From assembly GCA_009840595.1 (NCBI GenBank), contig VXNK01000002.1, positions 1 to 47,159 on the forward strand: 47,159 nt of DNA. The letters run 5' to 3'. Below the pieces are notes generated by a model. It was not told where the DNA came from. It was given only the letters and a program-made list of their open reading frames with translations, and did no database searches. This DNA is from Rhodospirillaceae bacterium. GTDB taxonomy: Bacteria > Pseudomonadota > Alphaproteobacteria > Bin65. This document shows, piece by piece, positions 1 through 47,159 of this stretch; position 1 is the stretch's first letter, and the number at the start of each line of letters is the position of its first letter. The translations under genes were made by a program, and so were the position numbers.

Positions 1-33
1 CGGAACAGCGGGCGGGGGCGGAAAATGGGGCCG

Positions 34-155
34 CCATGACGAATCATGACATTTCATGACACATGCGAATTTCCCCATCGCCGTCCCGGCCAGAATGACG
101 GGGGAGGTCGAAAGGAGCGCCATGACAAAACATGACACTTCATGACATATCCGAA
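34..155. repeat. Pair of 36-bp CATGACA-rich direct repeats
   Basis: Two closely similar 36-bp copies lie at 34-69 and 120-155, 86 bp apart. Each contains three CATGAC cores, the last as TTCATGACA, and both end in CGAA; the copies differ at only about six positions. Nothing in the 1-309 stretch looks like a gene: the only open frame, on the minus strand at 54-320, has shadow-like composition. Repeated operator-like sites for the downstream ligase operon are possible. A small duplicated intergenic repeat is equally possible. Confidence 0.6.
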
Positions 156-277
156 GGGCCTCGCCTCCCCTTGCACACCGGCCTCTTGCGATTCGCGGCG
201 GCAGGCGGCAAGAACGGAACGGGCGGTCCCGTCAGGGAAGACCGTTTTCAGAGGGACGGGCTCGCCGATGTCGACCC

Positions 278-319
278 AACCATGCTGACCCGACAATGCT
301 GACCCAGCCATGCTAACCA
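278..319. repeat. 14-bp tandem repeat, three copies, at the ligase start
   Basis: Units at 278-291, 292-305 and 306-319 follow the pattern NNCCATGCTGACCC, the third copy being more diverged. The array ends exactly at the ATG at 319, and its third unit supplies another in-frame ATG at 310. The duplication therefore created or multiplied candidate start codons for the downstream gene. Confidence 0.8.
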
Positions 320-1911
320 TGTCATCCGCGCTGGACCGCTGCCGGCGCTACTATGCCGACCGGCCCGCGGTGATCGACCGGGAGGGGCGCTGGACCTGGG
401 CCGGGCATCTTGATCGGATAGCGCGGCTGGCCGGCGGGCTGCAGGCGCTGGGCGTGAAGCGCGGCGACGCCTTCGCGACGCTCTCGCGCAACACCTTCCG
501 CAATTTCGAGCTGCTGCACGCCGGCTACTGGATGGGCGCCGTGCCGGCGCCGGTCAACATCCGCCTGGCGGCGCCCGAGATCGCCTATATCCTCGACAAT
601 GCCGGGGCGGAGGTCGTCGCCGTCGATGCGCCGTTCCTCGGCCTGTTCGATCACGAAGCCCTGGCGCCGTGGCGCGACCGCACGATCCGGATCGCCGGGG
701 CGCAGGACGACGCCGCGGATGCCGATGCCGATCCCGGTGCCGCGTGGCCGGAGCACGACTACGAAACCCTGATCGCCGGGGCGGAGCCGGCCGGGCTGCA
801 CGAGGCGCAGGAAACCGATCCCGCGATCCTGTTATACACCGGCGGGACGACCGGCCGCTCGAAGGGCGTGCCGCTCAGCCACCGCAACGCCGTGTCGAAC
901 GGCATGCAGGTCGGCCACACGGTCGGCATCTATTCCGACGACGTCTATCTGCATGTCGCGCCGATGTTCCATTCCGCCGACCTGCTCGGCACCGGGTTCA
1001 CATTGATGGGCAGCGGCCACGCCTTCCTGCCGGCCTTCACCCCGGCCGACCTGCTGGGCGCGATCCAGGACCGGGGCGTTACCTGGACCATGCTGGCGCC
1101 GACCATGATCATCATGACGCTCCAGCAGGAGGACCTGTCGCGCTACGACCTTTCCAGCCTGCGCGCCTTCCTTTACGGCAGCGCGCCGATGGCCGCCGAA
1201 TGGGTCGAGCGGACGCTCAAGGCGTTCGACGGCGTCGAACTGATCCAGGGCTACGGCCTGACCGAGACCTCGCCGATCCTGTCGCTGATGTCCCACCGCG
1301 AGCATGTCGAGGCGATCGCGAGCGGCAACCGCGAGCGGCTCAAGGCGGCGGGACGGCCGATCATCGGCGTCGACATGCGCATCCTCGGCCCGGACGGCCG
1401 CGAAGTCCCGAACGGCGAATCGGGCGAGGTCGTCGTTCGCGCGCCCAACGTGACGGCGGGCTATCTCAACCTGCCGGAGGAGAACGCCCGGGCCTTCCGC
1501 GACGGCTGGTTCCACACCGGCGACGTCGGCCGGATGGACGATAACGGCTTCATGTATCTGATCGACCGCAAGAAGGACATGATCATCACCGGCGGCGAGA
1601 ATGTCTATTCGCTGGAGGTCGAAGCCGCGCTCTACCAGCATCCGGCGGTCGGCGAATGCGCCGTGATCGGCATTCCGGACAGCAAGTACGGCGAGGCCCT
1701 GTTCGCCGCCATCGTGCCCCAGCCGGGGCAGAGCGTGGGCGCGGAGGAACTTGTCGCCCATTGCCGGGAGCGGATCGGCGGCTACAAGATTCCGCGCCAG
1801 TACGCCTTCCTGCCCGAACTGCCGAAAAGCGCGATGGGCAAGATCCTCAAGACCGCCCTGCGCGAAACCTACAGCGACCCCGCCGCCGAGCGGGAGACGG
1901 TCGCGCGGTAG
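319..1911 (+). CDS. Acyl-CoA ligase (AMP-forming, class I adenylate-forming enzyme)
   Basis: Activates a carboxylic acid to its CoA thioester by way of an acyl-adenylate; the substrate cannot be told from sequence. The protein of about 530 residues has all ANL core motifs in order: the P-loop YTGGTTGRSKGV, GYGLTETSP, the hinge region DGWFHTGDVG followed by DRKKDMIITGGENVYS, and the C-terminal catalytic lysine region PKSAMGKILK. The start is uncertain: ATG 319 gives MSSALDRC, and ATG 310 adds three residues but lies inside a tandem repeat. Neither has a clear ribosome binding site. A ring-cleavage-type dioxygenase and a PhyH oxygenase follow in the same direction, so the substrate may be an aromatic or branched acid. 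Confidence 0.93.
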   Translation: MSSALDRCRRYYADRPAVIDREGRWTWAGHLDRIARLAGGLQALGVKRGDAFATLSRNTFRNFELLHAGYWMGAVPAPVNIRLAAPEIAYILDNAGAEVVAVDAPFLGLFDHEALAPWRDRTIRIAGAQDDAADADADPGAAWPEHDYETLIAGAEPAGLHEAQETDPAILLYTGGTTGRSKGVPLSHRNAVSNGMQVGHTVGIYSDDVYLHVAPMFHSADLLGTGFTLMGSGHAFLPAFTPADLLGAIQDRGVTWTMLAPTMIIMTLQQEDLSRYDLSSLRAFLYGSAPMAAEWVERTLKAFDGVELIQGYGLTETSPILSLMSHREHVEAIASGNRERLKAAGRPIIGVDMRILGPDGREVPNGESGEVVVRAPNVTAGYLNLPEENARAFRDGWFHTGDVGRMDDNGFMYLIDRKKDMIITGGENVYSLEVEAALYQHPAVGECAVIGIPDSKYGEALFAAIVPQPGQSVGAEELVAHCRERIGGYKIPRQYAFLPELPKSAMGKILKTALRETYSDPAAERETVAR

Positions 1912-1923
1912 ACGGGCGGCCGG

Positions 1924-1937
1924 GCCCGGTACCGGGC
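1924..1937. other. Perfect 14-bp palindrome after the ligase gene
   Basis: GCCCGGTACCGGGC reads the same on both strands and lies 12 bp after the ligase stop codon. There is no following T-run, so it is not a convincing terminator. It may be a weak hairpin or a protein-binding site. Confidence 0.35.
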
Positions 1938-2021
1938 GCGGGCCATGCGCACTTCGCCGTTCAAAGCCGGCGGCGCGGCTGCTATCCTGCGCCCGACGCA
2001 ATGCAATCTTCGAGGCCGCCG

Positions 2022-3104
2022 ATGGAAGCGCCGCAAATCTCTCCCGCCGAACGGGAAGCCCGGCAGGACTTCTACGACACGATCGACCGCCAGAGCCTGA
2101 CCCCGCTGTGGGAGGTGCTGGCCGGGCTGGTGACGAAGGAACCGGTCAGCCAGGCCAGGCCGCATCTGTGGAAATTCGCCGAGGTCCGGCCCCATGTGCT
2201 GAAAGCCGGCAGCCTGATCACCGCCGAGGAGGCCGAGCGCCGTGTTCTGGTGCTGGAGAATCCGGGACTGCGCGGCGGATCGCGGATCACCCAGTCGCTC
2301 TATGCCGGCCTGCAGCTGATCCTGCCGGGCGAGATCGCGCCGGCACACCGGCACACCGCCTCGGCGTTGCGCTTCATCGTCGAGGGCAGTGGCGCCTACA
2401 CCGCCGTGGACGGCGAGAAGACCATCATGGAAGAGGGCGATTTCGTCATCACGCCGCCCTGGGCCTGGCACGACCACGGCAACGACAGCGACCGGCCGAT
2501 GATCTGGCTCGACGGGCTGGACGTGCCGATGGTCAACAGCTTCGACACCTCGTTCGCCGAAAACCTGGCGGAGGACGAACAGCAGCTTTCCCGGCCGGCC
2601 GACTATTCGCCGGACCACTATTCCCACAACCTGCTGCCGGTCGGCTACGAGAACACGAAGAACTATTCGCCGATCTTCAACTATCCCTACGCCCGGACCC
2701 GCGAGACCCTGCACCGGATGGCGAAGTACGAGGAATGGGACCCCTGCCACGGCCTGAAGCTGCAATACACCAACCCGGTCGACGGCGGCTATGCCATGCC
2801 GACGATTGCCACCTTCATGCAGCTTCTGCCCAAGGATACGACGACGACGCCCTACCGCTCGACCGACGGCATGGTCTATTCGCCGGTCGAGGGCACGGGC
2901 CGCACGGTCGTGCGCACGCCGGACGGGGATGTCGCGCTCGATTGGGAACCGAAGGACGTGTTCATCGTGCCGAGCTGGATGCCCCACCACCACGAGTGCG
3001 CGGGCGAGGCCGTGCTGTTCAGCTTCTCCGACCGGGCGGCCCAGCGCAAACTCGGCATCTGGCGCGAGCAGCGCGGCAACGGCCCGGTTTCGGGGCCGCA
3101 TTGA
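2022..3104 (+). CDS. Bicupin ring-cleavage dioxygenase, gentisate 1,2-dioxygenase-like
   Basis: Members of this family open gentisate, salicylate or 1-hydroxy-2-naphthoate with O2 and Fe(II). The protein is 360 residues with two cupin domains. The first carries the metal-binding pattern PAHRHTASALRF (His109, His111) and WHDHGND (His150, His152), plus WLDGLDVP, all typical of gentisate dioxygenases. The second cupin, near residues 260-345, ends in PSWMPHHH. ATG 2022 is preferred because GAGG lies 6 bp upstream; ATG 2001 would add seven residues. It sits about 110 bp after the acyl-CoA ligase and 16 bp before a PhyH-type oxygenase, so the three probably form an operon. No maleylpyruvate isomerase or hydrolase is adjacent. 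Confidence 0.88.
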   Translation: MEAPQISPAEREARQDFYDTIDRQSLTPLWEVLAGLVTKEPVSQARPHLWKFAEVRPHVLKAGSLITAEEAERRVLVLENPGLRGGSRITQSLYAGLQLILPGEIAPAHRHTASALRFIVEGSGAYTAVDGEKTIMEEGDFVITPPWAWHDHGNDSDRPMIWLDGLDVPMVNSFDTSFAENLAEDEQQLSRPADYSPDHYSHNLLPVGYENTKNYSPIFNYPYARTRETLHRMAKYEEWDPCHGLKLQYTNPVDGGYAMPTIATFMQLLPKDTTTTPYRSTDGMVYSPVEGTGRTVVRTPDGDVALDWEPKDVFIVPSWMPHHHECAGEAVLFSFSDRAAQRKLGIWREQRGNGPVSGPH

Positions 3105-3120
3105 GGCGCGGGGCGGACCC

Positions 3121-4005
3121 ATGGCCCGGCTCAGCCCCGACGAGCGTGCGTTTTTCCACGAGCACGGCTATCTGATGGTCGAAGACGCGGTGGACGCCGC
3201 CCTGCTGGCGCGGCTGCAGCGGGACTTCGAGGCGTGGGTGGAAGAGAGCCGCGGCCACGATACCGCCTGGGGCGACACGCTGGACGGGCGGCCGCGCTTC
3301 GACCTGGAGCCCGGGCACAGCGCAGAGGCGCCGAAGCTGCGCCGGGTCAACGCGCCGATCGAGGTCTCGGACGCCTATTACGCGGCGACGATGGACAGCC
3401 GGATGGTCGATTGCGTCGCCGACCTCATCGGCCCCGACGTCAAGCTGCACCACACCAAGATCAATTCGAAGCTGCCGGGCGGGCACACCGAGGTGAAGTG
3501 GCACCAGGATTTCCCGTTCACGCCCCATACCAACGACGACGTGGTGACGGCCCTGCTGATGGTGGACGAAGTCACCGAAACGAACGGCGCCCTGGAGGTC
3601 CTTCCCGCGTCTCACCGCGGCCCGATCCACGGCCTGTGGCACGATGGCGTGTTCACGGGGGCGGTGTCGGACGACGTTACGGCGGCGTCCCGCCCGTCCG
3701 CCGAACTCTGCATCGGTCCGGCGGGCGCGGTATGCCTGATGCACACGCGCCTGCTGCACGGCTCCGCACCCAACCGGTCCGACCGGCCGCGAACCCTGCA
3801 TATCTCGGTCTACAGCGCGGAAGACGCGATCCCCTGCTCGCCGAATCCCATGCCGACCCGTTATCAGGGGCACCTCGTTCGCGGCCGGCGGACCGGCCGG
3901 GTCCGCTCGATCGGTTACGAGATCGATCTGCCCCAGCTGCCGACGACGGCATCTTTCTTCGACCAGCAAGCCCGTCACGTCGGGCAGGACGCCGCCGGCT
4001 CGTGA
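3121..4005 (+). CDS. Phytanoyl-CoA dioxygenase (PhyH) family oxygenase
   Basis: Predicted Fe(II)/2-oxoglutarate-dependent hydroxylase of 294 residues. The iron-binding facial triad is visible as H128-Q-D130 in KWHQDFPF and the distal His213 in MHTRLLHGSAPNRS, followed by RPRTLHISV with the arginine expected to bind 2-oxoglutarate. The phrase DEVTETNGALEVLPASHRG between them is typical of the family. The substrate is unknown: relatives act on phytanoyl-CoA, ectoine and many natural products. It starts 16 bp after the bicupin gene and is probably co-transcribed with it. Confidence 0.9.
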   Translation: MARLSPDERAFFHEHGYLMVEDAVDAALLARLQRDFEAWVEESRGHDTAWGDTLDGRPRFDLEPGHSAEAPKLRRVNAPIEVSDAYYAATMDSRMVDCVADLIGPDVKLHHTKINSKLPGGHTEVKWHQDFPFTPHTNDDVVTALLMVDEVTETNGALEVLPASHRGPIHGLWHDGVFTGAVSDDVTAASRPSAELCIGPAGAVCLMHTRLLHGSAPNRSDRPRTLHISVYSAEDAIPCSPNPMPTRYQGHLVRGRRTGRVRSIGYEIDLPQLPTTASFFDQQARHVGQDAAGS

Positions 4006-4082
4006 CGCCGCCGGTACGGCGACGTTCCGATTGCCGCGCGGTCCCGCCGGCGAAGGACAACGACAACCGGAGGGTCACGAAG

Positions 4083-4577
4083 ATGACGGACCGCATGCCC
4101 CTCGCCATTCTGCTCGTAACGGCGTTCCTCATCATGGCCGGCAGCCCGGCAGAGCGCGTCCGGGCCGAACCCGGCAGCGACATGAAGATCGCCGCCGTCG
4201 AGGGTGCGTTCGAGGATGTCGCCGAATATGTCGCCGACGCCATCGTCAACCGCGGGCTGGTGATCGACTATCGCGGCTATATCGGCCGGATGCTCCAGCG
4301 GACCGGCAAGGACGCCGGCGCCGCCAAGCCGCTGTACCGGGACGCGCAATTCTTCCAGTTCTGCTCGGCGGTCTTTTCGCGGCGCACGATGGAGGCCGAT
4401 CCGCGTAACATCGCCTATTGCCCCTATGTCGTCTTCGTCTACGAACTGGCGGCGAAACCGGGCACCGTCCATGTCGGATACCGCCGGCCGGCCGCGGCCG
4501 GATCTGCGCAATCCCGGAAGGCGCTCGCGGCGGTCGAAAAGCTGCTCGACGCCATCGTCCGCGAAGCGACCGAGTAG
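4083..4577 (+). CDS. Exported DUF302-family protein
   Basis: A 164-residue protein with an N-terminal hydrophobic segment (about residues 6-20) and a likely signal-peptidase site near RVRAEPGSD, so it is probably periplasmic. The rest resembles the DUF302 fold: a start like MKIAAVEGAFEDVAEYV, a central FQFCSAVFSRR, then NIAYCPYVVFVYEL. Two cysteines, in FQFCSA and AYCPYV, might pair. GGAGGG stands 9 bp before the ATG. The biochemical role of DUF302 is unknown. The next gene is another small exported protein, suggesting a shared periplasmic role, perhaps in sulfur or redox chemistry; that is inference. Confidence 0.8.
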   Translation: MTDRMPLAILLVTAFLIMAGSPAERVRAEPGSDMKIAAVEGAFEDVAEYVADAIVNRGLVIDYRGYIGRMLQRTGKDAGAAKPLYRDAQFFQFCSAVFSRRTMEADPRNIAYCPYVVFVYELAAKPGTVHVGYRRPAAAGSAQSRKALAAVEKLLDAIVREATE

Positions 4578-4732
4578 CCGGCCTCCGGCAGAGGCGGAGT
4601 CGGGCAACCCGCTGCGATGGCGCAGGCCATGTTGGCGGCCGCGTCGCTTGGCAACCGGTCCGGGAGCGCTATTATCGAAAGGGCCGGGCAGTTCCGGCCC
4701 GGCCCTACGATTCACTCGGGAGGATTTTTCTC

Positions 4733-5194
4733 ATGAACAAGCTGATTGCACTGACGATCGCCGGGTTCGTCGCCCTGGCGGCGGCCGCGCCGGTAACGCC
4801 GGCAACGGCGGAGAACCGCTACGGCAAGCAGAAGGTCGTTTATCACATCAACTATGTGGGCGGCCCGAAGAGCAAGAAGTATCTCGGCGCGATGCGCAAC
4901 GTGCAGAACCACATCAACGCCGTGGGCGCCGAGAACCTCGATATCCGGGTCGTCCTGCACGGCAACGGCGTGTACATCCTGCGCGACGCGGTGAAAAACC
5001 TTCGGCTCCAGGGCGCGATCACGAACCTCAAGAACCAGAAGGTCGGCTTCTACATTTGCGCCAACACGCTGCGCGGCCGGAAGATCGATTTCAAAACCGA
5101 TCTCTTCGAAGCGCATGAGGAAGATATCGTTCCTTCCGGCGTGGCCGAACTGGCCCATCTCCAGGGCAAGGGCTACACCTACATCAAGCCCTGA
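4733..5194 (+). CDS. Exported DsrE-family protein
   Basis: A 153-residue protein with a clear signal peptide (MNKLIALTIAGFVALAAAAP, cleavage near ATAEN), followed by a DsrE/DsrF-like domain. The domain has KVVYHINYVGG, a helix with NVQNHINAVG, then DIRVVLHGNGVYIL and VGFYICANTLRGRKID. The cysteine in YICANTL is at the position of the sulfur-carrying cysteine of TusD/DsrE proteins. Most DsrE proteins act in the cytoplasm in sulfur relay, but exported versions with this layout are common in proteobacteria and their function is not established. The upstream gap to the DUF302 gene is 155 bp, and a strong hairpin follows the stop. Confidence 0.85.
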   Translation: MNKLIALTIAGFVALAAAAPVTPATAENRYGKQKVVYHINYVGGPKSKKYLGAMRNVQNHINAVGAENLDIRVVLHGNGVYILRDAVKNLRLQGAITNLKNQKVGFYICANTLRGRKIDFKTDLFEAHEEDIVPSGVAELAHLQGKGYTYIKP

Positions 5195-5212
5195 CCGAAA
5201 GCGCCGGGATTA

Positions 5213-5242
5213 CCGTGCGCCGCACGCTGGAGCGGCGCACGG
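5213..5242 (+). terminator. Strong hairpin after the DsrE-like gene
   Basis: An 11-bp perfect stem, CCGTGCGCCGC at 5213-5223 with GCGGCGCACGG at 5232-5242, around an 8-base loop, 18 bp after the stop codon. It is followed by GGTCCTTTG rather than a clean T-run. It probably ends the transcript from the upstream genes. Confidence 0.65.
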
Positions 5243-5455
5243 ACCCGGTCCTTTGAGTAGCCCGCCGCTTCGATCCAGGCAGGATCGGACGCCGGCCCGC
5301 AAGAGCCGGCCGACTGCCCCGAACCCGGCGCTCGCCTGAAATTCGAACGCCTTGCCCTGTCGTCCGGGTGTCGATCCGCTTACGGCGACTTTCCGTCCCT
5401 TGCCGGGGTCCGCACCCGGCCGCAGGTTGGCGCGGGACAGGAGAGCGGGGCGGCG

Positions 5456-6238
5456 ATGGCCTTTGTGGAAGCCGGCGGAAGCCGGCTTGAGTATGAATGG
5501 GTGGGGGTCGGCCCGGCGGACGGGCCGACCGTCGTCCTGCTGCACGAAGGTCTCGGCTCCGTCGCCATGTGGCGGGATTTCCCTTCGCAGCTCGCCCGGG
5601 CGACGGGCCTGCGCGTGCTGGTCTACAGCCGGCGCGGCTACGGCAAATCCGATGCGCTGACCCGCGCCGACCTGCCGCTGCCGTTCGACTACATGCACCG
5701 GGAGGCGCAGGACGCCCTGCCCGATCTGCTGAACCGGCTCGACGTGCGCCGGCCGCTCCTGTTCGGCCACAGCGACGGCGCCTCGATCGCGCTGATCTAC
5801 GCCGGCAGCGGCCTTGAGCCGGCGCCGGACAGCGTCGTCGTCATGGCGCCCCATGTGCTGGTCGAACCCTGCACCATCACGTCGATCGCCAGGGCCCGGG
5901 TGCTGTGGGAGGAGACCGATTTGCGCGGACGGCTCGCCCGCTATCACGACGATCCGGACAGCGCCTTCTACGCCTGGAACCTCAGCTGGATGATGCCGGA
6001 GTTCCGCGACTGGAATATCGAGGCGTATCTGCCGAACATCCGCGTGTCGATGACGGTCGTTCAGGGATTGGACGACGAATACGGCTCGCCGCTGCAGCCG
6101 CAGGCCGTCGAGCGGGGCGCCGGCGGGCCGGTCGATGTCGTCATGCTGCCCGGCTGCGGGCACTCGCCGCACCGCGACCGCCCCGAGGAAACCCTGGCCG
6201 CCGTCGTCCGCCATATCGGCAGGAAGGCCGCCGCATGA
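5456..6238 (+). CDS. Alpha/beta-hydrolase fold hydrolase
   Basis: A 260-residue soluble hydrolase. The nucleophile elbow is GHSDG with Ser106, the acid is Asp206 or Asp207 in QGLDDEYG, and the base is His236 in CGHSPHRD. The oxyanion segment is LLHEGLGSVAMW near residue 28. The start HEGLGS and the cap region resemble carboxyl-ester and C-C-bond hydrolases of catabolic operons, but the substrate cannot be assigned. Its TGA overlaps the ATG of the next gene (ATGA), so translation is coupled to the metallo-beta-lactamase-fold hydrolase. Upstream, the 261 bp from 5195 holds the DsrE terminator and a short GCCGGC hairpin, and no gene. Confidence 0.88.
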   Translation: MAFVEAGGSRLEYEWVGVGPADGPTVVLLHEGLGSVAMWRDFPSQLARATGLRVLVYSRRGYGKSDALTRADLPLPFDYMHREAQDALPDLLNRLDVRRPLLFGHSDGASIALIYAGSGLEPAPDSVVVMAPHVLVEPCTITSIARARVLWEETDLRGRLARYHDDPDSAFYAWNLSWMMPEFRDWNIEAYLPNIRVSMTVVQGLDDEYGSPLQPQAVERGAGGPVDVVMLPGCGHSPHRDRPEETLAAVVRHIGRKAAA

Positions 6239-7356
6239 GCGCCGCCAACGGACGCCCGGCCCGGAATCGTGCCGGGGACGGCCTCGACTATCCCCTGGGC
6301 GAGCGCAAGCCGGCCGCCGCGGAAACGATCGAGGTTGCGCCCGGCGTCCACTGGCTGCGCATGCCCCTGCCCTTCCAGCTCGACCATATCAACCTGTGGC
6401 TGCTCGAGGACGGCGAGGGCTATGCCATCGTCGATTCCGGACTGCTGCTCGACGAGACCAAGGAGCACTGGCTCGCGATCTTCGAGCGCTTCGGCATCGC
6501 CCATGGCGGCAAGGCCGGCAAACCAGTCACCCGGCTTATCGTCACCCATTTCCATCCGGACCATATCGGCCTGGCTGGCTGGCTGACCGACCTGCTCGAC
6601 ACCGAGTTGTGGATCACCCGGACGGAATGGCTGATGGCCCGGATGCTCTATCTGGATTCGGACGCGGTCAACCACCGGAGCATGGCGGATTTCTATGCGC
6701 TGCACGGCCTGGCGCCGGAACTGGCGGAAAGGATGTTCTCGGGCGGCAACACCTACCGCCGCCGGGTCGCCGAGGCGCCCTTTCATCACCGGCGCCTGTG
6801 CGCGGGCGACGTACTGGAGATCGGCGGCCGGCGCTGGGAGATCATCGTCGGCACCGGCCATGCGCCCGAACATGCCTGCCTGTGGACCGCCGACGGCGGC
6901 GTGCTGATTTCGGGCGACCAGATTCTGCCGAAGATCACGCCGAACATCAGCGTCTGGGCGAGCGAGCCGGACGCCAGCCCGCTCGAGGACTATCTCGGCT
7001 CCTTCGCCAATTTCGCCGCGGTGCCGGACGATGCGCTGGTGCTGCCGAGCCACAATCTGCCGTTCCGCGGCGTGCAGACCCGGATCGGCCAGATCGTCGA
7101 TCATCACCGGGTGCGGCTGGAGCGCCTATCCGGCGGCTTTGCCGACGCTTCCCCCGACGGTTCCCCCAACGCTTCAGGGAGCGGACGGCTTTCGGCGGCG
7201 GATGCGGTGCCGCTGCTGTTCCGCCGCGAACTGGATTTCCATCAGCTCGGTTTCGCGATGGGCGAATGCCTGGCCCATCTCGCCTATCTGGAGGGTGCGG
7301 GAACGCTCGCCGGGCGGCTCGACCCCGACGGCATCCACCGCTTCGAACGGACCTGA
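6235..7356 (+). CDS. Metallo-beta-lactamase-fold hydrolase
   Basis: A 373-residue MBL-fold protein with the zinc motif THFHPDH (His105, His107, Asp109, His110), then GTGHAPEHACLW, the bridging aspartate in SGDQILP, and the last histidine in LPSHNLPF. The longer C-terminal part beyond residue 290 fits the glyoxalase-II-like hydrolases with an added helical domain that often act on thioesters, including CoA esters. It overlaps the upstream hydrolase by 4 bp. Residues 304-315 are encoded by a 12-bp tandem repeat giving a small low-complexity linker (D-A-S-P, D-G-S-P, N-A-S-G). Confidence 0.9.
   Translation: MSAANGRPARNRAGDGLDYPLGERKPAAAETIEVAPGVHWLRMPLPFQLDHINLWLLEDGEGYAIVDSGLLLDETKEHWLAIFERFGIAHGGKAGKPVTRLIVTHFHPDHIGLAGWLTDLLDTELWITRTEWLMARMLYLDSDAVNHRSMADFYALHGLAPELAERMFSGGNTYRRRVAEAPFHHRRLCAGDVLEIGGRRWEIIVGTGHAPEHACLWTADGGVLISGDQILPKITPNISVWASEPDASPLEDYLGSFANFAAVPDDALVLPSHNLPFRGVQTRIGQIVDHHRVRLERLSGGFADASPDGSPNASGSGRLSAADAVPLLFRRELDFHQLGFAMGECLAHLAYLEGAGTLAGRLDPDGIHRFERT
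7144..7179 (+). repeat. 12-bp in-frame tandem repeat inside the MBL gene
   Basis: Three units: GACGCTTCCCCC, GACGGTTCCCCC and the more diverged AACGCTTCAGGG. They encode a Ser/Pro/Gly-rich linker in the MBL-fold hydrolase. The reading frame is kept because the unit is a multiple of three. Confidence 0.75.
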
Positions 7357-7689
7357 CGCACCGTTGCGGACGCAGCCGGAATCAGGGCGAAAAAACTATT
7401 TGCGGCCAAAAAGTTAAGGGAGGTCCGGGCGGTATGCGCGGCGAAGCGAAACATGCGGTGTTTGCGTCTTGACCCTGCGGTTCCTATTGGCTAGGCAGAC
7501 CGGCGCGCATAAAAGAAGAACAATGCTGCGGCGTGCCAGGGAGGTTTGCACCGGCGGAACCGGCGGCGGGAGGCATCCTGCCACGCGCCGGCAGGTCTCA
7601 AATCTTGGTCGGGGACTGTGCGCGTTGCGCTCCGGTGAGCCGCGCGCTGCGGCGGCGCGGCTTGCCGAAGGGATCGAGTGGAGACGCCG
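7357..7689 (+). promoter_or_regulatory. Leader region of the ligase-Liv operon
   Basis: This 333-bp gap separates the MBL gene from the long ligase/transporter operon and has no supported gene. A sigma-70-like pair is visible: TTGACC at 7469-7474 and, 17 bp on, TAGGCA at 7492-7497. The second box is a poor match. A less GC-rich patch (AAAAAACTATTTGCGGCC) lies near 7390. I see no riboswitch or clear operator. The promoter call is tentative. Confidence 0.3.
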
Positions 7690-9645
7690 ATGACGGCAGA
7701 CACATTCCCGAAACTGCTGGACCGCAACGCTCGCGAGCGCGGGCCTCGGCCGGCGATTCGCGAAAAATATCTCGGCATCTGGCAGACCTTCTCCTGGAGC
7801 GAATCGCGCGCAGAAGTGGAGATCGTCGCCCACGGACTCGCCGCCCTGGGCCTCAAGCGCGGCGACCGGATCGCGATCATCGGCGACAACCGGCCCTATC
7901 TCTACTGGGCGATCGTGGCGGCGCAGGCGCTCGGCGCCGTTCCGGTACCGGTATACCAGGACAGCGGTGCGGGTGAATTGGCTTATGTGCTGGATCACGC
8001 GGAAGTCTCCTTCGCCGTGGCCGAGGACCAGGAGCAGGTCGACAAGCTGGTCGAGGCGATGGAAACGGTGCAGACGCTGAAGACGATCGTCTATTGCGAC
8101 CCGCGCGGCATGCGCGAATACGATCAGGCGTTTCTGCATTCGCTGGACGAGGTCAAGAAGGCCGGAGAGGCGCGCAAGGCGGTCAACCGCGATTTCTATG
8201 AGGCCGAGGTCGCCAAGGGCCAGGGCAGCGACATCGCGATATTCCTCTACACCTCCGGCACCACGGGCAACCCGAAGGGCGTCGTCCTCACCTTCGACAA
8301 CCTGATCTCGATGGCGGAAATGTCCGTCGAACTGGAACGGATCGGCGAGGACGAGGACACGCTGGCCTACCTGCCCATGGCCTGGGTCGGCGACTGCGTT
8401 TTCTCGATCGGCCAGTCCTATGTCGCCGGCTTCTGCGCCAACTGTCCGGAGAGCCAGGCCACCTTCCTGACCGACCTGAAGGAGATCGGGCCGACCTATT
8501 TCTTCGCGCCGCCGCGCATCTTCGAGAATATCCTGACCTCGGTGAACGTGCGGATGCAGGACGCCGGCCGGACCAAGCAGCGCCTGTTCCGCTATTTCAT
8601 GGATCACGCCGCCAAGGTCGGCGTGAAAATCCTGCAGAAGGAGAAGGTCGGCGCCTGGGCGCGCTTCAAATACTGGCTGGGCGAAATCCTGGTCTACGGG
8701 CCGCTCAAGAACACGCTGGGCATGAGCCGGGTGCGCCGGGTCTACACGGCCGGCGAGGCGATCGGGCCGGACATCTTCGACTTCTACCGGTCGATCGGGC
8801 TGAACATGAAGCAGCTCTACGGCCAGACCGAAGCCTCGGTGTTCGTCACCGTGCAGCCCGACAACGAGGTCTATGCCGATACCGTCGGCAAGGCCTGTCC
8901 GGGCGTCGAAGTCAAGGTCGATCCGGAGTCGCGCGAGGTGCTCTACCGCAGCGAAGGCGTGTTCAAGGAGTACTACAAGAACGAGGAAGAGACCCGGAAG
9001 ACCAAGACCGAGGACGGCTGGGTCCATACTGGGGACGCTGGCTTCATCGACAACAACGGCCATCTGAAGATCATCGACCGGGCCAAGGATGTCGGCGTGC
9101 TGAACAACGGCTCGATGTTCGCGCCGAAATATCTCGAGAACAAGCTGAAGTTCTTCCCCTTCATCCAGGAGGCCGTGACCTTCGGCGCCGGGCGCGACCA
9201 CGCCGCCGCCATGATCTCTATCGATATCGACGCGGTCGGCAACTGGGCGGAGCGCAACAACGTCGCCTATGCCAGCTACCGGGAGCTGGCGGCCAAGCCG
9301 GACGTTTACGAGGAAATCCGCAAGAATATCGAACAGGTCAACCGGGACTTGGCCGAAGATGCCGAACTGGCGGGCGCCCAGATCGCGCGCTTCACCCTGC
9401 TGCACAAGGAACTGGACGCCGACGACGGCGAGCTGACCCGGACCCGCAAGGTCCGCCGCCGGCACATCAACGAACGCTACGGTGCCGTGATCGAGGCCTT
9501 CTACGACGGGCGGGACGAGGTGCACTGCGAGGTCGAGACGATCTTCGAGGACGGCCGCAAGGGCGTCAGCGCCGCCGACCTCAGAATCATGGATGCAGCG
9601 ACCGCCGGAACCGCCGGCGCCGAGCCGCTGCGCCAGGCGGGCTGA
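7690..9645 (+). CDS. Long-chain-type acyl-CoA synthetase (AMP-binding)
   Basis: A 651-residue adenylate-forming ligase that makes an acyl-CoA from a carboxylic acid, ATP and CoA. Motifs: P-loop YTSGTTGNPKGV from Tyr187, LYGQTEASVFV, DGWVHTGDAGF, DRAKDVGVLNNG, and TRTRKVRR near the C-terminus, where the catalytic lysine is expected. Its length and the VYTAGEAIGPDIFDFYRSIG segment match the long-chain synthetase branch often found next to Liv-type transporters. ATG 7690 is preferred (GGAG 7 bp upstream); GTG 7678 in the same frame is an alternative. livG begins 6 bp after its stop, so the ligase and importer are almost certainly co-transcribed. Confidence 0.92.
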   Translation: MTADTFPKLLDRNARERGPRPAIREKYLGIWQTFSWSESRAEVEIVAHGLAALGLKRGDRIAIIGDNRPYLYWAIVAAQALGAVPVPVYQDSGAGELAYVLDHAEVSFAVAEDQEQVDKLVEAMETVQTLKTIVYCDPRGMREYDQAFLHSLDEVKKAGEARKAVNRDFYEAEVAKGQGSDIAIFLYTSGTTGNPKGVVLTFDNLISMAEMSVELERIGEDEDTLAYLPMAWVGDCVFSIGQSYVAGFCANCPESQATFLTDLKEIGPTYFFAPPRIFENILTSVNVRMQDAGRTKQRLFRYFMDHAAKVGVKILQKEKVGAWARFKYWLGEILVYGPLKNTLGMSRVRRVYTAGEAIGPDIFDFYRSIGLNMKQLYGQTEASVFVTVQPDNEVYADTVGKACPGVEVKVDPESREVLYRSEGVFKEYYKNEEETRKTKTEDGWVHTGDAGFIDNNGHLKIIDRAKDVGVLNNGSMFAPKYLENKLKFFPFIQEAVTFGAGRDHAAAMISIDIDAVGNWAERNNVAYASYRELAAKPDVYEEIRKNIEQVNRDLAEDAELAGAQIARFTLLHKELDADDGELTRTRKVRRRHINERYGAVIEAFYDGRDEVHCEVETIFEDGRKGVSAADLRIMDAATAGTAGAEPLRQAG

Positions 9646-9651
9646 TCGCCG

Positions 9652-10545
9652 ATGAAACACTCGGAACGCACATTCGGCGACACCCTTCTGAGGGTCGACA
9701 ACATCACGCTGCGTTTCGGCGGCGTGAAAGCCATCACCGACGTCAGCTTCGATATCCACGAACGGCAGATTTTCGCGATCATCGGGCCAAACGGCGCCGG
9801 CAAGACCTCGATGCTGAACGTGATCAACGGCTTCTACCACCCGCAGGAAGGCACCATCACCTACAAGGGCAACCAGCGGCACCAGATGAAGCCGCACGAG
9901 GCGGCCGAAACCGGGATCGCGCGGACGTTCCAGAACGTCGCCCTGTTCCGCGGCATGAGTACGCTGGACAATGTGATGACCGGCCGGCTGCTCAAGATGA
10001 GCGGCCCGGCGATGCGGTACTACCACCGGCAGTTCGCCGACATGCCGGTGATCAACTACCTGACCTATCCGGCCATGTGGTTCGGCGATTTCCTGCTCGA
10101 TTCCCTCTATTGGGGGCCGTATCAGAGGGAGGAACTGGCGCACCGCAAGGCTGCCGAGGAGGTGATCGACTTCCTCGAAATCCAGTCGATCCGGCGCACG
10201 CCGGTCGGCCGCCTGCCCTACGGCCTGCAGAAGCGGGTCGAACTGGGCCGCGCGCTCGCCATGGAGCCGGATCTGCTGCTGCTCGACGAACCGATGGCCG
10301 GCATGAACCTCGAAGAGAAAGAGGACATGTGCCGCTTCGTCATCGACGTGAACGACGAATTCGGCACCACCATTGCGCTGATCGAACACGATATGGGCGT
10401 GGTGATGGATATCTCGGATCATGTCGTCGTGCTGAACTACGGCCGCAAGATCGCCGAGGGCACGCCGGCGGAAGTCCAGGCCGACCAGGACGTGATCGAC
10501 GCCTATCTCGGCGTCGCGCACGAAGAGGACCTGATCGAGAAGTAG
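9652..10545 (+). CDS. livG: Branched-chain-type ABC importer, ATP-binding protein
   Basis: Cytoplasmic ATPase of a LivFGHMK-type importer, 297 residues. Walker A is GPNGAGKTS, the signature region is LPYGLQKRVELGRAL, and Walker B is LLLLDEPMAGMN. An insertion rich in Tyr and Trp (about residues 119-157) between Walker A and the signature makes it longer than the typical LivG of about 255 residues; such insertions occur in this subfamily. It lies between the acyl-CoA synthetase and livH. The imported compound need not be an amino acid: related systems take up aromatic acids and other carboxylates. Confidence 0.93.
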   Translation: MKHSERTFGDTLLRVDNITLRFGGVKAITDVSFDIHERQIFAIIGPNGAGKTSMLNVINGFYHPQEGTITYKGNQRHQMKPHEAAETGIARTFQNVALFRGMSTLDNVMTGRLLKMSGPAMRYYHRQFADMPVINYLTYPAMWFGDFLLDSLYWGPYQREELAHRKAAEEVIDFLEIQSIRRTPVGRLPYGLQKRVELGRALAMEPDLLLLDEPMAGMNLEEKEDMCRFVIDVNDEFGTTIALIEHDMGVVMDISDHVVVLNYGRKIAEGTPAEVQADQDVIDAYLGVAHEEDLIEK

Positions 10546-10653
10546 GAACGGGACAAACGGCGCGCGCGGGCCCGGCCGGGCCCGGCATTGCGATGGCGCC
10601 GGCAGACCGCAGCGGGCGGACCGGATCCCGGGCGCCCGTTTGAGGGGGAAAGT

Positions 10654-11586
10654 ATGGGAGAGATCTGGGAATTCATCCTGGCGCCGGTGCTCATCTTCGA
10701 GAGCTGGCAGTTCGGCATGGAGGTCGTGATCAGCGGCCTGCTGGCGGGGGTGATGTACTCGCTCGTCGCGCTCGGCTTCGTACTGATCTACAAGGCCTCG
10801 GGCATGTTCAACTTCGCCCAGGGCGTGCTCGTCCTGTTCGCGGCCCTCAACCTCGCCGGCTTTATCGGCCTCGGCATTCCGATCCCGCTCGCCATCCTGC
10901 TCACGATCGGGATCATGATCCTGTTCGCCGTGGTGGTGGAGTATCTGATCCTGCGCCATCTGGTGAACCAGGAGCAGATCATCCTGTTCATGGCGACGAT
11001 CGGGCTCGCCTTTTTCCTCTCGGCCTTCGGCGAGACCATCTGGGGCTCCGACGTCAAGAAGCTGGATGTCGGCATTCCGCAGGGCCGCTTCGAGCCCTTC
11101 GGCATCCAGATCCAGTATCTCGAACTCACCGCCGGCGCCGTCGCCGCGGCGCTGGTGACCGGCCTCGCGATCTTCTTCAACAAGACCAAGATCGGCCGGG
11201 CGCTGCGCGCGGTGGCCGACGACCATCAGGCCGCGCTTTCGGTCGGCATCAACCTGCGCACCATCTGGATCATCGTCTGGGCGGTTTCCGGCATCGTGGC
11301 GCTGGTCGCCGGCACCATGTGGGGCGCCAAGTCCGGCGTTCAGTTCAGTCTCTCGGAAATCGCCCTGAAAGCCCTGCCGGTGTTGATCCTGGGCGGCTTC
11401 GAATCGATCCCCGGCGCCATTATCGGCGGCTTGATCATCGGACTGGGCGAGAAGCTGGCCGAGGTCGGCTGGGGGCCGTATGTCGGCGGTGCGATCGAGG
11501 ACTGGTTCGCCTATATCCTGGCGATGGTCTTCCTGGTGTTCCGCCCGCAGGGCCTGTTCGGCGAAAAGATCATCGAAAGAGTCTGA
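10654..11586 (+). CDS. livH: Branched-chain-type ABC importer, permease LivH
   Basis: Inner-membrane permease of 310 residues with about eight hydrophobic helices. Family landmarks are GLLAGVMYSLVALGFVLIYKASGMFNFAQG near the N-terminus and the ATPase-contacting loop IGRALRAVADDHQAALSVGI. The ATG at 10654 has GAGGGGGA about 5 bp upstream. The 108-bp gap to livG is GC-rich and holds a GCCCGG repeat, with no gene. The product pairs with LivM to form the pore. Confidence 0.94.
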   Translation: MGEIWEFILAPVLIFESWQFGMEVVISGLLAGVMYSLVALGFVLIYKASGMFNFAQGVLVLFAALNLAGFIGLGIPIPLAILLTIGIMILFAVVVEYLILRHLVNQEQIILFMATIGLAFFLSAFGETIWGSDVKKLDVGIPQGRFEPFGIQIQYLELTAGAVAAALVTGLAIFFNKTKIGRALRAVADDHQAALSVGINLRTIWIIVWAVSGIVALVAGTMWGAKSGVQFSLSEIALKALPVLILGGFESIPGAIIGGLIIGLGEKLAEVGWGPYVGGAIEDWFAYILAMVFLVFRPQGLFGEKIIERV

Positions 11587-11590
11587 CGCC

Positions 11591-12823
11591 ATGTTCTATC
11601 GCGAAGCCGGGCAGTTCTATACGAGTTACGCCAAGGACCAGGGCATCTTCCAGCTCAAGCAGGACAAGTTTGGCCTGTGGGGCATCCTGTTCATCGCCTT
11701 CGTCGTCGTTCCGGTCGGCCTGTATCTCATGGTGCAGGGCGGCCTCATGGCCGCGTCGACCAAGGACTATCTGTACAACTCGATCTTCCTGCTCCTGCTG
11801 GTCAACAGCATGGCCGCGCTCGGCCTGAATATCCTGACCGGCTATTGCGGCCAGATTTCCCTCGGGACGGCGGCGTTCATGGGGGTCGGCGCTTTTACCG
11901 CCTACAAGTTCTCGACCGGCCTGAACTACCGGATCCAGAAGGAGGACGAGGCCGGCGAGCTGATTTCGCAGCTCGTGCCGATGCTGCCGCCGATCGACAA
12001 TCCGATCCTCCTGGTTCTGATCGCCGGTCTAGTGACGGCGGTCGTCGGTGTGATCTTCGGCCTGCCCAGCCTGCGCATCAAGGGTTTCTACCTGGCGGTC
12101 GCGACCCTGGCGGCGCAGTTCTTCCTGGTCTGGTGCTTCTCCCGCGTCGAATGGCTGTACGACTATGTCTCGTCGTCGACGATCCAGATTCCGCCGCTGA
12201 AGCTGTTCGGCCTCGTCGTCACCGGATCGGAAACGGTCATGCGCGACGGCCAGGAGGTAACGATCTATCCCGCTGCGGAGACGAAATACCTGATCTGCCT
12301 GTCGCTCGTGGTGTTCTTCGCCTTCGTCGCCAAGAACATGGTGCGCGGCCGGATCGGCCGGGCCTGGATGGCGATCCGCGACATGGATATCGCGGCCCAG
12401 CTCATCGGCATCCGGCCGCTGGCGACCAAGCTGCTCGCCTTCGCGGTCAGTTCCTTCTTCTGCGGCATGGCCGGGGCGATGTCGCTGATCTTCTACCTCG
12501 GCGCGCTCGAAGGCGCGGAAGCCTTCAACATCAACGAGTCCTTCGCCGTCCTGTTCATGGTCATCATCGGCGGGCTGGGCAGCATCACCGGCTCCTTCCT
12601 CGGCGCCGCCTTCATCACGCTGATCCCGATCTTCCTGGTCGTGTCCCTGCCCTGGCTGGGCGGCCAGTTCGGCATCCCGGTCGATGCGGCAATGGTCGAG
12701 CATATCCAGTTCATGATCTTCGGCGCGCTGATCATCATCTTCCTGATCATGGAGCCGCTCGGGCTGGCCCGCCTGTGGCAGATCGGCAAGGAAAGACTGA
12801 GACAATGGCCGTTCCCCTACTAG
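11591..12823 (+). CDS. livM: Branched-chain-type ABC importer, permease LivM
   Basis: Second membrane subunit, 410 residues. After a 30-residue polar N-terminal extension come LNILTGYCGQISLGTAAFMGVGAF, LPSLRIKGFYLAVATLAAQF and the coupling loop IGRAWMAIRDMDIAAQLIGI, all typical of LivM. It starts 4 bp after the livH stop. The extra soluble segment near residues 200-235 (ETVMRDGQEVTIYPAAETK) probably faces the periplasm. Confidence 0.94.
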   Translation: MFYREAGQFYTSYAKDQGIFQLKQDKFGLWGILFIAFVVVPVGLYLMVQGGLMAASTKDYLYNSIFLLLLVNSMAALGLNILTGYCGQISLGTAAFMGVGAFTAYKFSTGLNYRIQKEDEAGELISQLVPMLPPIDNPILLVLIAGLVTAVVGVIFGLPSLRIKGFYLAVATLAAQFFLVWCFSRVEWLYDYVSSSTIQIPPLKLFGLVVTGSETVMRDGQEVTIYPAAETKYLICLSLVVFFAFVAKNMVRGRIGRAWMAIRDMDIAAQLIGIRPLATKLLAFAVSSFFCGMAGAMSLIFYLGALEGAEAFNINESFAVLFMVIIGGLGSITGSFLGAAFITLIPIFLVVSLPWLGGQFGIPVDAAMVEHIQFMIFGALIIIFLIMEPLGLARLWQIGKERLRQWPFPY

Positions 12824-12843
12824 CGGGCGGCATTGCAAGTGCG

Positions 12844-12941
12844 ACGGCCGGAAACGGCCGTGATGGCCGCGTGTTGCGGTCTTTTCGGGAACCTTGGGCA
12901 CATGCTAAGGTTCCGGCAGCCTGCAGGCCGCGGTGGCCTGC
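12844..12941 (+). promoter_or_regulatory. Three successive hairpins between livM and the binding-protein gene
   Basis: The 181-bp gap after livM holds ACGGCCG-GAAA-CGGCCGT (12844-12861, tetraloop GAAA), GGAACCTT/AAGGTTCC (12888-12895 with 12907-12914), and GCAGGCC/GGCCTGC (12923-12929 with 12935-12941). None has a clean T-run. Such hairpins before a binding-protein gene can protect its mRNA segment or attenuate transcription, allowing more binding protein than permease. That role is inferred. Confidence 0.5.
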
Positions 12942-13004
12942 GGCTTACCTGTCCAACCCCCACGGCCCCGGCAGGGGCGAAACCGATCCAGGGAGGATAA
13001 TGGC

Positions 13005-14312
13005 ATGAGGCTGAAAGGGCTCACTTTGGGGCTGGCCGCTGCAGTCGCCGCGACAGGCATTGCGGCGCCGGCCGTCCAGGCGGCGGATACCCAGTATTTC
13101 CCGCTGTTCACCTATCGCACCGGGCCGTACGCGCCGAACGGCATTCCGTCGGCCAACGGCATCGCCGACTATTTCAACTACGTCAACCTGAAGCATGGCG
13201 GCGTCGGCGGCGTTAAGCTGGTCTGGGAGGAGTGCGAGACCGGCTACAACACGAAGAAGGGCGTCGAGTGCTACGAACGCCTGAAGGGCAAGGGCACGAC
13301 GGTCGTGTTCCCGTATTCGACGGGCATCACCTACAAGCTCATCCCGAACGCGGACAAGGACAAGGTCTCGATCCTGACCGTCGGCTACGGCCGCACGGAC
13401 GCGTCCGACGGCCGGGTCTTCCCGTGGACCTTCACCACGCCGACCACCTACTGGAGCCAGGCCTCGGCCTTCATCAAGTATATCGGCGCCCAGGAAGGCG
13501 GCATGGGCAAACTGAAGGGCAAGAAGATCGCCCTGATCTACCACAACAGCGCTTACGGCAAGGAGCCGATCCGCACGCTCGAGCTGCTGGCGCGCAAGCT
13601 GGGCTACAAGCTGACCCTGCTCGCCGTGAACCATCCCGGCCAGGAGCAGAAAGCCACCTGGCTGCAGATCCGCCGGGAGCGCCCGGACTGGGTCCTGCTG
13701 TGGGGCTGGGGCGTGATGAACCAGGTCGCCATCAAGGAAGCCACCAATATCGGCTTCAAGATGGACCGTATGATCGGCGTCTGGTGGTCCGGCGCCGAGC
13801 AGGACGTGGTGCCGACCGGCGACGCCGCCAAGGGCTACAAGGCCGGCACGTTCCACGCCGCGGGTTCCGATTTCCCGCTGATCAAGGACATCAAGAAGGT
13901 CGTCTACGATGCCGGCAAGGGCATTCCGGGCGGCGACAAGTATGTCGGTCAGGTGCTGTGGAACCGCGGCATGGTGAACGCCATCTTCGCCACCGAAGCC
14001 ATGCGCGCCGCGCAGAAGAAGTTCGGCGTCAAGGTGGTCAACGGCGAACAGATGCGCTGGGGTCTCGAGAACCTCAACATCACCGCGGAGCGCTGGGCCG
14101 AGCTGGGCCTGAAAGGCTTCATGCAGCCGGTCAAGAACACCTGCGCCGACCATGAAGGCAACGGCCCGGTGCTGATCCAGCAGTGGGACGGCAAGAAGTG
14201 GAACATCGTCAGCGACTTCATCTCGCCGATGCGCGAGGTGGTCCGTCCGCTGATCGAGAAGTCCGCCGCGGCCTACGCCAAGAAGAACAACATCACGCCG
14301 CGCAAGTGCTAG
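13005..14312 (+). CDS. ABC importer periplasmic substrate-binding protein (Liv type)
   Basis: A 435-residue periplasmic binding protein with a signal peptide of about 26 residues (hydrophobic core LGLAAAVAATGIAAPA, cleavage after VQA). The mature part has the two-lobed type I binding-protein pattern: PNGIPSANGIADYFNYVN, VSILTVGYGRTDASDG, then KIALIYHNSAYGKEP and LLAVNHPGQEQKATWLQIRRERPDWV. GGGAGG lies 8 bp before ATG 13005. An upstream ATG at 13000 opens only a two-codon frame, ATG-GCA-TGA, overlapping the true start. The protein is nearer the aromatic/aliphatic-acid binding branch than LivK itself, so I give no symbol. Confidence 0.92.
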   Translation: MRLKGLTLGLAAAVAATGIAAPAVQAADTQYFPLFTYRTGPYAPNGIPSANGIADYFNYVNLKHGGVGGVKLVWEECETGYNTKKGVECYERLKGKGTTVVFPYSTGITYKLIPNADKDKVSILTVGYGRTDASDGRVFPWTFTTPTTYWSQASAFIKYIGAQEGGMGKLKGKKIALIYHNSAYGKEPIRTLELLARKLGYKLTLLAVNHPGQEQKATWLQIRRERPDWVLLWGWGVMNQVAIKEATNIGFKMDRMIGVWWSGAEQDVVPTGDAAKGYKAGTFHAAGSDFPLIKDIKKVVYDAGKGIPGGDKYVGQVLWNRGMVNAIFATEAMRAAQKKFGVKVVNGEQMRWGLENLNITAERWAELGLKGFMQPVKNTCADHEGNGPVLIQQWDGKKWNIVSDFISPMREVVRPLIEKSAAAYAKKNNITPRKC

Positions 14313-14356
14313 GTCCGTTGCAGGCGAACCAACGCCTGTAGCAAGGGAGTACCGCC

Positions 14357-15199
14357 GTGAGTGAAGCCGCCGCGACCAATGGCGCGAATGGCGCTGCCGA
14401 AGCGCTGCTCAGCGTCAACAACATCGAGGTGATCTACGATCATGTGATCCTCGTGTTGAAGGGGGTTTCGCTTGAGGTTCCCAGGGGGGGCATCGTCGCC
14501 CTCCTTGGGGCCAACGGCGCCGGCAAGACGACGACGCTCAAATCGATCTCCAACCTGCTCGGCGCGGAACGCGGCGACGTCACCAAGGGATCGATCCTCT
14601 ACGACGGCATCCCCGTGCAGAGCCTGGATCCGAACGATCTGGTGCGGCGCGGCGTGATCCAGGTCATGGAAGGGCGGCACTGTTTTCCGCATCTCACCGT
14701 TGACGAAAACCTCCTGACCGGCGCCTATACCCGCCGGGACGGCGGCGGCGCTATCCGCGAGTCGATGGACATGGTGTATGAGTATTTCCCCCGCCTGAAA
14801 GAGCGGCGCAGCGCGCTGGCCGGCTATATCTCCGGCGGCGAGCAGCAGATGTGCGCCATCGGGCGGGCGCTGATGTCAAACCCCTCGACCATGCTGCTCG
14901 ACGAACCCTCCATGGGCCTGGCGCCGCAGCTCGTCGAGGAGATTTTCGAGATCGTCAAACGCCTCAACGAACAGGAAGGCGTCAGCATCCTGCTCGCCGA
15001 GCAGAACACCAACATGGCGCTGCGCTACGCCGACTACGGCTATATCCTGGAAAGCGGCCGCGTCGTGATGGACGGCGAGGCGAAGGACCTCGCCGAGAAT
15101 GAGGACGTGAAGGAATTCTATCTCGGCGTCGCCGGCGAGAACCGCAAGTCGTTTCGCGACGTCAAGCACTACAAGCGGCGCAAGCGCTGGCTCGCCTGA
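14357..15199 (+). CDS. livF: Branched-chain-type ABC importer, ATP-binding protein LivF
   Basis: Second ATPase of the importer, 280 residues. Walker A GANGAGKTT, signature ISGGEQQMCAIGRAL, Walker B TMLLDEPSMGLAP and the switch histidine replaced by glutamine in LLAEQNTNMAL, as is usual for LivF. It starts at GTG 14357; the frame opens MSEAAATNG, and AAGGGAG lies about 8 bp upstream. The C-terminal tail (RKSFRDVKHYKRRKRW) is basic and longer than in E. coli LivF. It follows the binding-protein gene by 44 bp. Confidence 0.94.
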   Translation: MSEAAATNGANGAAEALLSVNNIEVIYDHVILVLKGVSLEVPRGGIVALLGANGAGKTTTLKSISNLLGAERGDVTKGSILYDGIPVQSLDPNDLVRRGVIQVMEGRHCFPHLTVDENLLTGAYTRRDGGGAIRESMDMVYEYFPRLKERRSALAGYISGGEQQMCAIGRALMSNPSTMLLDEPSMGLAPQLVEEIFEIVKRLNEQEGVSILLAEQNTNMALRYADYGYILESGRVVMDGEAKDLAENEDVKEFYLGVAGENRKSFRDVKHYKRRKRWLA

Positions 15200-15308
15200 T
15201 CGCGGGCCCGATCCAGCAACAGCCGGATGCCTGTCCGGACCGCAACACCGTCGAGCGGGCCGTCATCCCACAACCGGGGTGGCGGCTTTTCAATTCGGGG
15301 ACACGGCG

Positions 15309-16547
15309 ATGACCGACCACTACGACGCTCTTGAAACCCGCGACCCCGCCGAGCGCGAGGCCGCGCTCATGCAGGCGCTGCCGGCGCAGGTCGCCCACGC
15401 CAAGGCTGCAACCGGCTGGTACGGCAAGAGCCTGGCCGATGTCGATCCGTCGTCCGTGAACTCGCGGGAAGCGCTGGCGGCGCTGCCGGTGACCCGCAAG
15501 CACGATCTGATCGAGGCGCAGAAGGCCGCGCCGCCGCTCGCCGGGCTGAATGCGCTGGACCTTGGCGACGCCGCCGTCGCCTTCACCTCGCCGGGGCCGA
15601 TTTTCGAGGTCATGGGCACCCGCGCGGACTATTTCGGCGGCGCCCGCTCGCTCCACGCCGCCGGGCTGCGCAGGGGCGACATCGTCCAGAATTCCTTCTC
15701 CTACCATCTCACGCCCGGCGGCTGGATCTTCCACGATTCGGCGCGCGCCCTCGGCTGCCCGGTGATTCCGGCCGGTATCGGCAACACCGAACAGCAGGCC
15801 CAGGTGATGGCCCAGTACCGGCCGAAGGGCCATGCCGGCACGCCGGACTATCTGAAGGCGATCCTGGAAAAAGGCGACGAGATGGGTCTGGACCTCACCT
15901 CGGTGAAATCCGCCATCGTCGGCGCCGGACCGCTCTTCCCGCCCCTGCGCAACTGGTACGGCGAGCGCGGCATCCGGGTCTTCAACACCTTCGGCACGGC
16001 CGAACTCGGCATCGTCGCCTATGAGACCGAAGCGCAGAACGGTATGGTGATCGCCGAGGACAAGATCGTCGAAATCCTCGTTCCCGGCACCGGCGAGCCG
16101 GTCGCCAATACCGGCGACGTCGGCGAACTGGTGGTGACGCTGCTGACGCCGGAGGTGCCGCTGATCCGCTTCGCGACCGGCGACCTGTCGGCGCTGACCG
16201 ACGCGCCCAGCCCGTGCGGCCGCACGAACGTCCGGATGCTCGGCTGGATGGGCCGGGCCGACCAGACGACCAAGGTGCGCGGCATGTTCGTCCATCCGGA
16301 GCAGATCGCCGATATCGTCAAGCGGCACCCGGAAATCGCCAGGGCCCGCCTGGTGGTCGACGCCGTCGACGGCAAGGACGCGCCCAACTTCCGGGTCGAG
16401 GCCACCGCGGCCGACCCGGCCTTCGCAGACGCGGTGGCGGTGAGCTTCCAAACCGTCTGCAAGCTGCGGGCGACGGTCGAGATCGTCGAGCCCGGCGCCC
16501 TGCCCAACGACGGCAAGGTCATCGACGACGTGCGCGAGTACGAGTAG
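15309..16547 (+). CDS. Phenylacetate-CoA-ligase-like protein without canonical P-loop
   Basis: A 412-residue member of the PaaK-like adenylate-forming family. The body is recognisable: LNALDLGDAAVAF, NTFGTAELGIVAYE, VPLIRFATGDLSAL, and the C-terminal domain with GRADQTTKVRGMFVHPEQI. At the place of the ATP-binding SSGTTG-type loop it reads TSPGPIFEV (residues 93-101), without the Ser/Thr/Gly-rich loop. Versions of this subfamily are found beside Liv operons in other proteobacteria; whether they ligate CoA is not clear to me. It is the last gene of the operon, 109 bp after livF. Confidence 0.85.
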   Translation: MTDHYDALETRDPAEREAALMQALPAQVAHAKAATGWYGKSLADVDPSSVNSREALAALPVTRKHDLIEAQKAAPPLAGLNALDLGDAAVAFTSPGPIFEVMGTRADYFGGARSLHAAGLRRGDIVQNSFSYHLTPGGWIFHDSARALGCPVIPAGIGNTEQQAQVMAQYRPKGHAGTPDYLKAILEKGDEMGLDLTSVKSAIVGAGPLFPPLRNWYGERGIRVFNTFGTAELGIVAYETEAQNGMVIAEDKIVEILVPGTGEPVANTGDVGELVVTLLTPEVPLIRFATGDLSALTDAPSPCGRTNVRMLGWMGRADQTTKVRGMFVHPEQIADIVKRHPEIARARLVVDAVDGKDAPNFRVEATAADPAFADAVAVSFQTVCKLRATVEIVEPGALPNDGKVIDDVREYE

Positions 16548-16618
16548 GGGCGAAGGCGCACACGCGCCGGGATTTTCCGGAACTTTCCCGGAATCCTCCA
16601 TAAACCCACGCAAAGTAA

Positions 16619-16776
16619 TCCTTCCCCCTCTTCAGAGGGGGAAGTCCCTGAGCGCAGCGAAGGGGATGGGGGTGCCGTGACAGACCGCTGAGAAGCGCCT
16701 TGCGGCGCTGCGCGCCCCGCTACGGAAACGGGCGACGCGCCACCCCCACCTGGCCTCCCCCTCTGAAGAGGAGGAA
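16619..16776. repeat. Small inverted-repeat (MITE-like) intergenic element
   Basis: The left end is a perfect 10-bp hairpin (CTTCCCCCTC-TTCA-GAGGGGGAAG, 16621-16644). The right end is a matching hairpin in reverse (16754-16776, loop TGAA). Further inside, GGGATGGGGGTG and CACCCCCACC also face each other. There is no open frame. The first 55 bases (16619-16673) recur identically at the right edge of the window. The element accounts for about half of the 354-bp gap between the PaaK-like gene and ccmA; the rest holds only two weak hairpins near 16552-16595. Confidence 0.75.
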
Positions 16777-16901
16777 TCAACAAATCGGTGCCACCGCGGA
16801 ATTTTCCCTGTCTGCGCCGGCAGCCCTAATCTTTTGTCCCCTTGCGCGGGCGGCGGCAGGTTGCAGAGTGTCGGCTGTCCCGTTGACCGCCGTACAGCGC
16901 T

Positions 16902-17555
16902 ATGAATGCTCCGGAAAACGGTTCCGGCACCTATCCCGCCCTGTCGCTGAACGTCGAGGGCCTCGCCTGCGCGCGCGGCGGCCGGGCCGTGTTCGGAGGA
17001 CTCGATTTTCAAGCCGCAGGCGGCGACGCCATCGAACTGCGCGGGCCGAACGGCGCCGGCAAATCCTCGCTGCTGCGCCTGCTGGCCGGATTGCTGCCGC
17101 CGGCGGCGGGCGCCATCGTCTGGACCGGCGGTGCGGAGACATCCAGGCCGGCGCTGACCTATTGCGGCCACCGCGACCCGGTCAAGCCGTGGCTGACGGC
17201 GCGCGAACAGCTTGCCTGGTGGCGCGACCTGGAGGGGAACGGCAGCGTCGAAGCGGCCGCCCGGGCGATGGGCATCGGCCCGCTGCTGGACGTCGCCGGC
17301 GGGCTGCTCTCGGCCGGGCAGCGCCGCCGGCTCGCGCTGGCCCGGCTGGCGCTTGCCGAAACGCCGGCCTGGCTGCTCGACGAGCCGTCGGTGTCGCTCG
17401 ACGAAGACGGTGCCGCGCTGCTCACGGCCATGATCGGCCGGCACCGCGCGCGCGGCGGCCTGGTTGTCGTGGCGACCCATCAGCCGACCGGCCTGCCCCA
17501 TGCCCGGACGGTGAATCTGGGCCTCGATGCGCCCGGCGGGGCGGACGGCGCCTGA
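16902..17555 (+). CDS. ccmA: Cytochrome c biogenesis ATP-binding protein CcmA
   Basis: ATPase of the CcmABCD heme-release complex of system I cytochrome c maturation, 217 residues. It has Walker A GPNGAGKSS, the signature region LLSAGQRRRLALARLAL, Walker B AWLLDEPSVSLDEDG and the CcmA phrase LTYCGHRDPVKPWLTAREQLAWW. The stop overlaps the ccmB start by one base (TGATG). Its function is to help release holo-CcmE from CcmC/D. ccmC, often next in line, is not present here. Confidence 0.93.
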   Translation: MNAPENGSGTYPALSLNVEGLACARGGRAVFGGLDFQAAGGDAIELRGPNGAGKSSLLRLLAGLLPPAAGAIVWTGGAETSRPALTYCGHRDPVKPWLTAREQLAWWRDLEGNGSVEAAARAMGIGPLLDVAGGLLSAGQRRRLALARLALAETPAWLLDEPSVSLDEDGAALLTAMIGRHRARGGLVVVATHQPTGLPHARTVNLGLDAPGGADGA

Positions 17556-18220
17556 TGCGCCCCTATCTTGCGACCTTCCGGCGGGACCTCCGATTCGCGG
17601 TGCGCCACGGTGCCGACACCGCAGTCGTCCTGGCGTTTTTTGTCGTCGCCGTCGTCCTGTTCCCACTCGGCATCGGTCCGGCGGCCGAAACGCTCGCCGT
17701 CATCGCGCCCGGCGTGGTTTGGGTTGCCGCCCTGTTGGCGACGCTCCTGTCCCTCGACCGGCTGTTCGCGGCCGATTTCGAGGACGGCACGGTCGACCTG
17801 TTCCTGACCGGCCGCACCAGCCTGCTGCTGGTCGTGCTGGCGAAATGCGCCGCCCACTGGCTGACGACCGGCCTGCCGCTGATCGTCCTGTCGCCGGTCC
17901 TCGCCGCGATGCTGCATCTGCCCGCGGCCGGCTATCTCATGCTCGCCCTCGGCCTGCTGCTCGGCACACCGGTGCTGACGCTGCTCGGCGCCGTCGGCGC
18001 GGCCCTGGTGCTCGGCGCGCGGCGCGGCGGCGTGCTGATCGCGATCCTGGTGCTGCCGCTCTATATCCCCGTGCTGATCTTCGGGGTGCTGAGCGTCGAC
18101 GCCGTCATCCATGCCGCCGACCCATGGCCCCATATCCTTCTGCTCGGCGCCGCCCTGCTCGCCGGCCTCGTCATCGCGCCGCCCGCCGCCGTCCTTGCGC
18201 TGCGCAGCGCCGCGGAATGA
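17555..18220 (+). CDS. ccmB: Heme exporter membrane protein CcmB
   Basis: A 221-residue membrane protein with about six hydrophobic helices and the CcmB landmarks RRDLRFAVRHGADT, LSLDRLFAADFEDGTVDL, PLYIPVLIFGVLSVDA and GLVIAPPAAVLALR. It works with CcmA in the heme-handling complex of cytochrome c maturation. The ATG is fused to the ccmA stop as TGATG, so translation is coupled. The operon ends here: the next gene is convergent, 15 bp away. Confidence 0.93.
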   Translation: MRPYLATFRRDLRFAVRHGADTAVVLAFFVVAVVLFPLGIGPAAETLAVIAPGVVWVAALLATLLSLDRLFAADFEDGTVDLFLTGRTSLLLVVLAKCAAHWLTTGLPLIVLSPVLAAMLHLPAAGYLMLALGLLLGTPVLTLLGAVGAALVLGARRGGVLIAILVLPLYIPVLIFGVLSVDAVIHAADPWPHILLLGAALLAGLVIAPPAAVLALRSAAE

Positions 18221-18235
18221 CGCGCCGGCAGCGGC

Positions 18236-18973
18236 CTATTCCGGGCCCTCCCGCATGTCGGGATAGCGCATCCGGCGCATCACCCACATGACGCCAATCA
18301 GGTCCCACAGGCCGGCCCACAGGCGGTCGAAGGTGCCGTATTTGCTGACGCCTGCGTTGCGCGGCCGGTGCGCCACCGGAACCGAGACCGTCCGGTGCCC
18401 GCGGCGGGCGAACAGCGCGGGGAGGAAGCGGTGCATGTTCTCGAAATGCGGCAGTTCCAGGAAGGTTTCCCGGTGCATCAGCTTGAGGCCGCAGGCCGTG
18501 TCCGGCGTGCCGTCGCCGAGCAGTCCGCGCCGGACCCCGTTGGCGATCCGGGAGACCAGTTTGCGCCGGAAGCCGTCTTTGCGCTCGGTCCGCCAGCCGC
18601 AGACAAGCATCCGCGGATCCGGCGCGCTGCCTTCGCACAGCCTGTCCCACATCTTTGCGAGGCTGGCGGGATCGTCCTGGCCGTCGCCGTCCATCGTCGC
18701 CATGAACCGGCCGCGCGCCGCCTTTGCGCCGTTGATCAGCGCCCGGCTCTTGCCGCCGCGCGCCGCGTGGGTCACCGCCCGCACGATGCCGGGCGCCGCC
18801 GCGATTTCCGCGGCGATTTCGCCGGCCGTGCCGTCGTCGCTGCCGTCGTCGACGAACAGGATTTCGTAGCCGACCCGGCCGTCGAACGCCGCCCGCACTT
18901 CTTCCACGACACCGGCGACGTTGCCGGCCTCGTTGCAGACGGGAATGACGATCGAAAGCAGCGGGGCGGACAT
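18236..18973 (-). CDS. Family 2 glycosyltransferase, polyprenyl-phosphate sugar transferase type
   Basis: A 245-residue GT2 enzyme with the GT-A nucleotide-sugar motifs VDDGSDDGT (Asp42, Asp43) and MDGDGQDDP (DXD-like, Asp95-Asp97), then the acceptor-side phrase DTACGLKLMHRETF and HRPRNAGVSKYG. These are typical of dolichol-phosphate-mannose-synthase-like enzymes such as ArnC that load a sugar onto undecaprenyl phosphate. Unlike ArnC it has no obvious pair of C-terminal membrane helices. It is divergent from an ArnT-like transferase, the enzyme class that would use its product. Confidence 0.88.
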   Translation of the reverse strand: MSAPLLSIVIPVCNEAGNVAGVVEEVRAAFDGRVGYEILFVDDGSDDGTAGEIAAEIAAAPGIVRAVTHAARGGKSRALINGAKAARGRFMATMDGDGQDDPASLAKMWDRLCEGSAPDPRMLVCGWRTERKDGFRRKLVSRIANGVRRGLLGDGTPDTACGLKLMHRETFLELPHFENMHRFLPALFARRGHRTVSVPVAHRPRNAGVSKYGTFDRLWAGLWDLIGVMWVMRRMRYPDMREGPE

Positions 18974-19171
18974 GGCGCTGACGGTCTTCTCCCGTGTGCC
19001 TGCCGGCGGCCGGCGGCCCGTTTGACCGCCGGAAACGATTGTCGTACCTAGCCGGGCACCTCGGTCGGGGACCGATTAGCACGCCGCCGGGCGCGGCGCC
19101 ACGGCGCCGCAGCAGTGTCCGGCTGCCGGGCGGCGCGGTCCGCCGGCGCTTGCGGGAAGGATACGGAACGG

Positions 19172-20818
19172 GTGCTCACCGGGTATCGCGCTTGGGTATG
19201 GCTGGTGCTGCTGTGCGCGGCGCTCTACCTGCCGGGGCTCGCTTCCCTGCCGGCCATGGACCGGGACGAATCCCGCTTCATGCAGGCGTCGCGCCAGATG
19301 GCGCAGACCGGCGACACCGTCCGCATCCGCTTTCTGGACAAGGCGCGCAACAAGAAGCCGGCCGGCATTCACTGGATGCAGGCGGCATCGGTCAAGCTGC
19401 TCAGCACGCCGGAAAGCACCGCCCTGTGGCCCTACCGGCTGCCATCGGTGCTGGGCGCCACCGTCGCGGTCCTGTTCGCTTTCGCGCTCGGGCTGCTGTT
19501 TCTCGACCGGCGCGGCGCCTTTCTGGCGGCGTCGCTGCTGGCGTCTTCCTTCGTGCTGGTCGTCGAGGCCCACACCGCCAAGACCGATGCAGCCCTGCTC
19601 GGCGCCATCGTTGCCGCGCAATATGCGCTCGCCCGCATCTATCTCGACGGGCGCGACGGCAGGATATCCGGCTGGCGGATCGCCATCCTGTTCTGGGTCG
19701 CGCTCGCCGTCGGCATCCTGATTAAGGGACCGGTGCCGGTCGCGGTCGTCTTCCTGACCCTGCTGGCGCTGCTGGCGACCGACCGGCAGGCCCGGTTCTG
19801 GCGCAGCCTGCGCCCGCCTGTCGGGCTGGCCTTGCTTCTGCTGATCGCCGCGCCCTGGTATCTCGCCATTATCCTCGCCGACGACACTTTCGTGCGCGAG
19901 GCCGGCGGGCGGGATTTCCTCGGCAAGCTGATCTCGGCCCAGGAACAGCACGGCGCGCCGCCGGGCGCCTACGCCCTCATCCTGATCGTCGCATTCGCGC
20001 CGGCTTCCCTGTTCGTCTGGCAGGCCCTGCGCTGGGGCTGGGCCTGGCGGCGCGAGGCGGCCGTACGCTTCTGCCTGTGCTGGATCCTCCCCTTCTGGCT
20101 GGTGCTGGAACTGACGCCGACCAAGCTGCCGCACTATATCCTGCCGACCTTTCCGGCGCTCGCCCTGCTGATCGCGGTGGCGGTCCAGGCCGCCGAAGCC
20201 GGCGAGTTCCGCTGGCTGCACCACCGGGCGACGCGCGCGCTCTATGTCGTCGGACTCATCCTGATCGGCGGCTTCGCGGTCGTCGCTTTCCTGTTGCCGA
20301 TCGCGACGGGAAACGGCGTCGTCTGGGCCGGGCTGATCCCGGTCCTGACCGTCGCGGCGGTCAGCGTGTATACCGTGCCGCGTCTGTGGCGGGGCGAACT
20401 CCGGCCGGCGCTGCTGGCGTCGGCCTTCGCCGCGCCGCTGGTTTTCGCACCGGTCCTGTCCGCCGTGGCGCCTGCGGTGAACCAGCTCTGGATCAGCCGC
20501 GAAATCGGCCGCAAGGTGGCGGCGCTCGACCTGCCGGCCAGCACGCGGTTCTTTGCCGTCGGCTATACCGAGCCGAGCCTGGCCTTCTATCTCGGCAGCG
20601 GCCTGCGCCTGACGTCTCCGGCGGCGCCCGGCGCCGGCCCGCCGGAACGAGGCTGGCTGGCCGTGATCCGCGACGACCGGGTTCGAAGCTTCCGCGCGGC
20701 CATGGCGGCGCGGGGAATTGCGGTCCGGGCGGCCGGAACGGTTTCCGGCCTGAACTACTCGCGCGGCCGGCGCACGACGGTCACACTCTTCCGGCCGGCG
20801 CAGGCGAATGGCGAATAG
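19172..20818 (+). CDS. ArnT-like family 39 glycosyltransferase (membrane)
   Basis: A 548-residue polytopic membrane protein of the PMT/ArnT superfamily. The luminal catalytic loop after the first helix is recognisable as PAMDRDESRFMQASRQMA (Asp30, Asp32-Glu33), followed by RNKKPAGIHWMQA and, after the next helices, VVEAHTAKTDAALLGA. These enzymes move a sugar from a polyprenyl phosphate to lipid A or another periplasmic acceptor. The C-terminal 130 residues form a soluble domain. GTG 19172 is preferred (GGGAAGG 11 bp upstream); GTG 19115 lacks a ribosome site. The divergent GT2 gene is the likely donor-making partner. Confidence 0.88.
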   Translation: MLTGYRAWVWLVLLCAALYLPGLASLPAMDRDESRFMQASRQMAQTGDTVRIRFLDKARNKKPAGIHWMQAASVKLLSTPESTALWPYRLPSVLGATVAVLFAFALGLLFLDRRGAFLAASLLASSFVLVVEAHTAKTDAALLGAIVAAQYALARIYLDGRDGRISGWRIAILFWVALAVGILIKGPVPVAVVFLTLLALLATDRQARFWRSLRPPVGLALLLLIAAPWYLAIILADDTFVREAGGRDFLGKLISAQEQHGAPPGAYALILIVAFAPASLFVWQALRWGWAWRREAAVRFCLCWILPFWLVLELTPTKLPHYILPTFPALALLIAVAVQAAEAGEFRWLHHRATRALYVVGLILIGGFAVVAFLLPIATGNGVVWAGLIPVLTVAAVSVYTVPRLWRGELRPALLASAFAAPLVFAPVLSAVAPAVNQLWISREIGRKVAALDLPASTRFFAVGYTEPSLAFYLGSGLRLTSPAAPGAGPPERGWLAVIRDDRVRSFRAAMAARGIAVRAAGTVSGLNYSRGRRTTVTLFRPAQANGE

Positions 20819-20834
20819 CGGGAGGAACCGCTCC

Positions 20835-21698
20835 ATGGCCGAAGACCTTCCCGACCCGCGCAACTGGATCGGCAGAACGGAAACGGCGGCGGACACCATC
20901 GACCCGACGTCCGTTTTCCGCATGAGCCGGACGCTGGACCGCGACGATCCGGAACCGGAAGAGGGCGATCCGCTGCCGCCCTGCTGGCACTGGATGTTTT
21001 TCGCGCCGGCCGCGAGGCCGGCGGAAATCGGCCATGACGGGCATCCTGCGAAAGGCGGATTCCTGCCGCCGATCCCCTATCCGCGGCGCATGTGGGCCGG
21101 CAGCCGCATCCGCTTCGACCGGCCGCTGCGGGTCGGCGACCGGGCGACCCGGCATTCCGAAATCGCCGATATCGCCTTCAAGGAGGGCCGGACCGGCAAA
21201 CTCGGCTTCGTCACCGTCAGACACACCTATTCCGGCAGCGACGGGCCGGCAATCTTCGAGGAGCAGGATATCGTTTACCGGGAGCCGCCGGCCGGCGGCC
21301 CGAACGGCGGGAACGTCGCGCCGCCGCCGCAGGATCCGCCGGGCCAGGCCGAGATCGAGCGGGAGGTCGTGGCCGGCCCCGTCATGCTGTTCCGCTATTC
21401 CGCCCTCACCTTCAACGGCCACCGAATCCACTACGACCGGCCCTACGTTACCGGCGTCGAAGGCTATCCCGGCCTGATCGTTCACGGCCCGCTGATCGCG
21501 ACCCTGCTGGTCGATCTGGTGCGCCGCAACCTGCCCGGCGCCGATGTCGCGCAATTCCGGTTCCGCGGCCTGCGGCCGACCTTCGACACCGGCCCGTTCA
21601 TGGTGAGGGGGATTCGAGAAGGCGACGCGTTCAGCCTGTGGTCGCTGGACAATGGCGGCGCCGTGGCCATGACGGCGCGCCTGGCGCTGCGGACCTGA
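20835..21698 (+). CDS. Mesaconyl-C4-CoA hydratase / HTD2-like double-hotdog dehydratase
   Basis: A 287-residue protein with a FAS1-type dehydratase N-terminal hotdog and a C-terminal hotdog holding the catalytic-type segment RIHYDRPYVTGVEGYPGLIVHGPL. PIPYPRRMWAGSRIRFDRPLRVGD in the first half is typical of mesaconyl-C4-CoA or itaconyl-CoA hydratases. It hydrates or dehydrates a short CoA thioester. GGAGGA lies 8 bp before the ATG. It is 16 bp after the ArnT-like gene but unrelated in function. A link with the ethylmalonyl-CoA-pathway gene mcd elsewhere in the window is possible but not shown. Confidence 0.85.
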   Translation: MAEDLPDPRNWIGRTETAADTIDPTSVFRMSRTLDRDDPEPEEGDPLPPCWHWMFFAPAARPAEIGHDGHPAKGGFLPPIPYPRRMWAGSRIRFDRPLRVGDRATRHSEIADIAFKEGRTGKLGFVTVRHTYSGSDGPAIFEEQDIVYREPPAGGPNGGNVAPPPQDPPGQAEIEREVVAGPVMLFRYSALTFNGHRIHYDRPYVTGVEGYPGLIVHGPLIATLLVDLVRRNLPGADVAQFRFRGLRPTFDTGPFMVRGIREGDAFSLWSLDNGGAVAMTARLALRT

Positions 21699-21737
21699 AC
21701 CGGTCCGTCCCCTTCTCGGGGGGCCTCGAACGGGCCG

Positions 21738-22610
21738 CTACTCCGCCGCGTCGCGCCGGACGGTCAGGTCGTTCACCGTAAACGCCCGCTCGCTGTGCAG
21801 CGAGGGAATGCGGCGCCGGCTCTTCTCCACCAGGTCGAGATCGAGAGTGCCGAACACCGGGCTCTCGCCTTCGCCGCCGTCGGCGACCGTCTCGCCCCAC
21901 GGATCGACGATCAGCGAGTGGCCGTAGGTCTTGCGGCCTTCGGCGTGGTCGCCCCATTGGGCGGGCGCGATGACGAAACAGCCGGTCTCGATCGCCCGGG
22001 CGCGCAGCAGGGTGTGCCAATGGGCCTTGCCGGTCGTGCGGGTAAAGGCCGACGGGATCGTCAGGATATCGGCGCCGGCCTGGGCCAGCGTGCGGTACAG
22101 GCCGGGGAAGCGCAGGTCGTAGCACACCGTCATGCCGATCCGGCCCCAGGGCGAGGGCGCCAGAACGGCTTCCGATCCTGCCTGTATGGTGTCGGATTCG
22201 CGATACCGCTCGCCCTCGCGCAGATTGACGTCGAAACAGTGCAGCTTGTCGTAGCGGGCCACGACGGCGCCGTCGTCGTCGACGAGGAAGGAACGGTTGG
22301 CCAGCTTGCCGCCGGGCAGCCGGATCGAGAGCGAACCGATCAGCAGCCACACCCCGGCCTTGCGCGCCGCTTCGGTCAGAGCGGGCAGCGCCGGATGGTC
22401 CTCTTCCGTCTTCGCCTTGCGCACCGCAGCGGCGGCGACCGGCTCGATCATCGTGGCGTTTTCCGGCGTCAGGACGAATTTCGCGCCCTCCTCCGCGCAG
22501 GTGCGGATCATCCGGCAAAGCTTGCGGATATTCGGATCGAATTCGCGCCCGGCCGTCACCTGCAGGCAGGCAACCTTGACGCGCCGGCCGCCGTCTGTCC
22601 CGCTTGCCAT
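21738..22610 (-). CDS. Nitrilase-superfamily carbon-nitrogen hydrolase (Nit/omega-amidase type)
   Basis: A 290-residue amidase with the Glu-Lys-Cys triad: Glu50 in LTPENATM, Lys122 in RYDKLHCFDV, and Cys163 in TVCYDLRFPGLYR. The motif set is that of Nit1/Nit2-like enzymes, which hydrolyse deaminated glutathione or alpha-keto-glutaramate-type amides. Its ATG shares one base with the grxC stop (TGATG), so it is co-translated with glutaredoxin. The grxC-nitrilase pair is a common alphaproteobacterial arrangement and fits repair of damaged glutathione, though the substrate here is not proven. Confidence 0.92.
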   Translation of the reverse strand: MASGTDGGRRVKVACLQVTAGREFDPNIRKLCRMIRTCAEEGAKFVLTPENATMIEPVAAAAVRKAKTEEDHPALPALTEAARKAGVWLLIGSLSIRLPGGKLANRSFLVDDDGAVVARYDKLHCFDVNLREGERYRESDTIQAGSEAVLAPSPWGRIGMTVCYDLRFPGLYRTLAQAGADILTIPSAFTRTTGKAHWHTLLRARAIETGCFVIAPAQWGDHAEGRKTYGHSLIVDPWGETVADGGEGESPVFGTLDLDLVEKSRRRIPSLHSERAFTVNDLTVRRDAAE

Positions 22611-22870
22611 CAGGCGCTCCCGGCCAGCATCGGATCCAGCTTGCCGGCGGCGTCCATGGCGTGGAGTTCGTCGCAGCCGCCGATATGCCGGCCGTCGATC
22701 CAGATCTGCGGTACGGACGTGGCCCCGGCCCGCTCGGCCATGGCGCGGCGCAGTTTGGGCTTGAAGGTGACGTCGACCTCCGTATACGCCGCGCCCTTGC
22801 GTTTCAGCAGAGACAGCGCGCGGGCGCAGTACGGACACAACATCGTCGTGTAGATTTCTACGGTCGCCAT
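22610..22870 (-). CDS. grxC: Glutaredoxin 3
   Basis: An 86-residue dithiol glutaredoxin with active-site CPYC (Cys12, Cys15), the cis-proline segment TSVPQIWI and the glutathione-binding GGCDEL. It reduces disulfides with glutathione. Translation is coupled to the nitrilase-family gene downstream. The lyase gene lies 79 bp upstream in the same direction, so a longer transcript is possible. Confidence 0.95.
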   Translation of the reverse strand: MATVEIYTTMLCPYCARALSLLKRKGAAYTEVDVTFKPKLRRAMAERAGATSVPQIWIDGRHIGGCDELHAMDAAGKLDPMLAGSA

Positions 22871-22949
22871 CGCTCGCTGGAATCTTCAATTCAGCGCGGA
22901 ACAGCATGAACCGCCGCCGCGGGCGAGTCCAGCGCCGCTCCCCCGGTTG

Positions 22950-24401
22950 TTACGACGGATAGATCTCCCGGCGCAGCATTTCCGCCATCGAAGCCACGGC
23001 GGGGCCGAACGCCGCCTGCTGCGCAGGATCGGGCAGGATATCCCGCGCCGCCGCCGCCAGCCCGGACAGTTGCGGCGGCGCCTGCCGGCCGGTGACGTCG
23101 AGCGCGCGCAGGGCGATCGGGATGAGGCTCGCCAGCGCCATGTCGAGGCACCGTCCGGCGCGGTCCTGCTTCGACCACGCCAGAAATACCGGGCTCGCCA
23201 CGTCGTTCTGTCCGAACCCGCCGGATTCGCTGCCGGGCAGCACCGTCGCCTGGGCGTAGAGGCGGGCCTCCTCTTCGTATCCGGTCTGGGCCATCGGCAA
23301 ACATCCCATGTAGGCGCGGCGGATGCCGCCCTCGGCCTCGGGGCCGATCAACTGGTCGGGCAGCAACGAGACCGCGCCGTCGAGCAGCTTCGCCCCGTGG
23401 CGCTCGGCGAGGACGCTGAGATTGGCCCAGACCGCGGTTACGGCATCCATGGCAAGCACCGCGTGGGGATTGTGATAGCCCCCGGTCGAGACGAACCGGC
23501 CGAACGGATGATCGTCGTCGGCATCGTCGATCCAGACGGGATTGTCGGTCACGGCCTGAAGCGATTCCGCAGCCACTTCGGCGGCCAGGGCCGCGGCGCG
23601 GCGGGCCTGGCCGAGCATGCGCGGCAGGATGCGGAAGCTGACCGGCGCCTGGTACGGCCGCCGTTCGGACTCGCAGCCGTCGCCGACCAGCTCCCGCAGG
23701 CGGCCGAGCGCCCAGCGGTCGTGTGGGTTGTTCCAATAGCCTTCCAGCGCCGGGGCGAGATGCCCGAGCGGCGCGTTGAAGGCTTCGAAAGACAGGGCGA
23801 AGACCTGCGCTGCGATATCGATCCGTTTCCCGGCGGCCAGCGCGGCATCGACCGCGAGGCCCGTGGCCGACGGCGACCCGTTGATCAGGCACATCACGTC
23901 CTTGGCCGCCGGATTTACCCGCTCCGCAAGTCCGGTAAAGAGATGGCTCAACGACAGGATCTCGCCCGCGCCGCCATGGCCCTGCACCGGCACAACGGGC
24001 ATCCGGTCCGCATCCAGCATGGCAGCGACGCCCTGGGCGACCTCCGGGGATATGGCGGCATGGCCTTCCACGAAGTTGGTCAGCCGCGCCAGAACGATCG
24101 CCCGCACGACGCGGTCGGGCAGCGGATCGCCCCAGGATGCCGCGGCGCGGGCCGGCGACATGCCGGCCCACTGGGCGCGTTGCTCAGCGGTGAGTTTCGA
24201 CCGCGCGAGTTGGCCCGGACCCGTGGTCACGCCGTAGATGGTCACGTCCGGATCGTGTTCGAGAATGCGCTCCAGGCGATCGCGGCCTTGCGCCATGGCG
24301 GCCCGCGCCCGCGCGCCGAGTTCGACGCCCTCGCCGTCCCAGGCCACGCGGCGGGCGGCTTCGAGCGTGAGATCGGCCCTGGAATCCACGATGACCGTCA
24401 T
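22950..24401 (-). CDS. Aromatic-amino-acid-lyase homologue lacking the MIO triad
   Basis: A 483-residue member of the HAL/PAL fold. Conserved elements are YGVTTGPG (Tyr56), LINGS (Asn174), the S-x-R segment SFRILPRMLG (Arg257) and TDNP (285-288). Histidine ammonia-lyase has G-S-V-G-A-S-G-D, whose Ala-Ser-Gly cyclises to the MIO electrophile. Here residues 141-147 are G-H-G-G-A-G-E, one residue shorter and without the serine. The usual Q-E-D near the C-terminal half is Q-N-D (398-400). Known MIO-free relatives include ergothionase, which removes trimethylamine from ergothioneine. A similar elimination on a betaine or other substrate is my inference. AGGAGA precedes the ATG by about 8 bp. Confidence 0.85.
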   Translation of the reverse strand: MTVIVDSRADLTLEAARRVAWDGEGVELGARARAAMAQGRDRLERILEHDPDVTIYGVTTGPGQLARSKLTAEQRAQWAGMSPARAAASWGDPLPDRVVRAIVLARLTNFVEGHAAISPEVAQGVAAMLDADRMPVVPVQGHGGAGEILSLSHLFTGLAERVNPAAKDVMCLINGSPSATGLAVDAALAAGKRIDIAAQVFALSFEAFNAPLGHLAPALEGYWNNPHDRWALGRLRELVGDGCESERRPYQAPVSFRILPRMLGQARRAAALAAEVAAESLQAVTDNPVWIDDADDDHPFGRFVSTGGYHNPHAVLAMDAVTAVWANLSVLAERHGAKLLDGAVSLLPDQLIGPEAEGGIRRAYMGCLPMAQTGYEEEARLYAQATVLPGSESGGFGQNDVASPVFLAWSKQDRAGRCLDMALASLIPIALRALDVTGRQAPPQLSGLAAAARDILPDPAQQAAFGPAVASMAEMLRREIYPS

Positions 24402-24554
24402 GTCCGGGTCTCCTGTTCGGTGCGGAAGGCAATGTCCCGGCGGCAACGGCGGCGCGATCCGCCGGGCCGGGCGGGGTGACAAGCCCGGGATACCGATTCC
24501 CGGAGACGTTTGCGAGAGATAACCGGCTTCCGGCCGCGTCGGCGCCGTTACTCA

Positions 24555-24582
24555 GGGGCCATTACTCCGGGGCCATTACTCC
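24555..24582. repeat. 14-bp tandem repeat over the comF stop codon
   Basis: Two exact units GGGGCCATTACTCC (24555-24568, 24569-24582), preceded by a partial third (GTTACTCA at 24547-24554). On the minus strand each unit carries a TAA, and the comF stop (24576-24578) is one of them. The period is not a multiple of three. Confidence 0.85.
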
Positions 24583-25373
24583 GGCTGGGCGCCGCGGACG
24601 ACGCGCGCGAACGCGAGCGCATCGACCCGGGCCGCGCCGGCCCGCTTGAGCGCGCGGGCGCAGGCTTCGAGGGTGGCGCCGGTCGTCAGCACGTCATCGA
24701 CCAGCAGGATCCGCGCGCCGTCGACCGCTTCCCGCCGGCGCGGCGAAACGGCGAAGGCGCCGCGGACGTTGAGACGCCGGGCGCGGCGGTTGAGCCCGCC
24801 CTGGCCCGGCGTCGCCCGCGTCCGGCGCAGCAGGTCCAGGCACAGGTCGACGCCGGCCGACGCCGCGACGCCGCGCGCCAGTTCGGCCGATTGGTTGTAG
24901 CGCCGCGCCGCCAGCCTGCGCCAGTGCAGCGGCACCGGCGCGACCAGATCGGCCTGCTCTGCCCGTTCCGCGCCGGCTCGTGCCATCCAGCCGCCGAAAT
25001 GGCGCCCCGCCTGCATCCGGTCGCCGTGCTTGAAGGACAGGATCAGCGGCCGGCTGGCGTCGTCGTAGCGCAGCACGGCCCGCGCCGAATCGAACGCCGG
25101 CTCGCGGGCGGCGCAGCCGCCGCACAGGGCGCCGTCGGCGATGTCGAATTCGAACGGCAGTCCGCAGCAGGCGCACCACGGCCGCTCGATGAAGGAGAGG
25201 CCGCCCCAGCAACTGCCGCACAGGGCGCCTTCGCTTGGCGTGATCGCGCCGCATCCCAGGCAGCGCGGCGGCAGCAGCAGGTCGGTCGACCGGCGGGCGG
25301 CCGTGCGCAGAAGGCCGGGGATTCCGAAACGCGCGCGCCGGCCCGGTGCAGCGCCGGCAGCGCCGTCAGTCAC
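24576..25373 (-). CDS. comF: ComF family phosphoribosyltransferase-like protein
   Basis: A 265-residue ComF-type protein, related to proteins needed for DNA uptake. The N-terminal part is a zinc-ribbon-like segment with cysteine pairs (PRCLGCG, CGSCW, CACCGLPF, CGGC), followed by a phosphoribosyltransferase fold with APVPLHWRRLAARRYNQS and the PRPP-loop ILLVDDVLTTGATLE. The start is taken as GTG 25373, which overlaps the end of ppk2 by 8 bp and puts the cysteine cluster at the usual distance. An ATG-like start further up would overlap ppk2 by about 100 bp. The stop codon lies in a 14-bp tandem repeat. Confidence 0.88.
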   Translation of the reverse strand: MTDGAAGAAPGRRARFGIPGLLRTAARRSTDLLLPPRCLGCGAITPSEGALCGSCWGGLSFIERPWCACCGLPFEFDIADGALCGGCAAREPAFDSARAVLRYDDASRPLILSFKHGDRMQAGRHFGGWMARAGAERAEQADLVAPVPLHWRRLAARRYNQSAELARGVAASAGVDLCLDLLRRTRATPGQGGLNRRARRLNVRGAFAVSPRRREAVDGARILLVDDVLTTGATLEACARALKRAGAARVDALAFARVVRGAQPE

Positions 25374-26364
25374 CGCCCTTGCTGCGATTGGCGCCGCGGC
25401 GCTGGTCCGGGTGCAGGGAACTGCCGAAGATATGGTCGCTCTCGCCGATGGCGTGGGCGGGGCCACCGACGATCAGGGGATCGGGCTCGCCGACGACCTT
25501 CAGGTCCTTGCCCGGATAGGGCAGGTTGCTCAGGAAATGCCGCATGCAGTTCAGCCGCGCCCGCTTCTTGTCGTCCGACTTGATGATGGTCCAGGGCGCA
25601 TCGGCGGTATCGGTGTAGAAATACATCGCCTCCTTCGCCTCGGTGTAGTCGTCCCACAGGTTGAGCGATTTCCGGTCGATCGGCGACAGCTTCCACTGCT
25701 TCAACGGTTCGTTCTCGCGCGAGTCGAAGCGGCGGCGCTGCTCCTCCCGGGTCACGGAGAACCAGTATTTGAACAGCCGGATGCCGCTGCGCACCAGCAT
25801 GCGCTCCACCTCCGGCGCCTGGCGCATGAATTCGAGATATTCGTTGGCGGTGCAGAAGCCCATGACCCGCTCGACGCCGGCCCGGTTGTACCAGGAGCGG
25901 TCGAACAGCACGATTTCCCCGGCCGAGGGGAGGTGCCCGATATAGCGCTGGAAATACCACTGGGACTGCTCTTTTTCGGTCGGCTTGTCGAGCGCGACCA
26001 CCCGGGCGCCGCGCGGGTTCAGGTGCTCCATGAACCGCTTGATGGTGCCGCCCTTGCCGGCCGCATCGCGGCCTTCGAACAGGCAGACGATCTTCTGCCC
26101 GGTCTCCTTGACCCAGTCCTGCACTTTGAGCAGCTCGACCTGGAGTTCCGCCTTGCGGTTCTCGTAGTCCCTGCGCCCGATCTTGCGCTTGTAGGGATAT
26201 TCGCCCGATTCGAAGAGCCGGCGGATCGCCTCGCGGTCGCGCCGGACTTCCGCGACGGGCCGGACGGGGCCGGCCGCCCTTTCGGCCAGTTCGGGCAGCG
26301 GTTCGGGGCCGTCGCCGGCCGCCGCGGAGCCGTTGCCGCCGCTGCCGCGTTGCGCGTTGCTCAT
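25366..26364 (-). CDS. ppk2: Polyphosphate kinase 2 (PPK2 family)
   Basis: Transfers phosphate between polyphosphate and nucleotides. 332 residues with one PPK2 domain: Walker A GRDAAGKGG (98-106), a lid-type region near KPTEKEQSQWYFQRYIGHLP, and Walker B with VLFDRSWYNRAGVERVMGF. The single domain and these motifs fit class I enzymes, which mainly make GTP or ATP from the diphosphates, but class cannot be fixed from motifs alone. The C-terminus has an extra polar tail (after FLSNLPYPG). It overlaps comF by 8 bp, an unusual pairing, and is divergent from an SDR gene across 149 bp. Confidence 0.93.
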   Translation of the reverse strand: MSNAQRGSGGNGSAAAGDGPEPLPELAERAAGPVRPVAEVRRDREAIRRLFESGEYPYKRKIGRRDYENRKAELQVELLKVQDWVKETGQKIVCLFEGRDAAGKGGTIKRFMEHLNPRGARVVALDKPTEKEQSQWYFQRYIGHLPSAGEIVLFDRSWYNRAGVERVMGFCTANEYLEFMRQAPEVERMLVRSGIRLFKYWFSVTREEQRRRFDSRENEPLKQWKLSPIDRKSLNLWDDYTEAKEAMYFYTDTADAPWTIIKSDDKKRARLNCMRHFLSNLPYPGKDLKVVGEPDPLIVGGPAHAIGESDHIFGSSLHPDQRRGANRSKGGD

Positions 26365-26513
26365 GACTGCCGACCTCCCTACAGTATCGCCCCTGCGGTC
26401 TTGTCGGGCCCTGTGCGGCGATGCGCCGGGTGGCGGGGTGTCGACAGGCGTCGCATCCCGCTGCCGGTACCGGTCTTCCGGCGCGCTCCTGCCCCTCTTT
26501 AACGGATGATAGC

Positions 26514-27269
26514 ATGAACCTTACGGGAAAAACCGCAATTGTGACCGGCGCCGCGCGCGGTCTGGGCCAAGCCTATGCGCAGAAGATGGTGGAAATGGGC
26601 GTCAACGTGGTTGCCGCCGATATTGCGGACTGCGGCGAGACCGTGGCCGCCGCCTACGGCCCCGGCAAGATCGTCGGCACGAATGTCGACGTGGCCAGCT
26701 TCGACAGCGCCGAGGCGATGGCCGCGCTGGCCTGCGAGCGCTTCGGCGGCATCGACATCCTGGTCAACAACGCAGCGCTCTACGGCTCGCTCACCGGCGG
26801 CCGGATCGAGACGATCGCCGAGGCGGACTGGGACGCCTGCATGGCGGTCAACGTCAAGGGCCTGTGGAACTGCGCCAAGGCGGTCATCCCCTCGATGCGC
26901 GAGCGCGGCGGCGGCAGCATTATCAACATTTCCTCGCTCGCCGCGGTCTACGGCCTGCCCTATGCGCTGCACTATTCGACGTCGAAGGGCGCCGTGATCG
27001 GCATGACCCGGGCCATGGCGCGCGAACTGGGTCGGGACTGGATCCGGGTCAACGCAATCGCGCCGTCGGCCGTGCTGACCGAAGGGACGGACGAGTTTTT
27101 CGGCGAGAAGAAGGAGAAGGGCATGCAGGTGATCGCCGCCTCGCAGAGCCTGCAGAAAAACCTGGAGACCGACGATCTGGTCGGCACCGTGCTCTATCTC
27201 GCCGGCGACGCCAGCAAGTTCGTGACCGGCCAGACGATCATGGTCGACGGCGGCACGGTCTATCTTTGA
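26514..27269 (+). CDS. Short-chain dehydrogenase/reductase (SDR)
   Basis: A 251-residue classical SDR with the NAD(P) motif TGAARGLG (11-18), Asp36 after VVAAD that favours NAD over NADP, the NNAA motif, and the catalytic Ser/Tyr154/Lys158 set in YSTSK. The ending VTGQTIMVDGG is typical. The substrate is unknown. The ATG at 26514 is preferred; another ATG at 26506 is out of frame. The gene for a small exported protein begins 10 bp after its stop. Confidence 0.92.
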   Translation: MNLTGKTAIVTGAARGLGQAYAQKMVEMGVNVVAADIADCGETVAAAYGPGKIVGTNVDVASFDSAEAMAALACERFGGIDILVNNAALYGSLTGGRIETIAEADWDACMAVNVKGLWNCAKAVIPSMRERGGGSIINISSLAAVYGLPYALHYSTSKGAVIGMTRAMARELGRDWIRVNAIAPSAVLTEGTDEFFGEKKEKGMQVIAASQSLQKNLETDDLVGTVLYLAGDASKFVTGQTIMVDGGTVYL

Positions 27270-27279
27270 TGGTTTATCG

Positions 27280-27699
27280 GTGACGGTCCGCCGCCTGACG
27301 GGCACCGGCCTGATCGTTTTCGCCCTGGCGGGAGCGGCGCAACCGGCCGGGGCGGTCACGGTGGCGGACTATCAGAAATGGCGGCACGCAACCCGCACCG
27401 TGCGGGCGACGCCGACCGGGCTGGTCGAAGTGCGCCTCGGCGGCATCCTCAGCGGCCTGCTGCTGGCCAACGGGAAGCTGGGCCGCGCCGGGGCGCCGCT
27501 GTTGTTCTGCCCGCCGGACGGCGCCCTGCCGGACGGCATGGCGAGCGGCGACCTGCGCAAGCGTGTCGATGCGGAGCTGAAATCGCCGTCGCGGCCGGAC
27601 GGCGCGCCCTGGCCCGCGGACACCGGAATCGGCGCCGTCGTCCTGCACATTCTGCAAAGGGACTGGCGCTGCCCGGCCGGCCGCCGGGTCCTGCGATAG
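27280..27699 (+). CDS. Small exported protein, weakly Rap1a/Tai-like
   Basis: A 139-residue protein starting at GTG 27280 with a likely signal peptide (hydrophobic GTGLIVFALAGAAQPAGA, cleavage before VTVAD). The mature part has VRLGGILSGLLLANGKL, PLLFCPPDGAL and, near the end, VVLHILQRDWRCP. The layout of one helix, a C-P-P segment and a final aromatic-x-Cys-Pro resembles Rap1a/Tai-type proteins, which in Serratia protect against T6SS amidases. The similarity is only a pattern and no effector gene is near. I do not assign a function. It is 10 bp after the SDR and 4 bp before the methyltransferase gene. Confidence 0.7.
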   Translation: MTVRRLTGTGLIVFALAGAAQPAGAVTVADYQKWRHATRTVRATPTGLVEVRLGGILSGLLLANGKLGRAGAPLLFCPPDGALPDGMASGDLRKRVDAELKSPSRPDGAPWPADTGIGAVVLHILQRDWRCPAGRRVLR

Positions 27700-27703
27700 C
27701 GCT

Positions 27704-28633
27704 ATGACCGGCCCGGCCCGGATCTTCGACCGCCGCGCCGTCCGCCTGCACCGCGACCGGGCGGCCCGCCGCTGGCCCGAACCGGCCGGTTCGCGCAACC
27801 CGGAATTCCTGCACGAGGAAGTCGCCGGCCGGCTTCTGGAAAGGCTGGGAGAGGTGCGCGAACCCTTCGCGGACTGCCTCTACCTGGGCTGCCGGCGCGG
27901 CTACGCGACGCGGCGGCTGGCGGCGCGGTCCGGGATGCAGCGGGTCGTGCAGGCGGACCTGAGCCCGGCGATGGCCGCCGCCGCACGGGCCGCCAACCGT
28001 TTCTTTCCCGCCCTGTGCCTGGACGAGGAATGCCTGCCCTTCGCCGACGGCAGCTTCGATCTCGTCTTCGCGCCGCTGTCGCTGCACTGGGTCGACGACC
28101 TGCCGGGAACGCTGATCCAGCTCAACCGCCTGCTCCGGCCGGGCGGCCTCCTGCTGGCGGCCTTGATCGGCGGCGGCGCGCTCGGGGAACTGCGCGAAGC
28201 GCTGGCCGAGGCCGAACTGGCCGGCGAAGGCGGGGTCTCGCCGCGCATCTCGCCCTTCGCCGACGTGCGCGACGGCGGCGACCTGCTGCAACGGGCGGGA
28301 TTCGCCCTGCCGGTGGCCGACCGCGAGCGGATCGGCGCGACCTACGAACACGCCTTCGGCCTGATGATCGACCTGCGCCATATGGGCGAGACCAACGCCG
28401 TGTGCGCCCGGCGCCGGAATTTCACCCGCCGCGCCACCCTGGTCGAGGCGGCGGAGGTCTATCTGCGCCGCTTCGCCGACAGGGGCGGCCGGCTGCGCGC
28501 CACCTTCGACATCCTCTTCCTGACCGGCTGGGCGCCGGCCGAGGGCCAACCGAAGCCGCTGCGTCCGGGCAGCGCCGCCGCCCGCCTCGCCGACGCGCTG
28601 GGCGGGAAGGAAGCCGACCCGGAGGCGGGTTAG
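27704..28633 (+). CDS. SAM-dependent methyltransferase-fold protein, NDUFAF5-like
   Basis: A 309-residue protein with a class I methyltransferase fold. Motif I is the unusual LYLGCRRGYATRRLA near residue 58 rather than GCGTG, motif IV is PLSLHWVDD, and LNRLLRPGGLLLAALIGGG follows. MTGPARIFDRRAVRLHRDRAA at the start and AEVYLRR near the end are typical of the alphaproteobacterial relatives of NDUFAF5, a complex I assembly factor. The TAG stop shares bases with the pheT stop on the other strand (TTAG, 28630-28633). In many alphaproteobacteria this gene lies divergent from comF; here three genes separate them. Confidence 0.85.
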   Translation: MTGPARIFDRRAVRLHRDRAARRWPEPAGSRNPEFLHEEVAGRLLERLGEVREPFADCLYLGCRRGYATRRLAARSGMQRVVQADLSPAMAAAARAANRFFPALCLDEECLPFADGSFDLVFAPLSLHWVDDLPGTLIQLNRLLRPGGLLLAALIGGGALGELREALAEAELAGEGGVSPRISPFADVRDGGDLLQRAGFALPVADRERIGATYEHAFGLMIDLRHMGETNAVCARRRNFTRRATLVEAAEVYLRRFADRGGRLRATFDILFLTGWAPAEGQPKPLRPGSAAARLADALGGKEADPEAG

Positions 28634-31053
28634 CCGCGCAGTTCGCCGCCCGCCTGCTTCTGCACGGCGGCGACGATTTTCTCGGCCACGGCGTCGATCT
28701 CCGCGTCGGTCAGGGTCTTTTCCTTCGGCTGGAGGGTCACGGCGATGGCGACGGACTTGCGGTCGTCGCCGATTCCCGCGCCTTCGTAGACGTCGAACAC
28801 CGAAACGTCGGCGACCAGCGCCTTTTCGGCGTTCTTCGCCGCGCGGACCACCTTCTCGGCCGGCGTCGACCGATCGAGCACGAAGGCGAAATCGCGTTCG
28901 ACCGGCTGGAAGGGCGGCGGATCGAGCAGGGCGCGCGCCCGGGTGCCCTTGTCCTTGCGCGGCGGCAGCGCATCGAAAAACACCTCGAAGCCGACCATCG
29001 GCCCCTTGGCGTCCAGCGCGCGCAGGACCCGCGGGTGGAGCTCGCCAAAGGCCGCCAGTACCCGGTTGCCCAGCTTCAGGACGCCGGACCGGCCCGGATG
29101 GTACCAGCCGGGCGCTTCGGCCGCGGTTTGGAGGCTGCCGACCGGCGCGCCGGCCGCATCCAGCGCCGCCAGCGCATCGGCCTTGGCGTCGTACACGTCG
29201 ACGGCGCGCGGCGCCTCGAACCAGGGACGGCCGTTGCGGTCGCCGGCGCGCAGGCCGGCGGCGACGGTAGCCTGGTCCTCCGGCTCGTTGCCGGCGAACT
29301 GCGGACCGATCTCGAACAGGGCGACATCGGGCGAACTCCGGTCGGCGTTCCACCGGGCCGCCTGGATCAGGTTCGGCAGGATCGACGGCCGCATGACGTC
29401 CAGATCGGTCGTGATCGGGTTCTCGAGCGTGGTCTTCGGGGTCGCCCCGCCGAACAATCCGGCGTGACCGGCATCCATGAAAGACCAGGTGACGGCCTCC
29501 AGCATGCCGCGGGCCGCCAGGGCGCGCCTTGCCATGCCCAGGCGGCGCTGGTCCGGCGTCACCGTGCGGGTGGTGACGCCTTCGGGCACGACCGAGACGG
29601 CCGGGATGCGGTCGTAGCCGTAGACCCGCAGCACGTCCTCGACGATGTCCGCCTCGCCGTCGGCGTCGATATCGAAAACGCGCCAGGAGGGGATGGCGAC
29701 GGTCCACGTCTCTTCGCCGCTTGCCGACGCCTTCTCCCGTATCGTGTAGCCCTGCGCTTCGAGGATGCGCTCGATTTCGGCGTCGGGCACGGCAAGGCCG
29801 CCGAGACTTTCCAGCCGCGCCGGCCGGAAGCGCACGGTGCGCGGCCAGTCCGGTATGTCCCCGGCGCTGAAGACATGGCTCGCCTCGCCGCCGCAGAACT
29901 CCAGAATCAGCCGCGCCGCCACCTCGGCGCCCCACAGGGCCGATTCCGGATCGACGCCGCGTTCGAAGCGGTAGCGGGCGTCCGAGCTGAGGCCCAGCTT
30001 CCGGCCGGTCGCCGCGGTGCGCAGCGTGTCGAACAGGGCGACCTCGAGGAACACGTTCGTCGTGCCGGGCTGGCAGCCGGTCTCCTCGCCGCCCATCAGG
30101 CCGCCGATGGCGTGGACCATCCGGTCGTCGGCAATGACTGTCATTTCAGACGTAAGGGAATATGCATTGCCGTCGAGCGCCTGGAGCGTCTCGCCGTCGC
30201 GCGCCATGCGCATGGTGAGGTCGCCGGCAAGCTTGTCAGCGTCGAAAACGTGGAGCGGGCGGCCGAGATCGTGGGTCACCAGGTTGGTGATATCGACCAG
30301 CGCCGAGATCGGCCGCAGCCCGATCGCCCGCAGGCGCCGCTGCACCCAGTCCGGGCTCGGTCCGTTGGTCACGCCGCGGAAGAACCGGCCGACGACGAAG
30401 GGGCAGGCGCCGTCAAGGCCGGTCGGCAGGTCGCGCTTCCAGACCAGCGGGCTGTCGAAGGCGCCGGGCACGGGCGCGGCGTCGAAGGGCTTGAGCCGCC
30501 CGACACCGGCGGCGGCGAGGTCGCGCGCGATGCCGTGGACGCCCAGCGCGTCCTGCCGGTTCGGCGTGATCGCGACTTCGATCACCGGGTCGTTGAGGCC
30601 GAGCCAGTCCGCGAACGGCGCCCCGACCGGGGCGTCGTCCGGCAGGTCGATGATGCCTTCATGCTCGTCGGACAGGCCCATCTCTCGCTCGGAGCACAGC
30701 ATGCCGTTCGATTCCTGGCCGCGGATCACGCCCTTCTTCAGGTCCAGCCCGGTGCCGGGGATACGGGTGCCGGCCGCGGCGAACACGCCCTTCATGCCGG
30801 TGCGCGCGTTGGGCGCGCCGCACACCACCTGGACCCGGTCCTCGCCGGTATCGACGATGCAGACGCTCAGCCGGTCGGCGTCAGGATGCTGTCGCGCCTC
30901 GACGACCCGGGCGATCCGGAAGGGGGCGAGTTCGGCGGCCCTGTCCTCGACGCCCTCGACCTCGAGGCCGATGGCGGTCAGCTTCGCGGCAATCTCGTCC
31001 AGCGGCGCATCCATCTCCAGATGCTCCCTGAGCCAGGACAGGGTGAATTTCAT
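28630..31053 (-). CDS. pheT: Phenylalanine-tRNA ligase beta subunit
   Basis: Large subunit of phenylalanyl-tRNA synthetase, 807 residues, the usual length. It begins MKFTLSWLREHL and has the OB-fold tRNA-binding domain (about 40-150, with VVCGAPNARTGMKGVFA), the editing B3/4 and B5 domains, the catalytic-like core, and the C-terminal ferredoxin-fold anticodon-binding domain with FVLDRSTPAEKVV. It needs PheS for activity. pheS, normally immediately upstream, is not in this window. ATG 31053 is well supported by the family start; longer frames upstream are not. A 13-bp tandem duplication lies just before the start. Confidence 0.96.
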   Translation of the reverse strand: MKFTLSWLREHLEMDAPLDEIAAKLTAIGLEVEGVEDRAAELAPFRIARVVEARQHPDADRLSVCIVDTGEDRVQVVCGAPNARTGMKGVFAAAGTRIPGTGLDLKKGVIRGQESNGMLCSEREMGLSDEHEGIIDLPDDAPVGAPFADWLGLNDPVIEVAITPNRQDALGVHGIARDLAAAGVGRLKPFDAAPVPGAFDSPLVWKRDLPTGLDGACPFVVGRFFRGVTNGPSPDWVQRRLRAIGLRPISALVDITNLVTHDLGRPLHVFDADKLAGDLTMRMARDGETLQALDGNAYSLTSEMTVIADDRMVHAIGGLMGGEETGCQPGTTNVFLEVALFDTLRTAATGRKLGLSSDARYRFERGVDPESALWGAEVAARLILEFCGGEASHVFSAGDIPDWPRTVRFRPARLESLGGLAVPDAEIERILEAQGYTIREKASASGEETWTVAIPSWRVFDIDADGEADIVEDVLRVYGYDRIPAVSVVPEGVTTRTVTPDQRRLGMARRALAARGMLEAVTWSFMDAGHAGLFGGATPKTTLENPITTDLDVMRPSILPNLIQAARWNADRSSPDVALFEIGPQFAGNEPEDQATVAAGLRAGDRNGRPWFEAPRAVDVYDAKADALAALDAAGAPVGSLQTAAEAPGWYHPGRSGVLKLGNRVLAAFGELHPRVLRALDAKGPMVGFEVFFDALPPRKDKGTRARALLDPPPFQPVERDFAFVLDRSTPAEKVVRAAKNAEKALVADVSVFDVYEGAGIGDDRKSVAIAVTLQPKEKTLTDAEIDAVAEKIVAAVQKQAGGELRG

Positions 31054-31063
31054 GGCAGGCGTC

Positions 31064-31089
31064 CCGTGGCGGTGGGCCGTGGCGGTGGG
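31064..31089. repeat. 13-bp tandem duplication upstream of pheT
   Basis: Two exact copies of CCGTGGCGGTGGG (31064-31076 and 31077-31089), 11 bp before the pheT start on the minus strand. They occupy and extend the leader where the ribosome binding site would be expected. Confidence 0.75.
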
Positions 31090-31235
31090 GCCGGGATTAT
31101 CTGGCACTCCGGCGCCGCGCGGCAACCGGCGGCAGGGCCGCACCGGCCGGTCGGGCAGCCGGACGAGCGTTGAAGCGCGCCGGCAATCCCGCACCGCGCG
31201 GTGAGGCCGGTCGGCAGGGGCGGCCGTCGCCCAGC

Positions 31236-31372
31236 GCGACGATGAATAATATCCTATATTCTTGAGCGAACGACCATTTATATATTCCCGGATTATGATT
31301 TGAAAACAGACAGTTAAGCCAAATCACAAAATAGACAGACCGTTCTTTATATAGACTTTTTTTGCACTTTCC
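31236..31372 (-). promoter_or_regulatory. AT-rich island upstream of pheT
   Basis: Within the 473-bp gene-free gap between mcd and pheT, about 135 bp are strongly AT-rich, unlike everything around (TAATATCCTATATTC, TTTATATATTCCC, TTCTTTATATAGAC). Read on the minus strand there is TTTTCA, then 17 bp on ATATAA, a plausible pheT promoter. A second less GC-rich patch (TTCATATAATGTTC) lies near 31476. The rest of the gap holds an inverted repeat CGGCGGG/CCCGCCG at 31372-31390. No convincing gene is present. It may be a promoter region or the scar of foreign DNA. Confidence 0.45.
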
Positions 31373-31526
31373 GGCGGGACGGACCCGCCGCAACGGCTGC
31401 GCGGCGGCAGCGGGCCCCGTCTCTGCCGCTGTCTCCGTCTCCATCTCCGGGCGCACGTCGCCAGGCGACAAAAGTTCATATAATGTTCTGTAACGTACTA
31501 TCAAGGCTTTTCCCGAACCGCTTCGC

Positions 31527-33221
31527 CTAGTTCCGCCGCTCGATCAGGCCCCGGGCGATGATGTGGGCCTGGATCTCGGCGGTGCCCTCGAAAATGTTGA
31601 GAATCCGGGCGTCGCACAAGACGCGGCTGATCTCGTATTCCTGGGCGTAGCCGTTGCCGCCGTGGACCTGCAGCGCGTTGTCGGCGTTCGCCCAGGCAAC
31701 CCGGGCGGCGAGCAGCTTGGCCATGCCGGCCTCGATATCGCAGCGCCGGTCGCTGTCCTTCTCGCGCGCGGCGAACCAGGTAAGCTGGCGCACCATCATG
31801 GTCTCGACCGCCATCCAGGCGATCTTGCCGGCGACCCGCGGGAAGTCGTAGATCGGCTTGCCGAACTGTCTGCGCTCCAGGCCGTAGGCGAGGCCGAGCT
31901 CCATGGCGTTCTGCGCGACGCCGACGGCGCGCGCCGCGGTCTGGATGCGCGCGCTCTCGAAGGTCGCCATGAGCTGCTTGAAACCCTCGCCCTCGGCCGC
32001 GCCGAGCAGGCAGGCCGCCGGCACCTCGAAGCCGTCGAAGCCGATCTCGTATTCCTTCATGCCGCGGTAGCCGAGGACGTGGATCTCCCCGCCCGACATG
32101 CCCGGCGCCGGGAAGGGCTCGGCGTCGGTGCCGCGCGGCTTGGGCGCGATGAACATGGAAAGCCCGCGATAGCCCGGCTTGTCCGGGTCGGTGCGCGCCA
32201 GCAGCGTCATCATGTCGGTGCGCGCCGCGTGGGTGATCCAGGTCTTGTTGCCGGTCACCCGGTAGACGTCGCCGTCGCGGACCGCGCGGGTGCGCAGGCT
32301 GGCGAGGTCGGAGCCGGTGTTGGGCTCGGTGAACACGGCGGTCGGCAGCACCGCGCCGGAGGCGATCCTGGGCAGCCATTCGTCGCGCTGGGCCGGCGTG
32401 CCGGCGAACCGGATCAGCTCCCCGGCGATCTCCGAGCGGGTGCCGAGCGAGCCGACGCCGATATAGCCGCGCGACAGTTCCTCGGTGACGATGCACATGG
32501 CGACCTTGCCGAGGCCGAGGCCGCCGAAGTCCTCCGGGATCGTCAGGCCGAACACGCCCAGTTCCGCCAGTTCGTCCACCACGTCCATCGGGATCAGCAC
32601 GTCCTCGACATGCCAGCCATGGGCGTGGGGCGCGATCTTCTCTTCGGTGAAGCGGCGGAACTGGTCGCGGATCATCGCCAGCGTCTCGTCGTCCAGCCCG
32701 TCGTCGCCGAAGCCGGTTCCCGAACCGTTTTGGGCGATCAGGGTTGCAAGGCGCATCCGGGCCGCGTCGCTGTTGCCGCTTTCGATCAGCGTACGCACCG
32801 CCGGTATCCCGAAAGCCGCGACCGCCGCCTCCGGCACGCCCATATCGGCCGGGCGCAGCACCTCGCCCTGGCTGATCGCGATGCCGCCGCGCATCTGGGC
32901 GAGATATTCCCCGAAGCCGGCCTGGAGGATGAGCCGTTCGGCCTCGCCGAGCCGGCCTGCGGCGTCGAGCCGTTCGGCCCAGGCCAGCGTCTGCTCCAGC
33001 GCCGCGACATAGGTGTTGAACCAGGCCAGGCCGTGGGCGGCGAATTGCTGCCGTTCCAGCAGCGCCGGATCGGCCTTCCCGCCGGGCGCGACTAGGCCGG
33101 CGACGGCGCGGCGCGCGGAATCCTTTAGCGCTTCCGCCGCATCGAGCGCATCGCGGCACAGTGGGAGCAGGTCGGGAATCAGGCCGTTCCCGGCCTTGGC
33201 GGGGCGGATCGTCTCGTTCAT
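31527..33221 (-). CDS. mcd: (2S)-methylsuccinyl-CoA dehydrogenase
   Basis: FAD enzyme of the ethylmalonyl-CoA pathway that oxidises methylsuccinyl-CoA to mesaconyl-CoA. At 564 residues it has the long N-terminal extension (about 150 residues, with AAHGLAWFNTYVAALEQ and GFGEYLAQMRGGIAISQGE) that sets Mcd apart from ordinary acyl-CoA dehydrogenases. The dehydrogenase part has FTEPNTGSDLASLRTRAV, GNKTWITHAARTD, ERRQFGKPIYDFPR and HGGNGYAQEYEISRVLCDARILN followed by IFEGTAEIQ. ATG 33221 is chosen from the family start. No other enzyme specific to the pathway (such as crotonyl-CoA carboxylase/reductase) is adjacent. Confidence 0.92.
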   Translation of the reverse strand: MNETIRPAKAGNGLIPDLLPLCRDALDAAEALKDSARRAVAGLVAPGGKADPALLERQQFAAHGLAWFNTYVAALEQTLAWAERLDAAGRLGEAERLILQAGFGEYLAQMRGGIAISQGEVLRPADMGVPEAAVAAFGIPAVRTLIESGNSDAARMRLATLIAQNGSGTGFGDDGLDDETLAMIRDQFRRFTEEKIAPHAHGWHVEDVLIPMDVVDELAELGVFGLTIPEDFGGLGLGKVAMCIVTEELSRGYIGVGSLGTRSEIAGELIRFAGTPAQRDEWLPRIASGAVLPTAVFTEPNTGSDLASLRTRAVRDGDVYRVTGNKTWITHAARTDMMTLLARTDPDKPGYRGLSMFIAPKPRGTDAEPFPAPGMSGGEIHVLGYRGMKEYEIGFDGFEVPAACLLGAAEGEGFKQLMATFESARIQTAARAVGVAQNAMELGLAYGLERRQFGKPIYDFPRVAGKIAWMAVETMMVRQLTWFAAREKDSDRRCDIEAGMAKLLAARVAWANADNALQVHGGNGYAQEYEISRVLCDARILNIFEGTAEIQAHIIARGLIERRN

Positions 33222-33265
33222 CTCGGGCCGGTTTCGATTGCGGCGGGCCGCGCGGGCCGGCGCCG

Positions 33266-33289
33266 CCTCAATATTCCCCTCAATATTCT
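33266..33289. repeat. 12-bp tandem duplication over the capA-type stop codon
   Basis: CCTCAATATTCC (33266-33277) and CCTCAATATTCT (33278-33289). On the minus strand each copy contains GAATATTGAGG, so the TGA stop (33280-33282) is followed by an in-frame duplicate ending in a second TGA. Confidence 0.8.
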
Positions 33290-34614
33290 TCTGGCAGCCG
33301 GTCCTGTCGATGGGCCGGGCCGCAGGCATTTTGCCGCCAGTAGTCCGCGTCTGCCGGCAGCCGGTTGGCCGGCGGCAGGTGCCCGTTCAGATGCTCGAAA
33401 TGGCGGGCCGCCTCCGGGCCCGCCCGGTCGATCGCCTCGACCTGTATCCGGCCGGTCTCGTTGCGCACCCAGATCGGGATCCAGCCGAAGGCGGCGAGGC
33501 GCAGCTTGCCCCCCGAACCCTGCCGCGGATCGGGGTTCAGGCCGAGCAGCAGGATCGGCGCGCTGCGCCGCGCCAGGCTGATCTGGTTGGAGACGAAATT
33601 GCCGAGCGAATAGGCGATCAGGCCTTCGCGCCCGTCCTTCGCGACATGCTTCTCGACCGGCTGCATGACGTGGGGGTGGGTGCCGATCACGGCGGTGGCG
33701 CCGGCCTCGATGGCGGCGGCCGCGAGCGCCCGCTGGCGCGGCTCGGGTTCGTGCTCGTATTCGGCGCCCCAGTGCGGCGCGAACATCACCGCATGGATAT
33801 CGTCGCGCCGGGCGAGTCCTTCGATAATGCCGAGCGCCCGCGCCCTGTCGCGGTAGCAGCGCAGCACCTGACCGTGCCTGTCCGGGATGCCGTTGGTGCC
33901 GTAGGTGCAGCCCAGCCAGGCGATCCGCCATGTCCTGCCGGCCCGGACCGCTTCGGTGACCGCATACCAGGGCTGCCCGTCCCCGCCGCGCCGGCGCGTG
34001 CCGGTGTGTTTCAGGCCCGCCGCCCGGATCGCGTCGATCGTCCGGTCGGCGCCGACGGCGTAGCGGTCGAGCGCATGGTTGTTGGCCGTCAGCAGCACGT
34101 CGAACCCCGTCTTTTTCAGCGCGTCCAGCACCGACGGGTGATAGTTGAACATCGGGTAACCGCTGTAGACCCAGCCGTCCCACAGCCGGTCCGGCGCGGC
34201 GGTCGTGCGGCCGGTCTTCGTAACCCCGGCCGCCGCCGGGCCCTCCAGGTTGGCGAAGGCGATATCCGCGCCGAGGATCAGATCGGCGACCGGGCGGAAC
34301 AGGCTGCGAAAACCGTCGGGCCGGGTCGCCGCGAATTTCTGCACCGCATCGTGCAGCAGCACATCGCCGACCGCCGCGACGGTGACGAGTTCCGAAGCCC
34401 CGGCCCCGCCGCGGAAGGCGATTCCGTCCCCGGTTGCGGTCATGCCCGCCGCGCCGTCCGCGCAGGATGACGGCCGCCCGGACTGCGCCGCCGCAGGGCC
34501 GGCCCCGGCCCCTGAAAGAGCAAGGACAAGGGCGAACAGGACGGCGGCAACGGGCGGACAGCAGCGGACATGGCGCGCGGCATGGTGCGCGCGCCGCCGG
34601 AAGAGCGCAACCAT
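33280..34614 (-). CDS. CapA-type (PGA_cap) metallophosphatase-fold exported protein
   Basis: A 444-residue protein with an N-terminal hydrophobic segment (VAAVLFALVLALSGAG), so it is exported or anchored. The PGA_cap domain has the calcineurin-like metal motifs: VGDVLLHDAV, DIAFANLEGP, LLTANNHALDRYAVGADRTI, APHWGAEYE and VIGTHPHVMQPVE. The family includes CapA/PgsA of poly-gamma-glutamate capsule synthesis, but alphaproteobacterial members usually lack the CapBC genes, as here, and their role is unknown. ATG 34614 is the best start because it places the signal sequence near the N-terminus. The ATG of mcd follows 58 bp beyond its stop. Confidence 0.88.
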   Translation of the reverse strand: MVALFRRRAHHAARHVRCCPPVAAVLFALVLALSGAGAGPAAAQSGRPSSCADGAAGMTATGDGIAFRGGAGASELVTVAAVGDVLLHDAVQKFAATRPDGFRSLFRPVADLILGADIAFANLEGPAAAGVTKTGRTTAAPDRLWDGWVYSGYPMFNYHPSVLDALKKTGFDVLLTANNHALDRYAVGADRTIDAIRAAGLKHTGTRRRGGDGQPWYAVTEAVRAGRTWRIAWLGCTYGTNGIPDRHGQVLRCYRDRARALGIIEGLARRDDIHAVMFAPHWGAEYEHEPEPRQRALAAAAIEAGATAVIGTHPHVMQPVEKHVAKDGREGLIAYSLGNFVSNQISLARRSAPILLLGLNPDPRQGSGGKLRLAAFGWIPIWVRNETGRIQVEAIDRAGPEAARHFEHLNGHLPPANRLPADADYWRQNACGPAHRQDRLPEEY

Positions 34615-34667
34615 GATCGAATCTCTACCGGACAACCGGCCCGGCGGGCAACGGCGGATGTAAGGCT

Positions 34668-34824
34668 GTCCTTCGAGACGGGCGTTTCGAGACGGCCCTT
34701 CGGGCCTCCTCAACGCCCTCCTCAGGATGAAGCTGAAATTGTGGAGCCAGCACAACCCTTCATCCTGAGGAGGGGCTGAGGAGCGGTTCGAGGAACCGCG
34801 TCGCGAAGCCCCGTCTCGAAGGAC
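34668..34824. repeat. Large palindromic intergenic repeat
   Basis: An imperfect hairpin of 157 bp. The outer arms are GTCCTTCGAGACGGG (34668-34682) and CCCGTCTCGAAGGAC (34810-34824). The inner arms are CCCTCCTCAGGATGAAG (34716-34732) and CTTCATCCTGAGGAGGG (34758-34774). Elements of this CTTCGAGACG/CCTCAGGATGA type are dispersed in many alphaproteobacterial genomes. It fills most of the 295-bp gap between the divergent capA-type and mltB genes. Confidence 0.85.
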
Positions 34825-34855
34825 GGCGCAGGAATTCCTGTGCTATGTCCGGCCC

Positions 34856-34900
34856 GACGGCTTCGACCCCGACGGCTTCGACCCCGATGGCTTCGATAAG
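34856..34900. repeat. 15-bp tandem repeat upstream of mltB
   Basis: Units GACGGCTTCGACCCC (34856-34870), an identical second copy (34871-34885) and GATGGCTTCGATAAG (34886-34900), ending 9 bp before the mltB ATG. The last unit supplies AAGG of the ribosome binding site. In frame with mltB the array would read D-G-F-D-P repeats, but there is no start codon in that frame before a stop. Confidence 0.85.
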
Positions 34901-34909
34901 GTCCCTGCC

Positions 34910-36097
34910 ATGCGGCATCTCCTGTTTTCGGCGCTCGCGGTTTCGCTCGCCCTCGCCCTTCCCGCGCAGGGCCGGGCCGCGGGTTTCGCCGCCTGCGTCG
35001 ACGGCCTGAAGCGGGCCGCCGGCAAGGCCGGCATCCGGCAATCGGTCGTGCGCGAGGCACTCGGCATCGCCGAGCCGGACGCCCGGGTGCTGCGCCTGTC
35101 GACGGTGCAGCCGGAACGCCGCATCCCGATCTGGGATTATCTCGCCTTCGTGGTCGACGACCAGCGCGTCCGCGAGGGCAAGGCGGCGATGCGCAAACAC
35201 GGGGCGACGCTGCGCCGGGCCGAGAAGCGCTATGGCGTGAACCGCCACGTCATCGCCGCCATCTGGGGCGTCGAAACCGATTACGGCAAGACCGCCGGCC
35301 GGAATTTCCTGCCCCACGCGCTCGCGACCCTGACCTGCCGCGGTGGCCGCCGCGAAGCCTTCTGGCGGCGCGAACTGCTGGCGGCGCTGCGGATCGTGAA
35401 TGCCCGGGACCTGCCGCTCGCCAAGCTTTACGGCTCCTGGGCCGGCGCCTTCGGCCAGACCCAGTTCATGCCGACGACCTACCGGCGCCTCGCGGTCGAT
35501 TTCGACGGCGACGGCCGCAAGGACCTGGTGAGTTCCGTGCCCGACGCGCTCGGCTCGGCCGCCAACTATCTGCGCCGCGCCGGCTGGCGCACCGGGCAGC
35601 CCCGGCTGATCGAGGTGCGCGTTCCGGGCGGCTATCGCGGACCCGAGGGTCGCAAGCGCAAGGCCGCGCTGGACAGCTGGGCGTCGCGCGGCCTCGAACG
35701 GACGGACGGGCGGCGCCTGGGGGGCAAGCTGCGCGCCGGCCTGTTGCGCCCGGCCGGCCCGGACGGCCCGGCCTTCCTGACCTTCCGCAATTTCGACGCG
35801 CTGTACGCGTACAATCACGCCGAAACGTACGCCCTGGCGGTGGCGCATCTGGCCGACCGGCTCGCCGGCCGCGGGCCGTTCCGCGCGGCCTGGCCGACCG
35901 ACGATCCGGGCCTGTCGCGCCTCGAGCGCAGACGGCTCCAGGAACTGCTGATCGCCGGGGGCTACGATCCGGGCGAGCCGGACGGCAAGATCGGCCCGAA
36001 GAGCCGGGCCGCGATCCGCGAGGCCGAAAAGAACCTGGGCCTGCCGGTCACCGGCCGGGCCGCCCGCCGCCTGTACCGGGCATTGGGCGGCCGATAG
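34910..36097 (+). CDS. mltB: MltB-type lytic murein transglycosylase with peptidoglycan-binding domain
   Basis: A 395-residue exported enzyme that cleaves the glycan backbone of peptidoglycan, forming anhydromuropeptides. It has a signal peptide (FSALAVSLALALPAQG, cleavage near RAAGF), the catalytic glutamate Glu122 in WGVETDYGKTAGRN and the family phrase GSWAGAFGQTQFMPTTYRR with FDGDGRKDLVSS. The last 65 residues form a PG_binding_1 domain (LQELLIAGGYDPGEPDGKIGPKSRAAI). There is no lipobox cysteine, so it is probably soluble in the periplasm. AAGG lies 9 bp before the ATG. The stop region is tandemly duplicated. Confidence 0.93.
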   Translation: MRHLLFSALAVSLALALPAQGRAAGFAACVDGLKRAAGKAGIRQSVVREALGIAEPDARVLRLSTVQPERRIPIWDYLAFVVDDQRVREGKAAMRKHGATLRRAEKRYGVNRHVIAAIWGVETDYGKTAGRNFLPHALATLTCRGGRREAFWRRELLAALRIVNARDLPLAKLYGSWAGAFGQTQFMPTTYRRLAVDFDGDGRKDLVSSVPDALGSAANYLRRAGWRTGQPRLIEVRVPGGYRGPEGRKRKAALDSWASRGLERTDGRRLGGKLRAGLLRPAGPDGPAFLTFRNFDALYAYNHAETYALAVAHLADRLAGRGPFRAAWPTDDPGLSRLERRRLQELLIAGGYDPGEPDGKIGPKSRAAIREAEKNLGLPVTGRAARRLYRALGGR

Positions 36098-36110
36098 GGG
36101 GCGGCCGATA
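36086..36110. repeat. 14-bp-period duplication over the mltB stop codon
   Basis: GGCGGCCGATA occurs at 36086-36096 and again at 36100-36110. The first copy ends inside the mltB TAG stop (36095-36097), and the second ends in TAAG. Confidence 0.8.
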
Positions 36111-36113
36111 AGG

Positions 36114-36150
36114 CCGGGCGCGCCGCGCCTGCCCGGACCAGGCGATTTTT
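36114..36150 (+). terminator. Possible terminator after mltB
   Basis: CCGGGC (36114-36119) can pair with GCCCGG (36131-36136), and a run of five T follows at 36146-36150, ending just before the convergent hyuB stop. The spacing between stem and T-run is long, so the call is weak. Confidence 0.35.
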
Positions 36151-36152
36151 CG

Positions 36153-37868
36153 CTACCGGACTACCGCTCCATCGTCGCCGATTTCGACACCGTAGCGGTG
36201 GCGCGCCGCTTCGGCGCTGACATAGCCCTCGGCGATATCCGCCGCAACGGCCTCGACCGGCCGGTCGTGCGGATCGCCATGGCCGCCGCCGCCGGGCAGG
36301 TCGACCCGCACCCGGTCGCCAGCGCCGACGATCTGCCTGCCCTTGGGCCGCAGCGGGCTGCCGCCGGCGGTCGCGACCGCGCCCGCCGCCCCGTCGGCGC
36401 CGCCGTTTCGCCCCCTGGCCGGGTTTTCGACCCGGTCGTACATGGCGAACAGGGCGAAGGGCGCGCCGTCGCGCGTGCCCATTTCGACCGTCTGGCCGAG
36501 CCCGCCGCGGTATTTCCCCGCGCCGCCGGAATCGGGGCGCAGCTCCTTGCGCCACACCACGACCGGCGCCCGGGTCTCGATCGCCTCGACCGGCAGGGCC
36601 CGCACACCGCTCGGGAAGGCGGTGGCGGACAGGCCGTCGACTGCGGGGCGGGCGCCGGAGCCGCCGCTGTTGAACGACAGCAGGTCGAAAGCCGCGGCGT
36701 CGCTGTCGCGGTTCATGCCCGGCGCGGCGCCGATCTCCGGCCCGCCGCGCACCTGGATGCCCCAAAGGCAGGCCGCGCCTTCTGCGGGCACTTCGAGGCC
36801 GGGCACTTTCGCCAGGCAGCCGAGCACGACATCCGGCAGGAACTGGCCGATGATGTGGCGCGCGCTGACCGGCCGCGGCTTCTCGACATTGAGGATCGAG
36901 CCGAGCGGCGCCCTGACCTCGACCGGGGCCAGCGAACCGGCGTTGTTGGGGATTTCCGGCGCCACTGCCGCACGGACGCCGAACGCTGTGTAGGCCAGGG
37001 TGTAGTTCATCACCAGGTTGACGCCGTAGGCGCTGGCCGGCGAACTGCCGTCGAAGTCGATGACGATGCGTTCGCCGTCGATCGTCAGCGCGGCGTCCAG
37101 AATGACCGGCCGGTCGATGCCGTCCAGCGTCAACGTATTGCGGTAGGTGCCATCGGGCAGGGCGCGGATCGCGTCCTGCATGGCGTCCCGCGAGCGCTCG
37201 AGGATGAAGTCGGCCAGCGCGTCGAAGCGGACGTCGCCGTACTCGTCGAGCATCGCGGCAAGCCGGCGTTCCCCCAGTTGGTTGCAGGTGGCGTAGCTGC
37301 GGATGTCGCCTTCCACCGGGTCCGGCTGGCGGACGTTGGCGCGGACGATCTCGAACAGGTCCTCGTTGAACACGCCTTCGCGCGCCAGCCGCATGATCGG
37401 GATGAACAGGCCTTCTTCGTAGATCGAACGGCCGTCCGGGCACTGGCCCAGCCCGCCGATATCGACCTGGTGGCAGGTGCAGGCGAACAGGGCGACCAAC
37501 TCGTTCCGGTGGAACGCCGGCGAGACGACCGTGATGTCGTGCAGATGGCCGGAACTGAGCCACGGATCGTTGGTGATGAAATGGTCGCCCGGCTTCATGC
37601 CGGCGGCCGGGAACTTCTCCAGGAAATAGCCGACCGCCGCGGCCATCGAGTTGACATGGCCGGGCGTGCCGGTCACCGCTTGGGCGACCATGCGCCCGCG
37701 CGTGTCGAACACCCCGGCGGAAAGGTCGCCGGCTTCGCTCACCGTCTCGCTGAACGCCGTCTTGATCAGGCTGCGCGCCTGCTCCTCGACGATGGCGGTC
37801 AGGCGGTTCCACAGCACCGGATAGCGGATGCGGGTCAGTCTGTCGCTGGCCGGCATTTCGGTCATCAT
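36153..37868 (-). CDS. hyuB: Hydantoinase B / oxoprolinase-type beta subunit
   Basis: A 571-residue HyuB-type subunit. Typical segments are LWNRLTAIVEEQARSLIKTAFSETV, DTRGRMVAQAVTGTPGHV, ITNDPWLSSGHLHDITVVSP, CHQVDIGGLG and GRGKYRGG-like AGKYRGGLGQTVEM, ending in LPGGGGHGDP. With HyuA it forms an ATP-dependent hydrolase opening hydantoin-, lactam- or 5-oxoproline-type rings. Some members are carboxylases instead. Its ATG overlaps the hyuA stop by 4 bp (ATGA). The substrate is not certain. Confidence 0.92.
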   Translation of the reverse strand: MMTEMPASDRLTRIRYPVLWNRLTAIVEEQARSLIKTAFSETVSEAGDLSAGVFDTRGRMVAQAVTGTPGHVNSMAAAVGYFLEKFPAAGMKPGDHFITNDPWLSSGHLHDITVVSPAFHRNELVALFACTCHQVDIGGLGQCPDGRSIYEEGLFIPIMRLAREGVFNEDLFEIVRANVRQPDPVEGDIRSYATCNQLGERRLAAMLDEYGDVRFDALADFILERSRDAMQDAIRALPDGTYRNTLTLDGIDRPVILDAALTIDGERIVIDFDGSSPASAYGVNLVMNYTLAYTAFGVRAAVAPEIPNNAGSLAPVEVRAPLGSILNVEKPRPVSARHIIGQFLPDVVLGCLAKVPGLEVPAEGAACLWGIQVRGGPEIGAAPGMNRDSDAAAFDLLSFNSGGSGARPAVDGLSATAFPSGVRALPVEAIETRAPVVVWRKELRPDSGGAGKYRGGLGQTVEMGTRDGAPFALFAMYDRVENPARGRNGGADGAAGAVATAGGSPLRPKGRQIVGAGDRVRVDLPGGGGHGDPHDRPVEAVAADIAEGYVSAEAARHRYGVEIGDDGAVVR

Positions 37869-40003
37869 TGTTCCTCCGCCGTGCGCTCCAGAGTCAGGGA
37901 GCCGAACGGATCGCAGGACAGGGTATATCCCGGCGGGACAATGGTCGAGGTCTGGGCTTCGACAATCACCGCCGGCCCGGCGACGGTCTGCCCGGAGTGC
38001 AGCCGGTCGCGGTCGAACACCGCGGCTGCCAATGGCGTGCCGGCGGACGTATCGACAATCCTTCGCGCCGCGATCTCGGGCGACGCCGGTTCCTCGGGGT
38101 CTTCGAGCGGCCGGGTTGTGTCCTGCGCACGGCATTCCGCCCGGACGGTCCAGGCGACGAATTCCAGCGGCACACCGTCAATCGGCGGGCCGTATTGCCG
38201 GCGGTAGGCTGCCGCATAGGCATCCGCCACCGCTTCCGACCACGGATTGCGGTCGCGCGAGTCGGGCGGCGCATCGGGCAGAGGCACCATGATCTCGTGA
38301 CTCTGGCCGCGATAGCGCATGAAAGCGGCGTAGGAGACTCGCTCCGGCGCCCGGCCGGCGGCGGTCTCGACGAAGGATGCGGCTTCGTCGCGCATGTCCG
38401 CCAGCAGCGCCGCGACGGCGGTGCCGTCCAGCGATTCGAGCTGTTGATACAGGCTGCGCGCGACCTCGAACGCCACCGGCGCGCGCAGGAATCCGATCGC
38501 CGAGCCGACCCCGGCGCCGCGCGGCACGACGATCCGGTCGATGCCCAGCTTGTCGGCGACCCGGGCGGCGTGCAGCGGGGCGCAGCCGCCGAACGCGATC
38601 AGAGTCCGCCCGTCGAAATCCTTGCCGTGCTCGACCGCGTGTTCGCGCGCCGCGTTGGCCATGTTCTCGTCGACCATTTCGGCGACACCGAGGGCTGCCG
38701 TCGCGGTGTCGAGATCGAGCGGTGCGCCGACATCGGCGCCGAGCGTGCGTTCGGCCGCCGCCGGGTCCAGCCTCATCGCGCCGCCGGCGAAACCGGCCGG
38801 ATCGATCCGGCCGAGCACGACGTCGGCGTCGGTCACGGTCGCGCCGGTCCCGCCGCGGGCGTAGCAGGCCGGGCCGGGATCGGACCCGGCGCTGCGCGGG
38901 CCGACCGCGATCCGGCCGAGCCCGTCGACGCTGCACAGGGAGCCGCCGCCCGCGCCGATCTCGACCATCTCGACCACCGGAATGCGCAGGGGCAGGCCGC
39001 TGCCGCGCTTGAAGCGGTAGGCCCGGTCGACCTCGAAATCCCGCGCCGACTGGGGCCGGCCGTCGTCGATCAGGCAGATTTTGGCGGTCGTGCCGCCCAT
39101 GTCGAACGAGACCGCCTTGGCAGCGCCGGTCTGCCGGGCGACGGCGGCGGCATAGATCGCACCGCCGGCCGGGCCGGATTCGATGAGCCGGACCGGGAAC
39201 CGGATCGCCGTATCGACGGTCCCGAGGCCGCCGTTCGACAGCATGACCATCAGCGCGCCGGCGAACCCGTCGTCGGCGAGCGCCTGCTTCAGCCGGCCCA
39301 GATAGGCGGCGACCGCAGGCTGGACGTAGGCGTTGGCAACAGTGGTCGAGAAGCGCTGATATTCGCGCATTTCCGGCGAGACTTCGCAGGACAGGCTGAC
39401 CGGGAGCTCCGGATGCGCCGCCAGAATGAGTTCGCGCAGGCGCCGCTCGTGCGCCGGGTTGGCGTAGCTGTGCAGCAGGCCGATCGCGACGCTCTCGATC
39501 CCTTCGGCGGCGATGGCGTCCAGCACCGGCCCGACCGACGCCTCGTCGAGCGGGATCAGGGCCGCGCCGTTGACGTCGATCCGCTCGCGCACCGTCAGCC
39601 GGCGGGCGCGGCGCACCAGCGGCTGCGGTTTGACGATGTTCAGGTCGTATTGCTCGAAACGGCTCTCCGAGCCCATTTCGAGCACGTCGCGGAAGCCTTC
39701 GGTGGTGACGAACAGGGTCTCCGCGCCGCGCCGTTCGATTACAGCGTTGGTCGCCAGCGTGGTGCCGTGGATGATCCGGCCGATCTCCGCCAGCCCGATC
39801 CCGGCCGCCTTGCAGGCCGCCGCGACGCCGTCGAGCACCGCGCGCGCCGGTTCGGCGCCGGTGGTCAGCAGCTTGGCGGAATGGAAGCGGCCGTCACCAT
39901 GTTCCAGGGCGATATCGGTGAAGGTGCCGCCGATATCGACACCCATGCGCCATCCGCCCGGATCCGCCGCGCCGCCGCCGCCTTGGCCGCTGTCCTTTTG
40001 CAT
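37865..40003 (-). CDS. hyuA: Hydantoinase A / oxoprolinase-type alpha subunit
   Basis: A 712-residue ATP-binding partner of HyuB. The N-terminal actin-like fold is shown by MGVDIGGTFTDIAL and IIHGTTLATNAVIERRG, and a second phosphate loop by SFDMGGTTAKICL. GAGGGSLCSVD, AGSDPGPACYARGG and AFGGCAPLHA are further family marks. ATG 40003 is chosen because it leaves 74 bp for a promoter between it and the divergent ubiD gene; ATG 40045 would leave only 32 bp. It is transcribed together with hyuB and may open a lactam using ATP. The neighbours (UbiD, D-glutamate-cyclase-like) suggest 5-oxoproline or a cyclic amide. Confidence 0.92.
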   Translation of the reverse strand: MQKDSGQGGGGAADPGGWRMGVDIGGTFTDIALEHGDGRFHSAKLLTTGAEPARAVLDGVAAACKAAGIGLAEIGRIIHGTTLATNAVIERRGAETLFVTTEGFRDVLEMGSESRFEQYDLNIVKPQPLVRRARRLTVRERIDVNGAALIPLDEASVGPVLDAIAAEGIESVAIGLLHSYANPAHERRLRELILAAHPELPVSLSCEVSPEMREYQRFSTTVANAYVQPAVAAYLGRLKQALADDGFAGALMVMLSNGGLGTVDTAIRFPVRLIESGPAGGAIYAAAVARQTGAAKAVSFDMGGTTAKICLIDDGRPQSARDFEVDRAYRFKRGSGLPLRIPVVEMVEIGAGGGSLCSVDGLGRIAVGPRSAGSDPGPACYARGGTGATVTDADVVLGRIDPAGFAGGAMRLDPAAAERTLGADVGAPLDLDTATAALGVAEMVDENMANAAREHAVEHGKDFDGRTLIAFGGCAPLHAARVADKLGIDRIVVPRGAGVGSAIGFLRAPVAFEVARSLYQQLESLDGTAVAALLADMRDEAASFVETAAGRAPERVSYAAFMRYRGQSHEIMVPLPDAPPDSRDRNPWSEAVADAYAAAYRRQYGPPIDGVPLEFVAWTVRAECRAQDTTRPLEDPEEPASPEIAARRIVDTSAGTPLAAAVFDRDRLHSGQTVAGPAVIVEAQTSTIVPPGYTLSCDPFGSLTLERTAEEQ

Positions 40004-40077
40004 GACGCGCTCATACTCCGTATGGAGAAGGGACGGAACCGTCATGGTGTACCGGTACCGGCACGGAGGATTGCGCC
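40004..40077. promoter_or_regulatory. Divergent promoter region hyuA/ubiD
   Basis: The 74-bp divergent gap holds a perfect 10-bp palindrome GTACCGGTAC at 40049-40058, which could be an operator shared by both directions. CGGAGGA at 40064-40070 is the ubiD ribosome binding site. No clear -35/-10 pair is seen. Confidence 0.35.
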
Positions 40078-41391
40078 ATGCGCGCCTATCTGGACAGTCT
40101 GCGAGCCGCCGGCGACCTGCATGTCGTCCAGCGTGAAATCGATCCGAAGCACGAACTGGCGGCGGTGACGGCGGCATTCCAGACGCGCCATGACGGCGCC
40201 ATCCTGTTCGAGAATGTGCGCGGCGCGCCGATGCCCGTCGTCAGCAACGTCTATGGCGGGCGGCGGCGGCTGTGCGCCCTGATCGGCGCGCCGGACCTTG
40301 CCTTCTGCCCGGCCTGGGGCCGGCTGGTGGCGCGCGCGCCGGAGCGTGCGGAGTTGCAGGAAGCGTCCGCCGGCCGCCGCCGGATCGCACTCTCCGAGCT
40401 GCCCCACGTCACCTATTTCGAGAAAGACGCCGGCCCCTACATCACCGCGGGCATCCTGCTCGCGCACCATCCGGACACCGGGGTGCCGAACCTGTCCTTC
40501 CACCGCGCCATGCATGTGAGCGACGGCGAACTGCGCATCCGGATCGGCAGCAGCCACGACCTGACGCGCTATCAACGGGCGGCGGAAGCGAAGGGCGAGG
40601 CGCTGGAAGCGGCGATGCTGCTCGGCGCGGCGCCGGAAATCTTCCTGGCCGCCTGCGCCTCCATCCCGCCCGACGCCGACGAGCTGGCGGTCGCCAATGC
40701 CGTAGCCGGCGGGCCGCTTGCGATGACGCCCTGCGAAACCGTCGGCCTGTCGGTTCCGGCCGATACCCAGATCGTCATCGAGGGGCGTATCCTGCCCCAT
40801 GAGCGCCGGCCGGAGGGGCCGTTCGGCGAGTTCATGGGCTACTACGTTCCCGAGGAGGACAACCATGTCTTCGAGGTCACGGCGGTCACGGCCTGCGCCG
40901 ACCCGGTCTACCACGCCCTGGTGTGCGGCTCGCCGGAAGACCTGATCCCGCTCGAAACCGCCATCGCCTCGAAAATCTACCGGCATCTGACCGCAACGCT
41001 GCCCGGCATCGTCGACGTGTCCTGCAATCCGCAGTTGCTCAATACGGTGGTGAAGATAGACAAGCAGTATGAGGGCCACGCCCGGCAGGTGCTCATGGCG
41101 GCTTTCGGCGCCCATATGGACTACAGCAAGACCTGCATGGTGACCGACGAGGATGTCGACATCCACGACCTGAACGACGTCTGGTGGGCCTTCGTCACCC
41201 GGGGCCGGGCCGATACCCGCAGTCTCGTGGTCCCCGATGTGCCGGGCTTCTACCGCGATCCCCACAAGGACCATTGGGGCCGCCTCGGCATCGACGCCAC
41301 GAAACCCTGGGGCCGCGAGGCCGAGTTCGAGCGCAAGCGGATTCCCGGCGGCGATGCGGTCGATCTGGCCGAATGGCTGAACCGGACGTAG
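40078..41391 (+). CDS. UbiD-family prenylated-FMN decarboxylase
   Basis: A 437-residue UbiD-type enzyme, which reversibly decarboxylates aromatic, heteroaromatic or unsaturated acids with prenylated FMN. The family core is present: AILFENVRGAPMPVVSNVYGG, the glutamate pair in RPEGPFGEFMGYY (Glu246, Glu251) that forms part of the catalytic E-R-E network, and DVDIHDLNDVWWAFVTR. Its length is below that of UbiD itself (about 490), fitting the catabolic branch. The partner flavin prenyltransferase UbiX is not in the window. A gene with DUF1445 follows 7 bp later, so the two are an operon. Confidence 0.9.
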   Translation: MRAYLDSLRAAGDLHVVQREIDPKHELAAVTAAFQTRHDGAILFENVRGAPMPVVSNVYGGRRRLCALIGAPDLAFCPAWGRLVARAPERAELQEASAGRRRIALSELPHVTYFEKDAGPYITAGILLAHHPDTGVPNLSFHRAMHVSDGELRIRIGSSHDLTRYQRAAEAKGEALEAAMLLGAAPEIFLAACASIPPDADELAVANAVAGGPLAMTPCETVGLSVPADTQIVIEGRILPHERRPEGPFGEFMGYYVPEEDNHVFEVTAVTACADPVYHALVCGSPEDLIPLETAIASKIYRHLTATLPGIVDVSCNPQLLNTVVKIDKQYEGHARQVLMAAFGAHMDYSKTCMVTDEDVDIHDLNDVWWAFVTRGRADTRSLVVPDVPGFYRDPHKDHWGRLGIDATKPWGREAEFERKRIPGGDAVDLAEWLNRT

Positions 41392-41398
41392 ACGGGAA

Positions 41399-42220
41399 AT
41401 GACCGCTCCCGCCGATCTATCGCCTGCGGCGCTGCGCGCGTTGGCCCGCCGCGGCGATTGGACCGGGTCGACCGCCGGCGCCTCGCGCGGCTGGCTGCAA
41501 TGCAACCTTGCGATATTGCCGGAGGCATACGCCGGAGATTTCGAGGCGTGGTGCCGGGCCAACCCGCGGGTGTGCCCGCTGGTCGCCGTCGGTAAGCCGG
41601 GCGATCCCCGACTGCCCGCACTGGGATCGGATATCGACCTGCGCACCGATTTGCCCGGCTACAGCATTTTCCGGCACGGCGAGCCGGCCGGCCACGCCGC
41701 TTCGGTCGGCGAACTGTGGCGCGACGATTTCGTGGCCTTCACCTTCGGCTGCTCCTTTTCCTTCGAGGATGTGCTGATCCGGGAAGGCGTCGATCTGCGC
41801 TATCTGGCGCGCGGCGAGCGCGAGGCGATCTACCGCTCAACCCTGGAGAGCATTCCGGCGGGCGGCTTCGCCGGGCCGCTCATCGTGTCGATGCGGCCGC
41901 TCCAGCCGGCCGATGCGATCCGTGCGATCGAGGTGACGGCGCGCTATCCGCTGGCCCATGGTTCGCCGGTCCATATCGGCAAACCGGCGGCAATCGGCGT
42001 GGATCCGGACCGGCCGATGGAAACGCTCGGCCGGGTCAGCGTGCAGGACGACGAACTTCCCGTTTTCTGGGCCTGCGGCGTAACTCCGCAACTCGCCATC
42101 CGGCAGGCTGCACCGGACCTCTGCATCACGCACCGTTCGGCCCATATGCTGGTGACCGATATTCCGATGGCGACCTTGCGCGACCGGTCGGTAGCAGAGG
42201 GGTCGCCGCCCTTGAATTAG
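41399..42220 (+). CDS. DUF1445 / D-glutamate-cyclase-like putative hydro-lyase
   Basis: A 273-residue protein of the DUF1445 family. The N-terminal LQCNLAILPEAYAGDFEAWCRANPRVCPLVAV, FTFGCSFSFEDVLIREG, SMRPLQPADAIRAIEVTARYP and CGVTPQLAIRQAAPDLCITH are all hallmarks. A eukaryotic relative converts D-glutamate to 5-oxo-D-proline; bacterial members are usually called putative hydro-lyases. The divergent hyuAB pair is of 5-oxoprolinase type, so the two units could act on the same compound. Its TAG overlaps the TAA of the convergent amine oxidase in TTAG (42217-42220). Confidence 0.9.
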   Translation: MTAPADLSPAALRALARRGDWTGSTAGASRGWLQCNLAILPEAYAGDFEAWCRANPRVCPLVAVGKPGDPRLPALGSDIDLRTDLPGYSIFRHGEPAGHAASVGELWRDDFVAFTFGCSFSFEDVLIREGVDLRYLARGEREAIYRSTLESIPAGGFAGPLIVSMRPLQPADAIRAIEVTARYPLAHGSPVHIGKPAAIGVDPDRPMETLGRVSVQDDELPVFWACGVTPQLAIRQAAPDLCITHRSAHMLVTDIPMATLRDRSVAEGSPPLN

Positions 42221-44145
42221 GCCCCCGGCGGCACGTCCAGCGTCGGGTTGCGGTCGAAGAAGCCGTCGGCCTCGAGACGGAAGCCGGTGCGGGCGACCGG
42301 CTGGACCGGCCAGTCCTCGAGCCGCGGCAGGTGCAGCAGGCCGAAGCTGTGCCACAGCACGATATCGGTGTCGCGGATCGAGCGGCCCTGCTTCACCCAG
42401 GCCGCGATGGTCTCCGAGCCGTCGCTCTGGTTGACGAAGCGGCCGGCCGGGTAGCGCTCGGCGGGGTCGTAGGGCGTGCACCAGACATGGTTGAAGATGA
42501 AGGCGGCGCGCTTTTCCATCATCGTCCCGGCGTGGAACCAGGGCCGCAGCATGCCGCTGGAATGCAGGCGGTAGGCGGTCGGCCGGCCCAGCCCGTTGGT
42601 CGCCGCGGCGCTTTCGACGCGCCAGAAGCGCTCGGTATCGGCGTTGCGCGTCCGGCCGCCCTCGGTCTCCAGCACGGTCGGCTCGACGCGGAAGGCGTTG
42701 CCGTTCGGGTTGCCGTCGCCCATCGGCGGCTGCACGACATTCATCTCGACCAGCCGGTTGGCGTCGCCGTCCACTGCCATGTCGAGCCGGGCGCAGAACA
42801 GGTGCTGGTGGTTGGGCGCGGTCACGCCGGGCATGATCTCGGTGCCGTAGCCGGTGCCGGAGATCGCGTTCAGGCCCTGAGTGTTCATGATCCCGGTCGC
42901 CTTGATATCCAGCTCCAGCGTCCCGTCCATGTGGAAGACCCAGTAGAAGCCGTATTCGTAGTTGCCGACCGTCGCGATCATCGAAACCAGCAGCCGGCGC
43001 GCCCGGCGGTGCTCCATCTCGTCGGTCATGTAGTCGGTATGCTTCCACAGCATGCCGTCGTCTTCCTCGTGCATGCAGATGGCGTTGTCGACCACCACCG
43101 GCTCGCCCGAGGTCAGGTTGAACACGCCGTCGAAGTAATGGATGTTGCCGCGGCAGTCGCAGCCCAGCTTGAGCGGGTTAGCGACCTGGCCGAGTCCGTA
43201 TTCGCCGACGTCGAAGGCGTTCTTGCGGTAGTGATTGAAGGACGGGTCGCCGTAGGGCACGACCATTTCCGCGATCGAGGCGCGCCAGATCAGCGGCCGC
43301 CACGGCGCCTTCTCGCCGCCGCGCACCTGGATGTCGTTGAGCACCAGCCCTTCGCGGGGATGGAACTCGACGTGAAAGCGCCAGTTGGCCCAGGTGACGA
43401 CCCGGTCCTCGACGGTGAAGGTCGGTCCGTCGGGCTGGGCGATATCGATCGGCTTCAGGTCGCTGCGCAGGATCTCCGCGATCTCGGGCCGGTCGGCATG
43501 GTAGTTCGAGGAGGCCATCGGCACGTCGTGAACGGCGTGGTCGATGACCCGGACGACTTCGACTTTGTTGAGGTCGAACAGCACGTTCAGGCCCTCGACC
43601 GGATGGGCGTAGCCGTTGTCTCCCGGATCCTTGCGCAGATAGACCAGGCAGTGGACGAGCCGGCGGCCCTCCTCGTCCTCGAAGCCGAAATTGCCGGCGG
43701 AGAAGGGATCGACCTGGATGTGCGACAGGTCGGTGACGCCGCGCCGTTCCATCGCCGCGATGAAATCGGGATGCTGGGGCACCGTTTCGGCGCACACCAT
43801 GAACTCGTCGACATTGATCGCCGCGCGCGCGCCGGGCGCGCCGACGGCCGACTCCACCGCTTCCCCGGCCAGATCGACGATCAGCTCGGAGACGCTGTTG
43901 TCCGCCGTGTCGTAGATGCTGACATAGGCCTTGCGGCTGTCGCCCGCCTTGCCCGAAGCGATCTCGGCCCGACATTGCGCCTTGTCCGGATAGTGCAGCC
44001 GGATCGATTCGAATTTCGCGGTCTCCGTCCACCCGTCCCAGCCCCGGACGATGGCGCCGGCGGCCTCGATCTCGGCCGGCGTCAGCGCGTTGAGCGGATG
44101 GGTCCCGCGCTCGGTCGCGGGGGTGGTGGTGCTGGTGTTCGCCAT
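42217..44145 (-). CDS. Copper amine oxidase (topaquinone)
   Basis: Oxidises a primary amine to aldehyde, ammonia and H2O2. 642 residues. The tyrosine that self-processes to topaquinone is Tyr396 in VGNYEYGFYW. The catalytic base Asp312 lies in FDVGEYGLG. Copper-binding His-x-His is in APNHQHLFCARLDM, and a late His is in HSFGLLHLPRLEDWPV. There is no signal peptide: the start MANTSTTTPATERG fits cytoplasmic bacterial enzymes. ATG 44145 is preceded by GGGGAAAG. The gene is divergent from the MaoC gene and convergent with the DUF1445 gene. Confidence 0.95.
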   Translation of the reverse strand: MANTSTTTPATERGTHPLNALTPAEIEAAGAIVRGWDGWTETAKFESIRLHYPDKAQCRAEIASGKAGDSRKAYVSIYDTADNSVSELIVDLAGEAVESAVGAPGARAAINVDEFMVCAETVPQHPDFIAAMERRGVTDLSHIQVDPFSAGNFGFEDEEGRRLVHCLVYLRKDPGDNGYAHPVEGLNVLFDLNKVEVVRVIDHAVHDVPMASSNYHADRPEIAEILRSDLKPIDIAQPDGPTFTVEDRVVTWANWRFHVEFHPREGLVLNDIQVRGGEKAPWRPLIWRASIAEMVVPYGDPSFNHYRKNAFDVGEYGLGQVANPLKLGCDCRGNIHYFDGVFNLTSGEPVVVDNAICMHEEDDGMLWKHTDYMTDEMEHRRARRLLVSMIATVGNYEYGFYWVFHMDGTLELDIKATGIMNTQGLNAISGTGYGTEIMPGVTAPNHQHLFCARLDMAVDGDANRLVEMNVVQPPMGDGNPNGNAFRVEPTVLETEGGRTRNADTERFWRVESAAATNGLGRPTAYRLHSSGMLRPWFHAGTMMEKRAAFIFNHVWCTPYDPAERYPAGRFVNQSDGSETIAAWVKQGRSIRDTDIVLWHSFGLLHLPRLEDWPVQPVARTGFRLEADGFFDRNPTLDVPPGA

Positions 44146-44177
44146 CGGTCTTTCCCCATGGGTGTTTTTCTTGCCAA

Positions 44178-44193
44178 GCGGGCCTGCGCCCGC
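44178..44193. other. Hairpin in the amine oxidase / MaoC divergent region
   Basis: GCGGGC-CTGC-GCCCGC, a 6-bp stem with a 4-base loop, lies in the 102-bp gap between the two divergent genes. It would be in the 5' leader of either transcript. Its role is unknown. Confidence 0.35.
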
Positions 44194-44247
44194 CATTGAT
44201 CGTCCGTTTTCCGTCCCCGTTTCTGTCACAGCACCGCCCGGAACGCC

Positions 44248-44724
44248 ATGCCCATAGAAACCACCGCCGTGATGCCGCACACCCATTTCGAGGACTTCGA
44301 GGTCGGGCAGGAAATGGAGTACGGCCGGGCGATCGTGACCGCCGAAGAGATTATCCGCTTCGGCCGCGAGTTCGATCCCGAACCCTTCCATATTGGCGAG
44401 GAAGAGGCCAAGGAGACGATGTTCGGCGGCCTGATCGCCAGCGGCATCCACATGGCCGCCATGCTGCGGCGCATGCAGGCCGACGGCTTCGCCAACGTTC
44501 CGTCCCAGGGCTCGCCGGGCTGGGACGAGCTGCATTTCCTGGCCCCGACCCGGCCGGGCGACGTGCTGCATGTCCGGACCAGCATTCTGGAGACGCGTGT
44601 CTCGCAGAGCCGCCCGGCGCTCGGCATCGTGAAAATGCGCCACCTGGTCATCGACGAGCAGGGCGAGGTCAAGACCAGCGTCCTGACCACCGCCTTCTAC
44701 GACCGGCGCGCGGCGGAGATTTGA
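44248..44724 (+). CDS. MaoC-family (R)-specific dehydratase/hydratase
   Basis: A 158-residue single-hotdog protein with HTHFEDFEVGQEMEYGRAIVTAEEIIRFGREFDPEPFHI, carrying the Asp and His of the hydratase 2 motif (DPEPFHIGEEEAKETMFGGLIASGIH), and LAPTRPGDVLHVRT. It hydrates or dehydrates an acyl-CoA. The substrate is not known. It is divergent from the copper amine oxidase. Confidence 0.92.
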   Translation: MPIETTAVMPHTHFEDFEVGQEMEYGRAIVTAEEIIRFGREFDPEPFHIGEEEAKETMFGGLIASGIHMAAMLRRMQADGFANVPSQGSPGWDELHFLAPTRPGDVLHVRTSILETRVSQSRPALGIVKMRHLVIDEQGEVKTSVLTTAFYDRRAAEI

Positions 44725-44843
44725 ACCCGAAAGCTGAAGACTGCCGGTTCACGCAAGCGTCGTTCCCGCCGCCAATATTGCATGGCAAGACCGGACCGGG
44801 ACGGATAGGATGGTGAGGGAACAAAGGCCGAAGGGAGCGCTCC

Positions 44844-45143
44844 ATGCCGGAGTTGTACACAGTCGATGTCTTCCTCGACAAAGAGGCCGGCGTTTTCGTC
44901 GGGACGAGCGCCGACATACCGGGTCTGACCGTCGAGGCGGAAACTCGCGGCGGCCTTATCGAGGCCCTGTTCGAGACCGTGCCGCCCCTCCTGGAAGACA
45001 ACCTCGGGCTGCCGCAGGATGCGGAAGTCGAAGTCAAGGTGCGGGTCGTCGAGGCAGCGCCTCCTTCGCGGCAACCGGCGGCCGGTTCGCTCAGCCAGCC
45101 GCGCTATGTCGTCGAAAATGTGAGGGCGCCGGCCTACGCCTAG
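44844..45143 (+). CDS. HicB-like antitoxin (DUF1902)
   Basis: A 99-residue protein whose first 70 residues match the HicB/DUF1902 fold: ELYTVDVFLDKEAGVFVGTSADIPGLTVEAET. It has no recognisable DNA-binding tail, as is usual for DUF1902 versions, so autoregulation may differ from classical HicB. It stands 13 bp before the toxin, in the order antitoxin then toxin, the reverse of E. coli hicAB. GAAGGGAGCG precedes the ATG. Confidence 0.82.
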   Translation: MPELYTVDVFLDKEAGVFVGTSADIPGLTVEAETRGGLIEALFETVPPLLEDNLGLPQDAEVEVKVRVVEAAPPSRQPAAGSLSQPRYVVENVRAPAYA

Positions 45144-45156
45144 CGGGAGAGCCGGC

Positions 45157-45357
45157 GTGGCGACCTACGAACGGGAAGTCAAACGCCTCTTGGTGGAGGC
45201 CGGCTGGGGGAGGGTCCGCCAAAGCGCCGGCAGCCACGAACAATGGCAACATCCGGGAGATCGTTCTCCCAAAACGATCACCGTTCCCAGCAAGATAAAG
45301 AGCCGGCACACCGCCAACAACATTCTGAAAAGCGCCGGACTCCAGAAAGCCTTCTAA
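45157..45357 (+). CDS. hicA: HicA-type mRNA interferase toxin
   Basis: A 66-residue HicA/YcfA toxin with the double-stranded-RNA-binding-like fold: VKRLLVEAGWGRVRQSAGSHEQWQHP, with the catalytic histidine expected in GSHEQWQH, then TVPSKIKSRHTANNILKSAGL. It starts at GTG 45157 with GGGAGAG about 6 bp upstream. Together with the upstream antitoxin-like gene it is a complete small toxin-antitoxin module. Confidence 0.85.
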   Translation: MATYEREVKRLLVEAGWGRVRQSAGSHEQWQHPGDRSPKTITVPSKIKSRHTANNILKSAGLQKAF

Positions 45358-45505
45358 CTTCGCGAACCGGTCGGGTTATCTCCGGCGTGGCACGCAAGCA
45401 CTCACCCGACCCGGTCGCATGGCGTTGACGCTGCCGGCGCGGTTGCGTGCGTGCCGGGCGGGTGCGAACATCGCCCGGCGACGAATCGAGGGGACGGCGA
45501 CGCCG

Positions 45506-46957
45506 ATGCTGCGCTCGGGCGAGGCATATCTCGAAGGCATCCGCGACGGGCGGGCGGTCTATATCGGCAAGGAGCGGGTGGCCGACGTCACCGACCATCC
45601 GGCCTTCGCCAACGCGGCGCGGATGTACGCCGCGATGTACGACCTCAAGCGCGCCGACGACATGCGCGACGTGCTCTGGGTCGAGGACGGCGGCGCGCGC
45701 ATCCCGGCGTATTTCCTCAAACCCCGCGACCGCCGCGACCTCGAGATCCGCACCGCCGCGCACCGCGCCATCGCCGCCTTCTCGCACGGCCTGCTCGGCC
45801 GCTCGCCGGACCATGTCGCCTCCTCGATCACCGGGCTCGCCATCGGATCGTCCGTGTTCGACCGCGACGGCGGCGGGTTTTCCGAACGCATCGAGGCCTA
45901 TTACGAGCACGCGCGGTCGCGCGATCTCTACCTCGCCTACGCCATCCTGCCGCCGCAGGGCGCACGCAAGCCCGAACTCTACCAGAGCGCCGACCGCAGC
46001 CCGCCGACTCTCCGGGTGACGGCGGAGGACAGCGAAGGGGTCGTCCTCAACGGGATGAAGATGCTGGCGACCGGCGCGGTGTTCGCCGACGAGCTGTGGA
46101 TCGGCAACATCATCCCGCTGGCGCCGAGCCAGGTGAAGGAATCGGTGACCTGCGCGGTGCCGGTGAACGCGCCGGGCGTTGCGCTGTGGGCGCGCAAGCC
46201 GTTCGGCGCGGCGCAGGGGATCGAGTTCCACAATCCGCTGTCCCACCGCTTCGACGAATCGGACTCCATGATCGTGTTCAAGGACGTGCACATTCCCTGG
46301 GAGCGCGTCTTCGTCCACGACAACCCGGCGCTCTCGCGCGACATCTATGTCGAGACGCCGGCCCACTACATGTCGAACCACCAGTCGAACGTGCGCTTCG
46401 CGGCCAAGCTCCGGCTGCTGATCGGGCTCGCGTCGAAGATCGCCCGGTCGAACGGGGCGCGCGACATCCCGGCGGTGCGCGAGGTGCTGGCCGATCTCGC
46501 TTCGATGGAGGCGGCCTACGGCGGCATCGTCGACGGCCAGCTCCAGGCCTGCGAGCCGACCGGCAACGGCTATGTCCACGTCAACCGGCGCTACATGTAT
46601 GCGGGCATCAACTACGCGGTCGAAAATTACGGCAAAATCTGCGACCGGGTCCGCACGCTGATGGGCGGCGGCGTGTTCCAGATGCCGGCCAGCATCGACG
46701 TGGCCGACGACCCGGCGCTCGGCCCGGTCTTCGAGGACTACTGGTCGACGGCGGACGAATCTGCGACCGAGCGCATGAAGCTGTTCCACCTCGCCTGGGA
46801 CCTGCTGGGCTCGGAATTCGCCATGCGCCACGACCAGTACGAGAAATTCTACGTCGGCCCGCGCTTCATCGTCCGCGACTACAATTTCCGCCACGTCCCC
46901 TGGGACGACTATGAGGGCCTGGTCGACGACATCATGGCGGGTTACGGCACGCGGTGA
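45506..46957 (+). CDS. HpaB-family FADH2-dependent monooxygenase
   Basis: A 483-residue member of the 4-hydroxyphenylacetate 3-hydroxylase family, which uses reduced FAD from a separate reductase to hydroxylate phenolic or other substrates. Marks: MLRSGEAYLEGIRDGRAVYIGKE at the start, DLYLAYAILPPQG, GVVLNGMKMLATGAVFADELWIG, ESDSMIVFKDVHIPWERVF, and LMGGGVFQMPAS near the C-terminal half. ATG 45506 is preferred over ATG 45419 because family members start at MLR and GAGGGGA is upstream. The flavin reductase is not in view. The substrate is unknown. Confidence 0.9.
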   Translation: MLRSGEAYLEGIRDGRAVYIGKERVADVTDHPAFANAARMYAAMYDLKRADDMRDVLWVEDGGARIPAYFLKPRDRRDLEIRTAAHRAIAAFSHGLLGRSPDHVASSITGLAIGSSVFDRDGGGFSERIEAYYEHARSRDLYLAYAILPPQGARKPELYQSADRSPPTLRVTAEDSEGVVLNGMKMLATGAVFADELWIGNIIPLAPSQVKESVTCAVPVNAPGVALWARKPFGAAQGIEFHNPLSHRFDESDSMIVFKDVHIPWERVFVHDNPALSRDIYVETPAHYMSNHQSNVRFAAKLRLLIGLASKIARSNGARDIPAVREVLADLASMEAAYGGIVDGQLQACEPTGNGYVHVNRRYMYAGINYAVENYGKICDRVRTLMGGGVFQMPASIDVADDPALGPVFEDYWSTADESATERMKLFHLAWDLLGSEFAMRHDQYEKFYVGPRFIVRDYNFRHVPWDDYEGLVDDIMAGYGTR

Positions 46958-47021
46958 GGAGGGAGGCGCGGTTGCCGGGCCGGCAAAGGCAACGGCGTCA
47001 CCGTGCACCTCCGCTCCTGGA

Positions 47022-47085
47022 GGATTCCCCTGCGACAAGCGCGCCGACCGAATCCCCCTCCCCTTGGGATTCCTCTGCGAAAAGG
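47022..47085. repeat. Imperfect direct repeat near the window end
   Basis: GGATTCCCCTGCGACAAGC (47022-47040) is echoed 45 bp later by GGATTCCTCTGCGAAAAGG (47067-47085), with three differences in 19. It belongs to the 200-bp gene-free stretch after the monooxygenase gene. Confidence 0.5.
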
Positions 47086-47104
47086 GCCAGGCGGCCGCAT
47101 CTTG

Positions 47105-47159
47105 TCCTTCCCCCTCTTCAGAGGGGGAAGTCCCTGAGCGCAGCGAAGGGGATGGGGGT
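47105..47159. repeat. Partial second copy of the 16.6-kb inverted-repeat element
   Basis: These last 55 bases are identical to 16619-16673, including the perfect CTTCCCCCTC/GAGGGGGAAG hairpin. The copy is cut by the window edge. The end of the sequence inside a repeat suggests a contig break caused by the repeat. Confidence 0.9.

Follow-up and report, generated by a model that had tools for sequence, protein, structure and literature searches.

A family of MIO-free lyases in Alphaproteobacteria that may release trimethylamine from hercynine

What can an aromatic-amino-acid lyase do if it lacks the serine that forms MIO? A gene in the window (the whole stretch of 47,159 nucleotides that we analyzed, from a Rhodospirillaceae bacterium) raises this question (Table 1). 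Its product is a member of PF00221 (Pfam search, E = 3.8e-62), and at 149.5 bits it does not meet the curated cut-off for HutH (539.15 bits, profile TIGR01225). An initial annotation, made from the sequence alone, suggested a MIO-independent eliminase, perhaps for a betaine. We propose, with a probability of roughly 65%, that it is a catabolic trimethylamine-lyase that acts on hercynine (N-alpha,N-alpha,N-alpha-trimethyl-L-histidine) without the use of MIO; the substrate, products, and mechanism are inferred. That it is a MIO-free trimethylamine-lyase for some betaine is likely, although this activity is itself an inference.

Table 1. Features of the lyase gene and its neighbors in the window.
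Feature	Coordinates	Strand	Basis
MIO-free aromatic-amino-acid-lyase-fold protein, 483 amino acids from ATG	22950..24401	-	translation and PF00221
AGGAG, Shine-Dalgarno-like, 8 nt 5' of the lyase ATG	24410..24414	-	sequence
G141-H-G-G-A-G-E147, MIO-loop site with the MIO-forming serine deleted	23961..23981	-	translation and alignment
Tyr56, equivalent to the catalytic base Tyr53 of HAL	24234..24236	-	alignment
Ala86, at the position of the imidazole-contacting His83 of HAL	24144..24146	-	alignment; orthologues have Ala, Ile or Val
Asn174, equivalent to Asn195 of HAL	23880..23882	-	alignment
Q251-APVSF-R257, equivalent to Gln277 and Arg283 of HAL	23631..23651	-	alignment
Q398-N399-D400 instead of Q-E-D; Glu414 of HAL is replaced by Asn	23202..23210	-	alignment
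Glutaredoxin-like gene (CPYC), grxC, downstream of the lyase; outside the proposed pathway	22610..22870	-	translation
ComF-family gene, upstream of the lyase; outside the proposed pathway	24576..25466	-	family search

When canonical HutH is aligned with the lyases that carry the GA-GE motif, exactly one residue is gone, and it is the MIO serine (Ser143 of HAL): GASGD corresponds to GA-GE, and GSVGASGD of HAL corresponds to GHGGA-GE in the window's lyase. The initial annotation had described a loop that is one residue short and lacks Ala-Ser-Gly, with Q-N-D in place of Q-E-D and with well-preserved surroundings, and all of this holds up: we find the shortened loop at the coordinates that it gave, as well as Q-N-D, the flanking PVVPVQ and ILSLSHLF, Tyr56, LINGS, Arg257, and TDNP. 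Gly141, Gly144, Gly146, and Glu147 are invariant in an alignment of 14 members of the wider clade. The roles of the other active-site residues are established for Pseudomonas HAL. In the alignment with HutH, the equivalents of Tyr53, Asn195, Gln277, Arg283, and Asp415 are retained in practically all members of the clade (the tyrosine in all but one, a truncated sequence at L140 that has Cys instead). Within the segment from Gln251 to Arg257, every member of the clade has Val where HAL has Tyr280. And both of the residues of HAL that contact the imidazole, His83 and Glu414, are replaced (by Ala, Ile or Val and by Asn), so recognition of the imidazole must differ from that in HAL.

The loss of the family's catalytic group could also mean that the protein is non-catalytic or decaying, and the window's copy has no operon partner: it lies alone between comF and grxC, with no hut or tmo cluster around it. 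We scanned 84,980 species genomes and found 34 orthologous loci, of which 32 include the site region (56–95% identity) and two are fragments. The hosts are metagenome-assembled Alphaproteobacteria (including one from a Spongia sponge and uncultured Rhodospirillaceae) and a few bins with other labels. G-[QH]-GGAGEI and GQNDVASP are present in every one of the 32 except L033, where the gene is frameshifted (positions 1-1380, at the start of the contig); L033 is either a pseudogene or an assembly error. Because the motif is identical in all of the intact orthologues, we rule out a sequencing error at the loop, which would have undone the initial annotation's inference. The shortened MIO loop is a real and conserved feature. 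Furthermore, dN/dS between the window's lyase and eight orthologues is 0.11–0.22, which indicates purifying selection, the catalytic residues are retained throughout the clade, and orthologues are tightly linked to other genes in operons. So the view that the gene is not decayed is borne out, and a non-catalytic protein seems very improbable.

The orthologues' neighbors suggest one of the products. In five loci (L007, L031, L012, L020, and L036), the lyase gene comes after hutC-hutU, and in L012 and L036 it overlaps hutU by 4 nt. Seen over a greater length (L165), the surroundings of the L031 copy are a complete hut locus, lyase-hutU-hutC-hutG-hutI-hutF, in which HutU, HutI, HutG, and HutF are above their curated cut-offs and the lyase is at the expected position of hutH. 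The HutU proteins of G005 and G013 are canonical (945 bits, versus 718–719 for S-methyl-thiourocanate hydratase and 701–702 for thiourocanate hydratase). The link to hut rests on only five loci, from two or three sub-branches.

We also considered that the lyase might deaminate histidine by some mechanism that does not use MIO, and so replace HutH. This would account for its place in L165. Also, no canonical HutH was found in the genomes of the five hut-linked loci, and HutU occurs without canonical HutH in nine genomes with the family (G004, G005, G006, G010, G013, G015, G018, G028, and G032). At least nine genomes thus have HutU and the lyase without canonical HutH, including one (G757) that is 98% complete and that agrees with G010 in the coordinates of the lyase and of Tdm. 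However, the window's own genome and several relatives retain canonical HutH besides the lyase, and His83 and Glu414 are gone. We know of no ammonia-lyase of the HAL fold that lacks MIO. Histidine would not yield trimethylamine, which leaves the gene linkages described below unexplained. We consider a histidine ammonia-lyase to be unlikely.

At three other loci, the lyase gene adjoins genes for TMAO uptake, and two of these also have TMAO demethylase (Tdm) and/or trimethylamine monooxygenase (Tmm). In G015, the genes are arranged as tdm-tmoW-tmoV / tmoX-lyase-x-tmm (second gene context TRIMETHYLAMINE); L021 has tmoX-lyase and a fragment of Tmm; and L013 has tmoV and tmoW alongside the lyase. 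Tdm was assigned with NF053776 (1250 bits, cut-off 1100). The Tmm fragment of L021 matches NF058570 and PDB 5iq4 (E = 2.5e-111). The nearest PDB entry to TmoX is 4xz6 (E = 1.5e-116). This entry is a binding protein of the glycine betaine/proline type, which we take to be the TMAO-binding protein TmoX of Ruegeria. These three loci are closely related to one another, and no single locus has both the hut and the tmo/tmm links, which are in different orthologues. In G025, G026, G029, and G030, tdm and the lyase gene are 7–12 kb apart. A distant member of the clade (L154/L167) has genes for a TMADH/OYE-like flavoenzyme, an iron-sulfur protein, and a GcvT-like protein nearby. ETF-like proteins, identified by eye, are encoded between these genes.

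Across genomes, Tdm is above its cut-off in 27 of the 33 with the family. Five of the 33 have no match to Tdm, including four of the five hut-linked genomes (G005, G013, G018, and G032; Tmm is present in G018). In one draw of 385 Alphaproteobacteria, Tdm was found in 12 of 17 genomes with a lyase of the clade versus 22 of 368 others (Fisher, P = 1.4e-10), or, counted by genus, in 6 of 10 versus 15 of 266 (P = 1.6e-5). These counts are inflated by relatedness, as the genomes are not fully independent. The physical linkage to tdm and tmo genes is the stronger argument. It gives independent support to the suggestion of a betaine substrate, though the activity remains inferred.

Linkage to genes for trimethylamine would fit any betaine. 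The substrate might be another trimethylated aromatic amino acid or an ergothioneine derivative, such as ergothioneine, S-methyl-ergothioneine, hypaphorine, or some other betaine. Other members of the clade do have different partners, including UbiD decarboxylase (L154 and L156) and, next to the clade member at L159, an S-methyl-thiourocanate hydratase that is above its cut-off (890.8 versus 880). And HutU is missing from six genomes with the family: G007-G009, G012, G016, and G017, which have a lyase of the window's family, also lack HutH, and it is not obvious what would become of urocanate in them. But the hydratase that is linked to the window's family is canonical HutU, which points to unmodified urocanate; this is why hercynine fits better than ergothioneine. 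A different betaine is possible, and we doubt it.

We prefer hercynine because the contexts of the orthologues point to both urocanate and trimethylamine as products. In our proposal, the lyase would convert hercynine to urocanate and trimethylamine. Canonical lyases need the electrophilic MIO to expel a poor leaving group, the amino group. A quaternary ammonium would already be a better leaving group, so MIO may be unnecessary; this is an inference, for which ergothionase is a precedent. Tyr56 would remove the beta proton, Arg257 and Asn174 would hold the carboxylate of the substrate, and the shortened loop, with the invariant Glu147, may shape the part of the site that MIO would otherwise take. 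Urocanate would then enter the Hut pathway (HutU-HutI-HutF-HutG), and trimethylamine would enter the Tmm-Tdm methylamine pathway. The idea of a MIO-independent eliminase remains in good standing: GA-GE cannot form MIO and the other catalytic residues are retained, although this argument is from sequence and the activity is inferred. We found no report of a hercynine lyase in open-licence papers (subscription journals were outside the scope of our search).

The window's own genome encodes HutU, Tmm, Tdm, and TmoXVW. Its tmm/tmoXVW/tdm cluster is on contig C8 and does not include the lyase. Its canonical HutH, with Ala-Ser-Gly intact, is on contig C100 (L002, 1129-4052) beside a HutF-like gene, and HutU is on a different contig (C88). 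EgtD makes hercynine, and we found no EgtD in 30 of the 33 genomes with the family, including the window's own. Hercynine would therefore come from outside, which suggests that these bacteria would import it. A supply exists: hercynine was detected in 9 of 10 cyanobacteria (PMC3826126).

To place the family, we collected more distant members of the clade with family-profile searches and built a quick tree, without the MIO columns. (Several branches are long, and ergothionase was not included.) A branch with SH-aLRT support of 100 separates all 62 GA-GE proteins from canonical HutH, a Pseudomonas-type "GYLT" group, and a "GA-SD" group. The initial annotation would have been refuted by placement within a MIO-containing clade or by an Ala-Ser-Gly shifted elsewhere in the pocket. 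The GA-GE proteins are separate in the tree, and the alignment contains no shifted motif. We lean slightly towards a broader picture, in which MIO-free betaine lyases form a clade of their own, defined by the deletion of the MIO serine, and the window's branch is a hercynine trimethylamine-lyase. In some marine Alphaproteobacteria, this enzyme would replace HutH, with the Hut pathway running on hercynine instead of histidine and with trimethylamine feeding methylamine catabolism.

We also noticed several unusual members of this clade and of PF00221. A 2.7 Mb, 100% complete alphaproteobacterial genome (G504; L159, L160, and L193-L200) has about 24 MIO-free lyases of the GA-GE clade, with tandem arrays of five and six that adjoin a gene similar to S-methyl-thiourocanate hydratase and an oligopeptide-type ABC transporter. 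UbiD-family decarboxylase genes are beside clade members at L154 (4756-6138) and L156 (6008-7372), which suggests that some lyases of the clade make aryl-acrylates that are then decarboxylated. A second PF00221 group (L052, L053, and L106-L109) has the motif GSVGA-SDLA, in which the glycine after the MIO serine is missing; its PDB score with ergothionase is better than that of the window's family, and it shares some genomes with that family. In the PF00221 proteins of L121 (1423-4426) and L122-L124, the MIO loop is replaced by GSVGYLTHMAHVG, and in L121 the gene for this type of protein is directly before a canonical HutH gene. Finally, G649 (L203; L154, 959-2770) has several PF00221-type proteins of about 600 amino acids. 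In two of those at L203, the MIO loop reads SRGSLGEADL and SRGTLGEGDL, and they may be a further MIO-free type.

If our proposal is correct, then the lyase would degrade hercynine, a betaine that marine cyanobacteria produce. It would also be a trimethylamine source that would escape searches for lyases of choline, carnitine or ergothioneine. A sizeable MIO-free clade is hidden under annotations as "histidine ammonia-lyase". It also offers a natural system for studying when MIO is dispensable: the substrate may have a better leaving group where otherwise the enzyme has a better electrophile.

How does the window's lyase compare to characterized enzymes? An AF2 model (pLDDT 81, pTM 0.86) has the full HAL fold and is equally close to HAL, tyrosine aminomutase (TAM), and ergothionase (Z scores of 33.8–34.5, a tie). 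Superposition on ergothionase, which the initial annotation had called for, gives Z = 34.3 and an rmsd of 2.6 with 459 aligned residues. With HutH (TIGR01225; 1b8f), the lyase shares the fold, the equivalents of Tyr53, Asn195, Gln277, Arg283, and Asp415, and, in L165, the place of hutH. Unlike HutH, it lacks the MIO serine, has replacements for His83, Tyr280, and Glu414, and belongs to a separate clade.

Ergothionase (from Treponema denticola, 6s7j/6s7q, and from Burkholderia sp. HME13) also has the HAL fold without the MIO triad; it is described as a lyase without MIO in PMC13405746 (citing Maurer 2019). MIO-free trimethylamine-lyases of this fold are thus already known, and the window's lyase would be a variant of these. 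Release of trimethylamine from a histidine betaine would be a further similarity, which for the window's lyase is only proposed. However, the two are just 19% identical, and ergothionase ranks 35th of 36 solved relatives by phmmer (25 bits), weaker than MIO enzymes. Also, ergothionase is paired with thiourocanate hydratase, whereas the partner hydratase of the window's family, where typed, is canonical HutU. We rejected simple orthology with ergothionase, given these scores and the type of the partner hydratase. At 217 bits, ergothionase clearly has more similarity to the "GA-SD" group than to the window's family. Since it is so distant from the latter, the MIO-free state probably arose more than once in the superfamily, judging from sequence similarity and with ergothionase absent from the tree. 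The closest parallels for the pathway as a whole may be the catabolism of ergothioneine-sulfonate and of S-methyl-ergothioneine (Yan 2022, as cited in PMC13405746; NF058531), which, judging by titles and family names, follow the same logic: a trimethylamine-lyase and then a HutU-type hydratase.

Follow-up and report, generated by a model that had tools for sequence, protein, structure and literature searches.

Pairing of hydantoinase-type hyuAB with ubiD in a Rhodospirillaceae locus and its putative role in N-heterocycle or lactam breakdown

A stretch of 47,159 nucleotides from a Rhodospirillaceae bacterium (contig VXNK01000002.1, source genome G000; the whole stretch is called the window) carries genes for a hydantoinase-type enzyme (HyuAB), a UbiD decarboxylase, a DUF1445 protein, a copper amine oxidase (CuAO) and a MaoC hydratase side by side. 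A preliminary description treated positions 36153-44724 as one catabolic cluster for lactams or N-heterocycles. The question raised by this locus is which of the genes really belong together, and what compound they might break down.

Layout of the locus

The features considered are listed below.

36153..37868, minus strand: hyuB, hydantoinase B subunit, ~572 aa (PF02538, 3.4e-146)
37865..40003, minus strand: hyuA, hydantoinase A (ATP) subunit, ~712 aa (PF01968, PF05378, PF19278; alternative upstream start possible at 40045)
40009..40027, plus strand: conserved 19-base site GCTCATACTCCGTATGGAG between hyuA and ubiD, kept in relatives
40078..41391, plus strand: ubiD, prFMN-type decarboxylase, 437 aa (PF01977, PF20695, PF20696; TIGR00148 above cut-off)
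41399..42220, plus strand: DUF1445 / D-glutamate cyclase family gene, 273 aa (PF07286, 8.7e-46)
42217..44145, minus strand: CuAO, ~643 aa (PF01179, 6e-149; NF008559 above cut-off)
44248..44724, plus strand: MaoC-type hydratase, 158 aa (PF01575, 1.1e-12)
44844..45143, plus strand: DUF1902, HicB-like antitoxin (PF08972, 3.3e-12)
45157..45357, plus strand: HicA-type toxin (PF07927, 7e-12)
45419..46957, plus strand: HpaB-type flavin monooxygenase, oxygenase component (PF11794, 4.7e-71; PF03241, 1.6e-43; start may be 45506)

All the families named in the preliminary description are present, each far above its Pfam cut-off (Hydantoinase_B 3e-146, Hydantoinase_A 2e-82, UbiD 6e-59, D-Glu_cyclase/DUF1445 9e-46, Cu_amine_oxid 6e-149 and MaoC 1e-12), and the HpaB monooxygenase is an extra gene just beyond the span that it covered. 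The genes hyuA and hyuB run leftward, with the hyuA stop overlapping the hyuB start. Divergent from them at about 75 bp from hyuA, ubiD runs rightward and is followed after 7 bp by the DUF1445 gene. CuAO is convergent with DUF1445, their stops overlapping by 4 bp, and is divergent from MaoC across a gap of about 100 bp; both MaoC and HpaB run rightward. Purifying selection was found on all seven genes (dN/dS 0.06-0.23 against the relatives carrying them). No gene for an aldehyde dehydrogenase (ALDH), UbiX or a flavin reductase was found within the window's cluster. Elsewhere in the window, a 1392-aa open frame with no Pfam match at 1e-10 (7414-11592, minus strand) lies in a lower-GC stretch.

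Conservation and neighbours of the hyuAB-ubiD pair

In the family scan, UbiD was detected at E 1e-40 in 11/11 genomes, and a close UbiD (62-100% identity) is present in nine of the family genomes, G000-G008. In eight of these nine, ubiD and a divergent hyuA stand no more than 1.2 kb apart. The exception is G005, where hyuAB is found on another contig beside XDH-type genes (L133, L033) and a 5' remnant of hyuA with the 19-base site still stands upstream of ubiD. In G003 a 1.1 kb stretch splits hyuA from ubiD, and the 19-base site remains with ubiD. Relatives of the window UbiD at 79-95% identity come from metagenome genomes labelled Rhodospirillaceae, Alphaproteobacteria or Defluviicoccus. One of them bears the name of the sponge Spongia in its title, and our guess is that other isolate codes among these relatives also denote sponges.

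The site GCTCATACTCCGTATGGAG has inverted halves, and with up to 3 mismatches allowed the genome contains no second copy. It is kept in the window and its relatives, including G003 and G005 where hyuA has moved, and is probably a promoter or operator of ubiD; the hyuA start at 40045, if used, would place it within the hyuA reading frame. Comparison of 12-mers gave no convincing operator shared between the hyuA-ubiD and CuAO-MaoC promoters. Since the 19-base site is found at hyuA/ubiD only, joint control of hyuAB-ubiD with CuAO, MaoC and HpaB is unsupported.

A scan of genome contigs for UbiD relatives yielded 29 loci, several of them from family genomes already counted. Among them, HyuAB lies near UbiD in L044 (G008), L045 (Anaerolineales, Chloroflexota), L050 and L061, and a more distant HyuAB occurs in L058. 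HyuAB is also near the same UbiD clade in L084 and L085; the pair recurs in distant Alpha- and Gammaproteobacteria and in one Chloroflexota genome. According to the class scan, the clade of the window UbiD is present in 13/385 genomes. Two of these genomes (G202 and G294) carry ubiD, hyuA and hyuB all in the same direction, and the stretches fetched from the other six clade-bearing genomes outside the genus showed no HyuAB.

Trees made by a quick method were used to follow the linkage. In the UbiD tree (36 rows), the link to HyuAB is accounted for by 7 changes, at least 4 of which are forced by well supported branches. In the HyuA tree (40 rows), the linkage label takes 4 changes compared with 9.7 in shuffles, and none of 500 shuffles was as low. 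Split UbiD genes entered the trees in part: the first part for L061, which has a frame break, and the second part for L193 (Paracoccus versutus). One in-frame stop was seen near the end of the UbiD match of L060 (G004). The ubiD-linked HyuA proteins stand apart from 23 of the 25 HyuA proteins of the class scan, and these 23 group with L175 and L176. A single unlinked HyuA (L105/G070), from an XDH-type locus with no UbiD in 20 kb, falls within the linked group. Both the UbiD-tree changes and the HyuA-tree grouping support hyuAB-ubiD as a travelling module, and hyuAB and ubiD probably form a functional pair.

The idea that all close HyuA homologues sit in a hyuAB-ubiD unit was dropped: such a homologue occurs at E 1e-150 in 92/385 class genomes, and UbiD was absent from all 25 flanks scanned (at most 1.5 kb on each side). 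The group of G000 is rich in HyuAB: there are ten HyuB matches in its 4.1 Mb genome and 8-14 in each of the six genomes checked.

Neighbours were tabulated for 41 loci of the UbiD clade, the window excluded; the loci are 3.3 to 21.3 kb long, seven rows belong to one close group, and genomes under two locus ids (e.g. L031 and L039) were entered once. HyuA occurs in 13 loci and UbiX in 10, with no locus having both. An amine or amino-acid oxidase accompanies 10 of the 13 HyuA loci and 9 of the 10 UbiX loci, against 1/18 of the others and 1/20 random regions, a contrast with the random regions that is biased because the oxidase queries were taken from the UbiD loci themselves; ALDH and the other neighbour queries were drawn from the loci likewise. 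In the 20 random regions, from genomes of the same scans (285,003 bases), DAO, XDH and TPP were each matched once, and HyuA, MAO, CuAO, ALDH and UbiX not at all. DAO is a common family: each genome has 41-49 matches, of which many are short. Seventeen UbiD loci are without HyuA, UbiX or amine oxidase, and in L050, where HyuAB and UbiD are present, no amine oxidase was found in the locus. XDH-type genes share the locus in L038, L040, L041, L060, L045 and L058.

A plasmid search for the UbiD clade returned 28 records, some from cultured hosts. The Sinorhizobium meliloti and Paracoccus loci comprise an ABC transporter, a TPP enzyme, ALDH, a HutC-type regulator, UbiD, UbiX, a racemase family member, and DAO with partner genes. 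Those of Caballeronia and Paraburkholderia comprise ALDH, an AraC regulator, UbiD, UbiX, a flavin amine oxidase relative, a TPP enzyme and a racemase family member. Sets of MAO, ALDH, UbiD and UbiX are found in Shinella, Paracoccus versutus, Caballeronia and Paraburkholderia. For the S. meliloti pSymA locus, searched under what we took to be its locus tags, the accessible portions of the literature name no inducer, and one paper gives three locus tags only as lowered transcripts.

The preliminary description had made its cluster depend on a neighbourhood conserved in relatives. What is conserved and recurrent is the hyuAB-ubiD core, whereas DUF1445 is missing beside ubiD in most relatives, as are CuAO and HpaB in G004 of the same genus. 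The true unit is smaller than the cluster first proposed. DUF1445 adjoins ubiD in G000, G001 and L042, a 63-residue fragment of it remains in G006, and it is absent beside ubiD in G002, G003, G004, G005 and G008 (G007 was left out of this count, its contig ending too early); in L050 it follows hyuB. DUF1445 is optional to the unit.

Genes beyond the pair were followed in the same way. MaoC is present in 7/7 genus genomes and CuAO in 6/7, G004 lacking it. HpaB follows MaoC in five genus genomes and lies at the end of another contig in G006; the sole HpaB match in G004 is a 49% paralogue. The whole CuAO-MaoC-HpaB block stands beside hyuAB-ubiD in four genomes (G000-G003), CuAO and MaoC do so in G006 up to the contig end, and G008 has hyuAB-ubiD without the block within 20 kb. 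The block was observed in a single genus and is separately losable. HpaB relatives were also found near HyuAB, without UbiD, in L175, L176 and L183. In L175 and L176 the HpaB relative adjoins a TPP enzyme; XDH flanks them on one side, and HyuAB stands about 6 kb off on the other. L175 additionally holds a MarR regulator, an AstE-type deacylase and an M28 peptidase.

Features of the enzymes

The catalytic residues of HyuAB and UbiD, judged by alignment, are intact. In HyuB, the metal residues D, H, D and H align with CapB 41/99/102/124 (alignment to 6yra_B), and HyuA carries the ATP motifs DIGGTFTD, DMGGT and GSDPGP; the CapB metal site and the HyuA-type ATP motifs are those given in the available part of PMC8453981. 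Among proteins with a solved structure, the one that matches HyuA best carries the label N-methylhydantoinase. N-methylhydantoinase and caprolactamase CapAB are both similar to the window enzyme in the two-gene AB order, the subunit sizes, the ATP motifs and the D-H-D-H metal site. Unlike CapAB, the window HyuAB is paired with UbiD and scores far under the caprolactamase NCBIfam equivalog models (446.6 and 204.5 bits versus a cut-off of 1000). In the accessible text of PMC5214803, the hydantoinase branch is told apart from the carboxylases by gene order and subunit count. By this standard, the window hyuAB, with two genes in the order AB, a B subunit of ~572 aa and no gamma subunit gene, fits the hydantoinase branch and not the carboxylases.

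The window UbiD has three UbiD domains and the catalytic residues R143, E246 and E251, which are invariant in 31/31 alignment rows. Its best solved relatives are an HmfF-like enzyme (PDB 6h6v), matched at full length with the catalytic R-E-E kept, and then the indole-3-carboxylate decarboxylase 7p9q. It differs from the furan-2,5-dicarboxylate decarboxylase HmfF at H296 and R304, which we take to bind the second carboxylate: at the aligned positions the window enzyme has D288 and I296, and D288 is invariant across the clade. For prFMN supply, the source genome has two PF02441 genes, of which one (G000:C105:21786-22298) lies directly before the other UbiD copy and is the probable UbiX.

The CuAO scores 801.3 against the NCBIfam cut-off of 651 and contains NYEY, an instance of N-Y-D/E-Y, the cofactor motif of copper amine oxidases. 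Its nearest solved chains are phenylethylamine oxidases. HpaB resembles 4-hydroxyphenylacetate 3-hydroxylase in having both Pfam domains at full length, but scores below two HpaB equivalog models (261.5 versus 480.2, and 172.5 versus 885.2). It has R-H-Y where the Thermus enzyme has R100-Y104-H142, which we take to be functional residues. The Y104 and H142 positions look exchanged, and the same H and Y are found in 9/11 relatives (exceptions L128 and L183). This HpaB departs from the classical phenol hydroxylases. Flavin reductase domains (PF01613) number three elsewhere in the genome and zero in the window.

Proposed route, alternatives and insertions

The reading we prefer, with a probability of roughly 0.4, is that hyuAB-ubiD serves the breakdown of a putative N-heterocycle or lactam substrate fed by amine or amino-acid oxidation. 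The steps would run as follows, in an order that we infer. CuAO, or a flavin amine oxidase or DAO-family enzyme in relatives, would oxidise an amine or amino acid, giving an aldehyde or oxo compound. Aldehyde oxidation, for which relatives have ALDH or an XDH-type molybdenum enzyme and the window has neither, would give an unsaturated or heteroaromatic acid, and UbiD, with prFMN from the genome's UbiX, would decarboxylate it. A hydroxylase (HpaB here; an FMO or XDH-type enzyme elsewhere) would then yield a hydroxy-heteroarene. Because the tautomer of such a compound is a lactam, the bond type that HyuAB opens, HyuAB could act after the hydroxylase, opening the lactam with ATP. DUF1445 and MaoC would be optional helpers. 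CuAO, MaoC and HpaB may act in this route as well, or may form a separately regulated neighbouring block. In this form the general route of the preliminary description stands as the best reading, and its 5-oxoproline branch finds no support; HpaB and the recurring oxidase, ALDH and molybdenum hydroxylase neighbours had been absent from it.

In the Aromatoleum indoleacetate route, the lactam is made by a molybdenum enzyme, and XDH-type enzymes are likewise found in several relatives' HyuAB/UbiD loci. A hydantoinase-type gamma-lactamase there opens the lactam on an N-heterocycle, according to the portion of PMC5214803 available. Unlike that route, the window centres on UbiD and has no CoA ligase/mutase set beside hyuAB-ubiD. 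Pyrrole-2-carboxylate is a possible substrate. Its decarboxylase HudA is of the UbiD family (PMC7976604, in the part accessible) but sits in another branch than the window UbiD, and pyrrole-2-carboxylate monooxygenase (EC 1.14.13.130) is placed in the same flavin-monooxygenase group as HpaB in the available text of PMC6165268.

Among the alternatives, it is a distinct possibility that two independent neighbours are present, hyuAB-ubiD with an optional DUF1445 acting on one compound and CuAO-MaoC-HpaB acting on an aromatic amine, for example a tyramine- or phenethylamine-like one. G004 keeps hyuAB-ubiD and MaoC without CuAO and HpaB there, G008 has the pair and no block nearby, the 19-base site is private to hyuA-ubiD, and CuAO, nearest to phenylethylamine oxidases, has the lowest dN/dS of the seven genes (0.06-0.08). 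Against such a division, some oxidase recurs beside this UbiD clade, and the block adjoins the pair in full in G000-G003 and as CuAO-MaoC in G006. That hyuAB and ubiD act on different compounds, their adjacency reflecting chance or a habit of catabolic islands, is improbable. These genomes are indeed HyuAB-rich and many UbiD relatives are without HyuAB; however, the pairing is found in divergent or same-operon form in several lineages, the linked HyuA proteins cluster in their tree and at least four changes are forced on the UbiD tree. With 10 hyuB in 4.1 Mb, one would be expected to fall within 3 kb by chance about 1.5% of the time.

The specific route of the preliminary description, in which DUF1445 makes 5-oxoproline and HyuAB opens it, is now very doubtful. 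The position of DUF1445 immediately past ubiD in the window and after hyuB in L050 would suit it. However, most family genomes have no DUF1445 beside ubiD, so that the gene is dispensable, the best solved HyuA match is labelled N-methylhydantoinase, and UbiD would be left without a role; moreover, DUF1445 falls just below the cut-off of its nearest NCBIfam model, PRK05463 (315 versus 324), whose name is 'putative hydro-lyase'. Least probable of all is that HyuAB is a ketone carboxylase of the acetone or acetophenone type instead of a lactam hydrolase. Such carboxylases belong to the same protein family, with Apc subunit matches far under their cut-offs, but the AB gene order, the ~572 aa B subunit and the absent gamma subunit gene are marks of the hydantoinase branch in what is available of PMC5214803.

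HyuAB and UbiD genes are abundant and for the most part unassigned, and their conserved pairing ties both functions and narrows the search for a substrate. No description of a joint UbiD-hydantoinase (HyuAB-UbiD) cluster was found in the literature searched, a limited set lacking most subscription journals. All the parts are known families; the arrangement of HyuAB with UbiD is new. It is a speculative and rather unlikely extension that this inter-phylum module is the heart of an undescribed route which decarboxylates an amine-derived N-heteroaromatic acid and, once the ring is hydroxylated, opens it in its lactam form at the expense of ATP, and that sponge-associated bacteria may use pyrrole-type or other heteroaromatics of the host in this way. 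The UbiD clade also occurs in cultured strains (Sinorhizobium meliloti, Paracoccus denitrificans and Shinella lacus), which makes the pairing testable; their loci have UbiX/ALDH partners, not HyuAB.

The locus has also received inserts. In the window, the DUF1902-HicA toxin-antitoxin pair (44844-45357) lies between MaoC and HpaB. The pair is an insertion, since in L038 the alignments of MaoC and HpaB end 24 bp from each other, compared with about 700 in the window. Between hyuA and ubiD of G003 (L039 8901-10000) there are a TacA1-like antitoxin frame and a second frame, without a Pfam match at 1e-8, that by eye resembles a GNAT acetyltransferase. Together with the DUF1902-HicA pair, the TacA1-like frame gives two different toxin-antitoxin-like inserts at the same locus in one genus.
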